DNA of 64,000 nt from Thermostichus vulcanus str. 'Rupite' (GTDB lineage: Bacteria; Cyanobacteriota; Cyanobacteriia; Thermostichales; Thermostichaceae), in the NCBI RefSeq assembly GCF_022848905.1, contig NZ_JAFIRA010000001.1, positions 62,001-126,000 on the forward strand, in the 5' to 3' direction. Positions within the stretch are counted from its first letter, which is position 1. Each line of letters begins with the position of its first letter. Below the pieces are notes generated by a model that worked only from the letters and a program-made list of their open reading frames with translations, had not been told where the DNA came from and made no database searches. The position numbers were made by a program, and so were the translations under genes. Positions 1-64,000 of the stretch are shown here, piece by piece.

Positions 1-174
1 CAGAATAAACAGTCCATCGCTCACACTTTCAAACAGGGTGCGTAGCATGGCTCGGCCCCGCTCCTGCATCGGACGACCCCGATACAGCACCTGTGGGTTC
101 CACAGCTCGCTGGGTGCCAACGTGTCATAGACGCTGGGATCCTCACCGGGCCAGGTATTCGAAGTCTCACCCAT
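1..174 (-). CDS. Partial protein, possible PAS sensor N-terminus (runs off the left edge)
   Basis: An open frame of 58 codons starts at an ATG (172-174) and is still open at base 1, so only the N-terminus is visible. It ends with RTLFESVSDGLFIL, which looks like the first helix and strand of a PAS domain (LFESxxDGLxxL). That would fit a histidine kinase or another PAS-containing signalling protein, but the resemblance rests on about 14 residues. The frame stays open upstream of the ATG, so the start is not certain. No convincing ribosome binding site precedes it. Confidence 0.4.
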   Translation of the reverse strand, partial: MGETSNTWPGEDPSVYDTLAPSELWNPQVLYRGRPMQERGRAMLRTLFESVSDGLFIL

Positions 175-458
175 AGGCCAGAAGCACCTGCTGTCTGCCT
201 CATCAATGCTGAGGGAGAAGGAACCGCAGCAGCATGGCGTAGCGCAGACTACGATACAGCTTTATTTTCCAAGATTATCCTGTGGGGCTGTGTATTAGTT
301 GACACAAAAACCTACAGATTCCCTTCAGCCCTAATCAGGGTTTGCCAGATATTTCCTTGAATCCACAAGGCTCGCAACCCCGTTCCTTTCCCCTCTTGAG
401 TGGGGGGATCCCTGTGGCAGGATTGTGGGGTCGCTATCGTTTGTGGAGAGGGATCCCG

Positions 459-938
459 GTGCGCTTGACCACACGGGCTACCTATAGCATCAGGGCACTG
501 CTGGATTTGGCCATGCTCGGATCGGGGCAAACGGCTTCGGTACGGGCCATCGCCGAGCGACAACACATCCCGGCTCCCTATCTGGAAAAGCTGCTGATTG
601 AGCTGCGTCAGGCGGGTTTGGTGCGTTCGCAGCGGGGGGCGCAAGGGGGGTATCAGTTGGCGCGGGCGCCACGCCGGATCCCATTGAGTGCCATTTTGAC
701 GGCGGTGGGAGAATCTCTGGATCCCGTGGCCAAAGAAGGTTCTGATGTCGAAGGAAAGTCCTCTGGTCAAGGCGGAGATCAGGCTTTGGAACGGCTGGAC
801 TGGGTTACAGAAGCCTTGTGGGAGCGGATTGCACGGCGGGTTCAACAGGTTTTAGACGAGACGACCTTGGAAGATCTCTACTTTGATGCCCGCAGTTGGC
901 AGGCAGCCCAAGATCAGGAGAGTGGGTTTGTGGTCTGA
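459..938 (+). CDS. Rrf2-family transcriptional regulator
   Basis: This encodes 159 residues with the Rrf2 winged-helix N-terminus: VRLTTRATYSIRALLDLA, then the recognition-helix region (IPAPYLEKLLIELRQAGLV) and the wing (SQRGAQGGYQLAR). I chose the GTG at 459 because family homology starts there and GGAGAG lies 8 bases upstream; the frame is open further upstream. The protein has no cysteine, so it cannot ligate a [2Fe-2S] cluster as IscR or NsrR do and probably senses something else. The C-terminal half carries a low-complexity Gly/Ser/Lys stretch. Its last codons overlap the start of cobD, so the two are probably co-transcribed. The target is unknown. Confidence 0.85.
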   Translation: MRLTTRATYSIRALLDLAMLGSGQTASVRAIAERQHIPAPYLEKLLIELRQAGLVRSQRGAQGGYQLARAPRRIPLSAILTAVGESLDPVAKEGSDVEGKSSGQGGDQALERLDWVTEALWERIARRVQQVLDETTLEDLYFDARSWQAAQDQESGFVV

Positions 939-1920
939 ATGGTTTTTCCCGGCTCAACGGACGGCCTGGGTTGTACTGGCTGCATCGCTGGGGCTGGACT
1001 ATCTGCTGGCGGATCCCTGGGGTTGGCCACACCCAGTGCGAGTGATGGGGGCGGCGATCACGGTCGGGCAGCGGTGGATCCTCAAATACTGTCGCACGGC
1101 TCAAGCCCAGCGGTGGGGGGGGGCTGGACTGGCCTTGGTTTTGGTCATGGGATCCTACGGGGTGGGTTGGGGACTCATGGCTGTGGGCGATTGGATTCAT
1201 CCTTGGGTCGGGATCCTGGTTCAGATCATTCTCCTGGCCAGTTGTTTGGGGGGGCGCAGCCTGCGGTTGGCGGCTTTGGAGGTGTTGGATCCCTTGGAGA
1301 AAGGGGATCTGCCGGGGGCTCGGCAACGGCTTAGCCGCTATGTGGGGCGGGATACCGAAAATTTATCGGCAGCAGAGATTTTACGGGCAGTCCTCGAAAC
1401 GGTAGCGGAAAATACCCCGGATGGGGCAACCGCACCTTTGTTCTACGCTTTCTTGGGCGGGGCCCCCTTGGCACTGGCCTACAAAGCCGTCAGCACCCTG
1501 GACTCAATGGTGGGTTATCGTCGGGCTCCCTTTACTCACCTGGGCCTGGTCTCGGCCCGATGTGAAGATGGGTTGACCTGGTTGCCCTGTCGCTTAACGG
1601 TGCTGACGTTAGCGCTGCTCAGTCGGGATCCCTGCTCCTTCTGGGCCCGCTGTCGTCAAGATGCGCGGGCGGATCCCAGTCCCAATTCGGGATGGAGTGA
1701 GGCGGCCTTTGCCTGGAGGCTGGGGATCCAATTGGGGGGAACCAATGTTTACCAAGGGATCCCAAAAGAGAAACCCAAATTAGGGATCCCAGCTCGAGCT
1801 TTATCCCCGCAAGTGGTGCTGGAAAGCTTGGGGATCCTGCGACAGATTTTGCTGATCTGGGGAGGAGGAATGACAGGGATCTTGTTGATGCCGCACTTGC
1901 TCCCTCTGGTTTTGGGCTGA
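928..1920 (+). CDS. cobD: Adenosylcobinamide-phosphate synthase CobD/CbiB
   Basis: CobD/CbiB is an inner-membrane enzyme that attaches the aminopropanol arm to adenosylcobyric acid in cobalamin synthesis. The 330-residue product has the family hallmarks GLDYLLADPWGWPHPVRVMG near the N-terminus, AENTPDGATAPLFYAFLGG, ALAYKAVSTLDSMVGY in the middle and EAAFAWRLGIQLGGTNVY near the end, with several hydrophobic segments. The start is uncertain: TTG at 928 sits 7 bases after AGGAG (916-920), while GTG at 922 is in frame but too close to it. The gene overlaps the Rrf2 stop by 11 bases, which suggests translational coupling. No other cobalamin gene is in the window. Confidence 0.92.
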   Translation: MWSEWFFPAQRTAWVVLAASLGLDYLLADPWGWPHPVRVMGAAITVGQRWILKYCRTAQAQRWGGAGLALVLVMGSYGVGWGLMAVGDWIHPWVGILVQIILLASCLGGRSLRLAALEVLDPLEKGDLPGARQRLSRYVGRDTENLSAAEILRAVLETVAENTPDGATAPLFYAFLGGAPLALAYKAVSTLDSMVGYRRAPFTHLGLVSARCEDGLTWLPCRLTVLTLALLSRDPCSFWARCRQDARADPSPNSGWSEAAFAWRLGIQLGGTNVYQGIPKEKPKLGIPARALSPQVVLESLGILRQILLIWGGGMTGILLMPHLLPLVLG

Positions 1921-1945
1921 AGACTGTGGGGCTGATTCCCACGGA

Positions 1946-3928
1946 TTACCACTGCAACCGTTGCCCGCGCGAGAGCAAGTAATTTTGCAACTCTGCCATT
2001 TTCCCTTGCGGCACAATCTCGGCGGGCGTCAAGCTGGGATCCTGGCTGTGCAACCAAGCCACCGTTAACCCTGCCGCCGAACCAATCGTCCATTCGCCGT
2101 AATGAACCCGGGTTGCCGCATTGACAATATGGCTAACGGCGATGCCTTTTCCTCCAATCAAGAGGTTATCGATCCTCTGAGGAATTAAGGCTTCTAAGGG
2201 AATGTAAATCGGATGGACGGAAAACTCGTTAATCGGAGCCGAACTGGCGGAAAAAGAGGGTTCCCAGTTGCGATACCGACAGCCGTGGATGTCAATGGCA
2301 TAGTGAGTCACCCCCACCACCGTCGGCCTGAAATCGCGTCCACCTCTGGTGCCAATGCGAATATCCTGCTCTCGCATCATGAATTCCGACTGGCCGTAGG
2401 CAGCCCGTCCAAGAATGCGCCGCCCTTCGCGGATGTAGGGGTAAAGGCTGAGGCCGGAACGGGTGCCCATCAACGACTCTTCCCCAAACAGCAGCGACAG
2501 GGGATAGCCTGGCCGGCTTTGGGTTTCCATCAACCATTCGGCAAACAAGAGAGCGTGGTTCTCGCCATCTTTGATCGCTGAGACATCCAGCCCCCCCAAC
2601 CAGTTGTGGCGTTGCCCCGACTGCAGCAGGCGTTCTTCTGTCAGGATCAGAGGCGGGTTCATGATTCCCCAATCGTTGCCGCGATTCCAGTTCACCATCG
2701 TCATATCTCCGGGAACAGGGGTGCCGTAAAAGGGATCCGTGCGCCCTTTGCTGACAATGCGGCGGTAGTTAAAAAAGCTCTGGCCACTAAAGGTGGGAAA
2801 CCCTTCCATATCAAACTCGCGGCGGTGCTCGGCGCGGGAATAGCCTGGTTGCAGCTGGGCCAGTTCGGCTTTGGAGCGACCGCCATCGTCGTGAATGGCC
2901 ATCACAAACGGAAAGGTAAAAGCTTGGGTACATTCCGGATTCGTCGCCGGCGCCCCGTTGGGTTCCCCCAGCAGTTCACGGCTTTCGGAACCGACGCGAT
3001 AGGGGATCCCTGCCCAGCCCACCAGTTCTCCCGTATCGGTGGCATCAATAACCCACAATTGTCGGCCCGGCGGCGCCTGTAGGCGTACTGACCGTTTGGT
3101 AAAAACCTCTGTTTCCCCCCAGCCATACCAACTGTTCAGCTCGCGCCACAAGCGCCCTGGCGGCACAAAATTAGGATCCCGGGGTTGTCGTTGCACAGCA
3201 TAAATGCTCTCGATCCGGGATCCATCGGTGCTAAAGGTGGCCCCCTTAAAGGCGGTCTGGGTAGCCCAGCGACTGTTGGGAGCATTTTGGGCCGCTTGTT
3301 CCAGCCAGGTCTCTACTGCTTTGACCCCAGCCTGGGGTGGAAAACATAACCCTCCCACCCAGCAACTGTTGATATCCGCTACGCGCGTTCCGGCAGGGAT
3401 CCCGGTCCAGGCAGGTAGCTCGACTGGCTGACCTTCCAGTAGAGCTTTGAACTGCATCCAATGGCTGGAAAAATTGCCCCGTTGCCGCATCGGTAGCGAT
3501 TCATCAATGGCCGATACTCCTTGTGATGTGATCTGCCCACCGAGCCAAGGGGTTAACTCGATCAAACAAGTTGGGATCCCGGCTCGCATGGCGTGACTGG
3601 CTGCTGCCACACCCCCCAGGGATCCGCCGACCACCACCAATTCACACTCCCAAATCTGATCGGGCTGAGGCTTCGGATCCAGCAGTGGCCAGCCCTGGGC
3701 CGTAAAGCGGGGTGGCTCAGGTGTGGCAGCCTCAGACGGGGGGAGGGATCCGGAGGACAGGGAGCTCACCTCCTGCCGGGACACACCCGCTACCCCCATT
3801 CCCCCCAAGAAGCCCAGCAAGGACAGCATTCCCAACCACAGCGGCACCCGTTCGCGTAAGCGGGACGAAGTCTTTTTTTGCCCACGCCCCAACCGCAGCG
3901 GAGCGCTTCCTTTGCCAGCCATGCTCAC
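1946..3928 (-). CDS. Membrane-anchored FAD-dependent oxidoreductase
   Basis: The 660-residue product has a basic N-terminus, one hydrophobic segment at about residues 30-50 (signal anchor or uncleaved signal peptide), a Pro/Ser-rich spacer, then a Rossmann FAD-binding motif VVVGGSLGGVAAASHAMRAG at about 98-117 followed by the acidic strand end CLIELTPWLGGQ. A second FAD-contact region (LWVIDATDTGELV) and the C-terminal IDNLLIGGKGIAVSHIVNAATRVH complete an FAD-dependent oxidoreductase of the large type found in cyanobacteria and planctomycetes. The substrate cannot be told from sequence. The anchor suggests the flavin domain lies outside the cytoplasm, which is unusual enough to note. Convergent with cobD. 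Confidence 0.8.
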   Translation of the reverse strand: MSMAGKGSAPLRLGRGQKKTSSRLRERVPLWLGMLSLLGFLGGMGVAGVSRQEVSSLSSGSLPPSEAATPEPPRFTAQGWPLLDPKPQPDQIWECELVVVGGSLGGVAAASHAMRAGIPTCLIELTPWLGGQITSQGVSAIDESLPMRQRGNFSSHWMQFKALLEGQPVELPAWTGIPAGTRVADINSCWVGGLCFPPQAGVKAVETWLEQAAQNAPNSRWATQTAFKGATFSTDGSRIESIYAVQRQPRDPNFVPPGRLWRELNSWYGWGETEVFTKRSVRLQAPPGRQLWVIDATDTGELVGWAGIPYRVGSESRELLGEPNGAPATNPECTQAFTFPFVMAIHDDGGRSKAELAQLQPGYSRAEHRREFDMEGFPTFSGQSFFNYRRIVSKGRTDPFYGTPVPGDMTMVNWNRGNDWGIMNPPLILTEERLLQSGQRHNWLGGLDVSAIKDGENHALLFAEWLMETQSRPGYPLSLLFGEESLMGTRSGLSLYPYIREGRRILGRAAYGQSEFMMREQDIRIGTRGGRDFRPTVVGVTHYAIDIHGCRYRNWEPSFSASSAPINEFSVHPIYIPLEALIPQRIDNLLIGGKGIAVSHIVNAATRVHYGEWTIGSAAGLTVAWLHSQDPSLTPAEIVPQGKMAELQNYLLSRGQRLQW

Positions 3929-4045
3929 CTCGGTTTTGCCTCACACCCCAGGCCCTTCCCCACCGGATGTCTTTTTGACATCAACAGGAGAAATCCCCTT
4001 GAGAATAGCTGACAGAAGTAACCGTGGATCCCTTTTCGCTCTTTC

Positions 4046-4351
4046 CTATGGCCGAATTGCCACTGCTTTTCGAGCCTCGCTGCCTACACCCCGGGCTAGG
4101 TGTGGGAAGGGGCCGTACTTGCGGACAAAGGCATCAGCATCACCCAGGTGGGTCTGGCCTGGGAGAGTTCCCCTGGTAAACCCAGCAACAAGGACGTTTC
4201 CCCCTCTGTCTATAGCAATAGCGCGGACAACGTCATCCTCACTGCTTCCAAATTGTCGGGCTAAGAGTTCGTTGCCCTCGGAGTCGTACTTGCGCACAAA
4301 GGCGTCCCTTCTGCCAGAGTGGGCTTGGTCAGGGAGTGCTCCTTCGGTTTG
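4046..4351 (-). pseudogene. SBBP-repeat (beta-propeller) gene, 3' fragment
   Basis: This fragment reads TEGALPDQAHSGRRDAFVRK, then a near-complete repeat (QFGSSEDDVVRAIAIDRGGN, VLVAGFTRGTLPGQT) and a second DAFVRKYG. These are SBBP beta-propeller repeats (D-A-F-V-R-K-Y-D ... QFG ... A-D-x-x-G-N-V-x-V-x-G). The frame closes just upstream, at the edge of the transposon-like element. The matching 5' fragment lies on its other side at 5823-5990, and joining 5823 to 4351 restores one frame (ILVSGY followed by QTEGALPDQ). The gene appears inactivated, and it is also short at both ends compared with typical multi-repeat SBBP proteins. Confidence 0.7.
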
Positions 4352-4355
4352 ACGC

Positions 4356-5659
4356 TCATCCCGCTAACGCTTTGCGTACAGCAGGAGATTCCCCGTTCAC
4401 AGAGTCTTGACTAGACGTCCCAAAGGACACCCCCGCCAGAACCTCTCCAGGGGCATTTTCAGCACTGTGCGCCCCACAGCGCTTTTGTTCCCGATAGGAT
4501 GCCGCACTCATAAATCTGTTCCGCAGAACCAACGCGCTGGCAATATCCCTAGGCATGGAGCAACCACAGGAGCATTCATGCCAACGTGTTGACAGCGTTT
4601 TGCGAACGGCTTCCCCACACTTAGGGCACTCCTGAGAGGTGCCCGCTGCCTGCTCCTTCACCACAGCCTTGCCACGTTTGAAGCCCACCCAGGGCAGCAC
4701 CGAGTTAGTGCTCCGCACCGCTACGCGATCAGAAACTGACCGTGGCCGGCATCCAGCATGTGTTTGCCCAACATGCCGCGACTGAGGTTAATCAGGTTCA
4801 AGTCCTCAACCACAATCACATCAGCTTCATGACAAAGTTGGTGAGCTGCCTTGAAGTGGAAGTCTTTGCGGGTATTGGCAATCCGCTCATGCAGCCGTGC
4901 CACCTTGAGCTGAGCCTTTTTCCAGTTCGCCGACCCAAGCTGTTTCCGCTTCAGTCTGCGTTGCAGCGATTTAAGCTTGCGGTGCAGATCCACGAAAAAC
5001 TTGGGGCGCTCTAGTTGAAGCCCATCTGAGGTGGAAAGAAAGTATTCCAGGCCCACATCTACGGCAACCACAGGCCCCACCAACGGTGGTGCTGGGATAG
5101 CAATATCCGCCTGAAAAGTGAGCAGGACGTAATAGCCAGAGGCCCGCTTGACCACCCTGGCTTGCTTGACCATGAAACCCTCTGGGTATGGCCGTGACTG
5201 ACGAAGGGCGACCCACCCCAACCCAGGCAACTTAACTGCCCCATTGTTCAGGGGAGTCTTGCCCAGTTGAGGGAACGCAAACGACCGCATCTGTCCCGGC
5301 TTTTTGAACCGGGGGAACCCAGTCCCCAACTTTTTGCGACGGTCAAAGGCTTGGTCTAAGCGCCTCAAAACCTGCTGCAATGCCTGGGCATTGACAGAAG
5401 CTAGATCCTCATCAAGCCGCTTTGCCTCAGTCAGCCGTTGGCATTGCAGCTTAAAGCTGGGGTATGGCGCGTCTGCCGGGATGATGGACTCGCTACGCAG
5501 AGAGCAGGCATTGACCGGACATTTGCGAGAAGCCATCCAGTCTTTGCGCTCTCTCAGAGCATCATTCCAGACCCTACGGCATATCTCCAGATAGTGGTTG
5601 ATCTGTTTGGCCTGCTGCTGAGTCGGTTTTAGCTTGTACTCATACGTCAAGTTCATCAT
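4356..5659 (-). pseudogene. tnpB: TnpB-family RNA-guided nuclease, disrupted
   Basis: The first part (5659 down to 4721, 312 residues) has the TnpB N-terminus (YEYKLKPTQQQAKQINHYLE), the helical domain, and RuvC motif I (VAVDVGLEYF) and motif II (VIVVEDLNLINL). The second part (from 4718) continues with the zinc ribbon (CPKCGEAV ... CSCGC) and the third RuvC aspartate (PRDIASALVL). The two are separated by a TAG stop and are in different frames. A 23-base insertion at 4704-4726 explains both defects: without it, HGQFLI joins SVLPWVGFKRGK, the normal TnpB junction. All three catalytic acidic residues survive, so the inactivation looks recent. Confidence 0.8.
4704..4726. repeat. 23-bp palindromic mini-repeat inserted in tnpB
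   Basis: The insertion contains GTGCTCCGCACCGCTACGC (4708-4726). Closely related copies are GTGCTACGCACCGCTAACG at 21788-21806 and the GTGCTCCGCAC half of the 27-bp repeats at 5687-5767. Its core GTGC-N3-GCAC is an inverted repeat. Its length, 23 bp, is not a multiple of three, and it carries an in-frame TAG on the tnpB strand. Confidence 0.65.
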
Positions 5660-5686
5660 AGGTGCAGTGTAACGTTTGGCTTAATC

Positions 5687-5767
5687 GTGCTCCGCACGAC
5701 CCGGAGGGTCAACGTGCTCCGCACGACCCGGAGGGTCAACGTGCTCCGCACGACCCGGAGGGTCAAC
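5687..5767. repeat. Three perfect tandem copies of a 27-bp double-hairpin unit
   Basis: Copies lie at 5687-5713, 5714-5740 and 5741-5767. Each unit has two short inverted repeats, GTGC-TCC-GCAC and GACCC-GGA-GGGTC. The array lies just upstream of tnpB (start 5659, minus strand) in the left part of the inserted element. It could be the element's subterminal structure or an array of small dispersed palindromic repeats; the first half of the unit matches the mini-repeat at 4708-4718. Confidence 0.8.
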
Positions 5768-5822
5768 GCTTCACCCCCACCTAACCGCAAGCGGTATAGG
5801 CGGAGCACTGCGATGCTCTCCG

Positions 5823-5990
5823 GTAGCCCGAGACCAGGATGTTTCCCTGTTGATCCACTGCCATGGAAGTAGCCCAGTCATCATGGTGGGTTCCGAACTG
5901 CCGGGTCCAAAGAACTGAACTGAGATTGGCCGGATTTCGGGTTGGGGCGAAGTCCGAGGCGGGATTACTACGAGTCAAGATCCAAGCCAC
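5823..5990 (-). pseudogene. SBBP-repeat gene, 5' fragment
   Basis: This reads [20 protein letters not shown] followed by [14 protein letters not shown], one SBBP repeat, and then leaves the family consensus at the element junction. A possible start lies at 5990, but no signal peptide or further N-terminal repeat is visible, so the gene may also be truncated on this side. It lies divergently just upstream of argG. Confidence 0.65.
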
Positions 5991-6036
5991 AGGGCATAAT
6001 GGGCTAGCAACTTTTCAAGTAGGGATCCACAGCAGC

Positions 6037-7239
6037 ATGGGACGGGCGAAGAAGGTGGTGTTGGCCTATTCGGGTGGGGTGGATACTTCGGTCTGTATCC
6101 CCTACCTGATTCACGAGTGGGGGGTGGAATCGGTGGTGACCTTGGCCGTGGACCTAGGGCAAGGGGCGGAACTGGACGCGATTCAAGCCAAAGCCCTGAC
6201 CGCTGGGGCCGAACAATCCTTAGTGCGCGATGCCATTCGGGAACTGATCACCGACTACGCTTTCCCGGCCATTCAAGCCAATGCCCTCTACGAAAATCGC
6301 TATCCCCTCTCCACCGCGCTGGCCCGGCCCTTGATCGCCAAACTGTTGGTGGAAGTGGCGGAGGAAGTGGGCGCCGATGCGGTGGCCCACGGTTGCACCG
6401 GCAAAGGCAACGACCAAGTGCGTTTTGATCTGGCCATTACCGCCCTTAATCCAAAGCTGAAGGTGTTAGCGCCGGCCCGTGAATGGGGCATGACCCGCGA
6501 AGCAACCATTGCCTACGGGGAGCGGTTCGGGCTCCCTTCGCCGGTGAAAAAATCCAGCCCCTACAGCATCGATCTCAATATTTTGGGCCGCAGTGCCGAA
6601 GCCGGGATCCTAGAGGATGCCAACCTAGAACCACCGGAAGAAGTCTATGCCCTCACCAAATCGGTGCAGGATGCGCCAGCGGATCCCACCTACGTGGAGA
6701 TTGAGTTTGAGCAAGGGATCCCTGTGGGCTTGGATGGCGAGCGGCTGGATCCGAAGATGCTGTTTGAACAGTTGAACCTTTTGGCAGGCGCCAATGGGGT
6801 CGGGCGCATCGACATGGTAGAAAATCGCCTTGTCGGAATTAAATCTCGTGAAATCTACGAGTGCCCCGCTCTGCTGGTGCTCATCCAGGCCCATCGTGAG
6901 TTGGAAAGCCTGACGTTGACCCGCGATGTTACCCATTACAAGTACGGCATTGAAACCACCTACAGCCAACTGGTTTACAACGGTCTCTGGTATTCTCCAC
7001 TGCGGGATGCTTTGGATGGATTTATCCATGCCACCCAAAAAACCGTTACCGGCGTTGTGCGCATGCGCTTACATAAGGGACAAGCGGTGTGTGTGGGGCG
7101 TTCGTCTCCTTACTCCCTCTACAACGCTGAACTGGCCACTTATGGGGAAGGGGATCAGTTTGATCACAAGGCTGCTGAAGGCTTCATCTATATTTGGGGC
7201 CTGCCCACCCGCGTTTGGTCACAATCGCAACGGGGCTGA
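6037..7239 (+). CDS. argG: Argininosuccinate synthase
   Basis: ArgG condenses citrulline and aspartate with ATP to form argininosuccinate, the penultimate step of arginine synthesis. The 400-residue length is normal. The N-type ATP pyrophosphatase loop [15 protein letters not shown] is at residues 10-24, followed by [10 protein letters not shown], the [14 protein letters not shown] block and the conserved [16 protein letters not shown]. The frame is open upstream, but homology begins at ATG 6037. The promoter region overlaps the broken SBBP gene, so the insertion has not disturbed argG itself. Confidence 0.97.
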
Positions 7240-7343
7240 GGGGATCCCGTTTAGAATCTCACTGCACAACCGCGCCCACAGGTGCTCAGGATCCCAAGCC
7301 GACCTAAGCTTAGGATCCCTAACCTCATCTCAGAACTGCTTAA

Positions 7344-9166
<1,823 letters not shown>

Positions 9167-9177
9167 AGAGCTCTCTC

Positions 9178-10662
9178 CTAGCTTTTGCTCAATTGCTGAG
9201 CCACCAACTGCACAATCGCTTGGGCTGCCCCCGGTTTCCCCCCCAGTTGTTGCAGTTCGGCCTGCATCTGCCGACGGCGTTGGGGATCTTCGAGCAAAAC
9301 TTGGGCCTGCTCTGCTACCTGCACTGGACGCAAATGCCCCCGCAACTCCGGCACCACCTCCCGCCCCGCCCAAATGTTCGGCCAAGCCAAGTGACCTAAC
9401 CAGCCTAGGGCCAACCGATTGATCCAACGGGCCAACCCAGTGCCAATGCCGGGCAAATTCACCAATAGGCCCAGGATCCCATCCCAAGCTCGCATCGCTT
9501 CCAGCTTATTGGTGGGGATCACCACCACCATCGGTACCCCCAGTCGCGCCAGTTCCGCTGTATTGGCCCCAATGGTTGTTAGGCAGAGGTCGCAATTGGC
9601 CAAAACCGAATAGGCCGGAAAAGTCGTCCACAGTTGAATGGTGCTGCCAAAGGGGGTAATGAATTGTGCCCCCAAATTGGTTTGCTCTAGCGCACCCGAT
9701 GTTCCATACACCAAGGCCATATCAGGGTTAAATTTGGGATGGGCATAGCCCGCCAAGGACTGAGGTGTTTGTCCAGGAGCCACGGGAATAACAAAGCGAA
9801 TGTTGGGTAGCTGTTGGCGCAACTCATCGGCCACCGCCAGCATCATCGGCACCCCCAAAGAGAGTTTGGCGGGTTTGGAGCCCGGTAATAATCCCACCTG
9901 ATAGTGAGTACGGCCCCCATCACTGAGGCGTTGCCAACCCCGCGGCAGCAATCCTTCTTGGGCAAAGCGATTTGGCACTGGCTCTGGCACGGTTCCCTCA
10001 GAGGGGACAGCTTCACTCAGAGCAGGAATTTGGGTTAGGGAAGAAAAACCAGCTGTAGGTTTAGAGGCAGCAGCAGGGGTCTGGGTGGAAAAAGATCTAC
10101 TGCTGAGCCAACCGGAAACCGGCATCCCCGGCAAGTAGGTAGCACTGGCTACGCCATCTGCCATTAAATCCCCAACTACATGCATTTTGCTGGCCCAACA
10201 GTGACCCAATAACCATCCACCGTCATAACGTCGTTTGATCTCTTCCGTTCGCAGGGCAAAAGCATCCACCCAAGGCTGCCAACGGGGCTGATGCTCGGCA
10301 TACACCACCAGCCGGTAACGCAGGCGCTGGGCAATCCAGATAGCAAAAAATTGATCGCCACCCAGGAAGAGCACCACTCCCCGTTTCGCCCAATCCCAGG
10401 CTTCTTCCGTTTGGCCGGTGAGCAAAAAAGCCAGAAAAAAATCGGGATCCTGTACCCGATCGATTTGAATAAACTCCTGTGCCATTTTGGCTTCTTGCCC
10501 GGAGGCGTGGGGACAGGGGGAGAGCACCAGGGAAAGACGAGCCTGAGGCAGTTGTTGGCGCAATTCCATCACAACCGGGCGTACCCAAGTGGTCAGCTCT
10601 CCGGGGCCGTTCGAGAGGATGAGGATGTCGTAGGGAGGCGCGCCACCGCTTAATAAAGCCAT
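9178..10662 (-). CDS. Lipid-A-disaccharide synthase-like glycosyltransferase
   Basis: The 494-residue product resembles the cyanobacterial LpxB-related family (GT-B fold): N-terminal ILILSNGPGELTTWVRPVV, then VVLFLGGDQFFA, and in the C-terminal half GLLPGSKPAKLSLGVPMML, NCDLCLTTIGANTAELARLG and VPMVVVIPTNKLEA. True LpxB makes lipid A; these cyanobacterial relatives are diverged and their acceptor is unknown. A Ser/Pro/Thr-rich insertion at about residues 180-230 separates the two domains and is probably a linker. The start ATG overlaps the upstream stop as TAATG, showing coupled translation with the ElyC-like gene, so both may act on cell-envelope glycans or lipids. Confidence 0.8.
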   Translation of the reverse strand: MALLSGGAPPYDILILSNGPGELTTWVRPVVMELRQQLPQARLSLVLSPCPHASGQEAKMAQEFIQIDRVQDPDFFLAFLLTGQTEEAWDWAKRGVVLFLGGDQFFAIWIAQRLRYRLVVYAEHQPRWQPWVDAFALRTEEIKRRYDGGWLLGHCWASKMHVVGDLMADGVASATYLPGMPVSGWLSSRSFSTQTPAAASKPTAGFSSLTQIPALSEAVPSEGTVPEPVPNRFAQEGLLPRGWQRLSDGGRTHYQVGLLPGSKPAKLSLGVPMMLAVADELRQQLPNIRFVIPVAPGQTPQSLAGYAHPKFNPDMALVYGTSGALEQTNLGAQFITPFGSTIQLWTTFPAYSVLANCDLCLTTIGANTAELARLGVPMVVVIPTNKLEAMRAWDGILGLLVNLPGIGTGLARWINRLALGWLGHLAWPNIWAGREVVPELRGHLRPVQVAEQAQVLLEDPQRRRQMQAELQQLGGKPGAAQAIVQLVAQQLSKS

Positions 10663-11513
10663 TAGGAGCTCAATTCCTCAGGTACAGCAATTGTATAGTG
10701 TGCTTCTGGCCTTGAGTTAATTCTGCTGTCCGGGATAGAGGGTTGGCTTGAAATCGGGATCCCTTCCCAGCCAAAACCCAAAGTTTGCAGATCCGGAATG
10801 GAACGAGCAAAAAATCGACCCTTGAGGCCATAGCTGAGCAACCCTAAGTACTCACGCAGGGCGGGTAGCGGGAAGCCGCGCGATGAGTAGGTCTCACTGA
10901 TGATGGGAATCACCCGGATGCCAAAGCTGCGAAAGGTAAGCTCAGAACGCAACATGTGAATGTTATCGGTGATGAGAAGAATCGATTGCACCTGAGCCGG
11001 TTCTAGTAGGGCCAAGCTGAATTGGGCATTTTCTTCTGTTGTTTGGGAGCAGTCTTCTCCATTGAGATCACTTCTGGGAACCCCCAATGCCAACAGAGCC
11101 CTACCCATCGGCCCCGCATCTCCTGCGCCACTGACAAAGATGCGCGGAGCCCAGCCTGCTTGCCATAGACGATAAGCCTCTTCAACCCGCCCACTGGCCA
11201 AAGCTTCACCTCGGCCCAACACCACGATGGCATCAGCAGGAGCCAGTGCATCTCGAGGGATCCAAGTGGTCAGTCCCCAGGTGAGTATGCCGTTGCCCGC
11301 AGGGGTGAGCAGCACCAAGTAGAGCCAGAGGGGTAAACTGCTCAGGAACAATCCGAGGCGACGCCGCGCAGGAGGCACCAGCCAAACCACTGCCAAGACG
11401 ATCAGCAGCAGCAAGGGCACCATCCCAAGGGGCTGAGTCAGCATTTGGCTGAGATTGGCTTTTAACCCCAACCAGGGCAATGGCTCCCGTTCACAGTGGT
11501 AGAGATCAAACAT
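10662..11513 (-). CDS. YdcF/ElyC-family (DUF218) membrane protein
   Basis: The 283-residue protein has two N-terminal hydrophobic segments (about residues 28-50 and 56-75), then the DUF218 core: DAIVVLGRGEALASGRVEEA, PRIFVSGAGDAGP, the SQTTEENAQFS motif and ILLITDNIHMLRSEL. In E. coli the relative ElyC affects envelope integrity and lipid-carrier metabolism; the biochemical activity of the family is unsettled. It is the middle gene of the run ubiA, this gene, lpxB-like gene. The start is ATG 11513, after a 64-base gap from ubiA. Confidence 0.8.
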   Translation of the reverse strand: MFDLYHCEREPLPWLGLKANLSQMLTQPLGMVPLLLLIVLAVVWLVPPARRRLGLFLSSLPLWLYLVLLTPAGNGILTWGLTTWIPRDALAPADAIVVLGRGEALASGRVEEAYRLWQAGWAPRIFVSGAGDAGPMGRALLALGVPRSDLNGEDCSQTTEENAQFSLALLEPAQVQSILLITDNIHMLRSELTFRSFGIRVIPIISETYSSRGFPLPALREYLGLLSYGLKGRFFARSIPDLQTLGFGWEGIPISSQPSIPDSRINSRPEAHYTIAVPEELSS

Positions 11514-11577
11514 CGGGATCCCTCACCTCCACAACGTCAAGTTGACATCAGGTTGAGATCCTCATCGGGCATGGCCA

Positions 11578-12480
11578 CTAGGCCAACAGGGATCCCCCAA
11601 TCATGCCTGCTAGCAAAATAAATCCCTGCACCACATTCTGGCCGAAGATGGCCGGATACAGGGTCGGTGGTGCATCCACCTGATGCAGTTGCCAGGTTTG
11701 TCGGCCCCACATCGAGGTGGCGATCACCCAACTGGCGAAGTAAACTCCGTGCAAACCCAAAGTCAGCCCCACTCCTAGCAGGGCAATAGAAGTGCCCAAG
11801 AAAAAGAATCCCACCGCCGTCGGAGTCAACCGCCCAAAAAAACGGGCGCTGGAATGGATCCCAGCCCGTTCGTCATCCTCTCGATCCGACAGAGCATAAA
11901 CAGTATCAAACCCTAGTGTCCAGAGCACCGTTGCCAACCATAACCAAGCCAAGCCCCCTTCCCAGAGGGGAGTCTCCGGATCCTGACCGCTCACCGCAGT
12001 CCAGCTGATCAACACGGCAAAGCCCCAAGCCAGCGCCAACACCAATTGCGGCACCGGGAACACCCGCTTCGCCGCCGGATAGAGCAAAATCACTGGCACC
12101 GCCGCCACACAGAGGGCAAAGCTCACCGGATTGAGAAACAGGGCCAATCCTGCTGCACAGGCCAAACTCACCAGCAAGGTTATGATGGCAACCCCAACCG
12201 TCAACTCTCGACTGGCCAAAGGACGATTGCGGGTTCGCTCCACCAAGGGATCCAAGTTGCGATCCCAGAGGTCGTTGATCACACAGCCTGCGCCACTGGT
12301 GGCCAGGGTGCCCAGAATGATAATTCCTACCAACGGCCAAGGCGGGATCCCGCGTCCGGCCAGAAAGGCGCCCCACAGAGCTGGAATCATCAAAATCAGC
12401 CGCCCTGCTGGTTTGTGCCAACGCAACAGCCTGAGAATGGCTGCGCCAGTGGCCCAAGGTGCAGGAGGAGAAGCAGACAT
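11578..12480 (-). CDS. ubiA: UbiA-family 4-hydroxybenzoate polyprenyltransferase
   Basis: UbiA-type enzymes attach a polyprenyl tail to an aromatic ring; in cyanobacteria the 4-hydroxybenzoate solanesyltransferase feeds plastoquinone synthesis. The 300-residue protein has the first Asp-rich motif CVINDLWDRNLDPLVERT at about residues 67-84, the second motif YALSDREDDERAG at about 195-207, and about eight hydrophobic segments. Both motifs needed for Mg-diphosphate binding are intact. The start ATG at 12480 fits the usual length. Confidence 0.93.
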   Translation of the reverse strand: MSASPPAPWATGAAILRLLRWHKPAGRLILMIPALWGAFLAGRGIPPWPLVGIIILGTLATSGAGCVINDLWDRNLDPLVERTRNRPLASRELTVGVAIITLLVSLACAAGLALFLNPVSFALCVAAVPVILLYPAAKRVFPVPQLVLALAWGFAVLISWTAVSGQDPETPLWEGGLAWLWLATVLWTLGFDTVYALSDREDDERAGIHSSARFFGRLTPTAVGFFFLGTSIALLGVGLTLGLHGVYFASWVIATSMWGRQTWQLHQVDAPPTLYPAIFGQNVVQGFILLAGMIGGSLLA

Positions 12481-12801
12481 GGATGAGATCCAGTGAAAAA
12501 CAGGTGTTGAGGTCGTTGGGGCATTGAACAGCAGTTGCCGTGCAGCAGGTACAACCCACGGCAGCTAGAACCAAGCTGATCTTAAATCATGCTAAAACGC
12601 CCCCCAGAACTTCGGGTGTGCTGATGTATCCGGGATCCTTGCGGGCACAAATGCCGTCAGGGAAAAAATCGCGGATCCCTTCATCCGTTCACTGCTTGTT
12701 CCCCCAATCTTGCCCTTGCAGAAGTTTGATATCCTATCGGGGGGCTGCTGTTGAAGGTGGTGGCATCTGCCCTTCTTTCTCTGACCTCTGTGAGGCCGAT
12801 T
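12481..12801. other. Divergent spacer between ubiA and a response regulator
   Basis: No gene of family-like character is visible. On the minus strand a 33-codon stretch (about 12595-12693) reads DGICARKDPGYISTPEVLGG, but it has no start codon and a stop immediately upstream, so at best it is a remnant. Promoters for both flanking genes should lie here; I could not pick -10/-35 boxes with confidence. Confidence 0.4.
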
Positions 12802-13548
12802 ATGCAAGCGACCCTTCCGACGCTCACCAGTCCACTTCCACAACCGAAGGAAACCGCGCCTTTGTCGGAAACCCTCCTAGTGGTGGATGACGAAGATGCC
12901 ATTCGGGAAACCATTGCCATCGCCCTAGAAGAACAAGGCTATCGAGTTTTGCAGGCAGCTGATGGACGGCAAGCATTGGAGCTGGTGCATACCTCAGAAC
13001 GGTTGGACTTGGTGATTTTGGACTTGATGTTGCCCAGCCTGAATGGCTTGGATCTGTGTCGGCTGCTGCGCCGCGAGGGCAATACGATCCCAATTTTGAT
13101 GTTGACTGCCAAAAGTAGTGAAACCGACCGGGTGGTGGGTTTGGAGCTTGGTGCTGATGACTACCTGACCAAGCCCTTTGGGATGCGCGAGTTGATTGCC
13201 CGCTGTCGCTCTGTATTGCGACGGCAGCAGCAATCTCAGCTTAGCGATGCTACTGTGCTGCGACATGGGGATCTGTGCCTGTTTACCCAAGAGTGCCGGG
13301 TGTTGGTGCGGGGTATTGAGGTAAATTTTTCCCCCAAAGAATTTCGCCTGCTGGAATTGTTCATGGGCAACCCTCGCCGCGTTTGGACTCGAGAACAGTT
13401 GCTGGATCGCATTTGGGGATCCGACTTTATGGGCGATAGCAAAACGGTGGATGTCCACATTCGCTGGTTGCGGGAAAAGTTAGAGCTGGATCCCAGTAAC
13501 CCTGAGTATTTGGTAACAGTGCGCGGCTTCGGTTACCGCTTTGGCTAG
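12802..13548 (+). CDS. OmpR/PhoB-family response regulator
   Basis: The 248-residue protein has a receiver domain (about residues 27-145) with the acidic pair VVDDED, phospho-acceptor Asp in LVILDLMLPSLNG, Thr in LMLTAKS and Lys in DDYLTKPFG, followed by a winged-helix DNA-binding domain (FSPKEFRLLELFMGNPRRVW ... VDVHIRWLREKLE ... GFGYRF). ATG 12802 has TGAGG 7 bases upstream; an earlier TTG is in frame. The family look is PhoB/SphR-like, which would suggest phosphate control, but no partner kinase adjoins it. The last bases overlap the convergent cca gene by 4. Confidence 0.9.
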   Translation: MQATLPTLTSPLPQPKETAPLSETLLVVDDEDAIRETIAIALEEQGYRVLQAADGRQALELVHTSERLDLVILDLMLPSLNGLDLCRLLRREGNTIPILMLTAKSSETDRVVGLELGADDYLTKPFGMRELIARCRSVLRRQQQSQLSDATVLRHGDLCLFTQECRVLVRGIEVNFSPKEFRLLELFMGNPRRVWTREQLLDRIWGSDFMGDSKTVDVHIRWLREKLELDPSNPEYLVTVRGFGYRFG

Positions 13549-14927
13549 CGGTTTAACTTATTGTTCTCAGTGTCTAAGTTCTTTTTCCACTGCTGAACAA
13601 AGGCGAGGGCCTCGGAGCGGGTTTGAATCTGGCCACAGACTTGGGCCTCTTGCAGAGCATCCAGCAGTTGCCCCACCCAAGGGCCAGGTTTGGCTCCCAA
13701 ACTATGCAATACATCACTGCCGTCCAGCAACGGCACCGGATGAGCCAAGGGATCCCCTGGGTCTTCATAGCGAGTGAGCCAGGGTTCCAATTTTTGCCAA
13801 TCGCATCCTGTGGCCACGGCCAGCAAAGCCAATCCACCCAGCAGGGATCCCGCCTGTTGATACAGGCGCCACTGTTGGACAGGGGTAGGGGATCCCATCA
13901 AGAGAGTCTGAAACAGCGGGAGAAGCTGGTGCAGCTTCTGGACAGTTCGCTGTTCTGCGCGACTGAAGCGTAACCTTTCCAGGTTTATTTGGATTGCTTC
14001 TGCCTTAAAGCCGGAAGCATCTGAGGGATCCCACAACAGAGCCGCCAGCACCACCGCCAAAAACCGCGAGCGACGATCCGCCAAAGGCTGCTGCAATTCC
14101 TTCTGGATGCGGGGATAGTTGTGCCACTGCTGCACCCACTGCATCACCTGCTGGGCTTGGACAAACCCCTCACTCTCAGCTTGTAAACTAGGTAACCAAT
14201 AGCCCAGCAACCCGGCTGCTGTGGCCGCCTGGAGGTGCCGCAACCCCAGGATCCCTGCCTCCAACAAGGCCACCACTTCTGAGCGCACCCGTTCTGCTGC
14301 CACCTGGGTCAACAGATGGGCTCGTTCCCGAATCGCCTCTTCCGTCAGGGGATCCAGCCCAAACCCCAGTTGAGCCGCCTGTCGATAAGCTCGCAACAGC
14401 CGCACCGGATCGGCACTGAGGTTGTCTGGATGCACCATGCGAATCTGGCCCCGGCGCATGTCCTCTAGCCCGCCCGTGGGATCCAGGAGGTAACCCCTGT
14501 GGAGATCCAAAGCCAGAGCATTGCAGGTGAAATCCCGCTGCCCCAGATCGGATTCTAGGGTTGCACCCACTTGCTGTGCTATGTCAACTGTCAACTTCGG
14601 CAACACGATGCGGGTAATCTGTCGTTCGGTATCCAGCACCACAAACCCCGCCCCCAACTGCCGTGCCACTGCTGCTGCCCACTCCACCGGTGGGTGCTCT
14701 GCACCTTGTGCATCGATATTGAGCACCAAGTCCAGGTCAACCGACTCCGCCTCTTCAGGAAAGGCTCCCGCTCCAGTCCCTGTTTTAGAGATCCCCAGTT
14801 GACGCAGGCAAGCATCCCGCAGGGATCCCCCTACCCAATAGGCTTCCTTCGGCAGCCAAGTCCAGGGAAAGGGCAAAAGACTGCGGATTCCCGCCAAGAG
14901 CAGCTCTGTTTGCAGGGGTTCGGTCAT
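13545..14927 (-). CDS. cca: CCA tRNA nucleotidyltransferase / poly(A) polymerase family
   Basis: This adds or repairs the 3' CCA of tRNAs, or one part of it if two enzymes divide the task. The 460-residue protein has the class II head: AYWVGGSLRDACLRQLG, the metal-binding VDLDLVLNIDA, then GQRDFTCNALALDL, GLEDMRRGQIRMVHPDNLS and DPVRLLRAYRQAAQLGF. The C-terminal half is helical and less conserved. Family sequence alone does not separate CCA-adding, A-adding and poly(A) polymerase activities. Confidence 0.9.
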   Translation of the reverse strand: MTEPLQTELLLAGIRSLLPFPWTWLPKEAYWVGGSLRDACLRQLGISKTGTGAGAFPEEAESVDLDLVLNIDAQGAEHPPVEWAAAVARQLGAGFVVLDTERQITRIVLPKLTVDIAQQVGATLESDLGQRDFTCNALALDLHRGYLLDPTGGLEDMRRGQIRMVHPDNLSADPVRLLRAYRQAAQLGFGLDPLTEEAIRERAHLLTQVAAERVRSEVVALLEAGILGLRHLQAATAAGLLGYWLPSLQAESEGFVQAQQVMQWVQQWHNYPRIQKELQQPLADRRSRFLAVVLAALLWDPSDASGFKAEAIQINLERLRFSRAEQRTVQKLHQLLPLFQTLLMGSPTPVQQWRLYQQAGSLLGGLALLAVATGCDWQKLEPWLTRYEDPGDPLAHPVPLLDGSDVLHSLGAKPGPWVGQLLDALQEAQVCGQIQTRSEALAFVQQWKKNLDTENNKLNR

Positions 14928-15008
14928 GCTTCCTTATCCCCTCAACCCATTATCCCAAGGGATCCCGCTGAACCTAGATCCCCAAATTGGCACGTCAAGG
15001 ATCCCAGC

Positions 15009-16031
15009 CTAGGGGTGAAGTGCTGTCGCTGGAGCAAAAGCACTGGAAGCCAAACCGGGAGTGAGCAAATGGGGCCGTACCAGCGCCACCAAGCCTGCAA
15101 TAAACTGCGGATCAGCATTCAAAGCAGGAACACGACGAAAATCCGGGATCCCCGAGTGGTGGGCCAGCTCCCGGTACTCAATATCAATTTCCTGCAGCGT
15201 CTCGATATGCTCTGAGACAAAGCTAATGGGCACCACCAACAGGTGCTTAACGCCACGGGATCCCAGCTCTGGAATCACCGTTTCGGTATAGGGATGGAGC
15301 CATTTCACCGAACCCACCCGACTTTGGTAGGAAAGAGTATGGGGATTGGGTCGCCCTACCTGTTGCCAAATCAACTGCACACAGGCTTCCATTTCCTGCT
15401 GGTAGGGATCCCCGGCCTTGGTCACATAACTTTCCGGAATGCCATGAGCGCTAAACAGCACATGCACCTGTTCCGGGTGTTCAAACTGATCCAGCCCAGC
15501 ACGGATCCCGGCAGCCATCGCCTGCACATAGTCTGGCTGGTCGTACCAGGAACATATTAGATGCCGTTCGATGCGGGCCAATTCTGGATCCTCTGCCCAA
15601 AGCCGATCCAACAGCTTAAAGCTAGATCCTGTTGTGCTGATGGAATATTGCGGGTAAAGCGGCAGCACCACCAAACGGGTGATCCCATCGGATTTGATCT
15701 GTTGAACCACGGATTCCGTAAACGGATGCCAGTACCGCATCGCCACGTACACCGGCACATCATAGCCCTCTGCCACCAAATGGGCCTGTAACTCCCGCGC
15801 TTGTTCGGCAGTGATGCGCCGCAACGGGGATCCGCCCCCAATAGCCGCGTAGTTGCGCCGAGATTTTTCCGCCCGCAAGCTGGAGATGGCCCAGGCGAAA
15901 ACCCGCTGCAAAAACGGGAAGGGTAAGCGGATCAGCTCCGGATCGGCGAACAGGTTGTAGAGAAAGGGCTGCACATCCGCCTGGGTCTCTGGCCCCCCCA
16001 AATTCAGCAGGAGCACTCCGCTTTTCGACAT
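15009..16031 (-). CDS. hemH: Ferrochelatase (protoheme ferro-lyase), no C-terminal LHC-like extension
   Basis: HemH inserts Fe2+ into protoporphyrin IX. The 340-residue protein has [20 protein letters not shown], the [10 protein letters not shown] segment, the catalytic His region [13 protein letters not shown], and WLHPYTE with [17 protein letters not shown] start at [10 protein letters not shown] (16031), where homology begins. Most cyanobacterial ferrochelatases I know end with a linker and a chlorophyll-a/b-binding-like helix; here the protein stops after [20 protein letters not shown] with no hydrophobic helix. Confidence 0.94.
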
Positions 16032-16276
16032 AACACATCTCAATAATCAGTCTTTCTCCACTGTAGGGGGTCTTATCCCATCGCGGGAAAATGGTCTTAA
16101 GTTTTTTTGCGATCTTTCTCATTTTCCCATCCTTCCCAGAGGGATTTCTCTGGCCAGACCCTTGAGCGCAGATCCGTTCACCCCTAGCTGCCGCCCAAAC
16201 GGACGAGAAGGAGCACAGGAGTTGGATCTTTCTCTCCTATCGCACTTTGCCCAATCTTCAGAAGATGAAGACAAGT

Positions 16277-17293
16277 TCAAAAGCAAGCAGCTACTGTGGG
16301 CACCGTCGGCAACCAAGCCTGTACCTGTTCTGGAGTGAGCGGGAAAGATAGATGATACCCTTGGCCCATCGGGCAGCCGATATTCTGGAGATGTTTCAGT
16401 TGCTCGGGAGTCTCAATGCCCTCAGCTACAACCGCCAGATCCAACTGCTGGGCCAACAGCAAAATCAACTGCAAGGTATCCCACCGTTCTTTGGCGACAA
16501 AACTCTGGTCGATTTTGAGGAAATTCAGGGGCAAATTATCGAGACAACTGAGGGAGGAGTAGCCCGTGCCAAAATCATCCAGGCCAATGCGGATACCGAG
16601 CTTTTGCAGATGGAGGAGCTGCTGGCTGGCCTTGCCATAGTTTTGTACAGCAGAGCTTTCGGTGATTTCCAGGCTGAGATGGCGAGCGGGGAACCCTGTT
16701 TCCAGCAGGATTTTGCTGATTTGGGCGCTGAGGCTGAGCTAATCCAGCTGTCGTGCGGAGAGATTCACACTCAGTTGCAGGGGCCGGCCCAGTTGTTTCT
16801 GCCACCTCACCATCTGTTGGCAAGCGGTTTTCAGCACCCAATGCCCCAGCTCGTGGATCAAGTCACTGCACTCGGCCACCGGAATGAACTCACTCGGAGG
16901 GATCCACCCCCGTTCCGGATGTTGCCAACACAGCAGAGCCTCAAATCCAACCAATTCCCCAGAGTCCAGGCGAAAAAAGGGTTGGTACTGCAGAAGCAGC
17001 TGTCCATGGCCCAGCGCCAACTTAATGTCACTGTCTAAGCCTTGGGAGAGAACGACTGGGCAGGAAACCCCTTCAGGAAGACTCGGCCCCCGCAATAAAG
17101 ACAGCAGATGCAGAGCATTTTGGATCCCGGCTTCCAGCAACTGCCGTCCTTTCGGAGAGTGCAAGTCCAATCGGCCCTGGTGAATCAGCCGCAATGTCCC
17201 CCAGAGGGTAGCCAAGTGAGATTGCACCTCATCCGTGATCGCCCCAGACAACTGCGGCAATTCTGCGGAAGGCTCTAGGGGAGGCTGAAACAT
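16277..17293 (-). pseudogene. EAL-domain c-di-GMP phosphodiesterase with one in-frame amber codon
   Basis: An N-terminal helical region of about 80 residues leads into an EAL domain: LQYQPFFRLDSGELVGFEAL (EAL signature), LSVNLSARQLD, then TAG at 16739-16741, and in the same frame LSAQISKILLETG, LSLEITESSAV, GLDDFGTGYSSL, LPLNFLKIDQSFV and VVAEGIETPEQL. Every catalytic motif I look for is intact and nothing is shifted, so one substitution is the only visible lesion. It is a fresh pseudogene, a sequencing error, or a readthrough case. ATG 17293 is my start; a TTG lies 33 bases upstream. Divergent from the hybrid response regulator at 17611. Confidence 0.8.
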
Positions 17294-17610
17294 AAGATGC
17301 CCGTCTTTACATTTATTTATGTACAATCCGAGGCTAAGCTCCTTTCAGGGAGAAGACGGGGAAATGAATAGGAGGAAGCTAGAAGTTACGCATTTATGCG
17401 GACTTTCCTAAGCGAAAAATCGTGTTTACGTAAATCCTCGGATATTTTTAGGGCAAGACCTCTAAGACTTCTTCCTGGATAAGTGGGATCCCCAGGATGA
17501 TAGAAAAAGATTGCTGCTCAGTTTCCCCGGTCTCCCTCCATGTTCTTACGGGTGGTCTAGGGTTGTATAACTTGAGATAGTGTCCAGATCCTGAGGACTC
17601 CCCCAGCCCC
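17294..17610. other. Divergent spacer between the EAL gene and the hybrid regulator
   Basis: Both flanking genes start here and no gene is visible inside. A short perfect inverted repeat CGCAT-TT-ATGCG lies at 17389-17400 in an AT-rich stretch and could be an operator. Nothing else stands out. Confidence 0.35.
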
Positions 17611-19401
17611 ATGAAAATCGTCTTGGTTGAGGATGATCAGGCGCTGGCCCAACTTATTTCCGATCGCCTGCGCAAAGAGCACTACCTGGTGGAGATGGCC
17701 ACCAATGGTCTGGAAGGGCTGAAATTGGCTCGCGTCACGGCAGCAGACTTGTGGATTATCGATATTGAGCTGCCCAAGCTGAATGGGTTCCAACTGTGTC
17801 AGCACCTGCGGCAACAAGGGATCCAGGCTCCCATTTTGTTGCTCACGGCACGGCGAGGGGAGACGGATTTGGTGATGGGGTTTAATCTCGGGGCGGATGA
17901 TTACCTGGTTAAGCCTTTTCAGATATCGGAATTGCTGGTGCGGGTGCGGGCCTTGCTCCGTAGACCTCGGCAACTGCAAAACGCTTTGTTGTCCTGGGGG
18001 ATCTTGGAACTCAGTACAGAAACTGCCACGGTCACCTATGGGGGAAAACCGGTATCCTTACGCCCCAAAGAATATAAGTTGCTGGAGATTTTGATGCGGC
18101 ACGGGCGACAAATGCTCAGCTATGAGCAACTGTTTGACCAGCTTTGGACGTTGGAGGAAACTCCAAACAAAGAATCCCTGAAAGCCCATATCAAAGGACT
18201 CAGACAAGCATTGAGACAAGTTGATGCTCCCCCAGATATCATCGAGGCAATTCGTGGCTTAGGGGTTCGCCTCAACCCCACTTACGAAGCAGCAGAACTC
18301 GAGAACCCAGAGCCTTCCCTGCTCCTGCCGCAATTGCAAGAAGCCTGGCCCAGCTTCAAGCCTAAAATGGTGGAGCGCATCCAACTGATCGAAACCGCCC
18401 TCAGCCAATGGCAAGTGGATCAACTGACTGCTGAATTACGCGAACAAGCCCGCAGCGCCGCCCATACTCTAGCGGGATCCCTGGGCACTTTTGGGTTTTC
18501 CAATGGGACTCAACTGGCCCAAGAACTCGAAGAGGGATTGTCTTCTTCGGTGTATCCATTGCAACGGCTACAGGAGAAGCTCCTGCAACTGAGAAAGGAA
18601 CTGGAACGGGATCCCTTTGTCACCCCGTCCGAAGAGGATCTTTTTCTCCTGCTGCTCGGTTCAAACCCAGAAACTCTGGCTATTCTCAAAAGCTTTTCCA
18701 GCCAAGCAGGAGGGATCCGGGTGGAACAAGTTGCTTGTCCCTGCGATGCCAAGTTGCTGATGGGATCCGTGGATGTTTTATTACTGGACTTGACTCACCC
18801 CAAAGCTGAGGAGCAAGGGATCCATTTAGCTCACAGATACGGGATCCCTTACATTCTCATGTTGCGAGAAGATCAACTGACTGCACGAATTGAAGCTCGG
18901 CAAAAAGGCGCTGCCGGGTGTGTGCCCAGCCCTTGCCCGCCGGAGTTACTGCTACAAACGGTGCGGCGCGCTGCCCAGACGGTTAAAGCGCTACCGATAA
19001 AGGTATTGGCGGTAGACGATGATCCCCATTTTCTAGAAATCCTTCAGATCCTATGTGGGAACCTTTGCCAGCTCACGGTTTTACAGGATCCCCGAGAATT
19101 TTGGCCCATTCTTCAGTCCACCCTGCCGGATGTGTTGCTGTTGGATGTCAAAATGCCCCATTTTTCCGGTATCGACCTATGTCATGCGGTGCGCACCGAT
19201 GTTCGCTTTGACCGGATCCCGATTTTGATGATGACCGCCTATCCACAGGAACTGAGTGCCGCAGAAGCCCTGGAAATGGGTGCCAATGATTGTCTGAATA
19301 AACCCCTCCACAGTCAGGACTTGCGCCGCCGCTTGGCCCGATATCAGTTTTTTGCCACCTCAGCAGCAGCATCGGGAGGGGATCCGCTAAGGACTGTTTA
19401 A
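17611..19401 (+). CDS. Multidomain response regulator: REC - winged helix - Hpt - degenerate REC - REC
   Basis: The 596-residue protein starts as an OmpR-type regulator: receiver at about 1-118 (VEDDQ, IIDIELPKLNG, DDYLVKPF) and winged helix at about 128-225 (RPKEYKLLEILMRHGRQML, GLGVRL). A phosphotransfer-like segment follows, with the candidate His at about 283 in RSAAHTLAGSLGTFGF. Residues about 345-450 resemble a receiver (LLLDLTHPKAEE) but lack the usual N-terminal acidic pair and Lys. The C-terminus is a full receiver from about 465 (AVDDDPHF, LLLDVKMPHFSG, NKPL). It can plausibly run an internal phosphorelay that ends on a DNA-binding output. The neighbouring EAL gene suggests a link to c-di-GMP; that is inference. 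Confidence 0.88.
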   Translation: MKIVLVEDDQALAQLISDRLRKEHYLVEMATNGLEGLKLARVTAADLWIIDIELPKLNGFQLCQHLRQQGIQAPILLLTARRGETDLVMGFNLGADDYLVKPFQISELLVRVRALLRRPRQLQNALLSWGILELSTETATVTYGGKPVSLRPKEYKLLEILMRHGRQMLSYEQLFDQLWTLEETPNKESLKAHIKGLRQALRQVDAPPDIIEAIRGLGVRLNPTYEAAELENPEPSLLLPQLQEAWPSFKPKMVERIQLIETALSQWQVDQLTAELREQARSAAHTLAGSLGTFGFSNGTQLAQELEEGLSSSVYPLQRLQEKLLQLRKELERDPFVTPSEEDLFLLLLGSNPETLAILKSFSSQAGGIRVEQVACPCDAKLLMGSVDVLLLDLTHPKAEEQGIHLAHRYGIPYILMLREDQLTARIEARQKGAAGCVPSPCPPELLLQTVRRAAQTVKALPIKVLAVDDDPHFLEILQILCGNLCQLTVLQDPREFWPILQSTLPDVLLLDVKMPHFSGIDLCHAVRTDVRFDRIPILMMTAYPQELSAAEALEMGANDCLNKPLHSQDLRRRLARYQFFATSAAASGGDPLRTV

Positions 19402-19481
19402 CCTGTAGCTCAACTCAGCCTAGAAGAGACTGCACACTTAAATTGACCATCTCTCATCCTTCAGGCTCAAGAGAACCCAAT

Positions 19482-21521
19482 TTAATTCCACACTTTTTCC
19501 ATAAATTCTGTTCTAACCCAAGAGTTCAAATCAATTCCAACAAAGTTTCCACTACCAGGGATCCCTTGTAGCGTCGAGAGGTGACCTTTGAGCCAATCGG
19601 AGCGAATAGTAGCGTCTTGAAAGAAAAGCCCGGTGTGATCGTTCTCCGGACAACCTTTAGGGTAATCAAAGGCTACCTCCTGGGGCATGACATGGGCTAC
19701 CACGTGGGGATCCAGCTGAAGCCACTGCCCCACCAGATTGGGGGCGCTTGGGGTAGTGACATACCAATATTGGGCAGCACGGAGAGCCCGGAGATAAGCC
19801 ACCACAATATCGGGATGGTCTTCGGCAAAAGTCGAACGCACCACCACCCCATGAAAGGCGGGCAAACCAGTTGCATGACCATCGAACAACTGTCTGAATT
19901 GGCCCTGACGGCGGGCAATCTCCCAGAAGGGGGCGAAGTGTCCATAGCCATCTACTACTCGATGGGGCCGTGCAGTGAAGTTAAAGGTGAGATCATCAAT
20001 GTTGGTAAGTTTCACTTTTGAGAGCAAGTTAGCTTCGCCTAAAACTCGGATGATCATGCCATGGGCTGACGATTCCCACGGCACCGCAATGGTTCGGCCA
20101 CGCAAATCCTCAATGCTGCTGAGCTGGGATCCCTGGGGCACAATGACGGCATTGCCTCGCCCGTTAGGGTTGATGGCCACAAAACTGATCAGGTGAGTGG
20201 TCGGCTGCTGCGATCCGGTAAGTTGCAGGGCTGTCAGCAACAGGGGATAGTCCCCCAGCACGCCAAAATCTAGCTGTTCGGAGCGCAGCCTCTGGACGAT
20301 CGGGGAGCCCGAGGTAAAGTCTTGCCATTCAATCTGAATGTGGGTGGAGCTGTAGCGGCCCTCACGGGGTAAAAAGTGCTCCAGCAAGCCCAACTGTCGA
20401 ATCACCAGCCCAGCCGTGGTTGAGTGGATGGTGCTGTTTTGAGTGCCGATGACGATTTTGAGCACCTCAGTCGAGGCACTGCTGTGGGAGCGAAGACCAA
20501 AGGAGGGGGATCGCAGCCGCATAGGCTGAGGGGGGGTGATCAGGGGGGGACGATCCGATGGCGGTGAGGGAACTGCGGGGGGATCCGCGTGGGTGGTGCG
20601 CAGAAACTGCAGAAAAGCTTGAGCGGTCTCGGCGGATCCCTGGGGCATGTCCTGATCAGATTTGGCGGTGGCCGCGGTCAGCCGTCGGGGTTGCAATAGA
20701 TAGAGGTTGGCCTCCAGAGCAAATTCTTGTAAGGGTACCAGCCCCATCAGTTGAGCCTGACGCTCCATGACAAATTCTAGGCTGGAGCCAAAGCCCAGGT
20801 AGCCCCCCTGCATGATGTAGGTTCTCATCAAGCTGAGGGAATCCACCGTCTCAAGGCGTTGAAAGTCCGAAAGCCGGATCCCCACTTCGGCCAAGCGACT
20901 CTCAAATACTAGCCGACTAGGGGATCCCTCCGCCAACACCACCCAAGGTTGGTGGAGGGTTTCTCCGATGCTAAGCCACGTCTGACCCCAGTGAGGGTGT
21001 TCCCCCCTGACAAACGCCCCATAGACGATGGTGTCCACTGCAGTGGCGCTGATCTCGTTGAACTCTCGAAACTCAATATCCGAGATACCTAGATCCACCG
21101 ATGACTCGATGATGGCTCGATAGAGCAGCTCCGTGTTGTCAAACTCAAGGCATTGGGTGGTGAGGTTGGGATGCTGGGAACGGTAGCGAAACAATAGACT
21201 GGGCAACCATTCATCCGCTACTAGAGCGGTGCACCCAATCCGTAAGGTACGATGTTTGCCGGATTTGAGATCCTGAATCCGGTTGATCACCTGCTGCTCC
21301 AAGGCCAACAGTTTGGATCCCTCTTCCACCAGGCATTGGCCCATCTCAGTCAGTTGGATCTTGCGCCCTAATCGGTGAAATAAGGTGACATCCAACTCAG
21401 ACTCTAGGGATTTGATCTTGGCACTGACAGCCGGTTGGGTGAGGTGAAGAGCATCCGCCGCCTCGGTAAAACTCAAATGCCGGGCAACCTCCAAAAATAC
21501 CTTGAGTTGATATAGCTCCAT
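19482..21521 (-). CDS. LysR-type regulator fused to an SsuA/NMT1-like substrate-binding domain
   Basis: Residues 1-60 are a LysR helix-turn-helix (MELYQLKVFLEVARHLSFTE, LTQPAVSAKIKSLESEL), about 90-300 a LysR effector domain, about 312-350 a Pro-rich linker, and about 355-670 an ABC-type substrate-binding domain. That domain matches the binding protein at 28496: GLVIRQLGLLEHFLP against GSVIREMGLLEKHLP, IEWQDFTSGSPI against IEWSSYTSGPPI, and FAEDHPDIVVAYLRAL against FAEKHPEIVVAYLKAL. There is no signal peptide, so the domain is cytosolic. A typical LysR has about 300 residues; this has 679. ATG 21521 is where LysR homology begins. It is probably the sensor-regulator of the divergent operon from 22311. 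Confidence 0.9.
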   Translation of the reverse strand: MELYQLKVFLEVARHLSFTEAADALHLTQPAVSAKIKSLESELDVTLFHRLGRKIQLTEMGQCLVEEGSKLLALEQQVINRIQDLKSGKHRTLRIGCTALVADEWLPSLLFRYRSQHPNLTTQCLEFDNTELLYRAIIESSVDLGISDIEFREFNEISATAVDTIVYGAFVRGEHPHWGQTWLSIGETLHQPWVVLAEGSPSRLVFESRLAEVGIRLSDFQRLETVDSLSLMRTYIMQGGYLGFGSSLEFVMERQAQLMGLVPLQEFALEANLYLLQPRRLTAATAKSDQDMPQGSAETAQAFLQFLRTTHADPPAVPSPPSDRPPLITPPQPMRLRSPSFGLRSHSSASTEVLKIVIGTQNSTIHSTTAGLVIRQLGLLEHFLPREGRYSSTHIQIEWQDFTSGSPIVQRLRSEQLDFGVLGDYPLLLTALQLTGSQQPTTHLISFVAINPNGRGNAVIVPQGSQLSSIEDLRGRTIAVPWESSAHGMIIRVLGEANLLSKVKLTNIDDLTFNFTARPHRVVDGYGHFAPFWEIARRQGQFRQLFDGHATGLPAFHGVVVRSTFAEDHPDIVVAYLRALRAAQYWYVTTPSAPNLVGQWLQLDPHVVAHVMPQEVAFDYPKGCPENDHTGLFFQDATIRSDWLKGHLSTLQGIPGSGNFVGIDLNSWVRTEFMEKVWN

Positions 21522-22310
21522 CGGCTCAGTTCCTGCATTGTCGCCAGGGATTTCATTCTGACATGTCTGGATACATTGTCTATACACCACCATCCCCATG
21601 AGGACTGTTGTAGCGAAAGTACCTCTTCGGAGGATGCCTACAGGGAGCAGGATGACCCATGAGGATAAATCGACATCAGAACATCAGACATAAAAGTCCA
21701 TCCTTGGATCGAATAGCTCTCCCAGGAATGTGATAGATGCGGCTCATTTCCTACTCTGAGATCTTTGCCCTGTCAGGTGTTGACATTGTGCTACGCACCG
21801 CTAACGTGAACGGGAGATTCTAGTACTGTCACCATAAAGCCAGGAGAGCCCTTTGGGATCCCAAATATCTCACTAGAAGACCATATTAATTAACGAAATT
21901 TATCTATTCATCAAATCATCCTCTTGTTCGATCAAACTAGGCCTGACTGTTTTATGTCTAAGATTACAGATGATGTGGATGACTATTTTAGTTTGGCAAT
22001 TGGCGCTTACAAGGTTCTTTATCGACCAAAATAGACACATCATCTATCTTGAGTTCTTAGCTTCCAATGCCGAGATTATCCCAGCAGGCAATCACAGCAA
22101 AACGATTGGTTATGGATCGATTCAGGATCCCTATGATGGATTGATGTGAATGGCCAGAGAATACCTTGATGCATGTGAATAGAGCACATATGATGAACAG
22201 GCGTGGCACGTTGTAGAACCTGTGCTTTCAGTCAGACTGATCGAAAACGGATCGATTATGTCCCAAGATTCTGAATATGTTGAGCAGTTTCATCCGAAAA
22301 GAGGTTCCAA
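21522..22310. promoter_or_regulatory. 789-bp divergent control region between the LysR fusion and the sulfur operon
   Basis: No gene is visible. The stretch is AT-rich and nearly free of the GGGATCCC palindrome common elsewhere. It contains a copy of the GTGCTACGCACCGCTAACG mini-repeat at 21788-21806 and a long imperfect inverted repeat at 21968-22045. LysR proteins usually bind dyads with a T-N11-A core upstream of the divergent target, so operators are expected here. AAGAGG lies just upstream of the start codon at 22311. Confidence 0.55.
21968..22045. repeat. Long imperfect inverted repeat in the divergent region
   Basis: AGATGATGTG at 21968-21977 is exactly complementary to CACATCATCT at 22036-22045. 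Inside them CTATTTT at 21983-21989 pairs with AAAATAG at 22028-22034. The arms enclose about 38 bases. This could be a LysR operator pair, an RNA hairpin in the leader, or the ends of a small vanished element. Confidence 0.6.
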
Positions 22311-24014
22311 ATGGATACACGATGGCTGAAGACTGATGTGTTGGTTGTGGGGGGTGGCACTGCCGGGACGATGGCAGCTATCAAAGCGAAGCAAAGTCAT
22401 CCTGATTGCGAGGTATTGATCCTCGAAAAGGCCAATATCCGCCGTAGTGGGGCCATCGCTATGGGTATGGATGGCGTGAATACGGCGGTCATTCCTGGCA
22501 ATTCTACCCCTGAACAGTATGTCCGTGAGATCACTATTTCTAACGATGGGATTCTCAATCAAAAGGCCGTTTATCAGACCGGCAAACTCGGCTTTGAGGT
22601 GATTCAGGAACTAGAAAGCTGGGGTGTGAAATTCCAGAAGGATCATGAGGGCAACTATGACCTCAAACAGGTGCATCGAGTTGGTAAATATGTGTTGCCG
22701 ATGCCGGAAGGGAAGGATTTGAAAAAGATTCTGGCCCGTCAGGTAAAACGGCATAAAGTGCAGGTGACTAATCGGGTCATGGCCACACGTGTGATCGTGC
22801 AGGAAGGGCGTGCCACCGGGGTGGTAGGTTTCGATGTGCGCAATGGCGACTTTGTGGTGATTCAAGCCAAGGCGGTGGTGTTGTGCACGGGGGCTTGCGG
22901 GCGGCTGGGTCTACCGGCGTCGGGATACCTCTATGGCACCTACGAGAACCCCACCAATGCCGGGGATGGCTACTCGATGGCCTACCATGCTGGAGCTGAA
23001 CTGACCAACATCGAGTGCTTTCAGATCAACCCCCTGATCAAGGACTACAACGGCCCCGCCTGTGCCTATGTGGCCAGCCCCTTCGGGGCCTATACCGCTA
23101 ATGCTGAGGGCTATCGCTTCATCAGCTGTGACTACTGGAGCGGCCAGATGATGCTGGAGGTTTACAAAGAACTCAACTCTGGCAAGGGGCCGATCCAGCT
23201 CAAGATGACCCATCTGGATGAGGACACCATCTCTGAGATTGAGCGAGTCTTGTGGTCGAATGAGCGGCCCAGTCGCGAGCGATTCCATGCCAATCGGGGA
23301 GAGAACTACCGCACCGATGGGGTGGAGATGAACATCTCTGAAATCGGCCTGTGTAGCGGCCACAGTGCCTCTGGGGTGTGGGTGGATGAATGGGCGCGCA
23401 CAACCGTGCCCGGACTCTATGCCGCTGGAGATATGGCCAGCATCCCCCACAACTATATGATTGGGGCGTTTGTCTCTGGTCGCTTGGCTGGGGAGCACGG
23501 CATGGCCTACAGCCAAGACCTTGAGCATGTGGAACCGGATGCAGAGTTTCTGGAGGCCGAAAAGGCCCGTATCTATCAGCCCCTGCAACAGCCGGACGGG
23601 ATCCCTCACACGCAGGTGGAGTATAAACTGCGGCGGCTGGTGAATGACTATCTGCAACCCCCCAAAGTCACCAACAAAATGGAAATTGGTCTGCGGCATT
23701 TTGTCCGTTATCACGATACTCTTGGCCAGATGGGAGCACGGGATCCCCATGAGTTGATGCGGTGTATGGAGGTGCATTTCATCCGCGACTGTGCCGAAAT
23801 GGCAGCGCGGGCCTCTCTCTATCGCAAAGAAAGCCGGTGGGGTCTCTATCACTATCGGGTGGATTATCCCGAGAAAAACAACAGCGAATGGTTCTGCCAC
23901 GTCAACCTGAAAAAGGATCCCAGTGGTGAGATGACCTTGTTTAAGCGGGCGGTGGAGCCTTACATTGTGGATGTGAATATCGAGAAAGAAATCTACGATG
24001 TGGCTGTTCGCTAG
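22311..24014 (+). CDS. APS-reductase-alpha-like flavoprotein (AsfA-like)
   Basis: The 567-residue protein belongs to the fumarate reductase/AprA flavoprotein family: FAD loop VLVVGGGTAGTMAAIKAK near residue 12, acidic strand end LEKANIRRSGAIAMGMDG, the mid-protein FAD contact VLCTGACGRLG, capping-domain GYSMAYHAGAE, and C-terminal TVPGLYAAGDMASIPHNYMI. With the ferredoxin after it this is an AprA-AprB-like pair. Genuine APS reductase belongs to sulfate reducers and sulfur oxidisers; in this setting, next to sulfonate uptake genes and a LysR gene, Pseudomonas AsfA is the better model. I infer a reductive role in releasing sulfite from an organosulfur substrate. AAGAGG precedes the ATG. Confidence 0.8.
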   Translation: MDTRWLKTDVLVVGGGTAGTMAAIKAKQSHPDCEVLILEKANIRRSGAIAMGMDGVNTAVIPGNSTPEQYVREITISNDGILNQKAVYQTGKLGFEVIQELESWGVKFQKDHEGNYDLKQVHRVGKYVLPMPEGKDLKKILARQVKRHKVQVTNRVMATRVIVQEGRATGVVGFDVRNGDFVVIQAKAVVLCTGACGRLGLPASGYLYGTYENPTNAGDGYSMAYHAGAELTNIECFQINPLIKDYNGPACAYVASPFGAYTANAEGYRFISCDYWSGQMMLEVYKELNSGKGPIQLKMTHLDEDTISEIERVLWSNERPSRERFHANRGENYRTDGVEMNISEIGLCSGHSASGVWVDEWARTTVPGLYAAGDMASIPHNYMIGAFVSGRLAGEHGMAYSQDLEHVEPDAEFLEAEKARIYQPLQQPDGIPHTQVEYKLRRLVNDYLQPPKVTNKMEIGLRHFVRYHDTLGQMGARDPHELMRCMEVHFIRDCAEMAARASLYRKESRWGLYHYRVDYPEKNNSEWFCHVNLKKDPSGEMTLFKRAVEPYIVDVNIEKEIYDVAVR

Positions 24015-24074
24015 GACAAGTTAGCGCTCAGTCTTCTGTCTCTCACTGCTCATCCCTCAGTTTTTTTAGTCAAA

Positions 24075-24100
24075 AATGCCGCAAAACAATGCCGCAAAAC
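24075..24100 (+). repeat. Two tandem 13-bp repeats upstream of the ferredoxin gene
   Basis: AATGCCGCAAAAC occurs at 24075-24087 and 24088-24100, followed by a decayed third copy ending in the ferredoxin gene's ribosome binding site. It follows a T-run (24060-24067) and could be part of an intra-operon processing or attenuation site. Confidence 0.6.
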
Positions 24101-24129
24101 AATAATGTCGCAAAAGGAGCTGCTGAACT

Positions 24130-24357
24130 ATGGCCTTAACTACCCAACGTGTGGATGTGCCGGTCATCGTCGATGAGTCAAAATGTCTGGAAAAATGTGT
24201 GGCCTGTATTGAGGTGTGCCCCCTCGATGTGTTGGCGAAAAACCCCGAAACCGGCAAAGCATACATGAAATATGACGAGTGTTGGTTCTGTCTGCCTTGT
24301 GAGAAGGAATGCCCCACCAATGCCATCACTGTTCAGATCCCGTTTTTGCTGCGCTAG
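24130..24357 (+). CDS. 2[4Fe-4S] ferredoxin, AprB/AsfB-like
   Basis: The 75-residue protein carries two cluster motifs: CLEKCVACIEVCP (residues 19-31) and CWFCLPCEKECP (about 53-64). It matches the cluster-binding part of AprB but lacks that protein's C-terminal tail, as a stand-alone ferredoxin would. AAGGAG lies 9 bases before the ATG. It sits 115 bases after the flavoprotein gene and is its likely electron partner. Confidence 0.88.
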   Translation: MALTTQRVDVPVIVDESKCLEKCVACIEVCPLDVLAKNPETGKAYMKYDECWFCLPCEKECPTNAITVQIPFLLR

Positions 24358-24369
24358 GAGGCCCCTGTC

Positions 24370-25362
24370 ATGACCGATGCCAATCTGGATCTCGCCAATT
24401 TAGATCCCGAATTGCACCAGTGGGTGGAGATGTTGGGGGCCGAGGATGTCAACGACCGTCTGGTGGCGGTGAAAAACCTTCAGCATATCGGGAATGAAGA
24501 GGCTATTCCCTTCCTTATTCAAACTCTCAAAGACGACAGCCCTGCGGTGCAGCTGATTTCCATTACTGCCCTCTGGGAGATGGCTAACCCAATTGCTGTG
24601 AAGCCCTTGATGGCCTGCCTCGGATCTCCTCATGCGGATGTGCGGGAGGAGGCACTGTCGGCCCTGAAGGAGCTAGTGGCCCCTGATGATCTGCCGCAGT
24701 TGTTGGTGGAGTTAGAGCAGCTGAATCCCAAGAAACAGCTCAACATCCTGATTTTGCTGCGCAAGATCCATGATGTGCAGGCTTTACCCTACATCTTGCC
24801 CTTCTTTACCTCCGATCGGCCTGAGCTGCGGGAAGCGGCTGTCATCACCCTGCGCTACCTCAATCAGGTGGAGCGATGCCAGCCAGCCCTGGCCCTGATG
24901 GAGGATCCCGATGTAACGGTGGTACGGGCCGCCACCCTGACCTTAGGCCACCTACAAGACCCTGAGGTAATCCCCACCTTGCAGGATGCCTTGACCCGCC
25001 ACCCCGATTGGCAGGTGCGGCGCAATGCGGCTCAGTCCCTGGCACTACACCAGGATCCCGGTGCCATCCCCACCCTGGGGCAAGCTCTGGGGGACGAGCA
25101 CTGGCAGGTGCGCAAGTTTGCGGCTCAAGCCCTGCAAAAGGGAGCCAGTCAGGCGGTTTTGCCGCCTCTGGTGCGGGCATTGTCGGATGAATACTCCGAC
25201 GTGCGCAAAGAAGCCGCCATTGCCCTCGGTCATCTCGGGGATCCCCAGGTGCTCAATGCCCTGCAACAGACCCTCGATGACCCGGATATCGAGGTGCGCA
25301 TCCAGGTGGAGCGGGCCATCAAGCAGCTTCAGGCTGCCACCCAGGGGGCCTCCAATGTTTGA
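24370..25362 (+). CDS. HEAT-repeat protein
   Basis: The 330-residue protein is built almost wholly of HEAT/PBS-lyase-type repeats of about 31 residues, for example DVRKEAAIALGHLGDPQVLN and WQVRRNAAQSLALHQDPGAI. About ten repeats can be counted. There is no signal peptide and no lyase active-site motif, so a scaffold or partner-binding role is most likely. The start is 12 bases after the ferredoxin stop with GGAGG in between, and its end overlaps the next gene by 8 bases. The tight packing between ferredoxin and Fe-S carrier genes suggests it assembles or maturates the flavoprotein-ferredoxin complex (inference). Confidence 0.85.
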   Translation: MTDANLDLANLDPELHQWVEMLGAEDVNDRLVAVKNLQHIGNEEAIPFLIQTLKDDSPAVQLISITALWEMANPIAVKPLMACLGSPHADVREEALSALKELVAPDDLPQLLVELEQLNPKKQLNILILLRKIHDVQALPYILPFFTSDRPELREAAVITLRYLNQVERCQPALALMEDPDVTVVRAATLTLGHLQDPEVIPTLQDALTRHPDWQVRRNAAQSLALHQDPGAIPTLGQALGDEHWQVRKFAAQALQKGASQAVLPPLVRALSDEYSDVRKEAAIALGHLGDPQVLNALQQTLDDPDIEVRIQVERAIKQLQAATQGASNV

Positions 25363-26452
25363 TGGGCTGTTTGCGGAATCGCCTACACCAGCCCCACCAG
25401 CTCCGCCCGATCCAGTGGCGGAGGCACGGCAGGCTGAGGTGATCCAACGGCTGAAGCAGGTGGTGGAACCCACGCTGGGCAACACCATCGTCAGCCTGGG
25501 CATGGTGCGCAATCTACGCATTGTGGGGGATTACGTCTATCTGCGACTCTATGTGGGATCCCATCAGTTGGCCCTCCAAGATCAGGTGGAGCAGGCGTTG
25601 GCCCCTCTGCCATGGTGCAAAAAGACCTATGTGCAACTGTGTACGATTCCACAGGTGCGGATCACCCTGGCGGTGTCCAGTGGCAAAGGGGGCGTGGGCA
25701 AATCCACCAGCACCGTCAACCTAGCTGCCGCATTGACCCAGGCGGGGGCACGGGTAGGGATCCTGGACGCTGATATCTATGGCCCCAATATCCCTCAGAT
25801 GCTGGGGATCCCGCCCTCGGCAGTGGAGGTGATCCAGACGGATGCGGGCCAGCGGTTTCGGCCCCTAATGGGATACGGGATCCAGGTGATGTCGGTGGGG
25901 CTCTTGGCGGATCCGGAGCATCCGTTGGCTTGGCGGGGCCCAGTGTTGCACAAGATTTTGACCCAGTTTTTGCATGAGGTGGCCTGGCAGGATCTGGACT
26001 TCTTGCTGATTGACCTGCCGCCGGGAACTGGGGATGCCCAGATCACCATCGTCCAAGAAAGCCCCATCTGTGGAGCCCTGATGGTGACCACTCCCCAGCA
26101 GGTGGCCCTCTCTGACGTGCGCCGCAGCATTCAGATGTTTCGCAAAGTCGGGGTGCCCACCCTCGGCCTAATCGAGAACATGAGCTATCTGCGCTGTGGC
26201 CATTGCGGCGAAACGACCCCCATCTTCGGGCAGGGAGGAGGGCGACAACTGGAGCAGGAGCTCAACATTCCCCTCCTGGGCCAGGTGCCTTTGGATCCCC
26301 GCATTTGCGCGGGGGGGGATGGGGGACAGCCGCTAACGCTAGGGGAGCCCCAGTCGGAGACTGCTCAGGTGTATGGGCAGGTGGCCGCAGGGTTGATCCA
26401 GACCTTTGCCCCGCGTGGGGCTATTGAACAGTTGAGGACAGCCGTATCCTAA
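25355..26452 (+). CDS. Mrp/NBP35-type Fe-S cluster carrier with N-terminal MIP18 domain
   Basis: The 365-residue ATPase begins with a Pro-rich stretch, then a MIP18 (DUF59) domain (TLGNTIVSLGMVRNLRIVGD) and a deviant Walker A P-loop VSSGKGGVGKSTSTVNLA at about residue 107. VGILDADIYGPNIPQMLG, LLIDLPPGTGDAQIT and the cluster-binding pair CGHCGE at about 281 complete the ApbC/Mrp signature. The ATG overlaps the HEAT gene stop, showing coupled translation. Cyanobacteria usually carry a housekeeping Mrp elsewhere; if so, this copy is a dedicated carrier for the ferredoxin encoded three genes earlier. Confidence 0.9.
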   Translation: MFDGLFAESPTPAPPAPPDPVAEARQAEVIQRLKQVVEPTLGNTIVSLGMVRNLRIVGDYVYLRLYVGSHQLALQDQVEQALAPLPWCKKTYVQLCTIPQVRITLAVSSGKGGVGKSTSTVNLAAALTQAGARVGILDADIYGPNIPQMLGIPPSAVEVIQTDAGQRFRPLMGYGIQVMSVGLLADPEHPLAWRGPVLHKILTQFLHEVAWQDLDFLLIDLPPGTGDAQITIVQESPICGALMVTTPQQVALSDVRRSIQMFRKVGVPTLGLIENMSYLRCGHCGETTPIFGQGGGRQLEQELNIPLLGQVPLDPRICAGGDGGQPLTLGEPQSETAQVYGQVAAGLIQTFAPRGAIEQLRTAVS

Positions 26453-26475
26453 CCCTCTCTCTCCAGACTTGGGGG

Positions 26476-27177
26476 ATGGCGGCCTTGATCTGTGGCATCG
26501 CTGGAGTGGTTCGAGGGTTCTCGGGCTTTGGCTCCGCCATGGTGCAAATGCCCGCCCTCACCCCACTCGTCGGCCCCTCGGTTGCCGCCGCCATCGCGGT
26601 AATGTTTGAGGTCATGGCCTCCATTCAGTCGGTGCCCGGTGCTTTTCGGCAGGCCAACTGGCGGGCCATCTTACCTATGGCAGCTGCCGCATTGATTGGG
26701 ATCCCGGTGGGAACGGTCTTTCTGGTCAGTATCGATCCGGTGATCGTTCAGCGCACCATCGCCATCGCCATCCTGATCTCGGTGCTGATCATCGCCTCTG
26801 GTTTTCGCTACAGCGGCCAACCCAATCGAGCCACCTCGCTGGGCACCGGGCTGGTGAGTGGTTTTTTAACGGGCATCGGGGGCATTGGCGGGCCGCCGGT
26901 GGTGATCTATTTCTTCTCGGGATCCAACAAAGCCAGCATTAATCGGGCCAGTTTGATCGCCTACTTTGGCCTCACCCAAGCGGTGACGGTGGTCGCCTAC
27001 TGGTTGCGAGATTTACTCAGTGTTGAGGTGCTGGGGCTGGGCTTGAGTTTGATCCCCGTTTTCTACCTGGGACTCCTGCTGGGCAGTTGGCTATTTGCTC
27101 GCGTCAATGAGCACCTGTTTCGCCGCCTCATCTTGGGATTTTTGGCGTTGGTCGCCGTCATGGGTCTGGTGATCTAA
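26476..27177 (+). CDS. TauE/SafE-family sulfite/sulfonate exporter
   Basis: The 233-residue membrane protein has about seven hydrophobic segments and the two family half-motifs GFSGFGSAMVQMPAL near the N-terminus and GFLTGIGGIGGPPVVIYF at about residues 130-147. TauE/SafE proteins export small sulfur oxyanions or sulfoacetate. It is slightly short of the usual 240-260 residues, so translation may start a few codons earlier. It lies 23 bases after the Fe-S carrier gene and points to sulfite as a product of the pathway. Confidence 0.85.
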   Translation: MAALICGIAGVVRGFSGFGSAMVQMPALTPLVGPSVAAAIAVMFEVMASIQSVPGAFRQANWRAILPMAAAALIGIPVGTVFLVSIDPVIVQRTIAIAILISVLIIASGFRYSGQPNRATSLGTGLVSGFLTGIGGIGGPPVVIYFFSGSNKASINRASLIAYFGLTQAVTVVAYWLRDLLSVEVLGLGLSLIPVFYLGLLLGSWLFARVNEHLFRRLILGFLALVAVMGLVI

Positions 27178-27254
27178 GTCACAAAATCCCTCCTACCTGT
27201 CGGAAATCCTGACCCAACGCTGTGTTGATTGGAGTGTCTTATGGAGTCGCCCCT

Positions 27255-28307
27255 GTGAAACGGTTGCCTCTGAACATAACCCGCCCCCCGATCCCCACCC
27301 AGCTTCCGTCTGCCCATTCCTCCCGCTGGCGGGCCTGGGCCATGCTCCTACCGGGTCTGCTGCTCACCAGTGGCTTGGCGGTTGGGGCAACGCTGATTCA
27401 GGCCACTTGGACCATCTCGCTGCTCAGCCCCTTGTTGCTGGCCATCCTCTTCGGGATCCTGTTGCGCAACACCGTCGGCCTGCCCCCAACCTTTTACCCT
27501 GGGGTGCGATTTTCCCTCAAGAAAATCCTCAAGCTGGCCATTATTCTGCTGGGTCTGCGCCTCAGCTTGGGGGATATCGCCACCCTGGGCCTAACTGGGT
27601 TTGTCATGATCTCAGCAACCTTAGTCAGTACCGTGGCCTTCACCCTCTGGCTGGGATCCCGGCTGGGCATCTCGCAAAAGTTAGTGCATCTGATCGCGGC
27701 GGGCACCTCAATTTGTGGAGCCTCGGCAGTGGTCACCGCCAACAGTGTGGTGGATAGCTCTGAGGAGGAGATGGCCTACGCCATTGGTTTGATCACCGCT
27801 CTGGGTACCGTCGCGATGTTGCTCTACCCATTGGTGCCGGAGCTGTTGCACCTGTCCTCGTTATCCTATGGCATCTGGTGTGGGGCCTCCATCCATGAGG
27901 TAGCCCAGGTGATCGCGGCATCCTTTCAACACGATCTGGTAAGCGGCGAGTTTGCCACCCTATCCAAACTAAGTCGGGTGCTGTATTTGGCCCCCTTAAC
28001 GGTCGTGCTCAGCCTTTTGACCCAGCGGAACCAACCCACAGGCTCCTCTCTTTATATTCCGTGGTTTGTGGTCATCTTTTTGGGGGTGGTGGTCGTCAAT
28101 AGCCTGGGACTGCTGCCCAGGGATCTGACAGATGGGATCCTGAGCATCAACAAGCTCTTGTTGGGTATCTCGCTGGCGGGAATGGGCCTAGAGACCGACC
28201 TCAAGAAAATTCGTACGCTGGGGATTCAGCCCCTCTACCTTGCCATAGCCTCATGGCTTTTTCTAGCTGTCTCAAGTCTGGTTCTGGTGAAACAGTTCTA
28301 TTCCTAA
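27255..28307 (+). CDS. YeiH/UPF0324-family putative sulfite (sulfate) exporter
   Basis: The 350-residue protein has about ten hydrophobic segments and the YeiH signatures LAILFGILLRNTVGLPP, KILKLAIILLGLRLSLGDI, AAGTSICGASAVVTANSVV, GASIHEVAQVIAAS and LLLGISLAGMGLETDL. GTG 27255 has GGAG 9 bases upstream; an upstream GTG at 27222 is possible. YeiH relatives are next to sulfur-metabolism regulators in many genomes, but their transport substrate is not firmly established. It is unrelated to the TauE-type exporter just before it. Confidence 0.85.
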   Translation: MKRLPLNITRPPIPTQLPSAHSSRWRAWAMLLPGLLLTSGLAVGATLIQATWTISLLSPLLLAILFGILLRNTVGLPPTFYPGVRFSLKKILKLAIILLGLRLSLGDIATLGLTGFVMISATLVSTVAFTLWLGSRLGISQKLVHLIAAGTSICGASAVVTANSVVDSSEEEMAYAIGLITALGTVAMLLYPLVPELLHLSSLSYGIWCGASIHEVAQVIAASFQHDLVSGEFATLSKLSRVLYLAPLTVVLSLLTQRNQPTGSSLYIPWFVVIFLGVVVVNSLGLLPRDLTDGILSINKLLLGISLAGMGLETDLKKIRTLGIQPLYLAIASWLFLAVSSLVLVKQFYS

Positions 28308-28495
28308 TCACTGCCATCATGAAGCTAATTTACAACGCAATTAACCAGCATCTTATAAGTCATCAATGATTTCTATGGATTCAGTTAATTTCCCTATTCC
28401 ATCATAACAATATCGATCCGAGTTTGTATCTAGGCTTACAGTTGGCTGCTACTCCTTTCGATTTGATAAGTGTACCGATTTGGGACGACAAGACT

Positions 28496-29947
28496 ATGAA
28501 GATAACCCGTCAATGGTTTCTCAAGGCTTCCACTAGTTTGCTGATTTTTTCAACACTTTTGCTCGGTAAAGAAGCTTCTAGTCAGCAGCGAATTCGTATC
28601 TCGATTGCCACTCAAGATCAAGTAATCAACACCTCCACCGGCGGTTCTGTGATCCGAGAAATGGGACTGTTGGAGAAGCATCTGCCCACCACTGGTGACT
28701 ACGAGGGCGTCACCTACGACATCGAGTGGTCAAGCTATACTTCTGGCCCCCCCATCACCAACCAAATGTTGGCTGGAAACGTTGACATCGGCATGATGGG
28801 GGATTTCCCTGCCGTCATCAACATGACCACGTTTCGGCGGGAATCGGACGTCGAGACCATCTTTATTGCCACCCTGGCCTACAGTGCCACGGGAGCCGGT
28901 AATGCGGTCATGGTACCGGCAGATAGCTCCGCCACTTCTCTGGCTGATCTAAGGGGAGCCGAGGTATCCGTGCCCTTTGGCTCTGCGGCCCACGGAATGC
29001 TGCTCAAGGCTTTTCAGGATATCGGCATCGATCCGGAAACCGAGGTCACCCTGATCAGTCAGGCGCCGGAGGTAGGGGGCACCAGCTTGCGTACCAACCA
29101 AATTGATGCCCACGCTAACTTCGTGCCGTTCGGGGAGCTGTTCCCCTTCCGGGGGTTTGCCCGCAAGATTTTTGATGGGGCCCAGACCAATGTGCCCACT
29201 CTACATGGGGTACTGGTGCGCTCTGATTTTGCTGAAAAACACCCCGAGATCGTGGTGGCTTACCTCAAGGCCCTATTGGAGGCCAATCAACTATTCCAAG
29301 TGAATCCAGAACTGGTGTCAGCCGATATCGAGAAGTGGTCCAGTATCGAGAAAGAGGTAGTCTACATGTTCCTTGGTCCCTCCGGATTGCAGACTATTGA
29401 TCCCACCATTCGCGAGATTCACCTGCAAAGCCTCGAAAATAGCATCACTGTGCTTCGGGCGCTAGGCCGAGTGGATGAGAATATTGATCCGTCTTCGGTG
29501 CGGGACTGGGTGGATGACAGCTTTTTGCGGATGGCAATGGAGGAGATGAGCCTCGACTACGACGAGGTAGTGGCGACTAGCGAAAACTATGTCCTCGCAG
29601 GCGAGGATGACTTGACCGGCGAGCCGATTGAGGATCCCTCGATGGCAGCGCAACTGTGGGTAGGAGGTGAGGAGCTAACCCGCAATTTTGCCTCCATCAA
29701 GAACATGCTGGCTAAGCTTCAGGAATTGCGCGCCGATGGCCAGGCGGCGCGGGTGATCTTTGTGCACGATCGCAACAACGGCTGGAAACTATTTGCAGAA
29801 AATTCTTTCTTTGTGCAGAATGGCGAAGAAATCTCTGCTTTCTTACTGGAAGAAGATGCTCGGGCTTTTGCCAATGAAGTGGGATCTTCTGTGATGGGCT
29901 TTCGTGCCTTACAACAGTCTCAACAGGCAATGGCTTTGCCTCAATAG
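28496..29947 (+). CDS. ABC substrate-binding protein (SsuA/NMT1-like) with C-terminal NosL-like region
   Basis: Residues 1-28 form a signal peptide. The binding core (about 32-330) has STGGSVIREMGLLEKHLP, IEWSSYTSGPPI, VDIGMMGDFPAVI, the anion-binding loop SVPFGSAAHGMLL and THGV-like PTLHGVLVRSDFAEKHPEIV. It is a NitT/TauT-type binding protein for sulfonates or a similar anion. Unusually, about 90 residues follow the normal end, and residues about 420-475 (WKLFAENSFFVQNGEEISAF, LEEDARAFANEVGS) look like the C-terminal part of NosL. ATG 28496 starts the signal peptide. First gene of the uptake set; GGATCC sites are sparse from here on. Confidence 0.88.
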   Translation: MKITRQWFLKASTSLLIFSTLLLGKEASSQQRIRISIATQDQVINTSTGGSVIREMGLLEKHLPTTGDYEGVTYDIEWSSYTSGPPITNQMLAGNVDIGMMGDFPAVINMTTFRRESDVETIFIATLAYSATGAGNAVMVPADSSATSLADLRGAEVSVPFGSAAHGMLLKAFQDIGIDPETEVTLISQAPEVGGTSLRTNQIDAHANFVPFGELFPFRGFARKIFDGAQTNVPTLHGVLVRSDFAEKHPEIVVAYLKALLEANQLFQVNPELVSADIEKWSSIEKEVVYMFLGPSGLQTIDPTIREIHLQSLENSITVLRALGRVDENIDPSSVRDWVDDSFLRMAMEEMSLDYDEVVATSENYVLAGEDDLTGEPIEDPSMAAQLWVGGEELTRNFASIKNMLAKLQELRADGQAARVIFVHDRNNGWKLFAENSFFVQNGEEISAFLLEEDARAFANEVGSSVMGFRALQQSQQAMALPQ

Positions 29948-29989
29948 ATACGAATTCCTGTTTGTTCTTGACCTGTTTTGGAGTATCTG

Positions 29990-30880
29990 ATGACAATGCC
30001 ACAGTCCAAGTCTCCCCTGCTCCAATGGTATAAAGGGGTTGCCTATCGCATCGACTATTTGACTAAGCAAAAGCAATCCTTGTATCTTCATCCTCCAAAC
30101 AAGTTTCTGCCTCTATGGGAGAATAGGAAATTTCGACGTGTGCTGTCATTAATTCTTTTTTTTGGGATTTGGCAGATTCTGTCCACAATTAATTTCAACT
30201 TCTTCGTTAATTTTCGCTTTGTTCCCTCTCCTGTACAGGTTTTTCAAGCTACTATCCACTTTCTATCTCGAAATCCCTGGCTGCATTTTAAGGCCAGTAT
30301 TAGTCGGGTATTGATTGGTTATTTTGTTGCCGTTGGACTGGGATGTGGTTTAGGGATCCTGATTGGCTGGTTCCAGAAGATAGAAGATTTGATTTTCATT
30401 CCATTGGAGATTCTCCGTCCTATTCCAGCCGTATCTTGGATCCCGTTGGCAATTTTAATGTTTCCCAATGCAGAAACAGGCATGATTTACATCACGTTTG
30501 TGGGAGCTTTTTTCCCGATTTTGATCAGCACAATTCGCGGTGTGGAGGGTACAGACCCGCTGCTTTTACGCGTCGGTCAATCCTTGGGAGCCAAGCAGCA
30601 TCACATCTTCACCGATATCGTGATTCCAGGGGCGCTGCCCAGCATTGCCAGCGGCCTAGTGATCGGCATGGGAAACTCTTGGTTTTGTCTGGTCACAGCT
30701 GAGATCTTGGCAGGTCGCTATGGGGTAGGCTATGTCACCTGGGAATCCTATGTCACCTCTCACTACCCACCGATTGTAATGGGAATGTTGATGATTGGCT
30801 TTATGGGAGCCTTCAGCGCGTGGGGGGTAGATCAACTGACTCGATTGCTAATGCCCTGGAGAGTTCAACGGGTAAAATAG
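29990..30880 (+). CDS. ABC permease, SsuC/TauC type
   Basis: The 296-residue inner-membrane permease has about six hydrophobic segments, the TauC-like IPAVSWIPLAILMFP and the EAA-type loop QSLGAKQHHIFTDIVIPGALP that contacts the ATPase. The start ATG 29990 has TGGAG 7 bases upstream. A longer N-terminal cytoplasmic stretch (about 55 residues) precedes the first membrane segment. The gene is visibly AT-richer than the housekeeping genes around the locus, a sign of later acquisition. Confidence 0.92.
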   Translation: MTMPQSKSPLLQWYKGVAYRIDYLTKQKQSLYLHPPNKFLPLWENRKFRRVLSLILFFGIWQILSTINFNFFVNFRFVPSPVQVFQATIHFLSRNPWLHFKASISRVLIGYFVAVGLGCGLGILIGWFQKIEDLIFIPLEILRPIPAVSWIPLAILMFPNAETGMIYITFVGAFFPILISTIRGVEGTDPLLLRVGQSLGAKQHHIFTDIVIPGALPSIASGLVIGMGNSWFCLVTAEILAGRYGVGYVTWESYVTSHYPPIVMGMLMIGFMGAFSAWGVDQLTRLLMPWRVQRVK

Positions 30881-30964
30881 AATGTAAGAATGCACCTTTT
30901 TGATTCTGATTGGATATTGCCTCAATTTGAGTGAAGACTGGAAATTCTGTTGAGATCAATCAAT

Positions 30965-31783
30965 ATGACTAACTTACTCGCCACACATACCTCTACAATC
31001 AAAAAAGGATATGTGGAGGTTGAAAACCTGAGCATGACATTTTCCCGTCGGGGAGAAGCTATTCGTGTTTTTGATTCTATTAATTTCAATCTGGATCCGG
31101 GAGAATTCGTCTGTTTATTAGGGCCATCTGGTTGTGGAAAGTCAACTGTGCTGAATGTGATTGCCGGTTTTATTAAGCCTACTAGTGGCTACGTTTTTAT
31201 CAATAAACGTCATGTGGATACACCTGGATCGGATCGGGGATTTGTTTTTCAGCAATATTCGCTTCTGCCTTGGAAAACCACCTTCCAAAATGTCGAATTT
31301 GGTCTAAAAATTAGAGGTATACCCAAAAAAGAGCGGACAGATTTAGTTAATGACTTTTTGGAGCGAGTTGGTCTCTACAGATACCGGAATGCTTTCCCTC
31401 ATCAGTTATCAGGGGGAATGCAGCAGCGGGCCAGCATCGTCCGTGCCCTAGTGAATTCTCCCTCGGTTCTGCTCATGGATGAGCCATTTGCTGCCCTTGA
31501 TGCCCAAACTCGTCACATGATGCAGGAGTTGTTGTTGGATGTTTGGCAGGAACTTCGACCTACCATCATTTTTGTTACCCATGATATTGATGAAGCAGTA
31601 TTTTTGAGTGACCGGATTCTTGTGATGGGGACTAACCCAGGATGCATCAAAGCTGAGGTTTCGGTTGCGTTGCCTCGACCCCGGCATATTGATATCAAGC
31701 TAACTGAAGATTTTTTGTCTCTAAATCGTCAGGTCTTTGACTTGATCCGAGAAGAAACACTTAAGAATATGATCAACCTTTAG
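30965..31783 (+). CDS. ABC ATPase, SsuB/TauB type
   Basis: The 272-residue ATPase has Walker A GPSGCGKSTVLNVIAG, Q-loop FVFQQYSLLPWKT, signature LSGGMQQRASIVRAL, Walker B VLLMDEPFAALD and switch His VTHDIDEA: the NitT/TauT family pattern. ATG 30965 is preferred; TTG 30950 is in frame. With the permease and binding protein it completes a sulfonate-type importer. AT-rich like the permease. The 235 bases after it contain no clear terminator. Confidence 0.93.
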   Translation: MTNLLATHTSTIKKGYVEVENLSMTFSRRGEAIRVFDSINFNLDPGEFVCLLGPSGCGKSTVLNVIAGFIKPTSGYVFINKRHVDTPGSDRGFVFQQYSLLPWKTTFQNVEFGLKIRGIPKKERTDLVNDFLERVGLYRYRNAFPHQLSGGMQQRASIVRALVNSPSVLLMDEPFAALDAQTRHMMQELLLDVWQELRPTIIFVTHDIDEAVFLSDRILVMGTNPGCIKAEVSVALPRPRHIDIKLTEDFLSLNRQVFDLIREETLKNMINL

Positions 31784-32018
31784 TCATCCAATAGAGCTCT
31801 TGAATTGTGAATAGATCAACATTGAAAGTCCGATTCTTTCGTATTCATTCTCAACAGGATCTGGCCAGGATCTGGATTTTTCAAGACACCCTTATCTATG
31901 GCAATTTTGATTTAGAATGGGACACTGCGTTCATGACCAAATCCTTACACAGGGCAGGCTAGAAGAGTTGTGCCAGCACCCGAAGTGTCTGATCCTACAT
32001 TGGGAATGATTATACCCA

Positions 32019-33467
32019 TCAGTTCACCCACACTTGCGGAGTAAAACTGCCGTGTAGACCATAAGGGATATGATGCCGCAACGGGATCCGTGCAATCGGC
32101 CCAGCAGCAAGGTCTTGCGCTTCCAGAACCACCACCTGAGAGCACTGGCTGGCCGCATCAAAAATCACCGTGACGATCCACCCCTCCTCTTCCCCCTGGC
32201 TAGCGGGATAGGGGATAAACACCGGCTCCCCGACAAACCCACGCGGAGCAAAGCTGTACTGCTGGGTACGGCCCGTTTCGGTATCCAACTTCAGAATGGC
32301 CTGTAAAGGAGCATTGGGGCCGGGGGCATGGGTGGCACCGATGTAGATGTAGCGATGGGATCCCCCCATTTGGGCCGGATGAATGGCCGGAAACTCCACC
32401 GACCGATCCAGTAGCAGTTCTTGCTTCGCGCTGCCTGCCTTGGGATCCAGATAAAACCGCCACAGCTTACCCGCCGGAACCTGGGTGAAATCGATGTGCA
32501 AATAATCGGCATTGGGCTCCAGGGCAGGGTATTCCTCGTAGAGAATGGCATCGACGATCACTTGCTCCCCGACTTCGTAGCCGTTGACGAAGTGAAAGAC
32601 AAACCCCGGTTCTGTTTCCAGTTGAATGGGATGAAGGGGATCCCTGCTGTTGGGAAACAACCAGATGCGAGTCGGCTCCCCCCGCTTTAGAGTCAGACAA
32701 GTGCCTGCCGATTGCCAGCCCAACACAAACGGCAGGGGGTTAAAAACCACCGGATTTTGGAAAAAGATGCGGTACTGAGGTGTCCAAACAAAGTCATGCA
32801 GAAAGGCAAAACCTGGAATTTGGAAATCCCGTTTTTCGGTTAATCGCCCCTGGGAATCGAGACGGTAAAACAACAGCGTCGAATTCAGGGCCGCCCGCAC
32901 CCCAAACGCAATCAGATCGCCCGTTTTCGGATCCCGGCGGGGATGAGCCGTAAAGGGTTGATGGGGGGAGATCCCGCCTGCAAACGTTTCAATGCCCTCT
33001 GTGGTCAAATCGGCAGGGTTCAGTCGATAGGGAGCACTCGCCTCCCAAAGGGCCAGCAGTTTATCCCCTTGGTAGATTACGTTGGTGTTGGCGGGGTTCT
33101 TAAATTTCAAATCCAGGAAATTGGTCCACCAGCCCCCCGGCTTTTGCGTTCCAAACACCCCCCGATAAAGTACCCGCCCCGCCTTCTCTTCCGCCTCAAA
33201 CTCACGGGTGCGGACAAACCGATTGCGAAAATGGGCTTTCCCCTCGACAAATGTTATGGCGCAAATCATGCCATCGCCATCAAATGGATGGCCATAACGC
33301 TGGGATCCCGCCTCCAACTTGCCCGGCCCATTGCGAAACAGAGTACCCCGCAAGCCCGCCGGAATTCGCCCCTCGATCTCCGGGATCCAATACTCCTGTT
33401 CTGTGGTCAGAGAGCGGTAGCCCAGCTGCCAATCGGCAGTGCTGTAGGTAGGCGTGGCAGTAACCAT
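32019..33467 (-). CDS. Carotenoid cleavage oxygenase (RPE65 family)
   Basis: The 482-residue enzyme is a non-heme-iron carotenoid oxygenase of the cyanobacterial apocarotenoid oxygenase group. The four iron-ligand histidines sit in TAHPRRDPKTG, FAFLHDFVWT, FHFVNGYEVG and YGLHGSFTPQ near the C-terminus. The N-terminus (GRIPAGLRGTLFRNGPGK, HPFDGDGMICAI) is typical. Cleavage of apocarotenals to retinal-type products is the best guess; the bond cleaved cannot be read from sequence. It runs toward the sulfur operon and seems unrelated to it. Confidence 0.93.
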   Translation of the reverse strand: MVTATPTYSTADWQLGYRSLTTEQEYWIPEIEGRIPAGLRGTLFRNGPGKLEAGSQRYGHPFDGDGMICAITFVEGKAHFRNRFVRTREFEAEEKAGRVLYRGVFGTQKPGGWWTNFLDLKFKNPANTNVIYQGDKLLALWEASAPYRLNPADLTTEGIETFAGGISPHQPFTAHPRRDPKTGDLIAFGVRAALNSTLLFYRLDSQGRLTEKRDFQIPGFAFLHDFVWTPQYRIFFQNPVVFNPLPFVLGWQSAGTCLTLKRGEPTRIWLFPNSRDPLHPIQLETEPGFVFHFVNGYEVGEQVIVDAILYEEYPALEPNADYLHIDFTQVPAGKLWRFYLDPKAGSAKQELLLDRSVEFPAIHPAQMGGSHRYIYIGATHAPGPNAPLQAILKLDTETGRTQQYSFAPRGFVGEPVFIPYPASQGEEEGWIVTVIFDAASQCSQVVVLEAQDLAAGPIARIPLRHHIPYGLHGSFTPQVWVN

Positions 33468-33722
33468 GGGTGGATCTCAACAGCAAGCAACGCCTCCCAT
33501 TGTCGCTTAAACTTTTGTAAAGGAGCCAGTTCCTGCGGGCCGAAATGGTTGTTCGACCCCATCCAGGGGTTGGTGAAGGATTCTTATCTGCCAGCATTGG
33601 GATGGGAGGGATCCGTCTTGGACTCTGCTCTAGACCCTCTAACCCATCTCTGACAACAATTGCCCCAACTGGACTATGGTAGGGAATGCCCTCAGGATCC
33701 CTTGACAGGATAAACAGCACCC

Positions 33723-35192
33723 ATGTTTGATGCCCTCTCCGAGAAATTGGAATTGGCCTGGAAAAAGCTGCGTGGCCAGGACAAAATCACCGAAACCAAC
33801 ATTCAAGAAGCCCTCCGGGAAGTGCGGCGGGCCTTGTTGGATGCGGATGTAAACCTGCAGGTGGTGAAGCGGTTTATCGAAGAGGTACGGGAGGCCGCCC
33901 TCGGATCCGAAGTGATCATGGGGGTCAACCCGGATCAGCAGTTCATCAAGATTGTTCACGACGAATTGGTGAAGGTGATGGGGGACGCCAACGTGCCCAT
34001 CGCCCAGGCTTCTACCCCACCGACCATCATCCTTATGGCCGGTTTGCAGGGATCCGGGAAAACCACCACTTGTGCCAAGCTGGCCTTATACTTGCGCAAA
34101 CAGGGCAAAAAACCGCTCATGGTAGCCGGAGATATTTACCGGCCAGCGGCTATTGACCAACTGAAAACCCTCGGGCAACAAATTCAGATTCCCGTCTTCG
34201 ATCTGGGCAAAACCGATCCCGTTGAGATCGCCCGCCAAGGGGTAGAGGCAGCCCGCCAGCAGGGATGTGACTACGTGATTCTGGATACCGCCGGTCGGCT
34301 GCAAATTGACCTGGAGATGATGGCGGAACTGGAGCGGGTCAAGGCCACCGTGCAACCCCACGAAATTTTGCTGGTGGTGGACGCCATGATCGGGCAGGAG
34401 GCGGCCAATCTCACCCAAGCTTTCCATGAACGGCTGGGCATTACCGGAGCCATTCTCACCAAGTTGGATGGGGACACTCGCGGCGGGGCGGCCCTCTCGA
34501 TTCGGCAGGTGTCTGGACAACCGATTAAGTTCATCGGGGTAGGGGAAAAAGTGGAGGCCCTGGATCCCTTCTACCCGGATCGCATGGCTTCGCGCATTTT
34601 GGGCATGGGGGATATCCTCAGCCTGGTGGAAAAAGCCCAAGAAGAAATTGACCTGGGGGATGCCGCCAGCATGGCGGAAAAGATGATGACCGCCCAGTTT
34701 GATTTCACCGATTTCCTCAAACAAATGCGCATGATTAAACGCATGGGATCCCTGGGGGGCCTGTTGAGACTGATGCCGGGGATGGGCAAAATCAGCGATG
34801 ACCAGCTGCAAAAAGGGCAAGACCAACTGGCCCGTGCCGAAGCGATGATCAACTCCATGACCCCAGAAGAGCGCAAGAACCCTGACCTCTTGGCCCGTAG
34901 TGTCAGCCGCAAACGCCGCGTGGCCAATGGCTCTGGCCATAAGTTGGAGGATGTCAGCCGTTTGGTCAGTGACTTTCAACGCATGCGCGACATGATGCGT
35001 AACATGGGCATGGGCGGTGGGTTTCCTGGCATGGGGGGCTTGGGGGGTGGCGGTGGACGTAGTCCTCTTCCCAGTGGCGGCCCCAGCTGGCGCGGACGCT
35101 CCGCCGCTCCGCCTCGCCAACAACCCAGTCGTAAACCGGGTAAAGGTGGCGGTAAAAAGGGTGGCGGCAACCGAGGCTTTGGGGGCAAGTGA
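33723..35192 (+). CDS. ffh: Signal recognition particle protein Ffh
   Basis: Ffh binds SRP RNA and signal sequences and delivers ribosomes to FtsY. The 489-residue protein has the N domain, the G domain with GLQGSGKTTTCAKLALYL at about residue 103, DTAGRLQID, TKLDGDTRGGAALS and a Met-rich M domain (KQMRMIKRMGSLGGLLRLMPGMGKI). The C-terminal tail is Gly/Met/Pro-rich and ends in a basic Gly-Lys stretch, as in other cyanobacteria. A small GGGCT-GT-AGCCC palindrome follows the stop at about 35207-35218. Confidence 0.97.
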   Translation: MFDALSEKLELAWKKLRGQDKITETNIQEALREVRRALLDADVNLQVVKRFIEEVREAALGSEVIMGVNPDQQFIKIVHDELVKVMGDANVPIAQASTPPTIILMAGLQGSGKTTTCAKLALYLRKQGKKPLMVAGDIYRPAAIDQLKTLGQQIQIPVFDLGKTDPVEIARQGVEAARQQGCDYVILDTAGRLQIDLEMMAELERVKATVQPHEILLVVDAMIGQEAANLTQAFHERLGITGAILTKLDGDTRGGAALSIRQVSGQPIKFIGVGEKVEALDPFYPDRMASRILGMGDILSLVEKAQEEIDLGDAASMAEKMMTAQFDFTDFLKQMRMIKRMGSLGGLLRLMPGMGKISDDQLQKGQDQLARAEAMINSMTPEERKNPDLLARSVSRKRRVANGSGHKLEDVSRLVSDFQRMRDMMRNMGMGGGFPGMGGLGGGGGRSPLPSGGPSWRGRSAAPPRQQPSRKPGKGGGKKGGGNRGFGGK

Positions 35193-35299
35193 GGGAAGAA
35201 CGAAAGGGCTGTAGCCCACGCTTCCATAAACCTCATCCAAAGTGAGCGCAACCAATCTACGCTTGCCAGAAGCAAACCTTGGGATCCGGAGCGCGCCCG

Positions 35300-35575
35300 T
35301 TAGTGACTGGATGCAGACCGATCCATGGTGCGGTAGGTAAGGCTAGCAGCCACTTCTAGGGCTTTGGCAGCATCCCGAAAATAAAATCCTAGCTCCTCAT
35401 CTTTTTCAGTGCGATTGGGTTTGTTGAACTTGGCCTTGGACTGCACATTGCAATACATGGCTAACCCGACCAGGATCTCCGAGAGGCCATGCTGGTTGAT
35501 CAACTGTTCCACATCGGTGAGCAGACTTTTGATCAGAGCATCGGCTACGGGTTCTGGCAGGCTGTCCAGATTCAT
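35300..35575 (-). CDS. Small protein of unknown function
   Basis: I do not recognise a family. The 91-residue product is acidic to neutral, helical in character (VADALIKSLLTDVEQLINQH, EILVGLAMYCNVQSKAKF) and has no signal peptide or membrane segment. The ATG-to-stop frame, amphipathic pattern and lack of a better frame support a real gene. It is convergent with ffh. Confidence 0.6.
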   Translation of the reverse strand: MNLDSLPEPVADALIKSLLTDVEQLINQHGLSEILVGLAMYCNVQSKAKFNKPNRTEKDEELGFYFRDAAKALEVAASLTYRTMDRSASSH

Positions 35576-35699
35576 CGGGTTTCCTCATGACAACAGATAC
35601 AGCAGATATAGGCGTGTCGATCCCCACTTAGGGATCCCCTCTTGATTTGATTCTCCTGCATCTTTGCGGTGTTCACCCTGTTTTGTGCCTGTTGGTTGC

Positions 35700-36026
35700 C
35701 TAGGTCTTCTGCCAATGCCGCAGCCAACCGAGTGGCCCCGGATAGCGAATGGAGCGCTCACAGGCCAACTGTTCCAGGTGACGGGCGTGGTCTGGGGATC
35801 CCGGGTGGCGCAACCGATTCAAATGGATCAAATAAGCATAGCGGCGCATGCGTTCCCGCAATTGGACAGGGGATGCGGCAAAACACTGGGGGCAGAGCGG
35901 GCCGAGATCCAGCTGGGCATCGCTAAACAGATGAGGAACCCGTCTCTTTCCTGGAAAGCGTTGCCCGCAGGTGGCACAGTGGCAGGGTGCTGTGGGGGTA
36001 GCAAGCCGTCGCCAGCGGATGTTCAT
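35700..36026 (-). CDS. Small zinc-ribbon-like protein of unknown function
   Basis: The 108-residue product starts at MNIRWRRLATP and carries two CxxC pairs, CATCGQRF and CPQCF (plus an extra preceding Cys), spaced like a zinc ribbon. The rest is rich in Arg, His and Leu (RERMRRYAYLIHLNRLRHPG). The upstream part of the same open frame has no family-like character, so I exclude it. It may bind nucleic acid; that is only inferred from charge and the ribbon. Confidence 0.55.
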   Translation of the reverse strand: MNIRWRRLATPTAPCHCATCGQRFPGKRRVPHLFSDAQLDLGPLCPQCFAASPVQLRERMRRYAYLIHLNRLRHPGSPDHARHLEQLACERSIRYPGPLGWLRHWQKT

Positions 36027-36342
36027 CTTAAGCCTCCGAGAGACCCCTGCCTTTAAGTATGGGATGGGCACACAATAACCTATACCACTCACAGAACAGG
36101 TGCTATCTGTCAAATAATGTGAGCATGGAAAAAGCTTACAGCTACCGCTTTTACCCCACCAGCGAGCAAGAAACACTGACTGCATTGAGTACAGGTGAAA
36201 AGGTGAAAGTCCCAGACACCAGTGCTTTAGAGGGTGTCATTGTTGACCACTATTGGCAACTGGGTGAGCAGTCTGAGAAGCAAAGAGTGAGATATCCTAA
36301 AACAAACCAACTGTTCGGCCACCCTTCATTGGTCTGTAGCCT
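36027..36342. other. Spacer upstream of gmk with a transposase remnant
   Basis: Apart from the tnpB-like remnant at 36125-36172 nothing protein-coding is convincing. The frame that contains the remnant continues with VPDTSALEGVIVD, which I could not assign. The gmk promoter should lie in this stretch. Confidence 0.4.
36125..36172 (+). pseudogene. TnpB N-terminal remnant
   Basis: Starting at ATG 36125, MEKAYSYRFYPTSEQETL is the characteristic N-terminus of an IS605 OrfB/TnpB protein. Homology ends after about 17 residues. It is a different subfamily from the tnpB at 4356-5659 (YEYKLKPTQQQ), so it marks a separate, older insertion. Confidence 0.65.
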
Positions 36343-37023
36343 ATGCCAGCCTCTTCCACCATGCTCCTCTTTCCCATGTCTTCCGAGTGTGTGCAGCGGC
36401 AAGGTGTTCTAGAGGGTACTCAGGGATCCCTGGAGCCCAATCTCAAGCGGGGTCGTCTGCTGGTACTCACAGGGCCCAGTGGTGTGGGGAAAGGCACGGT
36501 TGTGAGACAGTTACGCCAACGCCATCCTGAGCTGTATTTTTCCGTTTCCGTTACCACTCGCTCCCCCCGCCCCAGCGAACAGGAAGGGGTCAACTATTTT
36601 TTCCGCAGCCGCGAAGAATTTTTCCGCTTAATTGAAGCGGGCGAATTGCTGGAATGGGCGCAGTACGCAGGCAATTTCTACGGAACCCCCCGCGATGCGG
36701 TTCTGGACAAGCTCAGCCAGGGGCAGGATGTCTTGCTGGAAATTGAATTGGCTGGGGCCCGTCAAGTGAGCCAGCATTGCCCAGAAGCAATCCGTATCTT
36801 TTTGTCGCCTCCTTCATTGCAAGAGCTGGAACGGCGTATCCGCGAACGGGGGCAGGACTCCGAGGCCAGCATTGAGCGACGTTTGCAACAGGCCCAACAA
36901 GAATTGGATGCCCAAGATGAATTTGACTATGTGATCGTCAACGATGATCTAGAGCAAGCTCTGCTTCAGTTAGAAACCTTGCTCTATCCGAAATGGCCAG
37001 AGCCAGAAGTTCCAGCAACCTGA
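36343..37023 (+). CDS. gmk: Guanylate kinase
   Basis: Gmk phosphorylates GMP to GDP. The core starts at [20 protein letters not shown] (P-loop) and continues with [20 protein letters not shown] (GMP-binding Ser/Tyr/Glu/Arg), [17 protein letters not shown] and the lid [17 protein letters not shown]. The length to the first ATG is 226 residues, about 30 more than usual; ATGs at 36361 and 36376 would trim the unmatched N-terminus. The DUF370 gene that often precedes gmk is absent here. Confidence 0.95.
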
Positions 37024-37118
37024 GGTAGGAAAACTGCGCAAGAAGCGTGGGGTTGATTCATTTTCCTCAACCTATGAGATACTGGTAAAGCTGTGCTTTT
37101 CGGCATGGCCTTGTGTTT

Positions 37119-37177
37119 CTATCTGGCCAATTAGGGGATAGTATGGCTCACACACTATCTGGCCAATTAGGGGATAG
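37119..37177 (+). repeat. 23-bp direct repeat flanking and entering the speD start
   Basis: The same 23 bases occur at 37119-37141 and 37155-37177, 36 bp apart, with the speD start codon (37143) between them. The core is TCTGGCCAATTAGGGGATAG. Because 36 is a multiple of three, the second copy adds LSGQLGD to the SpeD N-terminus and the first would encode the same in frame. Confidence 0.85.
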
Positions 37178-37592
37178 GTCTCTGGCTCTGATCGGGATCC
37201 ACTGCATCCTAGAGCTCTACGACTGCCCGGCCAATCTTTTAGATGATGTCTCTCTCGTGCAACAGGCATTGCGGGAGGCAGCGAGACGCTCCAACTCCAC
37301 CTTTTTAGGGGAGCTGTGTCACCGATTTAAGCCCCAGGGGATTACGGCCCTTGCGCTGTTGGGGGAATCTCACATTTCCATTCACACCTGGCCCGAAGCG
37401 GGCTATGCGGCGGTGGACGTGTTCACCTGTGGCCGTCATACCCAGCCGGAGGTGGCTTGTGAGTATCTGATCACGGTGTTTCAAGCTCGTGGACATTCTC
37501 TGCGCAAGGTGCCTCGCCGCCCCATGGGGATCACCGACCCCGTAGACTCCCTCACCCCAAACTGGGAAGCTGCCCCTCAACGAGGACGCTAG
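37143..37592 (+). CDS. speD: S-adenosylmethionine decarboxylase proenzyme
   Basis: SpeD decarboxylates SAM to provide aminopropyl groups for polyamines. The 149-residue proenzyme has the self-cleavage and pyruvoyl site ESHISIHTWPE, followed by AAVDVFTCG. Family homology begins at LALIGIHCILELYDC, so the first 16 or so residues are extra and partly derive from the 23-bp repeat. speE follows 9 bases later. Long polyamines are typical of thermophiles. Confidence 0.93.
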   Translation: MAHTLSGQLGDRSLALIGIHCILELYDCPANLLDDVSLVQQALREAARRSNSTFLGELCHRFKPQGITALALLGESHISIHTWPEAGYAAVDVFTCGRHTQPEVACEYLITVFQARGHSLRKVPRRPMGITDPVDSLTPNWEAAPQRGR

Positions 37593-37601
37593 GGTTAGGG
37601 T

Positions 37602-38540
37602 ATGTATACGCCTGGGATCCCCCTTTGGATACAGGAATACTCCACCCCCTGGGATGGTAGCGTTCGCGGTATCACCCGCATCCTTGCCTACCGGCGAACC
37701 CCCTTCCAAGAGATGCTGATCGTGGAAACGGGTGCCTATGGCAAGGGGTTGGTGTTGGATGGGCGCTGGCAATCCACCACTGCAGATGAGTTTCTCTATC
37801 ACGAGGCTCTGGTGCATCCAGCCCTGTTGCAAGTGGTTCAGGGGGGTGGGATCCCGAAGCGCATCCTGGTGTTGGGTGGCGCCGAAGGGGCAACGGTGCG
37901 CGAGGTGTTGCGCTGGCGCTCGGTTGAGCAGGTGGTGATGGTGGATATCGACGGGGAAGTGGTGGAAGCCTGTCGGGAACATTTGCCGGAAATGCATCAG
38001 GGGGCGCTAGAAGATGCACGGGTACAGGTGGTGATTGCTGATGCTTTGGAGTTTCTCCACCACACCGGCCCGATTTGGGATGTCATCCTTTCGGATTTGT
38101 CGGATCCGATTGAGTCTGGCCCGGCCTACCGCCTGTTTACCCAAGAGTTTTTCCGGCAAATCCGCTCCAAGTTGCAACCGGATGGGGCCTTCGTGGTGCA
38201 AGCGGGGCCAGTGGGGCCGGTGGAATTTCGACAACACACCCGCATCATTCATACCCTGCAGACCGTGTTCGCCGCTGTGCAGTCCTATGCCATCTATACC
38301 CCCACCTATGGTGGGCCACTGGGGTTTGCCCTCTGTGCCCATCAGCCCATTCCCTCTAGACCCGACCCAGACTCCATTGACCTCGTCCTGAGGCAACAGT
38401 TGGATCCCAGTCGAGGGGCACTGCGATTCATCGACGGCACTACCCTGTTGGGGCTTTACCAAGTGCCTGCCCATCTGCGGCGAGCGATTGCCGAAGAAAC
38501 CACGGTTTATACCCTAGACAACCCTCCCCACATCGAATAG
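37602..38540 (+). CDS. speE: Spermidine/thermospermine synthase
   Basis: This transfers the aminopropyl group from decarboxylated SAM to a polyamine. The 312-residue protein has GLVLDGRWQSTTADEFLYHE, the nucleotide loop ILVLGGAEGATVREVLR, VVMVDIDGEVVEACREHLP and the active-site LSDLSDP. The variant residues around the acceptor site (LSDLSDPIESGPA) leave open whether putrescine or spermidine is the acceptor. Co-transcribed with speD. Confidence 0.92.
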   Translation: MYTPGIPLWIQEYSTPWDGSVRGITRILAYRRTPFQEMLIVETGAYGKGLVLDGRWQSTTADEFLYHEALVHPALLQVVQGGGIPKRILVLGGAEGATVREVLRWRSVEQVVMVDIDGEVVEACREHLPEMHQGALEDARVQVVIADALEFLHHTGPIWDVILSDLSDPIESGPAYRLFTQEFFRQIRSKLQPDGAFVVQAGPVGPVEFRQHTRIIHTLQTVFAAVQSYAIYTPTYGGPLGFALCAHQPIPSRPDPDSIDLVLRQQLDPSRGALRFIDGTTLLGLYQVPAHLRRAIAEETTVYTLDNPPHIE

Positions 38541-38613
38541 GCCAAATTCCTCGATTCCTTGCCGTAAAAACGGGATCCCGCAGGAGTTTGTCTTTGATCC
38601 CATAACTTGATAG

Positions 38614-40709
<2,096 letters not shown>

Positions 40710-40787
40710 AGCAACCTGAACAAGCTGAAGCGATGCTTCTGCAGTGTAGCCTTCCTGCCCTGGCAATGCTGCCCTAGCCTCAGCAGC

Positions 40788-41108
40788 TTAGCCGTAGAAA
40801 GCTTCCGACATGGATCCCGCGTAGGGGTCAACCCCAAAGGAGGCTTGCTGTAGCTTTTGATTGACCACATCCCGCACGACTGAGCGTAACAATTCCTGCT
40901 CAGAAGGGTTGAGCTGATCGCGGCTGGGGCACTCATCGGCAGCCAACCACATATAAATAGCAGGGATCCGGTTCAATATCTGCTGCATCATGGCTTCCCG
41001 CTCCATAGCATCATGGAACACCTGCTGATGGGGATGCTCCGAGCAAAGATAATTTTCCAGCTCTCCCAGCGCCAGGTACTCAACGATATTGACCAACATC
41101 TTTTCCAT
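40788..41108 (-). CDS. ComFB-like small protein
   Basis: The 106-residue protein resembles the cyanobacterial late-competence ComFB family: MEKMLVNIVEYLALGELENY, then MMQQILNRIPAIYMW in the place of the family's ALNRLPPLY, with a variable C-terminus. Cyanobacterial ComFB relatives have been linked to cyclic-dinucleotide signalling and natural competence. ATG 41108 has GGGAG 8 bases upstream. The match is weak in the N-terminal half. Confidence 0.5.
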   Translation of the reverse strand: MEKMLVNIVEYLALGELENYLCSEHPHQQVFHDAMEREAMMQQILNRIPAIYMWLAADECPSRDQLNPSEQELLRSVVRDVVNQKLQQASFGVDPYAGSMSEAFYG

Positions 41109-41695
41109 GATGAATCTCCCAAAATTAAAGAGGCGTTCCAAAACTAAGACGCCCTGAACACATCTTTACCTGAGTCGAGCTACTGTTTACATCTGGCTTT
41201 GGGCTCGAAGTAAAAGAACCGACCCAAGGTAGTCTCAATCCTCACACAATAGAAAACCCATAGAAAAACCAAAATGTTACCATAGGAATCCTTAAACACA
41301 TCAAACAGATAGCTCTTGACTCCTGGCTTAATCTATCCTCCTATAACCTCATTGATCATATTGAGATCATATTGATCATATAGAACCAACAAGCCTGAAA
41401 CCTCACCATTGATACTCAGTATCAACACAGGATTATCGGCGTTTTGAGGAAGATATCTCAAGCCACTTAATGAAGAGTATAGAAACTCGGCCCGAGAAGA
41501 AAATGAGATTCACCCATCCCCTTCTCATCTGCTACGCTAACACGCAATTGCGTAGGACTTTGTGAGATTGTTGCGGGCTGTACATATTTCTTGATTAAGC
41601 AAAATCTTAACCAGGCAGAGCCAGGCAATATCATTTTGCGAACAAGCAAAGACGTGTAGAGGAATACTTTTTGTCTCAGTAAAAGTCACGAAGGT
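41109..41695. other. 587-bp AT-rich spacer
   Basis: No convincing gene. ATTGATCATAT occurs at 41351-41361 and again at 41371-41381 with GATCATATTGA between them, giving a 20-bp period of GATCAT-containing repeats that could be protein-binding sites for the ComFB-like gene promoter. The stretch lacks the GGGATCCC palindrome, in contrast to its flanks. An open frame at 41467-41649 on the minus strand has no protein-like features. Confidence 0.4.
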
Positions 41696-42079
41696 TTAGC
41701 CCGCAATGGGCAGATTCACTCGGTGGGCTTGAGCCCAAAAAGACTCTAGATCATAATAATCCCTTTCTTCTTGCATCAGCACATGCACGATTAGATCCGC
41801 ATAATCGATCAGCACCCAAGAGCCTGATTCTTGTCCCTCAATGCGGCGGGGGGTTTGTTGCCAATTTTCCCAGACTTGTTCTTCGATCGCTCGGGCAATA
41901 GCTCGGACTTGCGTAAGGGAATAGCCACTGACCAGAAGAAAGTAGTCTGCCAACGTTGAAACTTGGGATACTTCCAACAAAACAATATCACCACCTTTTT
42001 TTTCTTCTGCGGCACGGGCTGCGCTCAACGCCATACGATAGGTGGGATCCGCAACGGGGTCAGGCATGAGATGTAGCAA
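41696..42079 (-). CDS. rsfS: Ribosome silencing factor RsfS (Iojap)
   Basis: RsfS binds uL14 and blocks subunit joining when nutrients are short. The 127-residue protein has the family pattern AARAAEEKKGGDIVLLEVSQ, TLADYFLLVSGYSLTQVRAI and GSWVLIDYADLIVHVLMQEE followed by RDYYDLESFW. A second ATG 12 bases downstream is also possible. It directly follows yqeK without a gap; the yqeK-rsfS pair is widely conserved. Confidence 0.95.
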   Translation of the reverse strand: MLHLMPDPVADPTYRMALSAARAAEEKKGGDIVLLEVSQVSTLADYFLLVSGYSLTQVRAIARAIEEQVWENWQQTPRRIEGQESGSWVLIDYADLIVHVLMQEERDYYDLESFWAQAHRVNLPIAG

Positions 42080-42733
42080 CTAAAAACCTCCTAAAACAAC
42101 TGGGCTTGCAGATGGGTTGGCATGGGGCCGGGACATCGGCATCTCTAAGGGATGTAACAGAAAATGATTGCGAGTCATGAGGGTGCGTGGATGGATCACC
42201 TGACTCCGGTTTAGCAAAAATTTAAGGCTAAGGTCACATACTCCTACCACCGTTTTGGCCAAATCGGTGCAGGCCAGTTGCCGCAACTGCTCCAATTCCG
42301 GGCTGTGGCCCCGATTCGGCTCTAGGGCATCGGCAACAAAAATCACACAACTTAACGCATCCATACCCGGCTGCCCCAACGTGTGGTTGGCAATGGCCGC
42401 CAAGATCTCGGGATCCCGTACCTGAAAGTAATCCCGCGCCACTAGGGATCCCGCTTCCGCATGGAGAATATGGGGTTCAGCCCGCTCGACTTCGTCCAGT
42501 TCCCGTTCTTGAGCCACCATCTCCAACAGCTTTTCAGGGGGAAAATACTTAGCCAAATCGTGCATTAACCCTGCCCAAGCGGCCTTTTGCCCGTCCAAGC
42601 CGTGACAAGCGGCCAGCTCCTGTGCCATCGCCTCTACCCCGAGAATATGACGGATGCGAGGGGCCGGTACTTGCTGCTCCAACCAGGCCAGCACCGCTTC
42701 TCGTCGCAGAGGGGATCCAGTTGTACTCCTCAT
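42080..42733 (-). CDS. yqeK: YqeK-type HD-domain diadenosine tetraphosphatase
   Basis: YqeK hydrolyses Ap4A symmetrically. The 217-residue protein has the HD motifs RIRHILGVEAMAQELA, AGLMHDLAKYFPPEKLL, HAEAGSLVARD and IANHTLGQPGMDALSCVIFV with ADALEPNRG. The C-terminal 20 residues are Pro/Ser-rich and outside the domain. It sits 6 bases after lepA and abuts rsfS, so the three genes form one run. Confidence 0.92.
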   Translation of the reverse strand: MRSTTGSPLRREAVLAWLEQQVPAPRIRHILGVEAMAQELAACHGLDGQKAAWAGLMHDLAKYFPPEKLLEMVAQERELDEVERAEPHILHAEAGSLVARDYFQVRDPEILAAIANHTLGQPGMDALSCVIFVADALEPNRGHSPELEQLRQLACTDLAKTVVGVCDLSLKFLLNRSQVIHPRTLMTRNHFLLHPLEMPMSRPHANPSASPVVLGGF

Positions 42734-42739
42734 GTCGCA

Positions 42740-44551
42740 CTACTCATTCTGCAGCTTTAACACCGCCATAAATGCCTCTTGAGGCACATCCACCGTACCC
42801 ACCGACTTCATGCGTTTTTTCCCTTCTTTTTGTTTCTCCAACAGCTTCCGTTTACGGGTGACATCACCCCCATAACACTTGGCCAAAACATTTTTGCGTA
42901 AGGCGGGAATGGTTTCGCGGGCAATCACTTTGGAGCCAATAGCCGCTTGAATTGGTACTTCAAACTGATGACGCGGGATCAACTCCCGCAACTTCGCCAC
43001 CAACGAACGGCCCACATAAAAGGCTTTGTCGCGGTGAACAATGGTGGACAGCGAATCGACTGGATCCCCGTTGATCAAGATATCTAGGCGCACCAAATCA
43101 TCGGGACGATAACCAATTATTTGATAATCCATGCTGGCATAGCCGCGGGTGCGGGATTTCATCTGATCAAAAAAGTCCGTGACCACCTCTGCTAAGGGCA
43201 ATTCGTACACGAGCGTCGTGCGACCCTGCGCCAGGTATTTCATATCCTTAAAGGTGCCCCGCTTGGTCTCACACAGTTCCATCACTGTACCGACAAATTC
43301 CTCCGGCAAAATCACCTCAACTTTGACGATCGGCTCCTCGATACTGGTGCGCTCGTTGGGAGAGGGCAACTCACTCGGGTTATCCACCCGAATGACGGAT
43401 CCATCATTCAGGGTGACTCGGTACACCACCGTCGGGGCTGTGATCACCAAATCCAGGTTGTATTCCCGCTCTAGCCGCTCCTGCACCACCTCCATGTGCA
43501 GCAGGCCCAAAAAGCCGCAGCGGAACCCAAAGCCCATGGCACTAGAGACTTCTGGTTCAAAATGCAGGGCTGCATCGTTGAGCTTCAGCTTTTCCAGGGC
43601 TTCTTTCAGTTCCGCGTATTGATCAGAACTGCTAGGGAACAGGCCACAAAACACCATCGGTTTGGCTTCTTTGTAGCCCGGTAGGGGCTCTGGGGCCTTG
43701 CGATTAACCAGGGTGATGGTATCGCCAACGCGGGCATGTTCCACACTCTTAATGGCGGCGGCGATGTAACCCACCTCCCCCGCATGGAGAGCATCAATCG
43801 GCTCTTGTGTGGGACGCATCACCCCCACTTCGGCAATCTCATATTCCCGCCCGGAAGCCATAAAGTAGATTTTGTCGCCGGTTTTCACTTCCCCATCCAT
43901 AACCCGCACATACACGATCACGCCGCGGTAGGGGTCGTAATAGCTATCAAAAATCAAGGCTCGCAAGGGATCCGCCACGGTATCGCGGGGGGGAGGTACC
44001 CGCTGTACGATTGCCTCCAAAATCTCTTGAATGCCAATGCCAACTTTGGCGGAAGCGAGGATCGCCCCGCTGCAGTCCAGACCAATCACCTGTTCAATTT
44101 CTTCGATCACCCGATCCGGCTCAGCCCCCGGCAGGTCGATTTTGTTGATCACCGGGATGATTTCCAAGTTATTTTCCAAGGCTAAGTAGACATTGGCTAA
44201 GGTTTGCGCCTCCACCCCCTGGGAGGCATCCACCACCAACAAGGCCCCCTCACAGGCCGCCAGCGAACGGGACACTTCGTAGGTGAAATCCACATGACCA
44301 GGAGTGTCAATCAGGTTCAGGACATACTCCTGACCATCCTGAGCACGGTAGTTCATGCGGGCCGCTTGCAACTTAATGGTGATGCCCCGCTCCCGCTCCA
44401 GCTCCATGTTGTCCAACAGTTGGGGCTTCATTTCCCGAGCAGCCACTGTGCCTGTATCTTGCAGGAGTCGATCTGCCAGGGTGGATTTACCGTGGTCAAT
44501 GTGGGCGATGATCGAGAAGTTGCGAATGCGGGAGACAGGAACGTCGGTCAT
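42740..44551 (-). CDS. lepA: Elongation factor 4 (LepA)
   Basis: LepA is a ribosomal GTPase that influences initiation and back-translocation. The 603-residue protein shows G1 [18 protein letters not shown]3 [13 protein letters not shown]4 [10 protein letters not shown] and the LepA-specific C-terminal domain with [19 protein letters not shown] and [19 protein letters not shown]. Length and start are standard. First gene of lepA-yqeK-rsfS. Confidence 0.97.
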
Positions 44552-44674
44552 AAAAACCTGAGAAGGGCAAAGATTTTTTACAATCGTAACCCCTCTAGAC
44601 TCCTACGGCTCGATTCTAGATCAAGGCTCTAAGGCAGAGGATCCCTGTCCCCTGTTTCTACGCCTACTTGATGC

Positions 44675-45199
44675 CTACTTGTCCAACTTCTCGATGTAAG
44701 GGCGAATCTCATTCAGGTCGATATAGCGGTCGGTGGCGTTGCGCAGCTCACGGGCGATCATCCCTTCAGTGGAGACCACAGTGATCAGGGTATTCTTAGA
44801 GCGCAACAACTCAACAGCCCGCTCGAAGTCGCCATCGCCGCTGAACAAAACAATTTTGTTGTATTGCTCGACCGTATTAAACATATCGATGACGATTTCG
44901 ATATCCAGATTTGCCTTTTGGGAATAACGTCCAGAATCATCATCTCGATATTCTTTGAGGAACTTGGTACGAACGGTAAAGCCTAAACTAATCAGGGCAT
45001 CTCGAAAGGCTCTTTGGTCATGGGGATCCTTGATTCCGGTGTACCAAAATGCATTGATCAGTTCGACATTAGGCTGGGATTTAGCAAAGTAATCTAACAC
45101 TCGGCGCGGGTCAAAAAACCAGCCATTCTTTTGTTGGGCATAAAACATATTGTTGCCATCAATAAAGATGGAGACCCGGGTGACGGGATGGTGAAACAT
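44675..45199 (-). CDS. LabA-like NYN-domain protein
   Basis: The 174-residue protein is a PIN-like NYN domain: VSIFIDGNNMFYAQQK (first Asp), a central ANLDIEIVIDMFNTV and LFSGDGDFERAVELLR with the last acidic residues. In Synechococcus LabA affects clock output; several paralogs exist and the enzymatic role, probably RNA cleavage, is unproven. No partner gene adjoins it. Confidence 0.9.
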   Translation of the reverse strand: MFHHPVTRVSIFIDGNNMFYAQQKNGWFFDPRRVLDYFAKSQPNVELINAFWYTGIKDPHDQRAFRDALISLGFTVRTKFLKEYRDDDSGRYSQKANLDIEIVIDMFNTVEQYNKIVLFSGDGDFERAVELLRSKNTLITVVSTEGMIARELRNATDRYIDLNEIRPYIEKLDK

Positions 45200-45354
45200 A
45201 AAGATTTTCCAGGAAATAGTGAGGTGAACTTGTCAGAAAAAGAAAACGAGTACGAGAATACCGACTTCCCGAAAGGACAATGGTTTCGGTCGGCCAGAAC
45301 TCTATTAAGCTAATCTCTTATCATAACCAATAGAGGGATCCCTTAATCAACAAG

Positions 45355-46341
45355 CTAGCTAATCACGGGGGCACCACCGTAGACTAAAGCGGGCTCCGCT
45401 TGCCGCAAAGCATAGCTGGCTCCTGGGTGCCCTGCCTGACTGACGTAGAACTCTGCTAGTTGTCGGGCTAGGGTGCGAATGCGCCCAATGTAGAGGGTTC
45501 GTTCTGCCACGGCAATAACGCCACGGGCATCGAGCAGGTTGAAGCAATGGGAGCACTTGAGCACATAATCGTAAGCGGGTAGCAGCAAAGAAACTGCCAA
45601 CCGATCGGGCAAAATTTGCTCCTGAAACTTTTGATGTGTGACCTCAATCAATCGCTTGGCTTCTGCCTCATAGCGACGAAATAGTTCAAACAGCATTTCT
45701 GGATCGGAATATTGAAAATTGTAGTGGGACTGCTCCACCTCGTTTTGAAAATAAATTTGTCCGTAGGTGATACGCCCCAGGGAAGGATGCTCATTCCAAC
45801 AGAGGTCATAAACAGAATCCACCCCTTGCAGGTACATCGCTAGCCGTTCTAACCCATAGGTGATTTCCACAGAAACAGGCCGACAATCCTGCCCACCCAC
45901 CTGCTGAAAATAGGTGAATTGGGTCACTTCCATGCCATCCAACCAGACCTCCCATCCTACTCCCCAAGCCCCCAGGGTGGGAGATTCCCAATCATCTTCC
46001 ACAAAACGAATGTCGTGTTCAGCCGGGTCAACCCCCAAAGCACGCAGGCTATTCAAGTACAGATCTTGAATATCATCGGGGGAGGGCTTAATCAGTACTT
46101 GATATTGAAAATAATGCTGTAGGCGATTCGGGTTTTGCCCATAACGCCCGTCTGTGGGTCGACGACAGGGTTCCACGTAAGCGACTCGCCAGGGATCCGG
46201 CCCCAAGGCGCGCAAGAAGGTATGGGGACTCATGGTGCCTGCCCCTTTTTCGGTGTCGTAAGGTTGCAGGATGAGGCAACCTTGTTCCCCCCAAAACTGT
46301 TGCAATCGAAAGATAAGACCTTGGAAATGATGGGTTGACAT
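45355..46341 (-). CDS. glyQ: Glycyl-tRNA synthetase alpha subunit
   Basis: GlyQ is the catalytic chain of the alpha2-beta2 bacterial enzyme. The 328-residue protein has [54 protein letters not shown], the [17 protein letters not shown] motif and the C-terminal [18 protein letters not shown] start at [11 protein letters not shown]; an upstream in-frame ATG at 46380 would add 13 unmatched residues. The beta subunit gene glyS is not in the window. Confidence 0.96.
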
Positions 46342-46401
46342 GGCAAGTAAGGGAGGATGCAGACACAAGGCAGTTCCCATCCTATCAAGGCCCTTCCCCC
46401 C

Positions 46402-47166
46402 TCAGTCGATCAGTTCCTCTTGATCTTGGGGATCCTGGTAGGCCCACTCAATCGGTGGCATTTGGTCGAAGGCTTGTTTGAGGGAACTTTCCCACAGTTT
46501 GCGCATTTTGGCCAGGTAGGGATCCCCAGTGCGCAGGCGCAGGCGATGGCTTACTTTCAGATGATCAGCTTGTACCATCACCAGATCGATCGGGGGGCCA
46601 ACGGAAATGTTGGATTTCATGGTGGAGTCGATGGAGAGGAGGGCGCATTTGGCAGCGTCCTCCAGGGAGGTTTCGTAGGAGAGGGTACGATCCAGGATCG
46701 GTTTGCCATATTTGGTTTCCCCCACCTGCAAAAAGGGGGTTTCGGGGGTGGCCTGAATGCAGTTGCCCTGGTTGTAAATCAGGTAGAGGGATGGATTTTC
46801 GCCGCGTACCTGTCCCCCCAGCAGCAGGCTGCATTGGGCATCGATGCCATCTTTTTCCAGCCAGGGGCGGTCTTGCTCTTGAATGAGGCGAATTTTGGAT
46901 CCCAGGTAGCGGGCAATGTCGTAGAGGTTGGGGAGGGTATGCAGGTTGAGGGTTTCCTGTTGGCGCAGATCCCGCTGAATCTCGGTGAGAACGCTCTGGG
47001 TAATGGAGAGGTTGCCGGAGGTGCAGATCAAGATCACCCGCTCTTCTGGTAAGGAGAAATCGAACAATTTTTGGTAGGTGGAGACGTAATCAACCCCTGC
47101 ATTGGTGCGGGAATCTGCGGCCATCACCAACCCAGAGCGCGTGATGATGCCAAGGCAGTAGGTCAT
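46402..47166 (-). CDS. Anbu-type proteasome-like peptidase
   Basis: The 254-residue protein matches Anbu, the ancestral beta-subunit relative of 20S proteasome and HslV: MTYCLGIITRSGLVMAADSR, TNAGVDYVSTYQKLF, ICTSGNLSITQSVLTEI and YGKPILDRTLSYETSLEDA. The N-terminal Thr2 would be the nucleophile after Met removal. Anbu genes are often grouped with a transglutaminase-like and an alpha-E gene; none is here. The upstream GTPase gene ends 47 bases before it. Confidence 0.88.
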   Translation of the reverse strand: MTYCLGIITRSGLVMAADSRTNAGVDYVSTYQKLFDFSLPEERVILICTSGNLSITQSVLTEIQRDLRQQETLNLHTLPNLYDIARYLGSKIRLIQEQDRPWLEKDGIDAQCSLLLGGQVRGENPSLYLIYNQGNCIQATPETPFLQVGETKYGKPILDRTLSYETSLEDAAKCALLSIDSTMKSNISVGPPIDLVMVQADHLKVSHRLRLRTGDPYLAKMRKLWESSLKQAFDQMPPIEWAYQDPQDQEELID

Positions 47167-47212
47167 GGAAGTACCCGGCTCGGCCCTTTGATTGTAAGGA
47201 TTGTAGAGGACT

Positions 47213-48643
47213 TTAGGTGAGAGCGGATCCCATTTTCTCGCGGATTTCTTCGCGGATGCGGGCGGTAATCGAGGCTTCGTCTAAGTCGGCCAAAATCTGG
47301 GCAATGGCGGCTTTGGGACCCTCTGGCCCCCAACTGGCCCCTTGGGTGAGGTAGTGGCGGGTCGATTCGCCAATCGCATAGCAGGAAAACCCGGCCAACA
47401 CCGCCTGGGTAAGAGCCACCGAGGTATAGGCCCCCAAGGAAAATCCCCCACTGAAGGGAACGGCTCCCCCTAGCAAGGTTTTCAGGGATCCCAACCCCAA
47501 CAGGGCCACCCATTCTCCGGCCCCGAGGCTGAGCATGCTGAGGATGATCTTTTGCAGCAGCTGAGTCGCCCCCTGGGTGCTCATGGGCAACCCGTACAGA
47601 CGAGACAGCCGTAGGATCAGAGCTACATCGATGGCCAAACCCCCCAAGCTATCCAGCAGGGTGATCGGGTTGAGAGCTACCGCCAGCGCTTTGGTTCGTG
47701 CTGCGGAGCCAATCAGGTCTTGTGCTTGCTCAGAGCGGCTTGCCAACTTCCGTTCAATCACCTGCTGATTCAAACGATCCGCAAACAGCAGCGCATTCAG
47801 GGCCAGCAGCGAACGCCCTTCCCGATGCAAAACTTCCAGGATCTTCAGCCGCAAAGCATCCACCTGCGGGGATCCCACCTCCAACTGCGCCCCGAAGCTA
47901 CCATCCGGTCTTTGCACCAGGCGGGGAACGCGGGGGGAGGCCGCCACCATCACAATTTCATCAGGGGAAAGAATCTGTCGTACCCGTTCGTTGCGGATTT
48001 TGTCGTAGATGGCCTGCCGATCCGCCTCAGGGTACTGGTCGATTTTATTGAATACCAGCAGCATCGGTTTGCCTGCCTCCCGTAGGGCCGCCAGTGCCTC
48101 AAACTCTACCCGTGTCAAGTCGCCACAGATCACAAACAGGATCAAATCCGCCCGCTGCGCCACCGCTTGGGCCAATTGGGCGCGGGTTTCTCCATCCACT
48201 TCATCAAGGCCAGGGGTGTCGATCAGCTCCAGACGGGATCCCTGCCAACGGGTCACCTGCACCGATTGAACCGAGGCCGGGGGTAGGTAGGATCCCTGGA
48301 CAGTCACCGGCTCCGCTTGGGTTTTGGGACGGGTTTCCCAACTGACTTTCCAGGCGGCGGCTTGTTGGCTGCGGGTTACACCATGGGTTGGCCCCGTTTC
48401 AAACACCGACTCCCCCAGCAGGGCATTGAGCAGAGAGGATTTGCCCCGTCCCACCAGGCCAAAGGCGGCAATATGAATCACTTCCGTTTCCAGCTTGTCT
48501 AGGAGGGTTTGCAGGCTCTGCAACTCGGCTTCCATGCCCACCGCTTCTTGGGGTTGCAAGTCCAGTTGAGCCACCCACTGGCGGAGACTGCGCTTGGCTT
48601 GCTGGTAGTTAAGGTCGTCTTGGAGGGTGTTGCGACGGGCCAT
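47213..48643 (-). CDS. Dynamin/Era-like GTPase with C-terminal DUF697 membrane domain
   Basis: The 476-residue protein has G1 AFGLVGRGKSSLLNALLG at about residue 60, G3 LIDTPGLDEVDGE, G4 LVFNKIDQYPEAD, then a C-terminal DUF697-like region (about 310-440) with several hydrophobic, Gly-rich segments (ALAVALNPITLLDSLGGLAI, IILSMLSLGAGEWVALLGLG). Such proteins associate with membranes in cyanobacteria and plastids, but their role is not settled. The start at MARRNTLQDDLNY gives the usual length. Confidence 0.88.
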   Translation of the reverse strand: MARRNTLQDDLNYQQAKRSLRQWVAQLDLQPQEAVGMEAELQSLQTLLDKLETEVIHIAAFGLVGRGKSSLLNALLGESVFETGPTHGVTRSQQAAAWKVSWETRPKTQAEPVTVQGSYLPPASVQSVQVTRWQGSRLELIDTPGLDEVDGETRAQLAQAVAQRADLILFVICGDLTRVEFEALAALREAGKPMLLVFNKIDQYPEADRQAIYDKIRNERVRQILSPDEIVMVAASPRVPRLVQRPDGSFGAQLEVGSPQVDALRLKILEVLHREGRSLLALNALLFADRLNQQVIERKLASRSEQAQDLIGSAARTKALAVALNPITLLDSLGGLAIDVALILRLSRLYGLPMSTQGATQLLQKIILSMLSLGAGEWVALLGLGSLKTLLGGAVPFSGGFSLGAYTSVALTQAVLAGFSCYAIGESTRHYLTQGASWGPEGPKAAIAQILADLDEASITARIREEIREKMGSALT

Positions 48644-48796
48644 GGTGACAAATCAGGATCTATAGAACAAGTCAGCAGAACAAGTCAGCCAGTTTGCGAA
48701 AGTTGCAGGAAATAATGGAGGGGAACAGCCTCGGCCCGATCTAGAGCAGTGGGTGCAGGCTGATCCCAGTTAAGGCTTTGCAAGAGGAGGCTCACC

Positions 48797-49081
48797 ATGC
48801 CCAAGGCGATTTGGAACGGAGTGGTATTGGCAGAAAGTGAACACTACGAAACGGTGGAAGGTAACATCTATTTTCCGCCAGAATCGCTGCATCAGGAGTA
48901 TTTTCAGCCCAGTTCTACCCACACCACCTGCCCCTGGAAAGGAGTGGCCAGCTACTACAACCTGGTGGTCAACGGTCAGGAAAACAAAGATGCCGCCTGG
49001 TACTACCCGGATCCCAAGCCTGCCGCCGCCAACATCCGCGGTTACGTGGCCTTTTGGAAAGGGGTAAAGGTGGAAGCCTAG
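48797..49081 (+). CDS. DUF427-family protein
   Basis: The 94-residue protein is a complete DUF427 domain: AIWNGVVLAESEHYETVEGN, IYFPPESL, then TTCPWKGVASYYNLVVNGQ and AAWYYPDPKPAAANIRGYVA with FWKGVKVE. GAGGAGG lies 7 bases before the ATG. The family is a small beta-barrel of unknown function, sometimes fused to oxidoreductases. Confidence 0.92.
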   Translation: MPKAIWNGVVLAESEHYETVEGNIYFPPESLHQEYFQPSSTHTTCPWKGVASYYNLVVNGQENKDAAWYYPDPKPAAANIRGYVAFWKGVKVEA

Positions 49082-49151
49082 CCGTCCTGGCTGACTCTGA
49101 CTGACTCAGTAAAACTCAGTAAAATAGACTGGAGGAAAACCTGGAAGGGCA

Positions 49152-49763
49152 ATGATGCTAACCGATAGCCTGAACTGTTCACGCCAGCGACAAGGGCTCT
49201 TGCCTAGCCTAACGCGCTGGGGGGGGAGACTGTGTTTGACCGGACTGAGCCTGCTGCTGCTCGGCTGTACCCCTGCGGGCTTTCGCACCCCCAGGCCCAG
49301 TCTGACCAACAGCGGCCTGAACAGCATTTACCCGGATGGGGAACCTGCTTTTAACGGTGACGGTCGCTATTTGGTGTTTTCCTCCGCTCGCAGTGGCAGT
49401 CAGGATATTTTCCTATACGACACCCAGGAGCGGCGCCTTGTGGATTTGCCTGGTCTCAACTCCAGCGATGTGGCCACCACCTCCCCGGATATCAGTGCTG
49501 ATGGCCGCTACATTGTCTATGTATCGAATGCACTGGGCAAATCGGAAATTTTTCTTTACGACCGCCAAACCCGCAACGTCCAAAACATCAGTAGCCGGGT
49601 GGCCGGCGATGTGCGCAACCCCACCATCAGTGGCGATGGCCGCTTTATCGCCTTCGAGAGCAACGGCCAAGGGCAGTGGCACATCGAGATTTTTGATCGG
49701 GGGCCTCAGGCCAGTTCCCGCCCATCCCCTGCTCCCTCTCCGGATTCCAACGCCAATCCCTGA
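49152..49763 (+). CDS. TolB-like beta-propeller lipoprotein
   Basis: The 203-residue product starts with a basic N-terminus, a hydrophobic run and a lipobox (SLLLLGC, Cys about residue 38), so it is probably an exported lipoprotein. Three PD40 repeats follow (GDGRYLVFSSARSGSQDIFL, ADGRYIVYVSNALGKSEIFL, GDGRFIAFESNGQGQWHIEI) and then a Pro/Ser tail. Three blades are too few for a closed propeller, so it may oligomerise. A second in-frame ATG follows the first directly. Confidence 0.85.
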   Translation: MMLTDSLNCSRQRQGLLPSLTRWGGRLCLTGLSLLLLGCTPAGFRTPRPSLTNSGLNSIYPDGEPAFNGDGRYLVFSSARSGSQDIFLYDTQERRLVDLPGLNSSDVATTSPDISADGRYIVYVSNALGKSEIFLYDRQTRNVQNISSRVAGDVRNPTISGDGRFIAFESNGQGQWHIEIFDRGPQASSRPSPAPSPDSNANP

Positions 49764-49787
49764 GGGGATCCCTCTCTAGGAGCCCTT

Positions 49788-50990
49788 CTACTCCGTCGTT
49801 GGATAGGCTTCCAACCAAAGGTCTTCCCCCAGCTCTTCTCGGCGGGCCAGGCTCAGCCTTTTGGCTTCCGCCATGTGCTCCAGAACTTTTCCCCCCTCCA
49901 GCAAGCTTCTGCCCTCGCCCAGCAGCTTGGGGGCCAAAAAAAGGGCCAGCTTATCGACCCAGCCTCTCTCCAGGAAAGCACTGGCCAGCCGAGGGCCCCC
50001 CTCCAGCAACACTCCGTCTAGCCCCTCCTCCTGAAAAACCCTCAAGGCGGCTTCTAGGCTCACCTTGCTCCCTTCCCGAGGCAACTCCACCACTCGGGCC
50101 CCTGCCCTTTCTAAGGCAAGGATCCGCTCCTTGGGTGCCCCCTGTCCCACCAAAATCAAGCAACGGGCTGTCTCCCCGCGGGGGCCTGGCTGAAAGAGCC
50201 GGGCTGTTGGGGGGGTACGGGCTGCAGTGTCCAAAACCACCTTGACGGGATCCCGGAGCGGCGGCGGCTCCAGCATCAGCGGGAAGGGACGGAAATCGGG
50301 ATCCCGCACGGTCAGGGCTGGGTCATCCGCCAAGACCGTTCCTACCCCCACCACAACTGCAGGAAGCCACTGACGATACGCCTGGGCAACACGGCGGCTT
50401 GCTGGGGAAGAGACGAAACGGGCATCCCCGGAAGGGGTAGCCACCTTGCCATCCAGGGTCAAGGCAGCCTTCAGGAGAACAAAGGGGCGACCCGTCTTCT
50501 GTACGGTGAAAAAGACCTCGTTTTGTTCGCGGGCCTCTTTTTCCAGAAGCCCCACGGCTACTTCTATTCCCGCTGCCCTCAGTCGTGCCATTCCGCCACG
50601 AGCTAAGGGGTTCTCCTCCCGAGCCGCCACTTCTACCCGAGCCACCCCCGCTGCGATGAGGGCCAGAGAGCAGGGAGGCGTGCGGCCAAAGTGGTCGCAG
50701 GGCTCTAGAGAGACGTAAACCGTACTCCCCCTGGCTTCTTCCCCCGCCTGCTGCAACGCCAGCACCTCAGCATGGGCCTCTCCTGGCCGGGGGTGATAGC
50801 CTTCCCCCAGGATTCGGCCATTCTTGACCGCCACCGCCCCCACGATCGGGTTGGGGTAGGTGTGGCCGCGAGCCCGTTCTGCCAGCTGCAGAGCTCTACG
50901 GAGAAAACGCTCATCCACTTCCTGTGTTTTGCTGGCCAAAGCTACTACCAAAAGACTTGAGGCTAGGTTGACATTCCCGTCAATTGACAT
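49788..50990 (-). CDS. ribD: Bifunctional riboflavin biosynthesis protein RibD, Thermus-like
   Basis: RibD deaminates and then reduces the pyrimidine intermediate of riboflavin synthesis. The deaminase domain has HTYPNPIVGAVAVKNG, GEAHAEVLAL and the zinc ligands EPCDHFGRTPPC; the reductase domain has LKAALTLDGKVATPSGDARF, VVVGVGTVLADDP, LDTAARTPP and GVLLEGGPRLASAFLERGWVD. I start at MSIDGNVNL (50990); the frame is open further up but without homology. Its Ala/Arg/Glu-rich style (ERARGHTYPNP, RRALQLAERARG) recalls Thermus enzymes as I remember them, and GGGATCCC is rare inside it. Confidence 0.92.
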   Translation of the reverse strand: MSIDGNVNLASSLLVVALASKTQEVDERFLRRALQLAERARGHTYPNPIVGAVAVKNGRILGEGYHPRPGEAHAEVLALQQAGEEARGSTVYVSLEPCDHFGRTPPCSLALIAAGVARVEVAAREENPLARGGMARLRAAGIEVAVGLLEKEAREQNEVFFTVQKTGRPFVLLKAALTLDGKVATPSGDARFVSSPASRRVAQAYRQWLPAVVVGVGTVLADDPALTVRDPDFRPFPLMLEPPPLRDPVKVVLDTAARTPPTARLFQPGPRGETARCLILVGQGAPKERILALERAGARVVELPREGSKVSLEAALRVFQEEGLDGVLLEGGPRLASAFLERGWVDKLALFLAPKLLGEGRSLLEGGKVLEHMAEAKRLSLARREELGEDLWLEAYPTTE

Positions 50991-51070
50991 TCCGTATAAA
51001 TTGTAGGCTGGCCTCCTCTTGATAAGGATCCCCAGGCTAGGATAGATCGCCCCTCTGGAGGAGTTGTTGC

Positions 51071-52260
51071 ATGGTTGCTCCCCTTGCTCACCGTCTGTAT
51101 CCCCTTGGCTCCAATGTGTTTGACCAAATGGATCAGGCCAAACGGGAGGCCCGTCAAGCGGGGCTAGACTTAATCGATCTGTCCTTGGGATCCTCGGACT
51201 TATTTCCGCCCCCCGAGGCATTGGCCACGGTGCAATCGGCCCTCTCGGATCCGGCCACCTATGGTTACACCCTCTTTCACGACACGGCTGCTTTTCGTGC
51301 CGCCTGTGCCAAGTGGTATGAGGGGAAGTTTGGCCTAGAGATTGACCCGGAGACAGAGGTGTTGCCCCTGATTGGATCCCAGCAGGGGACGGCCCTGTTG
51401 CCTCTAGCACTACTCAATCCGGGCGATATGGCCTTACTGACGGATCCAGGTTACCCCTCCCATGTGGGCGGGATCCATTTGGCGGGCGGGATCCCTTACT
51501 ATTTGCCCCTATTGGCCGAGAATCACTTTTTGCCCCAGTGGGATCGGATCCCGGAGGAGATCGCTCAGCAGGCGCGGCTGCTGGTGTTGAGCTATCCCCA
51601 CAACCCCACCACAGCCACCGTCACACCGGAGTTTTGGCAGGAGGCGTTGTACTTCTGCCAACAGTACCAACTGGTTTTGGCCCACGATTTTCCCTATGTG
51701 GACTGGCGCTTTGACGGGCAGGTAGCCCCTTCGGCCCTCCAGGCGGATCCGGATAAGACCTGCACGATCGAGTTTTTTTCCTTATCCAAGTCTTATCACA
51801 TGGGGGGGTTTCGGGTGGCCTATGCCATTGGCAATCGGGATTTAATTCGGGCACTGCGGCTGGTGAAATCCACGATTGACTTCCGGGCATTTTGCGGGGG
51901 GCGGCGGCAGCTTTGGCGGCTCCAGAAACCTTTTTGCACCACTGGCGACAGGTGTATCGAGAGCGGCGAGATACGGCGGTGGCGGCGCTGCATGACATCG
52001 GTTGGCCGGTACCGGTGCCGGAAGCGACGATGTATCTGTGGGCACCCTTGCCAAGGGGCTATCCAGGATCCTCTGGGCAGTTTTGCCTGGACTTGGTGAA
52101 AACAGCGGGGGTAGCTTTGTCTCCGGGTTCTGGCTTTGGCCCCAGTGGGGAGGGCTACGTGCGCTTTGCTCTGGTGGTGGAGGGATCCCGTTTGCAGGAA
52201 GCCGTCGGACGGATCGGCCACTTTCTGGCTGGGGGATACCCTCAAGAATCCTTAAGCTGA
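51071..52260 (+). pseudogene. Class I/II aminotransferase with a -1 frameshift
   Basis: The first frame (51071 to about 51892) encodes the N-terminus (DLIDLSLGSSDLFPPPEAL), the PLP region LIGSQQGTALLPLALLNPGD, LVLSYPHNPTTATVTPEFW and the Schiff-base Lys in SLSKSYHMGGFRVAYAIGN. After VKSTIDFRAF homology moves to the other frame: RGAAAALAAPETFLHHWRQV, YLWAPLPRGY and the C-terminal VRFALVVEGSRLQEAV, ending at 52260. The break is in the T4 run at 51890-51893 next to a G6 run; one extra T would restore it. It resembles LL-diaminopimelate aminotransferase-type enzymes. GGAGG lies 9 bases before the ATG. A sequencing error is quite possible. Confidence 0.8.
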
Positions 52261-52388
52261 GCTTGAGTCACCGCTAAGGCTAGGGCCGTCCCACCAATAG
52301 CGCCAAGGGGCAAGATCAACAGGTTCAACAGCGGAATCGCCAGCAGGAGTGCCGCCATGAGGCCAAACCCAACCATCAAGACCCAATG
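52242..52388 (-). pseudogene. C-terminal remnant of an EI24-domain membrane protein
   Basis: Reading toward the stop at 52242, MVGFGLMAALLLAIPLLN and LLILPLGAIGGTALALAVT match the C-terminal hydrophobic end of EI24/CysZ-like proteins. No N-terminal part is found; upstream the frame runs into a 3 x 10-bp repeat. It overlaps the 3' end of the frameshifted aminotransferase on the other strand. Confidence 0.55.
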
Positions 52389-52415
52389 TTCTGAAATGTT
52401 CTGAAATGTTCTGAA
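52386..52415. repeat. Three tandem 10-bp repeats
   Basis: ATGTTCTGAA occurs three times in a row. It marks the breakpoint of the EI24 remnant and may come from the event that truncated it. Confidence 0.7.
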
Positions 52416-52515
52416 ATCAAAGAGTAAAACCAGTATTTCTTCGGTCTCGGGCAGGACGAATGATATTCACAGGGCACGGCGGCGGTAACCTAAGGGAGCA
52501 AGCTAGGTAGACCTT

Positions 52516-53502
52516 ATGGATGCCAAAGATCTGCTCCGGTTGTACCGGTCAGGGCGTACCAACTTTACAGGTGAAAATTTTGCTGCGCTTGACCTGAGTC
52601 GAGTTGATCTGATTGGGGTCGATCTCTCCGGTGCCAATCTACACAATGCCAACCTGATCTTTGCCTATCTGGGGCGGGTCAAGCTGCAAAAAGCCAATTT
52701 GGCAGGGGCCAAATTAAGCGGGGCCAACCTCAGTCAAGCGGATTTGAGCGATGCGGATCTCAGGGATGCCCAACTGCACGGCACCACCCTACAGGGGGCA
52801 GACTTGCATGGAGCCAACCTAACATTGGCCCTGTTGAACGATGCCAACCTTCTGGATGCGGATTTGCGGTGGGTGAACCTCACCAGTGCCAATCTGCTGG
52901 GGGCTTGTTTGCGCGGGGCCAACTTTCGTCTGGATAGCCGCCGTCATGCCGTGTTGCGCAGTGCGAATCTCAGCCGTGCTGACCTGAGTGGGGCCAATTT
53001 GTCAGGGGCAGACTTAACCCGGGCTGACTTGAGTGGAGCCAATCTGCGGGAGGCCAGTTTGCTAGGGGCCAATCTGAGTGGGGCCAATTTGCAGCGAGCC
53101 TGTTTGCGCGGGGCCATCCTCAGCGAGACCGACCTGAGCGGAGTGTCCTTCTTGGGGGCAGATATGCAGGGGGTGCAGATGGCGCGAGTGAACCTCAAAG
53201 AGGGGATGCTGAGCCAAGTCAACCTCACTGAAGCCAATCTGAGTGAAGCGGATTTGGGTGGGGCCGATCTTTCCGCCAGTTGCCTGTACTCGGCCAAATT
53301 GGCACGGGCGGATTTGAGCCGAGCTAACCTGGCGGGGGCAGATTTGAGATACGCCAGTCTGGTGGACGCCTATCTGGGTCGTACCAATTTAGAAAATGCC
53401 GACCTGAGTCATGCTATCCTCACCCGCGCTGATCTGAGCACAGCCAACTTGATTGGGGCTAACCTGCAAGGGGCAACCATGCCAGATGGACGGGTGAATT
53501 GA
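52516..53502 (+). CDS. Pentapeptide-repeat protein
   Basis: The 328-residue protein consists almost wholly of A(D/N)LXX repeats (for example LSRADLSGANLSGADLTRAD), forming a right-handed beta helix. A short N-terminus, DAKDLLRLYRSGRTNFTGEN, precedes them. There is no signal peptide, membrane segment or fused domain. Function is unknown; such proteins are abundant in cyanobacteria. A slightly irregular stretch (LRGANFRLDSRRHAVLRSAN, about 135-155) interrupts the helix and may be a loop. Confidence 0.93.
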   Translation: MDAKDLLRLYRSGRTNFTGENFAALDLSRVDLIGVDLSGANLHNANLIFAYLGRVKLQKANLAGAKLSGANLSQADLSDADLRDAQLHGTTLQGADLHGANLTLALLNDANLLDADLRWVNLTSANLLGACLRGANFRLDSRRHAVLRSANLSRADLSGANLSGADLTRADLSGANLREASLLGANLSGANLQRACLRGAILSETDLSGVSFLGADMQGVQMARVNLKEGMLSQVNLTEANLSEADLGGADLSASCLYSAKLARADLSRANLAGADLRYASLVDAYLGRTNLENADLSHAILTRADLSTANLIGANLQGATMPDGRVN

Positions 53503-53590
53503 GGCGGGGATCCACCCTGATCGGGGTGAGGTTTTCCCCTGCTATGCCGTTGCTGAACCCGCTACCCTGAGGGCAGGGCTAGAGGGATCC

Positions 53591-55150
53591 GTGAATAGCT
53601 ATCGCTTGCCGTCCTTATTGCAGTCGCTGTGGGCTGATTTACCTTTGCCGGAGTGGTTACCTGCTGCGGGAGAGCGCTCTTGGCAGCAGACGGTGGCCGC
53701 TCTCATTCAGCTTTGGCAGGAGGTAGGCCAGTTTGGGGTGGTGCTCAGTGGGCCAGTTTCTTGGTTACCCCCTTGGGTGATACGGGATCCCCTGCCACAA
53801 CTGCCGGTACGCATCGACACGTTAGAAACAACGTTAGAAACAGCCCTAAAACCGCGGGATCCGGCCCGAGAAGCCCCCTGGCTCTTTACCCCGGATCTGT
53901 CGCCTGAGTCGATCTTGACTCCTGGTCAGACGGTGATCCCCCTATTGCCTCGGGATCCCCTGGTAGAGGAGCCTTTTTTGCTGGTACTTACCCCCGTTTT
54001 CTCGGCTGTAGCCGCCCAAGGACATCATCCCCACACACGGCAGACAGGCATGATGATATCCTTTGAGCCGGAAGTGGTACATCGAGCCTGGCAGAGCTTG
54101 GAACAACGGGTTCAGCAAGGCCGACCGGATCGATTGCCATTGTGGCAAAGCTTGGCCAAGCACTATCCGCTGATGAATCCCCATGTGCGGGTTTTGGCAC
54201 GGTTCAGCAGCTTGCTCCTTTTGGGGAACTTGGCAGAATCAGGATCCCAGCCCGCTCGTTTGCCCCCAGCCACCCCCACCACAACCGGCAGAACCACCGA
54301 AGTGGTGGCTTCCCCAGATTCGGAACTTGGCGAGCCAGAGGCCAGCTCCCCCTCGGAAGCCCTACCCAAGAACTCCGTCAGTCGCTCGGCGGCAGCGTCA
54401 AAGTCTCCCGCACAACCCAACCCACCTCCCCACCCCGACAATGGTCTTTCTGAAGCGGAATTGTTGCGGGCTTTGATCCATGAGGTACAAACGCCTCTGA
54501 GCACCATTCGCACCTTGGCCAGCTTGATTTTGAAACGATCCGACTTACCCCCCCGCGTGCGGGACTATGCCGAGAAGATTGACCGCGAGTGTACAGAGCA
54601 AATTAACCGCTTTGGCCTGTTCTTCCAAGCCACCGAAACGGTGATGCCTACCACCGAGGCACGGGAGGGGCACCGCTTACAACTGGAACCGATTGCTTTG
54701 GTGGATTTGGTGCGACAAAATCTACCCCGCTGGCAGGAACAGGTGGAACGACGGGGATCCCAGTTTGATCTGGAGATTCCGGATGAGTTACCGGATGTGG
54801 TCAGTGATCCGAAGGCGTTGGAAGCGGTGCTGTTTGGCATGATCGACCGCATTGCCCGCAGCACTCCAGCTGGTAGCCGGATTCGGGCTCAGTTGGTCAG
54901 CGCTGGGGACTTGGTCAAACTCCAATTTCAGGTGGATACTCCGGAGAGCGGGATCCCTACTGCCGCCACAGAAGCCAAATCCCCACAGGCCATTGGTCAG
55001 TTGTTGGTCTTGCAGCCGGATACAGGCGCGGTCAGCCTCAGCATTCCTGTCACCCAGACCCTGTTTCGGGCCTTGGGGGGCTATTTAACCGTGCGCCATC
55101 GCGCCCATCAGGGGGAGGTTCTCAACATCTACTTGCCCCGCCAGCTCTAA
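53591..55150 (+). CDS. Histidine kinase-like protein with degenerate ATPase domain
   Basis: The 519-residue protein has an N-terminal region (about 1-215) unlike common sensor domains, a Ser/Pro/Ala linker, a HisKA domain with phospho-acceptor His at about 296 (ALIHEVQTPLSTIRTLASLI), and a C-terminal ATPase-like part. That last part lacks a recognisable N box (only VLFGMIDRIARSTPAGSRI) and G boxes, so it may not bind ATP. It may be a phospho-accepting partner of the complete kinase encoded next. Start GTG 53591. Nearly contiguous with 55247-56830. Confidence 0.82.
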   Translation: MNSYRLPSLLQSLWADLPLPEWLPAAGERSWQQTVAALIQLWQEVGQFGVVLSGPVSWLPPWVIRDPLPQLPVRIDTLETTLETALKPRDPAREAPWLFTPDLSPESILTPGQTVIPLLPRDPLVEEPFLLVLTPVFSAVAAQGHHPHTRQTGMMISFEPEVVHRAWQSLEQRVQQGRPDRLPLWQSLAKHYPLMNPHVRVLARFSSLLLLGNLAESGSQPARLPPATPTTTGRTTEVVASPDSELGEPEASSPSEALPKNSVSRSAAASKSPAQPNPPPHPDNGLSEAELLRALIHEVQTPLSTIRTLASLILKRSDLPPRVRDYAEKIDRECTEQINRFGLFFQATETVMPTTEAREGHRLQLEPIALVDLVRQNLPRWQEQVERRGSQFDLEIPDELPDVVSDPKALEAVLFGMIDRIARSTPAGSRIRAQLVSAGDLVKLQFQVDTPESGIPTAATEAKSPQAIGQLLVLQPDTGAVSLSIPVTQTLFRALGGYLTVRHRAHQGEVLNIYLPRQL

Positions 55151-55246
55151 ACCCCTGGGCCAGGATCCCAACAAAAGTGGCGGATCGGAGGGGAGATGTG
55201 GCTAGGATCGATCTGCTAGCTGAGTGGCTAGGTACTTGAGAGATGG

Positions 55247-56035
55247 GTGTCCATGCCAAGAGCCAGGAAAGGTGTTCAACAAGAGCGAGAGCCGGAGTCC
55301 GCGTGGGGAGCTGAGGGGGGAGGAGATCCCCTGACAACCCCATCAGCTATAACCTTCTCTTCGCAGCAGCTCTCCACCTTGTTACACGAGGTGCGCAATC
55401 CCTTGACCGCCTTAAATACCTTGGCCAAGTTACTGCAAAAACGCCTGCCCCCAGAGGATCGCAACCACTGGATTGGTCTCAGCATCGAACAGGAGTGTAA
55501 GCATTTACAGGATTTGTTGCTGGAATTTGAGCGCTCGGATGGGATCCCCGCCACCCTGCAGCTACAGCCTCTCGCCTTGGCCGATGTGCTGCAGGAGTGG
55601 ATCCCGGTCTATCAAGCTGTGGCGGAAACCCAGGGACACCACTTTCAAGCGGAGATCCCCTCGCATTTGCCCGAGATCCAGGCGGATCCGCGAGCACTGC
55701 GACAAATCCTGGACAATCTGATCGACAATGCCTACAAGTACACCCCTAGCCCTGGCCAGATTCAACTGAGGGTTGAGCCACAACCCCACAACACTCCCAC
55801 GCGGGTGGAAGTTTCCATTTGCGACAGCGGCCCTGGCATTCACCCTGAGAATTTGGAACGGATTTTCGATCCCTTCTTTCGGGCGGATCCCTCCAAGCCA
55901 GGACAGGGATTGGGGTTGGCCATCAGCCGCGACCTCGCCACTCAGATGGGGGGGCAACTGCAGGTGGATAGCTCGGGCCACCGAGAGCCTGGCCAACAGG
56001 GATCCTGTTTCCGCCTGAGCCTACCTTTGGCCTAA
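55247..56035 (+). CDS. Short soluble histidine kinase
   Basis: The 262-residue kinase has a HisKA domain with His in LLHEVRNPLTALNTLAKLLQ and a full ATPase domain: N box LDNLIDNAYKYTPSPG, G1 ICDSGPGIHPENLERIFDPF, G2 GQGLGLAISRDLATQMGG. It has no membrane segment or sensor domain, so input must come from a partner, perhaps the degenerate kinase before it. Start GTG 55247 or ATG 55253. A LuxR-type response regulator follows 45 bases later. Confidence 0.9.
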   Translation: MSMPRARKGVQQEREPESAWGAEGGGDPLTTPSAITFSSQQLSTLLHEVRNPLTALNTLAKLLQKRLPPEDRNHWIGLSIEQECKHLQDLLLEFERSDGIPATLQLQPLALADVLQEWIPVYQAVAETQGHHFQAEIPSHLPEIQADPRALRQILDNLIDNAYKYTPSPGQIQLRVEPQPHNTPTRVEVSICDSGPGIHPENLERIFDPFFRADPSKPGQGLGLAISRDLATQMGGQLQVDSSGHREPGQQGSCFRLSLPLA

Positions 56036-56080
56036 CAGTTAGATCTCTGTAGATCTGTGAGTTAATTGAGGAGCTGTGTG

Positions 56081-56830
56081 ATGCCCAAAAACTCCATTCC
56101 ACCAAACCGTTCGTCCATGGCAGCTGCTGAAGCACCGGCGCGGGTGATGTTGGTGGATGATGAACCGGGCTTGCGGGATGCGGTGCAAGCTTACCTAGAA
56201 GATAGTGGATTTGAGGTGATCCCAGCTGCTCACCCCCAACAGGCTCTGCAACTGCTCAGCACCACCCAGCCGCAACTGATTATCTCTGACATCATGATGC
56301 CAGGCATTGACGGCTATCAGTTTTTGGCACAACTGCGGCAGCTGGAGCCCTATAGCCATCTACCTGTGGTGTTTCTGACCGCCAAGGGGATGACTGCCGA
56401 TCGCATTCAGGGGTATCGGGCCGGGGTCGATGCCTATTTGCCCAAGCCCTTCGATCCTGAAGAGCTGGTGGCCATCGTCTCCAATTTGATCGAGCGCTCT
56501 CGCTCAGCCAATCCTTCGGAGGTAGTAGCACGGGAGCTGGCCTCGATTCGTGCCCTGCTGTCGGAACGAGCCCCGGCTCTGGACAGCCCCCCTCATCCCC
56601 CTACTTCTACCCCCTTGCCCCCGCCGATCAAGGTGGAATTTACGCCGCGAGAACAGCAGGTGTTGGAGAAGGTGGCAGAAGGACTGATGAACAAAGAGAT
56701 CGCTAAACAACTGCAAACCAGTGTGCGCAATGTCGAGAAATACGTGACCCGATTGTTGAACAAAACTGGCACCAGCAGTCGCACTGAGCTGGTTCGCTAC
56801 GCCCTCACCTATGGCTTGATTAGTTTGTGA
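56081..56830 (+). CDS. NarL/LuxR-family response regulator, Ycf29-like
   Basis: The 249-residue protein has a receiver (MLVDDEPGLRDAVQAYLEDS, LIISDIMMPGIDGYQ, FLTAKG, YLPKPFDPEE), a Pro-rich linker (about 165-185) and a LuxR helix-turn-helix (FTPREQQVLEKVAEGLMNKE, NVEKYVTRLLNKTGTSSRTE). The pattern matches the cyanobacterial and red-algal plastid Ycf29 group. ATG 56081 has GAGGAG 8 bases upstream. Probable partner of the kinase encoded just upstream. A GCCCTC-TT-GAGGGC-type palindrome lies at 56903-56916 beyond the stop. Confidence 0.9.
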   Translation: MPKNSIPPNRSSMAAAEAPARVMLVDDEPGLRDAVQAYLEDSGFEVIPAAHPQQALQLLSTTQPQLIISDIMMPGIDGYQFLAQLRQLEPYSHLPVVFLTAKGMTADRIQGYRAGVDAYLPKPFDPEELVAIVSNLIERSRSANPSEVVARELASIRALLSERAPALDSPPHPPTSTPLPPPIKVEFTPREQQVLEKVAEGLMNKEIAKQLQTSVRNVEKYVTRLLNKTGTSSRTELVRYALTYGLISL

Positions 56831-57032
56831 ATTCTGTAAATTCAGACCGTTAGATCCGAATCACTTCATTGATAGAAGTTCCTAGATCGGCGTTGCATCC
56901 TTGCCCTCTTGAGGGCACTGAATGTTCCTCTCGATTTACTCACGACTCCCTCCCCGGTTTCTTCACGGAACTATCCTATTCTCAAAGAGTCGGGGATCTC
57001 TACCCGCTTTTCCCCAAAGGATCTGTATTCAT

Positions 57033-57299
57033 ATGTCACAATCTGAAACCTGGCTCATCAATAACCATTGGATCTCAAAGCCTACTGTTCTGTCCCCCTT
57101 CCCCCATCTGGATCCTACAGGACAAGCCATTTATGTCAGTGCCCTGGAGCGCCATATTCACCACCTGGAACATATTTTAGATCTGCAAGCCAAAGGGGGA
57201 ATCGATTCTGCCACCGCGCAGGCAAGCCTTGACTTCTTGGTCCAGCAATTGCAACGAACTCGGCATGATCTTCTGCTGGGATCCCCCTCCTTGAATTGA
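57033..57299 (+). CDS. Small protein of unknown function
   Basis: I do not recognise a family. The 88-residue product (from MSQSETWLINNH) has a coiled-coil-like second half (YVSALERHIHHLEHILDLQA, ASLDFLVQQLQRTRHDLL). There is no signal peptide. The upstream part of the frame does not look like protein, so ATG 57033 is preferred. Confidence 0.55.
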   Translation: MSQSETWLINNHWISKPTVLSPFPHLDPTGQAIYVSALERHIHHLEHILDLQAKGGIDSATAQASLDFLVQQLQRTRHDLLLGSPSLN

Positions 57300-57640
57300 T
57301 GGAAGGATTCATGGGATCCCTGATGGAATATCGCCAGTCCTGTAGGCACAGCTCTTTCGCTAATTAGCTAGCACAGTAGCAGCACTTGGTCATCCACTTG
57401 ACAAATGCAGGCCGCTCAATCAGAGATAGTCCAACCTCTATTAGCTTTCTCATCTCTTTTCCACCCTGACATGGGAATAACCTCTCGCGACAGCGGGATG
57501 GAGTCCTCTCCTAGTAATCTAATCTAAACATTGCTCTTAAATGTGAAGAGATGGCATAGCCCATGTCTAGCTATGAGGATCCCGGCTTCGGCGTATGCTG
57601 GAGAAGAAAGATTTCTTTACGCTAACGGACGGAACGGATC
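57300..57640. other. Spacer upstream of the ABC ATPase gene
   Basis: No gene or RNA family is recognisable. It should hold the promoter of the ATPase gene; no -10 box paired with the TTGACA near 57400 was convincing. Confidence 0.35.
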
Positions 57641-58534
57641 GTGACAGCCCTTTCGATGGCCCCAACCTTGCCCCAAACGCAGCCGGCGGCGGTGGAACTG
57701 CAATCGGTGTGGAAACGCTTTGGGCAGCAGGTTGCCGTTCAAGACCTGAGTTTACGGATCCCACAGGGAGAAGTCTTTGCGTTGCTAGGGCCAAATGGAG
57801 CCGGGAAATCCACCACCATCCGCATGTTGACCAGCCTCACCCGCCCCAGCCAGGGATCCATTCAAGTGGGGGGCTATGACGTGGTACGGGAGCCCTTGTT
57901 GGTGCGGCAACAGATTGGGGTAGTGCTGCAGCCGATCACCCTAGAGGCGGAGCTGACGGTTTGGGAAAACCTGGAATTTCATGCCCGGATGCACCACATC
58001 CCTAACCCGGAGCGGCAACGGCGCATTGACCAGTGGCTGGACTATGTACGGCTAGCGGATCGGCGACAGGACAAGGTGAAAACTCTTTCCGGCGGTATGA
58101 AACGACGATTGCAGGTGGCTAGAGCCCTGCTGCATCGCCCTCAAATTTTGTTTTTGGATGAACCGACTGTTGGCTTGGATCCCCAGGCGCGGCGGCTGTT
58201 GTGGGAGATCCTGCGGGATCTCAATCAGCAGGGCATGACCTTGCTGGTAACCACTCACTATATGGAAGAGGCAGAAGAGTTGTGTGACCGCATTGGCATT
58301 ATGGAAGGGGGGCGGTTAATCGAGTTGGGCAGCCCAGCTCAGTTGCGAGCCAAACATGGGGAAGCTCTTTTGGTTCGTTCACTCCCCGGACAAGAGGCCG
58401 ACTATACTTTTTTCCCCAGCTTGGCGGAAGCGCAAAGGCAGTTGGAAGCAGAACCCGACAAAACCGGCCTGATGGTACGCCCTGCCAACTTAGAGGATAT
58501 CTTCGTGCGTTTGACGGGCCGTCGCCTGGATTAA
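57641..58534 (+). CDS. ABC transporter ATPase, CcmA/NodI/DrrA type
   Basis: The 297-residue ATPase has Walker A LLGPNGAGKSTTIRMLTSL, Q-loop GVVLQPITLEAELTVWEN, signature LSGGMKRRLQVARALLHRP, Walker B ILFLDEPTVGLDPQARR, switch His TTHYMEEAEELCDRIG, and the C-terminal extension typical of ABC-2 exporters (NLEDIFVRLTGR). Start GTG 57641. No permease gene adjoins it; the next gene is on the other strand, so its ABC-2 partner must be encoded elsewhere. Confidence 0.93.
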   Translation: MTALSMAPTLPQTQPAAVELQSVWKRFGQQVAVQDLSLRIPQGEVFALLGPNGAGKSTTIRMLTSLTRPSQGSIQVGGYDVVREPLLVRQQIGVVLQPITLEAELTVWENLEFHARMHHIPNPERQRRIDQWLDYVRLADRRQDKVKTLSGGMKRRLQVARALLHRPQILFLDEPTVGLDPQARRLLWEILRDLNQQGMTLLVTTHYMEEAEELCDRIGIMEGGRLIELGSPAQLRAKHGEALLVRSLPGQEADYTFFPSLAEAQRQLEAEPDKTGLMVRPANLEDIFVRLTGRRLD

Positions 58535-58581
58535 AAAACCCCAAAGCCTTGAATGGCGCTGCTGGGGATAGCCTCCTCCGG

Positions 58582-59301
58582 TTAAGGTTTTTCCTCCACC
58601 CATCCCTCCCCAGAACTGGGGGGTTCGAACTTGTAGCCCACCCCACGAACGGTGCGAATTAGCTCCGGTTGGCTGGTATCGGTTTCTAATTTCTTGCGGA
58701 TCTGGCCGATGTGCACATCCACCACCCGTTCATCCCCCTCGTGGTTGAAATTCCACACCTCTTGAATTAACTCAGCCCGCCGCCACACACGCCCTGGATG
58801 TCGGGCTAGAGCGTAGAGTAGGTCAAATTCCAACGCGGTCAGGTTAATCAAGCGCTGATCTCGGGTCACTTCTCGAGTTTCTGGATCGATGACTAAAGAG
58901 GCAAAGGTCAACATCGGAGCCGAGGCAATTTCGGTTTTCAGCCGTTGTCGCCGCAAAATGGCTTGCACTCGCGCTTGCAATTCTGGCAAGCTGAACGGCT
59001 TGGTCAGGTAGTCATCTGCCCCCAACTGGAAACCCTGCAACTTGTCGGCAGCACTCACCCGGCTGGTCAGCATCAACACGTAAACACCCGTTTCTTTTTG
59101 CATCTGCTGACAGAGGTCGTAACCGCTCACATCCGGCAAATTCAGATCCAAAATCACCAGAATCGGTTGAAAGGAGCGCAACCGTTGTAGGCCCTCAGCC
59201 CCCGTCACTGCCACCTCGACGGAATAGCCTTGCCGCTGCAAATACCGCTGTAACAGTGTACAGATGCTGGGATCATCATCAATGATGAGGATACGTGACA
59301 T
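58582..59301 (-). CDS. OmpR-family response regulator
   Basis: The 239-residue protein has a receiver (ILIIDDDPSICTLLQRYLQR, LVILDLNLPDVSG, LMLTSRV, DDYLTKPFS) and a winged helix (LTALEFDLLYALARHPGRVW, RVVDVHIGQIRKKLE, GVGYKFEPP). All phospho-site residues are present. No kinase is next to it. The target is unknown. Confidence 0.93.
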   Translation of the reverse strand: MSRILIIDDDPSICTLLQRYLQRQGYSVEVAVTGAEGLQRLRSFQPILVILDLNLPDVSGYDLCQQMQKETGVYVLMLTSRVSAADKLQGFQLGADDYLTKPFSLPELQARVQAILRRQRLKTEIASAPMLTFASLVIDPETREVTRDQRLINLTALEFDLLYALARHPGRVWRRAELIQEVWNFNHEGDERVVDVHIGQIRKKLETDTSQPELIRTVRGVGYKFEPPSSGEGWVEEKP

Positions 59302-59820
59302 GGCGACTTCAGACTCTCAGGGCCGGGATGGACAACATGGATGCAGGTTTGGGCAAGGACTCAATGACGAGCAGCGATTCTAGGATGGAAAGCTCCCTCA
59401 GCCAGCCTACGGAGTTGCACAGAAGAGATGAGAAAGCAACAGATAGAACAAACTCAACACACTCCATCAGAATCGCTGCTGGAATGGATGATCAACCCAA
59501 GTGATTTAGGTTTATCAGATTATTTCAGGTCTTATCCATTGCATCACATAGGGAGTTTATCCTGCCTGGGGCACTCTTTCTCTCCGTAAATTACCTGAGG
59601 TTGGTTCCAAAATTGGGTCACTATCCCACTAGGTTGCCCGGAATTGAGGGGAAGGGTAACGTGGGAGAGATCCGGAAAAGGGATCCCATGCCAGGAGTTG
59701 ATCCAAGCGGCAGGGTGTGTTTTGCCGGATCCCAGCGGTCAAGGCTGAGAGTAAATCAAAGAGTAAAAAATTGATTGAGAGTGGCAGGGTGATACTTGAT
59801 TCCAGACATTCCAGAGGCTT
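59302..59820. other. 519-bp spacer with a possible structured RNA
   Basis: No protein gene is visible. At 59579-59670 a fold is possible: TCTCTCC (59579-59585) pairs with GGAGAGA (59664-59670), TTACC (59591-59595) with GGTAA (59655-59659), and inside TGGG (59614-59617) with CCCA (59625-59628). It lies about 150 bases upstream of the 59821 gene, so it could be a leader element or small RNA. It matches no RNA family I know. Confidence 0.3.
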
Positions 59821-60192
59821 ATGTACAACCCCGAAGAAGTCTTTCGCAAAGATATCCAGTTGGCCCTCTTCACCTGGGGGATCCTAGAACTGGCCTGTTT
59901 TGTGATTATCCCCTTTACGGGTGCTTATGAGTTTGCCCAAGTGGCGGATTGGCTGTGGCCCTCTTTGGTACTGGGGCCGGTGGGGGCAGTGGTGGTGGCC
60001 TTCTGTTCTAAGGTGGTGCTGGCTGCCAACAATATCCCGGATCCCAAAAAGAAAAAAGCCCAGCGACAGATGGCTCAGGTGTTCAGCTTCTTTGGCTTTC
60101 TGGGCTTGGCGTTGCCCCTGATTTTGGCTGGCTGGGTGTTCGGGCGGGAAATTTTGACTACAGACTGGCAGAATAAGTTCACCAACGAGTGA
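59821..60192 (+). CDS. Small membrane protein of unknown function
   Basis: The 123-residue product has three hydrophobic segments (LALFTWGILELACFVIIPFT; LWPSLVLGPVGAVVVAFCS; VFSFFGFLGLALPLILAGW) with a Lys-rich loop (DPKKKKAQRQ) between the second and third. No family is recognised. The gene is followed 29 bases later by the aminotransferase. Confidence 0.7.
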   Translation: MYNPEEVFRKDIQLALFTWGILELACFVIIPFTGAYEFAQVADWLWPSLVLGPVGAVVVAFCSKVVLAANNIPDPKKKKAQRQMAQVFSFFGFLGLALPLILAGWVFGREILTTDWQNKFTNE

Positions 60193-60221
60193 GTCCAAGA
60201 CCAATCTTGCCGCCCCCCTCA

Positions 60222-61391
60222 ATGACGTTCTCCCGAATGCAGGCGGTGCAATCGCCCATGATCCCGCTGGTGGCGGAGTTGATCCGTCAGCACCCAGGCA
60301 CCATTTCTCTTGGACAGGGGATCGCCTACTACGGCCCACCCCAGGCGGCGATCGACCAAATTACCCAGTTTCTCGCTCAACCCAGCAACCACCAGTACCA
60401 ACCGGTACACGGGATCCCGTCGCTGATCGAGGCTATCGAAAAGAAGCTGTGCCAAGAGGATGGTTACCAAACAGGGTCGGGGCGGCGGGTGGTGGTGACA
60501 GCAGGCAGCAACATGGGCTTTCTCAATGCGGTGCTGGCCATTACCCAGCCCGGAGACGAGATCATCCTGCAAACCCCCTACTACTTCAACCACGAAATGG
60601 CGGTGACGATAGCGGGGTGTCGAGCTGTCTGTGTGCCCACGGACGAAAACTACCAGTTGCAACTGGGATCCATTGAGGCGGCCATCACAGAGCGAACGCG
60701 GGGCATTGTTACCATTTCCCCCAACAATCCAACTGGAGTGGTGTATCCGCCTGCCGCCCTCAAAGTTGTCAACCAACTTTGCCGAGAACGGGGCCTCTAC
60801 CACATTCACGACCAAGCCTATGAGTACTTCCTCTACGAGGGGATCCCGCCCTTTTCCTTGGTGAGCTTACCGGAAGGGGTTGACCACACTCTCTCCTTGT
60901 TCTCTTTGTCGAAGTCCTATGGGTTTGCGGGCTGGCGCATCGGCTATATGGTGATCCCGGAGGCGCTGTTTATGCCGATCCTGAAAATTCAAGACACCAA
61001 TTTGATCTGTCCGCCGGTGATCTCTCAATATGCAGCTTTGGGGGCATTACAAGTGGGATCCGCCTACTGTCGGGAACGGCTGGGATCCCTTGAGGCCGTG
61101 CGTCGGGTGGCTCTATCTGCTTTTCAAGCTTTGGGAGAACGGGTGCAGATCCCCACAGCACAAGGAGCCTTTTACTTTTTGCTACGCCTGAAAACCGATT
61201 GGCCGGCCATGGCGGTGGTGGAGTACTTGATCCGTGAGCAGCGGGTGGCGGTCATTCCCGGAGATACCTTTGGGTTGGCGTCGGGAGAAGGGACCTGTTA
61301 TCTCCGGGTTGCCTATGGGGCGCTGGATCCCACTACGGCAGCTGAAGGGATTGGCCGTTTGGTAGAGGGCCTGCAGCACCTGTTGGGCTAG
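60222..61391 (+). CDS. Class I/II pyridoxal-phosphate aminotransferase
   Basis: The 389-residue enzyme has ISLGQGIAYYGPP, VVVTAGSNMGFLNAVLAITQ, PGDEIILQTPYYFNHEM, SPNNPTGVVYPP, HDQAYEYFLYEG and the PLP Lys in SLSKSYGFAGWRIGYMVIP. ATG 60222 gives a normal length; an upstream GTG at 60189 overlaps the preceding gene. The substrate cannot be assigned: aspartate, aromatic acids or methionine-cycle ketoacids are all possible. Only one small cyanobacterial membrane-protein gene precedes it. Confidence 0.9.
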   Translation: MTFSRMQAVQSPMIPLVAELIRQHPGTISLGQGIAYYGPPQAAIDQITQFLAQPSNHQYQPVHGIPSLIEAIEKKLCQEDGYQTGSGRRVVVTAGSNMGFLNAVLAITQPGDEIILQTPYYFNHEMAVTIAGCRAVCVPTDENYQLQLGSIEAAITERTRGIVTISPNNPTGVVYPPAALKVVNQLCRERGLYHIHDQAYEYFLYEGIPPFSLVSLPEGVDHTLSLFSLSKSYGFAGWRIGYMVIPEALFMPILKIQDTNLICPPVISQYAALGALQVGSAYCRERLGSLEAVRRVALSAFQALGERVQIPTAQGAFYFLLRLKTDWPAMAVVEYLIREQRVAVIPGDTFGLASGEGTCYLRVAYGALDPTTAAEGIGRLVEGLQHLLG

Positions 61392-61569
61392 TGGGGGATC
61401 CCTGGGCCTATCCTTCCCGGAGAGGGTGGGATCCGAAGATGTTATAAATTGGGATGCAAGTGCTCCTGCGCCCCGGCTGGAGCCAAAAGGGTACCGAAGG
61501 GATCCCTGTCCCTGTTCCCTGTCCCTGTATTTTGTCAGTGTGTTTCTGGATGGTTGAGGTGAAGAGCCC

Positions 61570-62532
61570 ATGTACCCGAACGAGACGACTGCTCAACCGG
61601 AGCTGGAGGTGAGTCGCCGTAACTCTGGACAGTCTGTATCTACCCCGGCTGTGCAGAGGCTGAACCGGGATCCCAGATTGCGTTCAGCGACTTCTCTCTC
61701 CTATGAGTCCCCATGGGTACAGGATTTGGATAGCGAATCGGCGGGTTACTACCCCATGCGAGGTCGTTCTTCTCGTTCTTCCGGCAGTTTTCCCTTTGGC
61801 ACCTTGATGGTAGCCAGTGTCTCGATTGGGGCTTTGGCCGCTTTGGGTTGGCAAGTTTGGCAGATTTTATTGCCGATGTTGGAACCCCCTTCAACCCCTC
61901 AGTTTCAGCAGGCCGTCCGCTTGGATCCCTTGCCCAGTCCGGTCAGTTTGCCCACCAATGCCCCTGTCACAGATGGGCCCGCGGCAGGCAGAATTGACCC
62001 TGGGGAGTTTCCCCCTGGTAGTCGAGGTCGGGTGATCGAGCCGATTGGTCTGGCGATTCGCAGTCAACCTGCCGCTGATGGAGCCTATCAGGGGGGGATC
62101 GTGCTGGGAGAAACCGTCACGGTGTTGGAGTACAGTGCCGATGGCCGTTGGCAACGGGTACGGCGAGAGCTGAATGGACAGGAGGGTTGGGTACGCGCTG
62201 GCAACCTGGGCCCAGTCGCGGGCTCTGGAGTGGTGGCCACTGTTAATTCTCCAGATGTTTCTCCAGAGGATCCCACGGCGGCATCCACCCCCCTACCAAC
62301 CCGGGCTCCTGCACCGGCAGCTGTTTCTGTAGGCAGTCAAGGGCGGGTGATTGAGCCGATTGGTCTGGCTTTGCGGGCGACTCCGGAAGCCGAAGGGGCC
62401 TACATTGGGGGCGTGCCCATGAACGAGGTGGTGACGGTCTTGGGCCTGAGTGAAGATGGTCGTTGGCAGCGCATTCGTCGTCAGGATGGTCAAGAAGGTT
62501 GGGTGCGGGCCGGCAACTTAGCCCAGGAGTAA
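61570..62532 (+). CDS. Membrane-anchored protein with two bacterial SH3 domains
   Basis: The 320-residue protein has a Ser/Arg-rich cytoplasmic N-terminus, one membrane segment (about 78-100, TLMVASVSIGALAALGWQVW), and two SH3b domains in the periplasm, each opening GRVIEPIGLA(I/L)R and closing GQEGWVRAGNL. They are joined by a Pro/Thr linker. Such domains usually bind peptidoglycan or peptides. GAGGTGA lies 8 bases before the ATG. The upstream spacer carries TCCCTGT-type short repeats near 61503-61530. Confidence 0.85.
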   Translation: MYPNETTAQPELEVSRRNSGQSVSTPAVQRLNRDPRLRSATSLSYESPWVQDLDSESAGYYPMRGRSSRSSGSFPFGTLMVASVSIGALAALGWQVWQILLPMLEPPSTPQFQQAVRLDPLPSPVSLPTNAPVTDGPAAGRIDPGEFPPGSRGRVIEPIGLAIRSQPAADGAYQGGIVLGETVTVLEYSADGRWQRVRRELNGQEGWVRAGNLGPVAGSGVVATVNSPDVSPEDPTAASTPLPTRAPAPAAVSVGSQGRVIEPIGLALRATPEAEGAYIGGVPMNEVVTVLGLSEDGRWQRIRRQDGQEGWVRAGNLAQE

Positions 62533-62669
62533 GGCCCGTTCAGGGATCCGACGGAAGGGATCCCGCTCATTGTTTCCATAAGTTTTTTCCATAGGATGCC
62601 CCAGCGGGGGATTGTGACCCAAGAAAGCTTGTGTTTCGGTAGAACAGTACCGTGACAGGGCGACCTGTG

Positions 62670-63575
62670 ATGCACAGTTCATTTCGCTTGGGCCGTTCAT
62701 GCTGGGATCCCTTGGGGAACAGGCTGACTTTGCTGGTTCTGATGGTAGGGCTGGGATCCACCCTGATCGCTTGTCGCCAAAATCCGGATTCCCCTTCTGA
62801 GGAGCCCAGGAATGAGATAGCCTCTGAACCCCTTCTTCCAACAGAGGCAGAGATGGGTACTCTGGAATTGTGGGCCAATGGCGAGGCGTTTATTCGGGAG
62901 GGCTTTGTCTCCAAAGATGGCTGGGCCCTGAGTTTCAATCAGGTGTACGTCACCCTGGCGGACATCACGGCCTACCAAACGGATCCCCCCTTTGAACCCG
63001 AATCTGACGGGGAATTGCAAGTGCAAACCCAGGTGGGTCTACCGGGCCCAATCACTGTCAATTTAGTCAGCACCCCCGAAGAACGGGCTTTGCTGGGATC
63101 CCTCACTGCCCCCGCTGGCCACTACAATGCGCTCTCTTGGCGGATGGTTCCGGCGGTTTTTGGCCCGGCCACGGGCTATTCCCTCTGGATTCAGGGATCC
63201 GCTCAGGGGGATCCCGGCGAAACGATTGATTTCGTGCTCAAGTTCCCGCAAGAACTGGCCTTTACCTGTGGCGAATATGTTGGCGAGGAACGCAAAGGGT
63301 TCGTTACCCCGGATCAAACCGCTGATCTAGAGGCCACGTTCCACTTCGACCACCTGTTCGGAGATGGCGAATTGCCTCCTGAGGACAGCTTGAATCAATC
63401 GGCGCTGGGGTTTGCTCCTTTGGCAGCCTTGGCCGTTCAGGGATCCCTGGAGATGGATTGGGCCAGCCTGCAGGAGAAGCTCAGCCCAGCTGAGGCCGAC
63501 TCAGTGGTGGAGATCCTCAGGGGATTAGGCCATGTCGGGGAAGGGCACTGCCGCGAGACCGCAGCCCGCCCCTAG
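62670..63575 (+). CDS. Lipoprotein of unknown function
   Basis: The 301-residue product has a signal peptide with lipobox STLIAC (Cys about residue 34), then an extracytoplasmic domain with a DUF4382-like look (SFNQVYVTLADITAYQTDPP, ITVNLVSTPEERALLGSLTA, PAGHYNALSWRMVPAVFGP). ATG 62670 is preferred over GTG 62652. It lies 41 bases upstream of a gene resembling metal-uptake accessory proteins, so the pair may act together in nickel or cobalt uptake; that is inference. Confidence 0.7.
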   Translation: MHSSFRLGRSCWDPLGNRLTLLVLMVGLGSTLIACRQNPDSPSEEPRNEIASEPLLPTEAEMGTLELWANGEAFIREGFVSKDGWALSFNQVYVTLADITAYQTDPPFEPESDGELQVQTQVGLPGPITVNLVSTPEERALLGSLTAPAGHYNALSWRMVPAVFGPATGYSLWIQGSAQGDPGETIDFVLKFPQELAFTCGEYVGEERKGFVTPDQTADLEATFHFDHLFGDGELPPEDSLNQSALGFAPLAALAVQGSLEMDWASLQEKLSPAEADSVVEILRGLGHVGEGHCRETAARP

Positions 63576-63616
63576 AGCACACACGACTCATCAGGTATTT
63601 GCAGGTATTTGTATTT

Positions 63617-64000
63617 ATGCACACAGGCTGGTCAAAGCATTGGAGGATTGCCCTCAGGTTGGAACTGGGATTGTTGGGCTTAAGCTTGCTCATCCCTTCT
63701 CAGGCTTGGGCCCATGGGGTGGAAGCATCTTATCAGGCTATTCCCACCTTTCAAATCGAGGCCCGTTACGATACCGGCGAACCGCTGGCATCCGCGCAGG
63801 TGACCGTGTTTGCGCCAACGGATCCGACGAGACCTTGGCAAGAAGGGCAAACCGATGCCGCTGGGCGGTTTGTCTTGCAACCGGATCCTGAACTGAGGGG
63901 CCTTTGGCAGGTTCGGATTCGCCAAGCCGGTCATGGGGTGCTGTTGAATGTGCCGGTTGGGGACTTGGAAAGCGGAACGGCAGGGATCAGCAGCAGCTCC
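63617..64000 (+). CDS. Secreted carboxypeptidase-regulatory-like protein, partial (runs off the right edge)
   Basis: The 128 visible codons start with a signal peptide (LGLLGLSLLIPSQAWAHG, cleavage after AWA) and continue as a beta-sandwich: YQAIPTFQIEARYDTGEPLA, SAQVTVFAPTD, GQTDAAGRFVLQPD, LWQVRIRQAGHGVL. It resembles the DUF4198/NikK-like accessory proteins that precede CbiM-type nickel/cobalt transporters in cyanobacteria. The mature N-terminus begins His-Gly, as such metal-binding proteins often do. The cut at 64000 hides the rest. Confidence 0.75.
   Translation, partial: MHTGWSKHWRIALRLELGLLGLSLLIPSQAWAHGVEASYQAIPTFQIEARYDTGEPLASAQVTVFAPTDPTRPWQEGQTDAAGRFVLQPDPELRGLWQVRIRQAGHGVLLNVPVGDLESGTAGISSSS

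Follow-up and report, generated by a model that had tools for sequence, protein, structure and literature searches.

A NosL-fold domain lacking the NosL copper ligands is fused to an SsuA/TauA-type ABC substrate-binding protein of Thermostichus vulcanus

A gene of Thermostichus vulcanus str. 'Rupite' at positions 28496–29947 (+ strand) of the analysed window, a 64,000-nucleotide stretch of contig NZ_JAFIRA010000001.1, encodes a 483 aa protein (ATG at 28496, stop codon ending at 29947). A first-pass annotation of the sequence had noticed that this protein carries an extra NosL-like region after an SsuA-like domain. The locus thus raises the question of whether the appended region is a true relative of the copper protein NosL, whether it can still bind metal and what it does on a substrate-binding protein. 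The protein is divided as follows:

28496–28588, + strand: putative signal sequence (residues ~1–31), without a lipobox Cys and with low pLDDT for residues 1–27
28589–29527, + strand: SsuA/TauA-type substrate-binding core (residues ~32–344), assigned from TIGR01728, PDB 6ssy and fold Z-scores
29588–29932, + strand: NosL-fold domain (residues ~365–479) without the NosL copper ligands, assigned from sequence profiles and fold

The protein is an SsuA/TauA-type ABC substrate-binding protein. A Pfam search with the whole sequence matched NMT1_2 (3.5e-10, residues 55–271), the PDB sequence match of the core is TauA 6ssy (3.6e-17), and the predicted core fold gives Z-scores of 29.2 against SsuA 2x26 and 28.6 against TauA 6ssy. 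As with SsuA and TauA, a single permease and an ATPase adjoin the binding protein. Unlike them, it has about 139 extra residues and scores below the NCBIfam cut-offs for aliphatic sulfonates (TIGR01728, 6e-30, 104 bits versus 163.5) and taurine (TIGR01729, 86 bits versus 304). Judging from these relatives and the neighbouring genes, the substrate would be a sulfonate or another organosulfur anion. The length of the extension follows from the end of the core near residue 344; it had earlier been put at about 90 residues. The full-length model, in which the core and the C-terminal domain were folded together, has a pTM of 0.87.

NosL is an example of a lipoprotein, and most orthologs of the T. 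vulcanus protein are lipoproteins too, a Cys being present in the lipobox column (typically ..ACS..) in 41 of 44. The T. vulcanus protein has no Cys in that column, which makes it probably not lipid-anchored, and its whole sequence is Cys-free.

In the Pfam search, the NosL family (PF05573) matched residues 383–474 of the whole protein with an E-value of 0.0096; for the C-terminal 140 residues alone the value was 3.1e-4, with 21.5 bits, just below the curated cut-off of 24. No NCBIfam family accounts for the C-terminal domain. Relatives were taken from public genomes (48 loci), and 43 C-terminal regions were aligned. All 43 match PF05573, the best with 9.7e-9, and each family other than NosL matches at most seven. 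Two of the nine orthologs tested pass the NosL cut-off at full length (L013, 27.8 bits; L025, 25.5 bits), so the architecture may already appear in domain tables compiled automatically. A profile of the C-terminal region, searched against 177,635 PDB sequences, retrieved NosL chains only, in the order 7og7 (3.7e-7), NosL of the NosDFYL complex and 2hpu. In the reverse direction, the same profile finds genuine betaproteobacterial NosL genes with E-values near 1e-5.

Since binding-core matches dominated the full-length fold search, the C-terminal domain was folded separately; this model begins at residue 344 and has a pLDDT of 86. Against NosL 7og7, it gives a Foldseek E-value of 1.9e-5 and a Z-score of 14.3 over 111 residues (model residues 22–136), and both beta-beta-alpha-beta halves of the NosL fold are present. 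Z-scores are 12.0–12.8 against the other X-ray and cryo-EM structures of NosL, 7.8 against the NMR model 2hpu, up to 8.7 against MerB (3f0o) and at most 5.1 against unrelated folds. The MerB matches are explained by the NosL–MerB likeness published earlier, in a reference listed in PMC7558416. The organomercurial lyase MerB is alike in general fold; a MerB-like enzyme is ruled out here, since the catalytic cysteines are missing and a Cys-free protein leaves no MerB chemistry.

By sequence and fold, the C-terminal domain is a true NosL relative and a complete copy of the fold. The profile and fold comparisons proposed at the outset thus both return NosL, and the extra NosL-like region is borne out by Pfam, the PDB profile search and the predicted structure. 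The NosL pattern had been placed at residues 420–475, which correctly marks the second half of the domain and misses the first. The T. vulcanus sequence alone, falling short of the Pfam cut-off, would be compatible with a chance resemblance or a shared short motif. That explanation is rejected, with a practically negligible probability, because the match is family-wide, reciprocal and structural.

The copper ligands of NosL, as discussed in PMC6530538, include the Met of the CXM motif and a second invariant Met. The corresponding columns were compared in a joint alignment of 51 C-terminal domains of the fusion family and 16 genuine NosL proteins. The CXM Met is present in 16/16 NosL proteins and 0/51 fused domains, which mostly have Glu or Gln instead; the CXM Cys column holds Thr in 42 of the fused domains and Cys in six. 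The second Met is likewise found in all the NosL proteins and none of the fused domains (gap in 45), the loop at its place being shortened. A search of 55 fused domains detected no CXM motif anywhere in the domain. With both Met ligands missing and the T. vulcanus protein free of Cys, the NosL-type copper site is absent from the C-terminal domain, and the proposal of a metal-binding appendix is not supported.

Trp388, Asp425 and Lys431 are each invariant in the 51 fused domains. Trp388 and Lys431 are specific to the fusion family and absent from NosL, and Asp425 is common to both. His424 is replaced by Phe or Tyr in nine of the 51. The mean column identity of the C-terminal alignment is 55% across several bacterial phyla.

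Cys occurs in just seven of the 55 fused domains (L046–L050, L078 and L099), all of them beta- or gammaproteobacterial; each has two, one at the CXM Cys position. These domains may possess a disulfide or a thiol site, and perhaps some thiol or metal chemistry. In a separate frame, L091 1264–2874 (+), a genuine NosL domain of the CXM type is extended by about 330 residues of unassigned type; a thioredoxin-like frame and another NosL-like one lie nearby.

Orthologs of the fusion protein are found in many cyanobacterial families, Azoarcus, Limnobacter, other beta- and gammaproteobacteria, alphaproteobacteria and Myxococcota. Plasmid copies are present in cyanobacteria, Sinorhizobium, Rhizobium, Mesorhizobium, Bradyrhizobium, Methylocystis and Paraburkholderia; those of cyanobacteria and rhizobia are annotated merely as ABC transporter substrate-binding proteins. 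The spread is patchy: of 386 cyanobacterial genomes, six are clear cases, and the fusion is missing from two genomes sampled within the host's genus. More divergent fusions (L079–L081) occur in the class of Limnobacter, and the viral contigs searched contained no relative. The first-pass annotation had considered the architecture new. In the literature library searched, no paper describes such a fusion, which agrees with that view as far as these publications are concerned; the architecture itself is widespread. In the tree, 55 fused domains lie on one side of a single branch separating them from NosL (support 100/96), the sequences having been selected by similarity. The fusion is old, and a single origin is the simplest reading of the tree for sequences selected in this way.

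The binding protein gene is accompanied by the following genes:

19482–21599, − strand: LysR-type regulator with an extra binding-protein domain without the NosL part (profile and sequence comparison)
22311–24014, + strand: APS/PAPS-reductase-like flavoprotein, a conserved neighbour (PRK08275 equivalog, 1009 bits)
24130–24357, + strand: small ferredoxin-like protein (annotated as 'ferredoxin family protein' in plasmids)
24370–25362, + strand: HEAT-repeat protein of the module, conserved (PF13646, 1.9e-52)
26476–27177, + strand: TauE/SafE-type exporter, which occurs in L098 as well (PF01925, 7.8e-29)
27222–28307, + strand: YeiH-family putative sulfate exporter (PF03601, 5.6e-80)
29978–30880, + strand: ABC permease of the same transporter, beside the binding protein in 42 loci (PF00528, 9e-16)
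30950–31783, + strand: ABC ATPase of the same transporter, conserved in 43 loci (PF00005, 2.8e-32)

The permease and ATPase genes adjoin that of the binding protein in nearly all loci and, wherever the flanks are long enough, the fused domain is always found in a transporter context. The best NCBIfam matches of the permease and ATPase are SaoP and SaoA (NF040733 and NF040729) of the SAO (Sec-assisted organometallic) system. The scores are far below the cut-offs of these models (permease, 123 versus 295 bits; ATPase, 270 versus 360), and a search of the host genome with the SaoB profile (NF040727) gave no match; the identity of an SAO transporter is therefore rejected.

The flavoprotein, ferredoxin and HEAT-repeat genes recur in cyanobacteria, alpha-, beta- and gammaproteobacteria and Myxococcota and accompany even L101 and L102, two divergent fusions; some cyanobacterial loci additionally contain Mrp, TauE or YeiH. 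Among the cyanobacteria with the module is a laboratory organism, Leptolyngbya sp. BL0902. The occurrence of the same fusion in several bacterial groups, beside the same sulfur-type enzyme genes, indicates a real, conserved add-on. The flavoprotein is well above the PRK08275 cut-off (587 bits) and below those of the AprA models of NCBIfam. Its nearest PDB match is the alpha subunit of PAPS reductase from Methanothermococcus (8a8o, 1.5e-69; PMC10322725), followed by AprA. The small ferredoxin-like protein is the probable partner of the flavoprotein. LLM flavin oxidoreductases are encoded near the Sinorhizobium (S. fredii) locus. On a Paraburkholderia plasmid (L099, 9932–15567), genes for an arylsulfatase and a formylglycine-generating enzyme come after those of the same transporter, which hints at sulfate esters as substrate; the flavoprotein, ferredoxin and HEAT-repeat genes are not nearby. 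Together, TauE and YeiH, the arylsulfatase, the LLM oxidoreductases and the kinship of the flavoprotein point to a sulfur context. A literature search found no paper on a module of transporter, flavoprotein, ferredoxin and HEAT-repeat protein.

Compared with NosL (PF05573; 7og7, 7osf, 2hpu), the fused domain is alike in fold, in its profile match and in working beside an ABC-type complex; PDB entries 7osf–7osj and 7znq contain NosL on an ABC transporter. In contrast to NosL, it sits behind a substrate-binding protein, and its neighbours are sulfur-type and transport genes, with no nitrous-oxide reductase genes in the loci examined. A search of the host genome with the nosZ profile PF18764 gave no match, as did the control.

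The preferred reading, in which we place as much belief as doubt, is that of an organosulfur uptake protein whose NosL-fold domain serves as a copper-free docking or ligand-closing module. The periplasmic binding protein of the ABC importer would take up a sulfonate or another organosulfur anion, which, judging from the protein families encoded nearby, may then be used in a redox reaction in the cytoplasm; the APS/PAPS-reductase-like flavoprotein and the ferredoxin are encoded alongside. The role proposed for the NosL-fold domain is permanent docking or closing, with contacts possibly made by Trp388, Lys431 and the shared Asp425 to the lobes of the binding core, to the permease or to a partner delivering the substrate. 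As NosL itself sits on the ABC-type complex NosDFYL, the fold probably keeps a role in protein contact.

The main rival is a second ligand site, where Trp388, Asp425 and Lys431 bind an anion or a portion of the substrate, which is then passed to, or held over, the cleft. The family-specific Trp388 and Lys431 are consistent with such a site, as is the related fold of MerB, an enzyme handling small organic ligands. However, the invariant residues fit docking equally well, and we regard a second site as possible, if rather unlikely. The single change on the tree that parts the fused domains from NosL would also suit a purely structural leftover of a single fusion, retained only to stabilise the protein or a dimer. 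Such an origin is improbable as the whole explanation, since a mere relic would hardly be expected to show this degree of column identity and strictly invariant polar residues over several phyla.

Binding of copper or another metal through different ligands might be expected from the NosL fold, and from the beta- and gammaproteobacterial orthologs with exactly two Cys. Against it stand the loss of both Met ligands in all 51 aligned domains, the Cys-free T. vulcanus sequence and the variable His424. We consider such a site decidedly improbable, and metal binding by the T. vulcanus protein itself unlikely. The first-pass annotation had suggested a metal, a thiol-type ligand or docking to a partner; docking or another ligand is the better half of that guess.

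The fusion shows a copper-chaperone fold put to new use: having lost its copper site, it is permanently built into the binding protein of a transporter. A wider proposal, which is tentative and more easily doubted than believed, is that this fold now works, metal-free, as a docking head or as a second site for the substrate, and that the importer is the entry of an undescribed assimilation module. That module may comprise the transporter, the APS/PAPS-reductase-like flavoprotein, the ferredoxin and the HEAT-repeat protein in cyanobacteria, rhizobia, betaproteobacteria and myxobacteria. The sulfur-type gene module is conserved across several bacterial phyla, and the fusion provides a handle for finding it and for learning what it brings into the cell.

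The LysR-type regulator has a binding-protein domain that is 35% identical to the transporter's binding protein and matches it only as far as residue ~289–350. A search of the regulator for NosL gave no match, in agreement with the earlier remark that its binding domain lacks the appendix. LysR regulators with such an appendix-free binding-protein domain are found beside the module in many cyanobacteria and probably sense the same ligand as the transporter.
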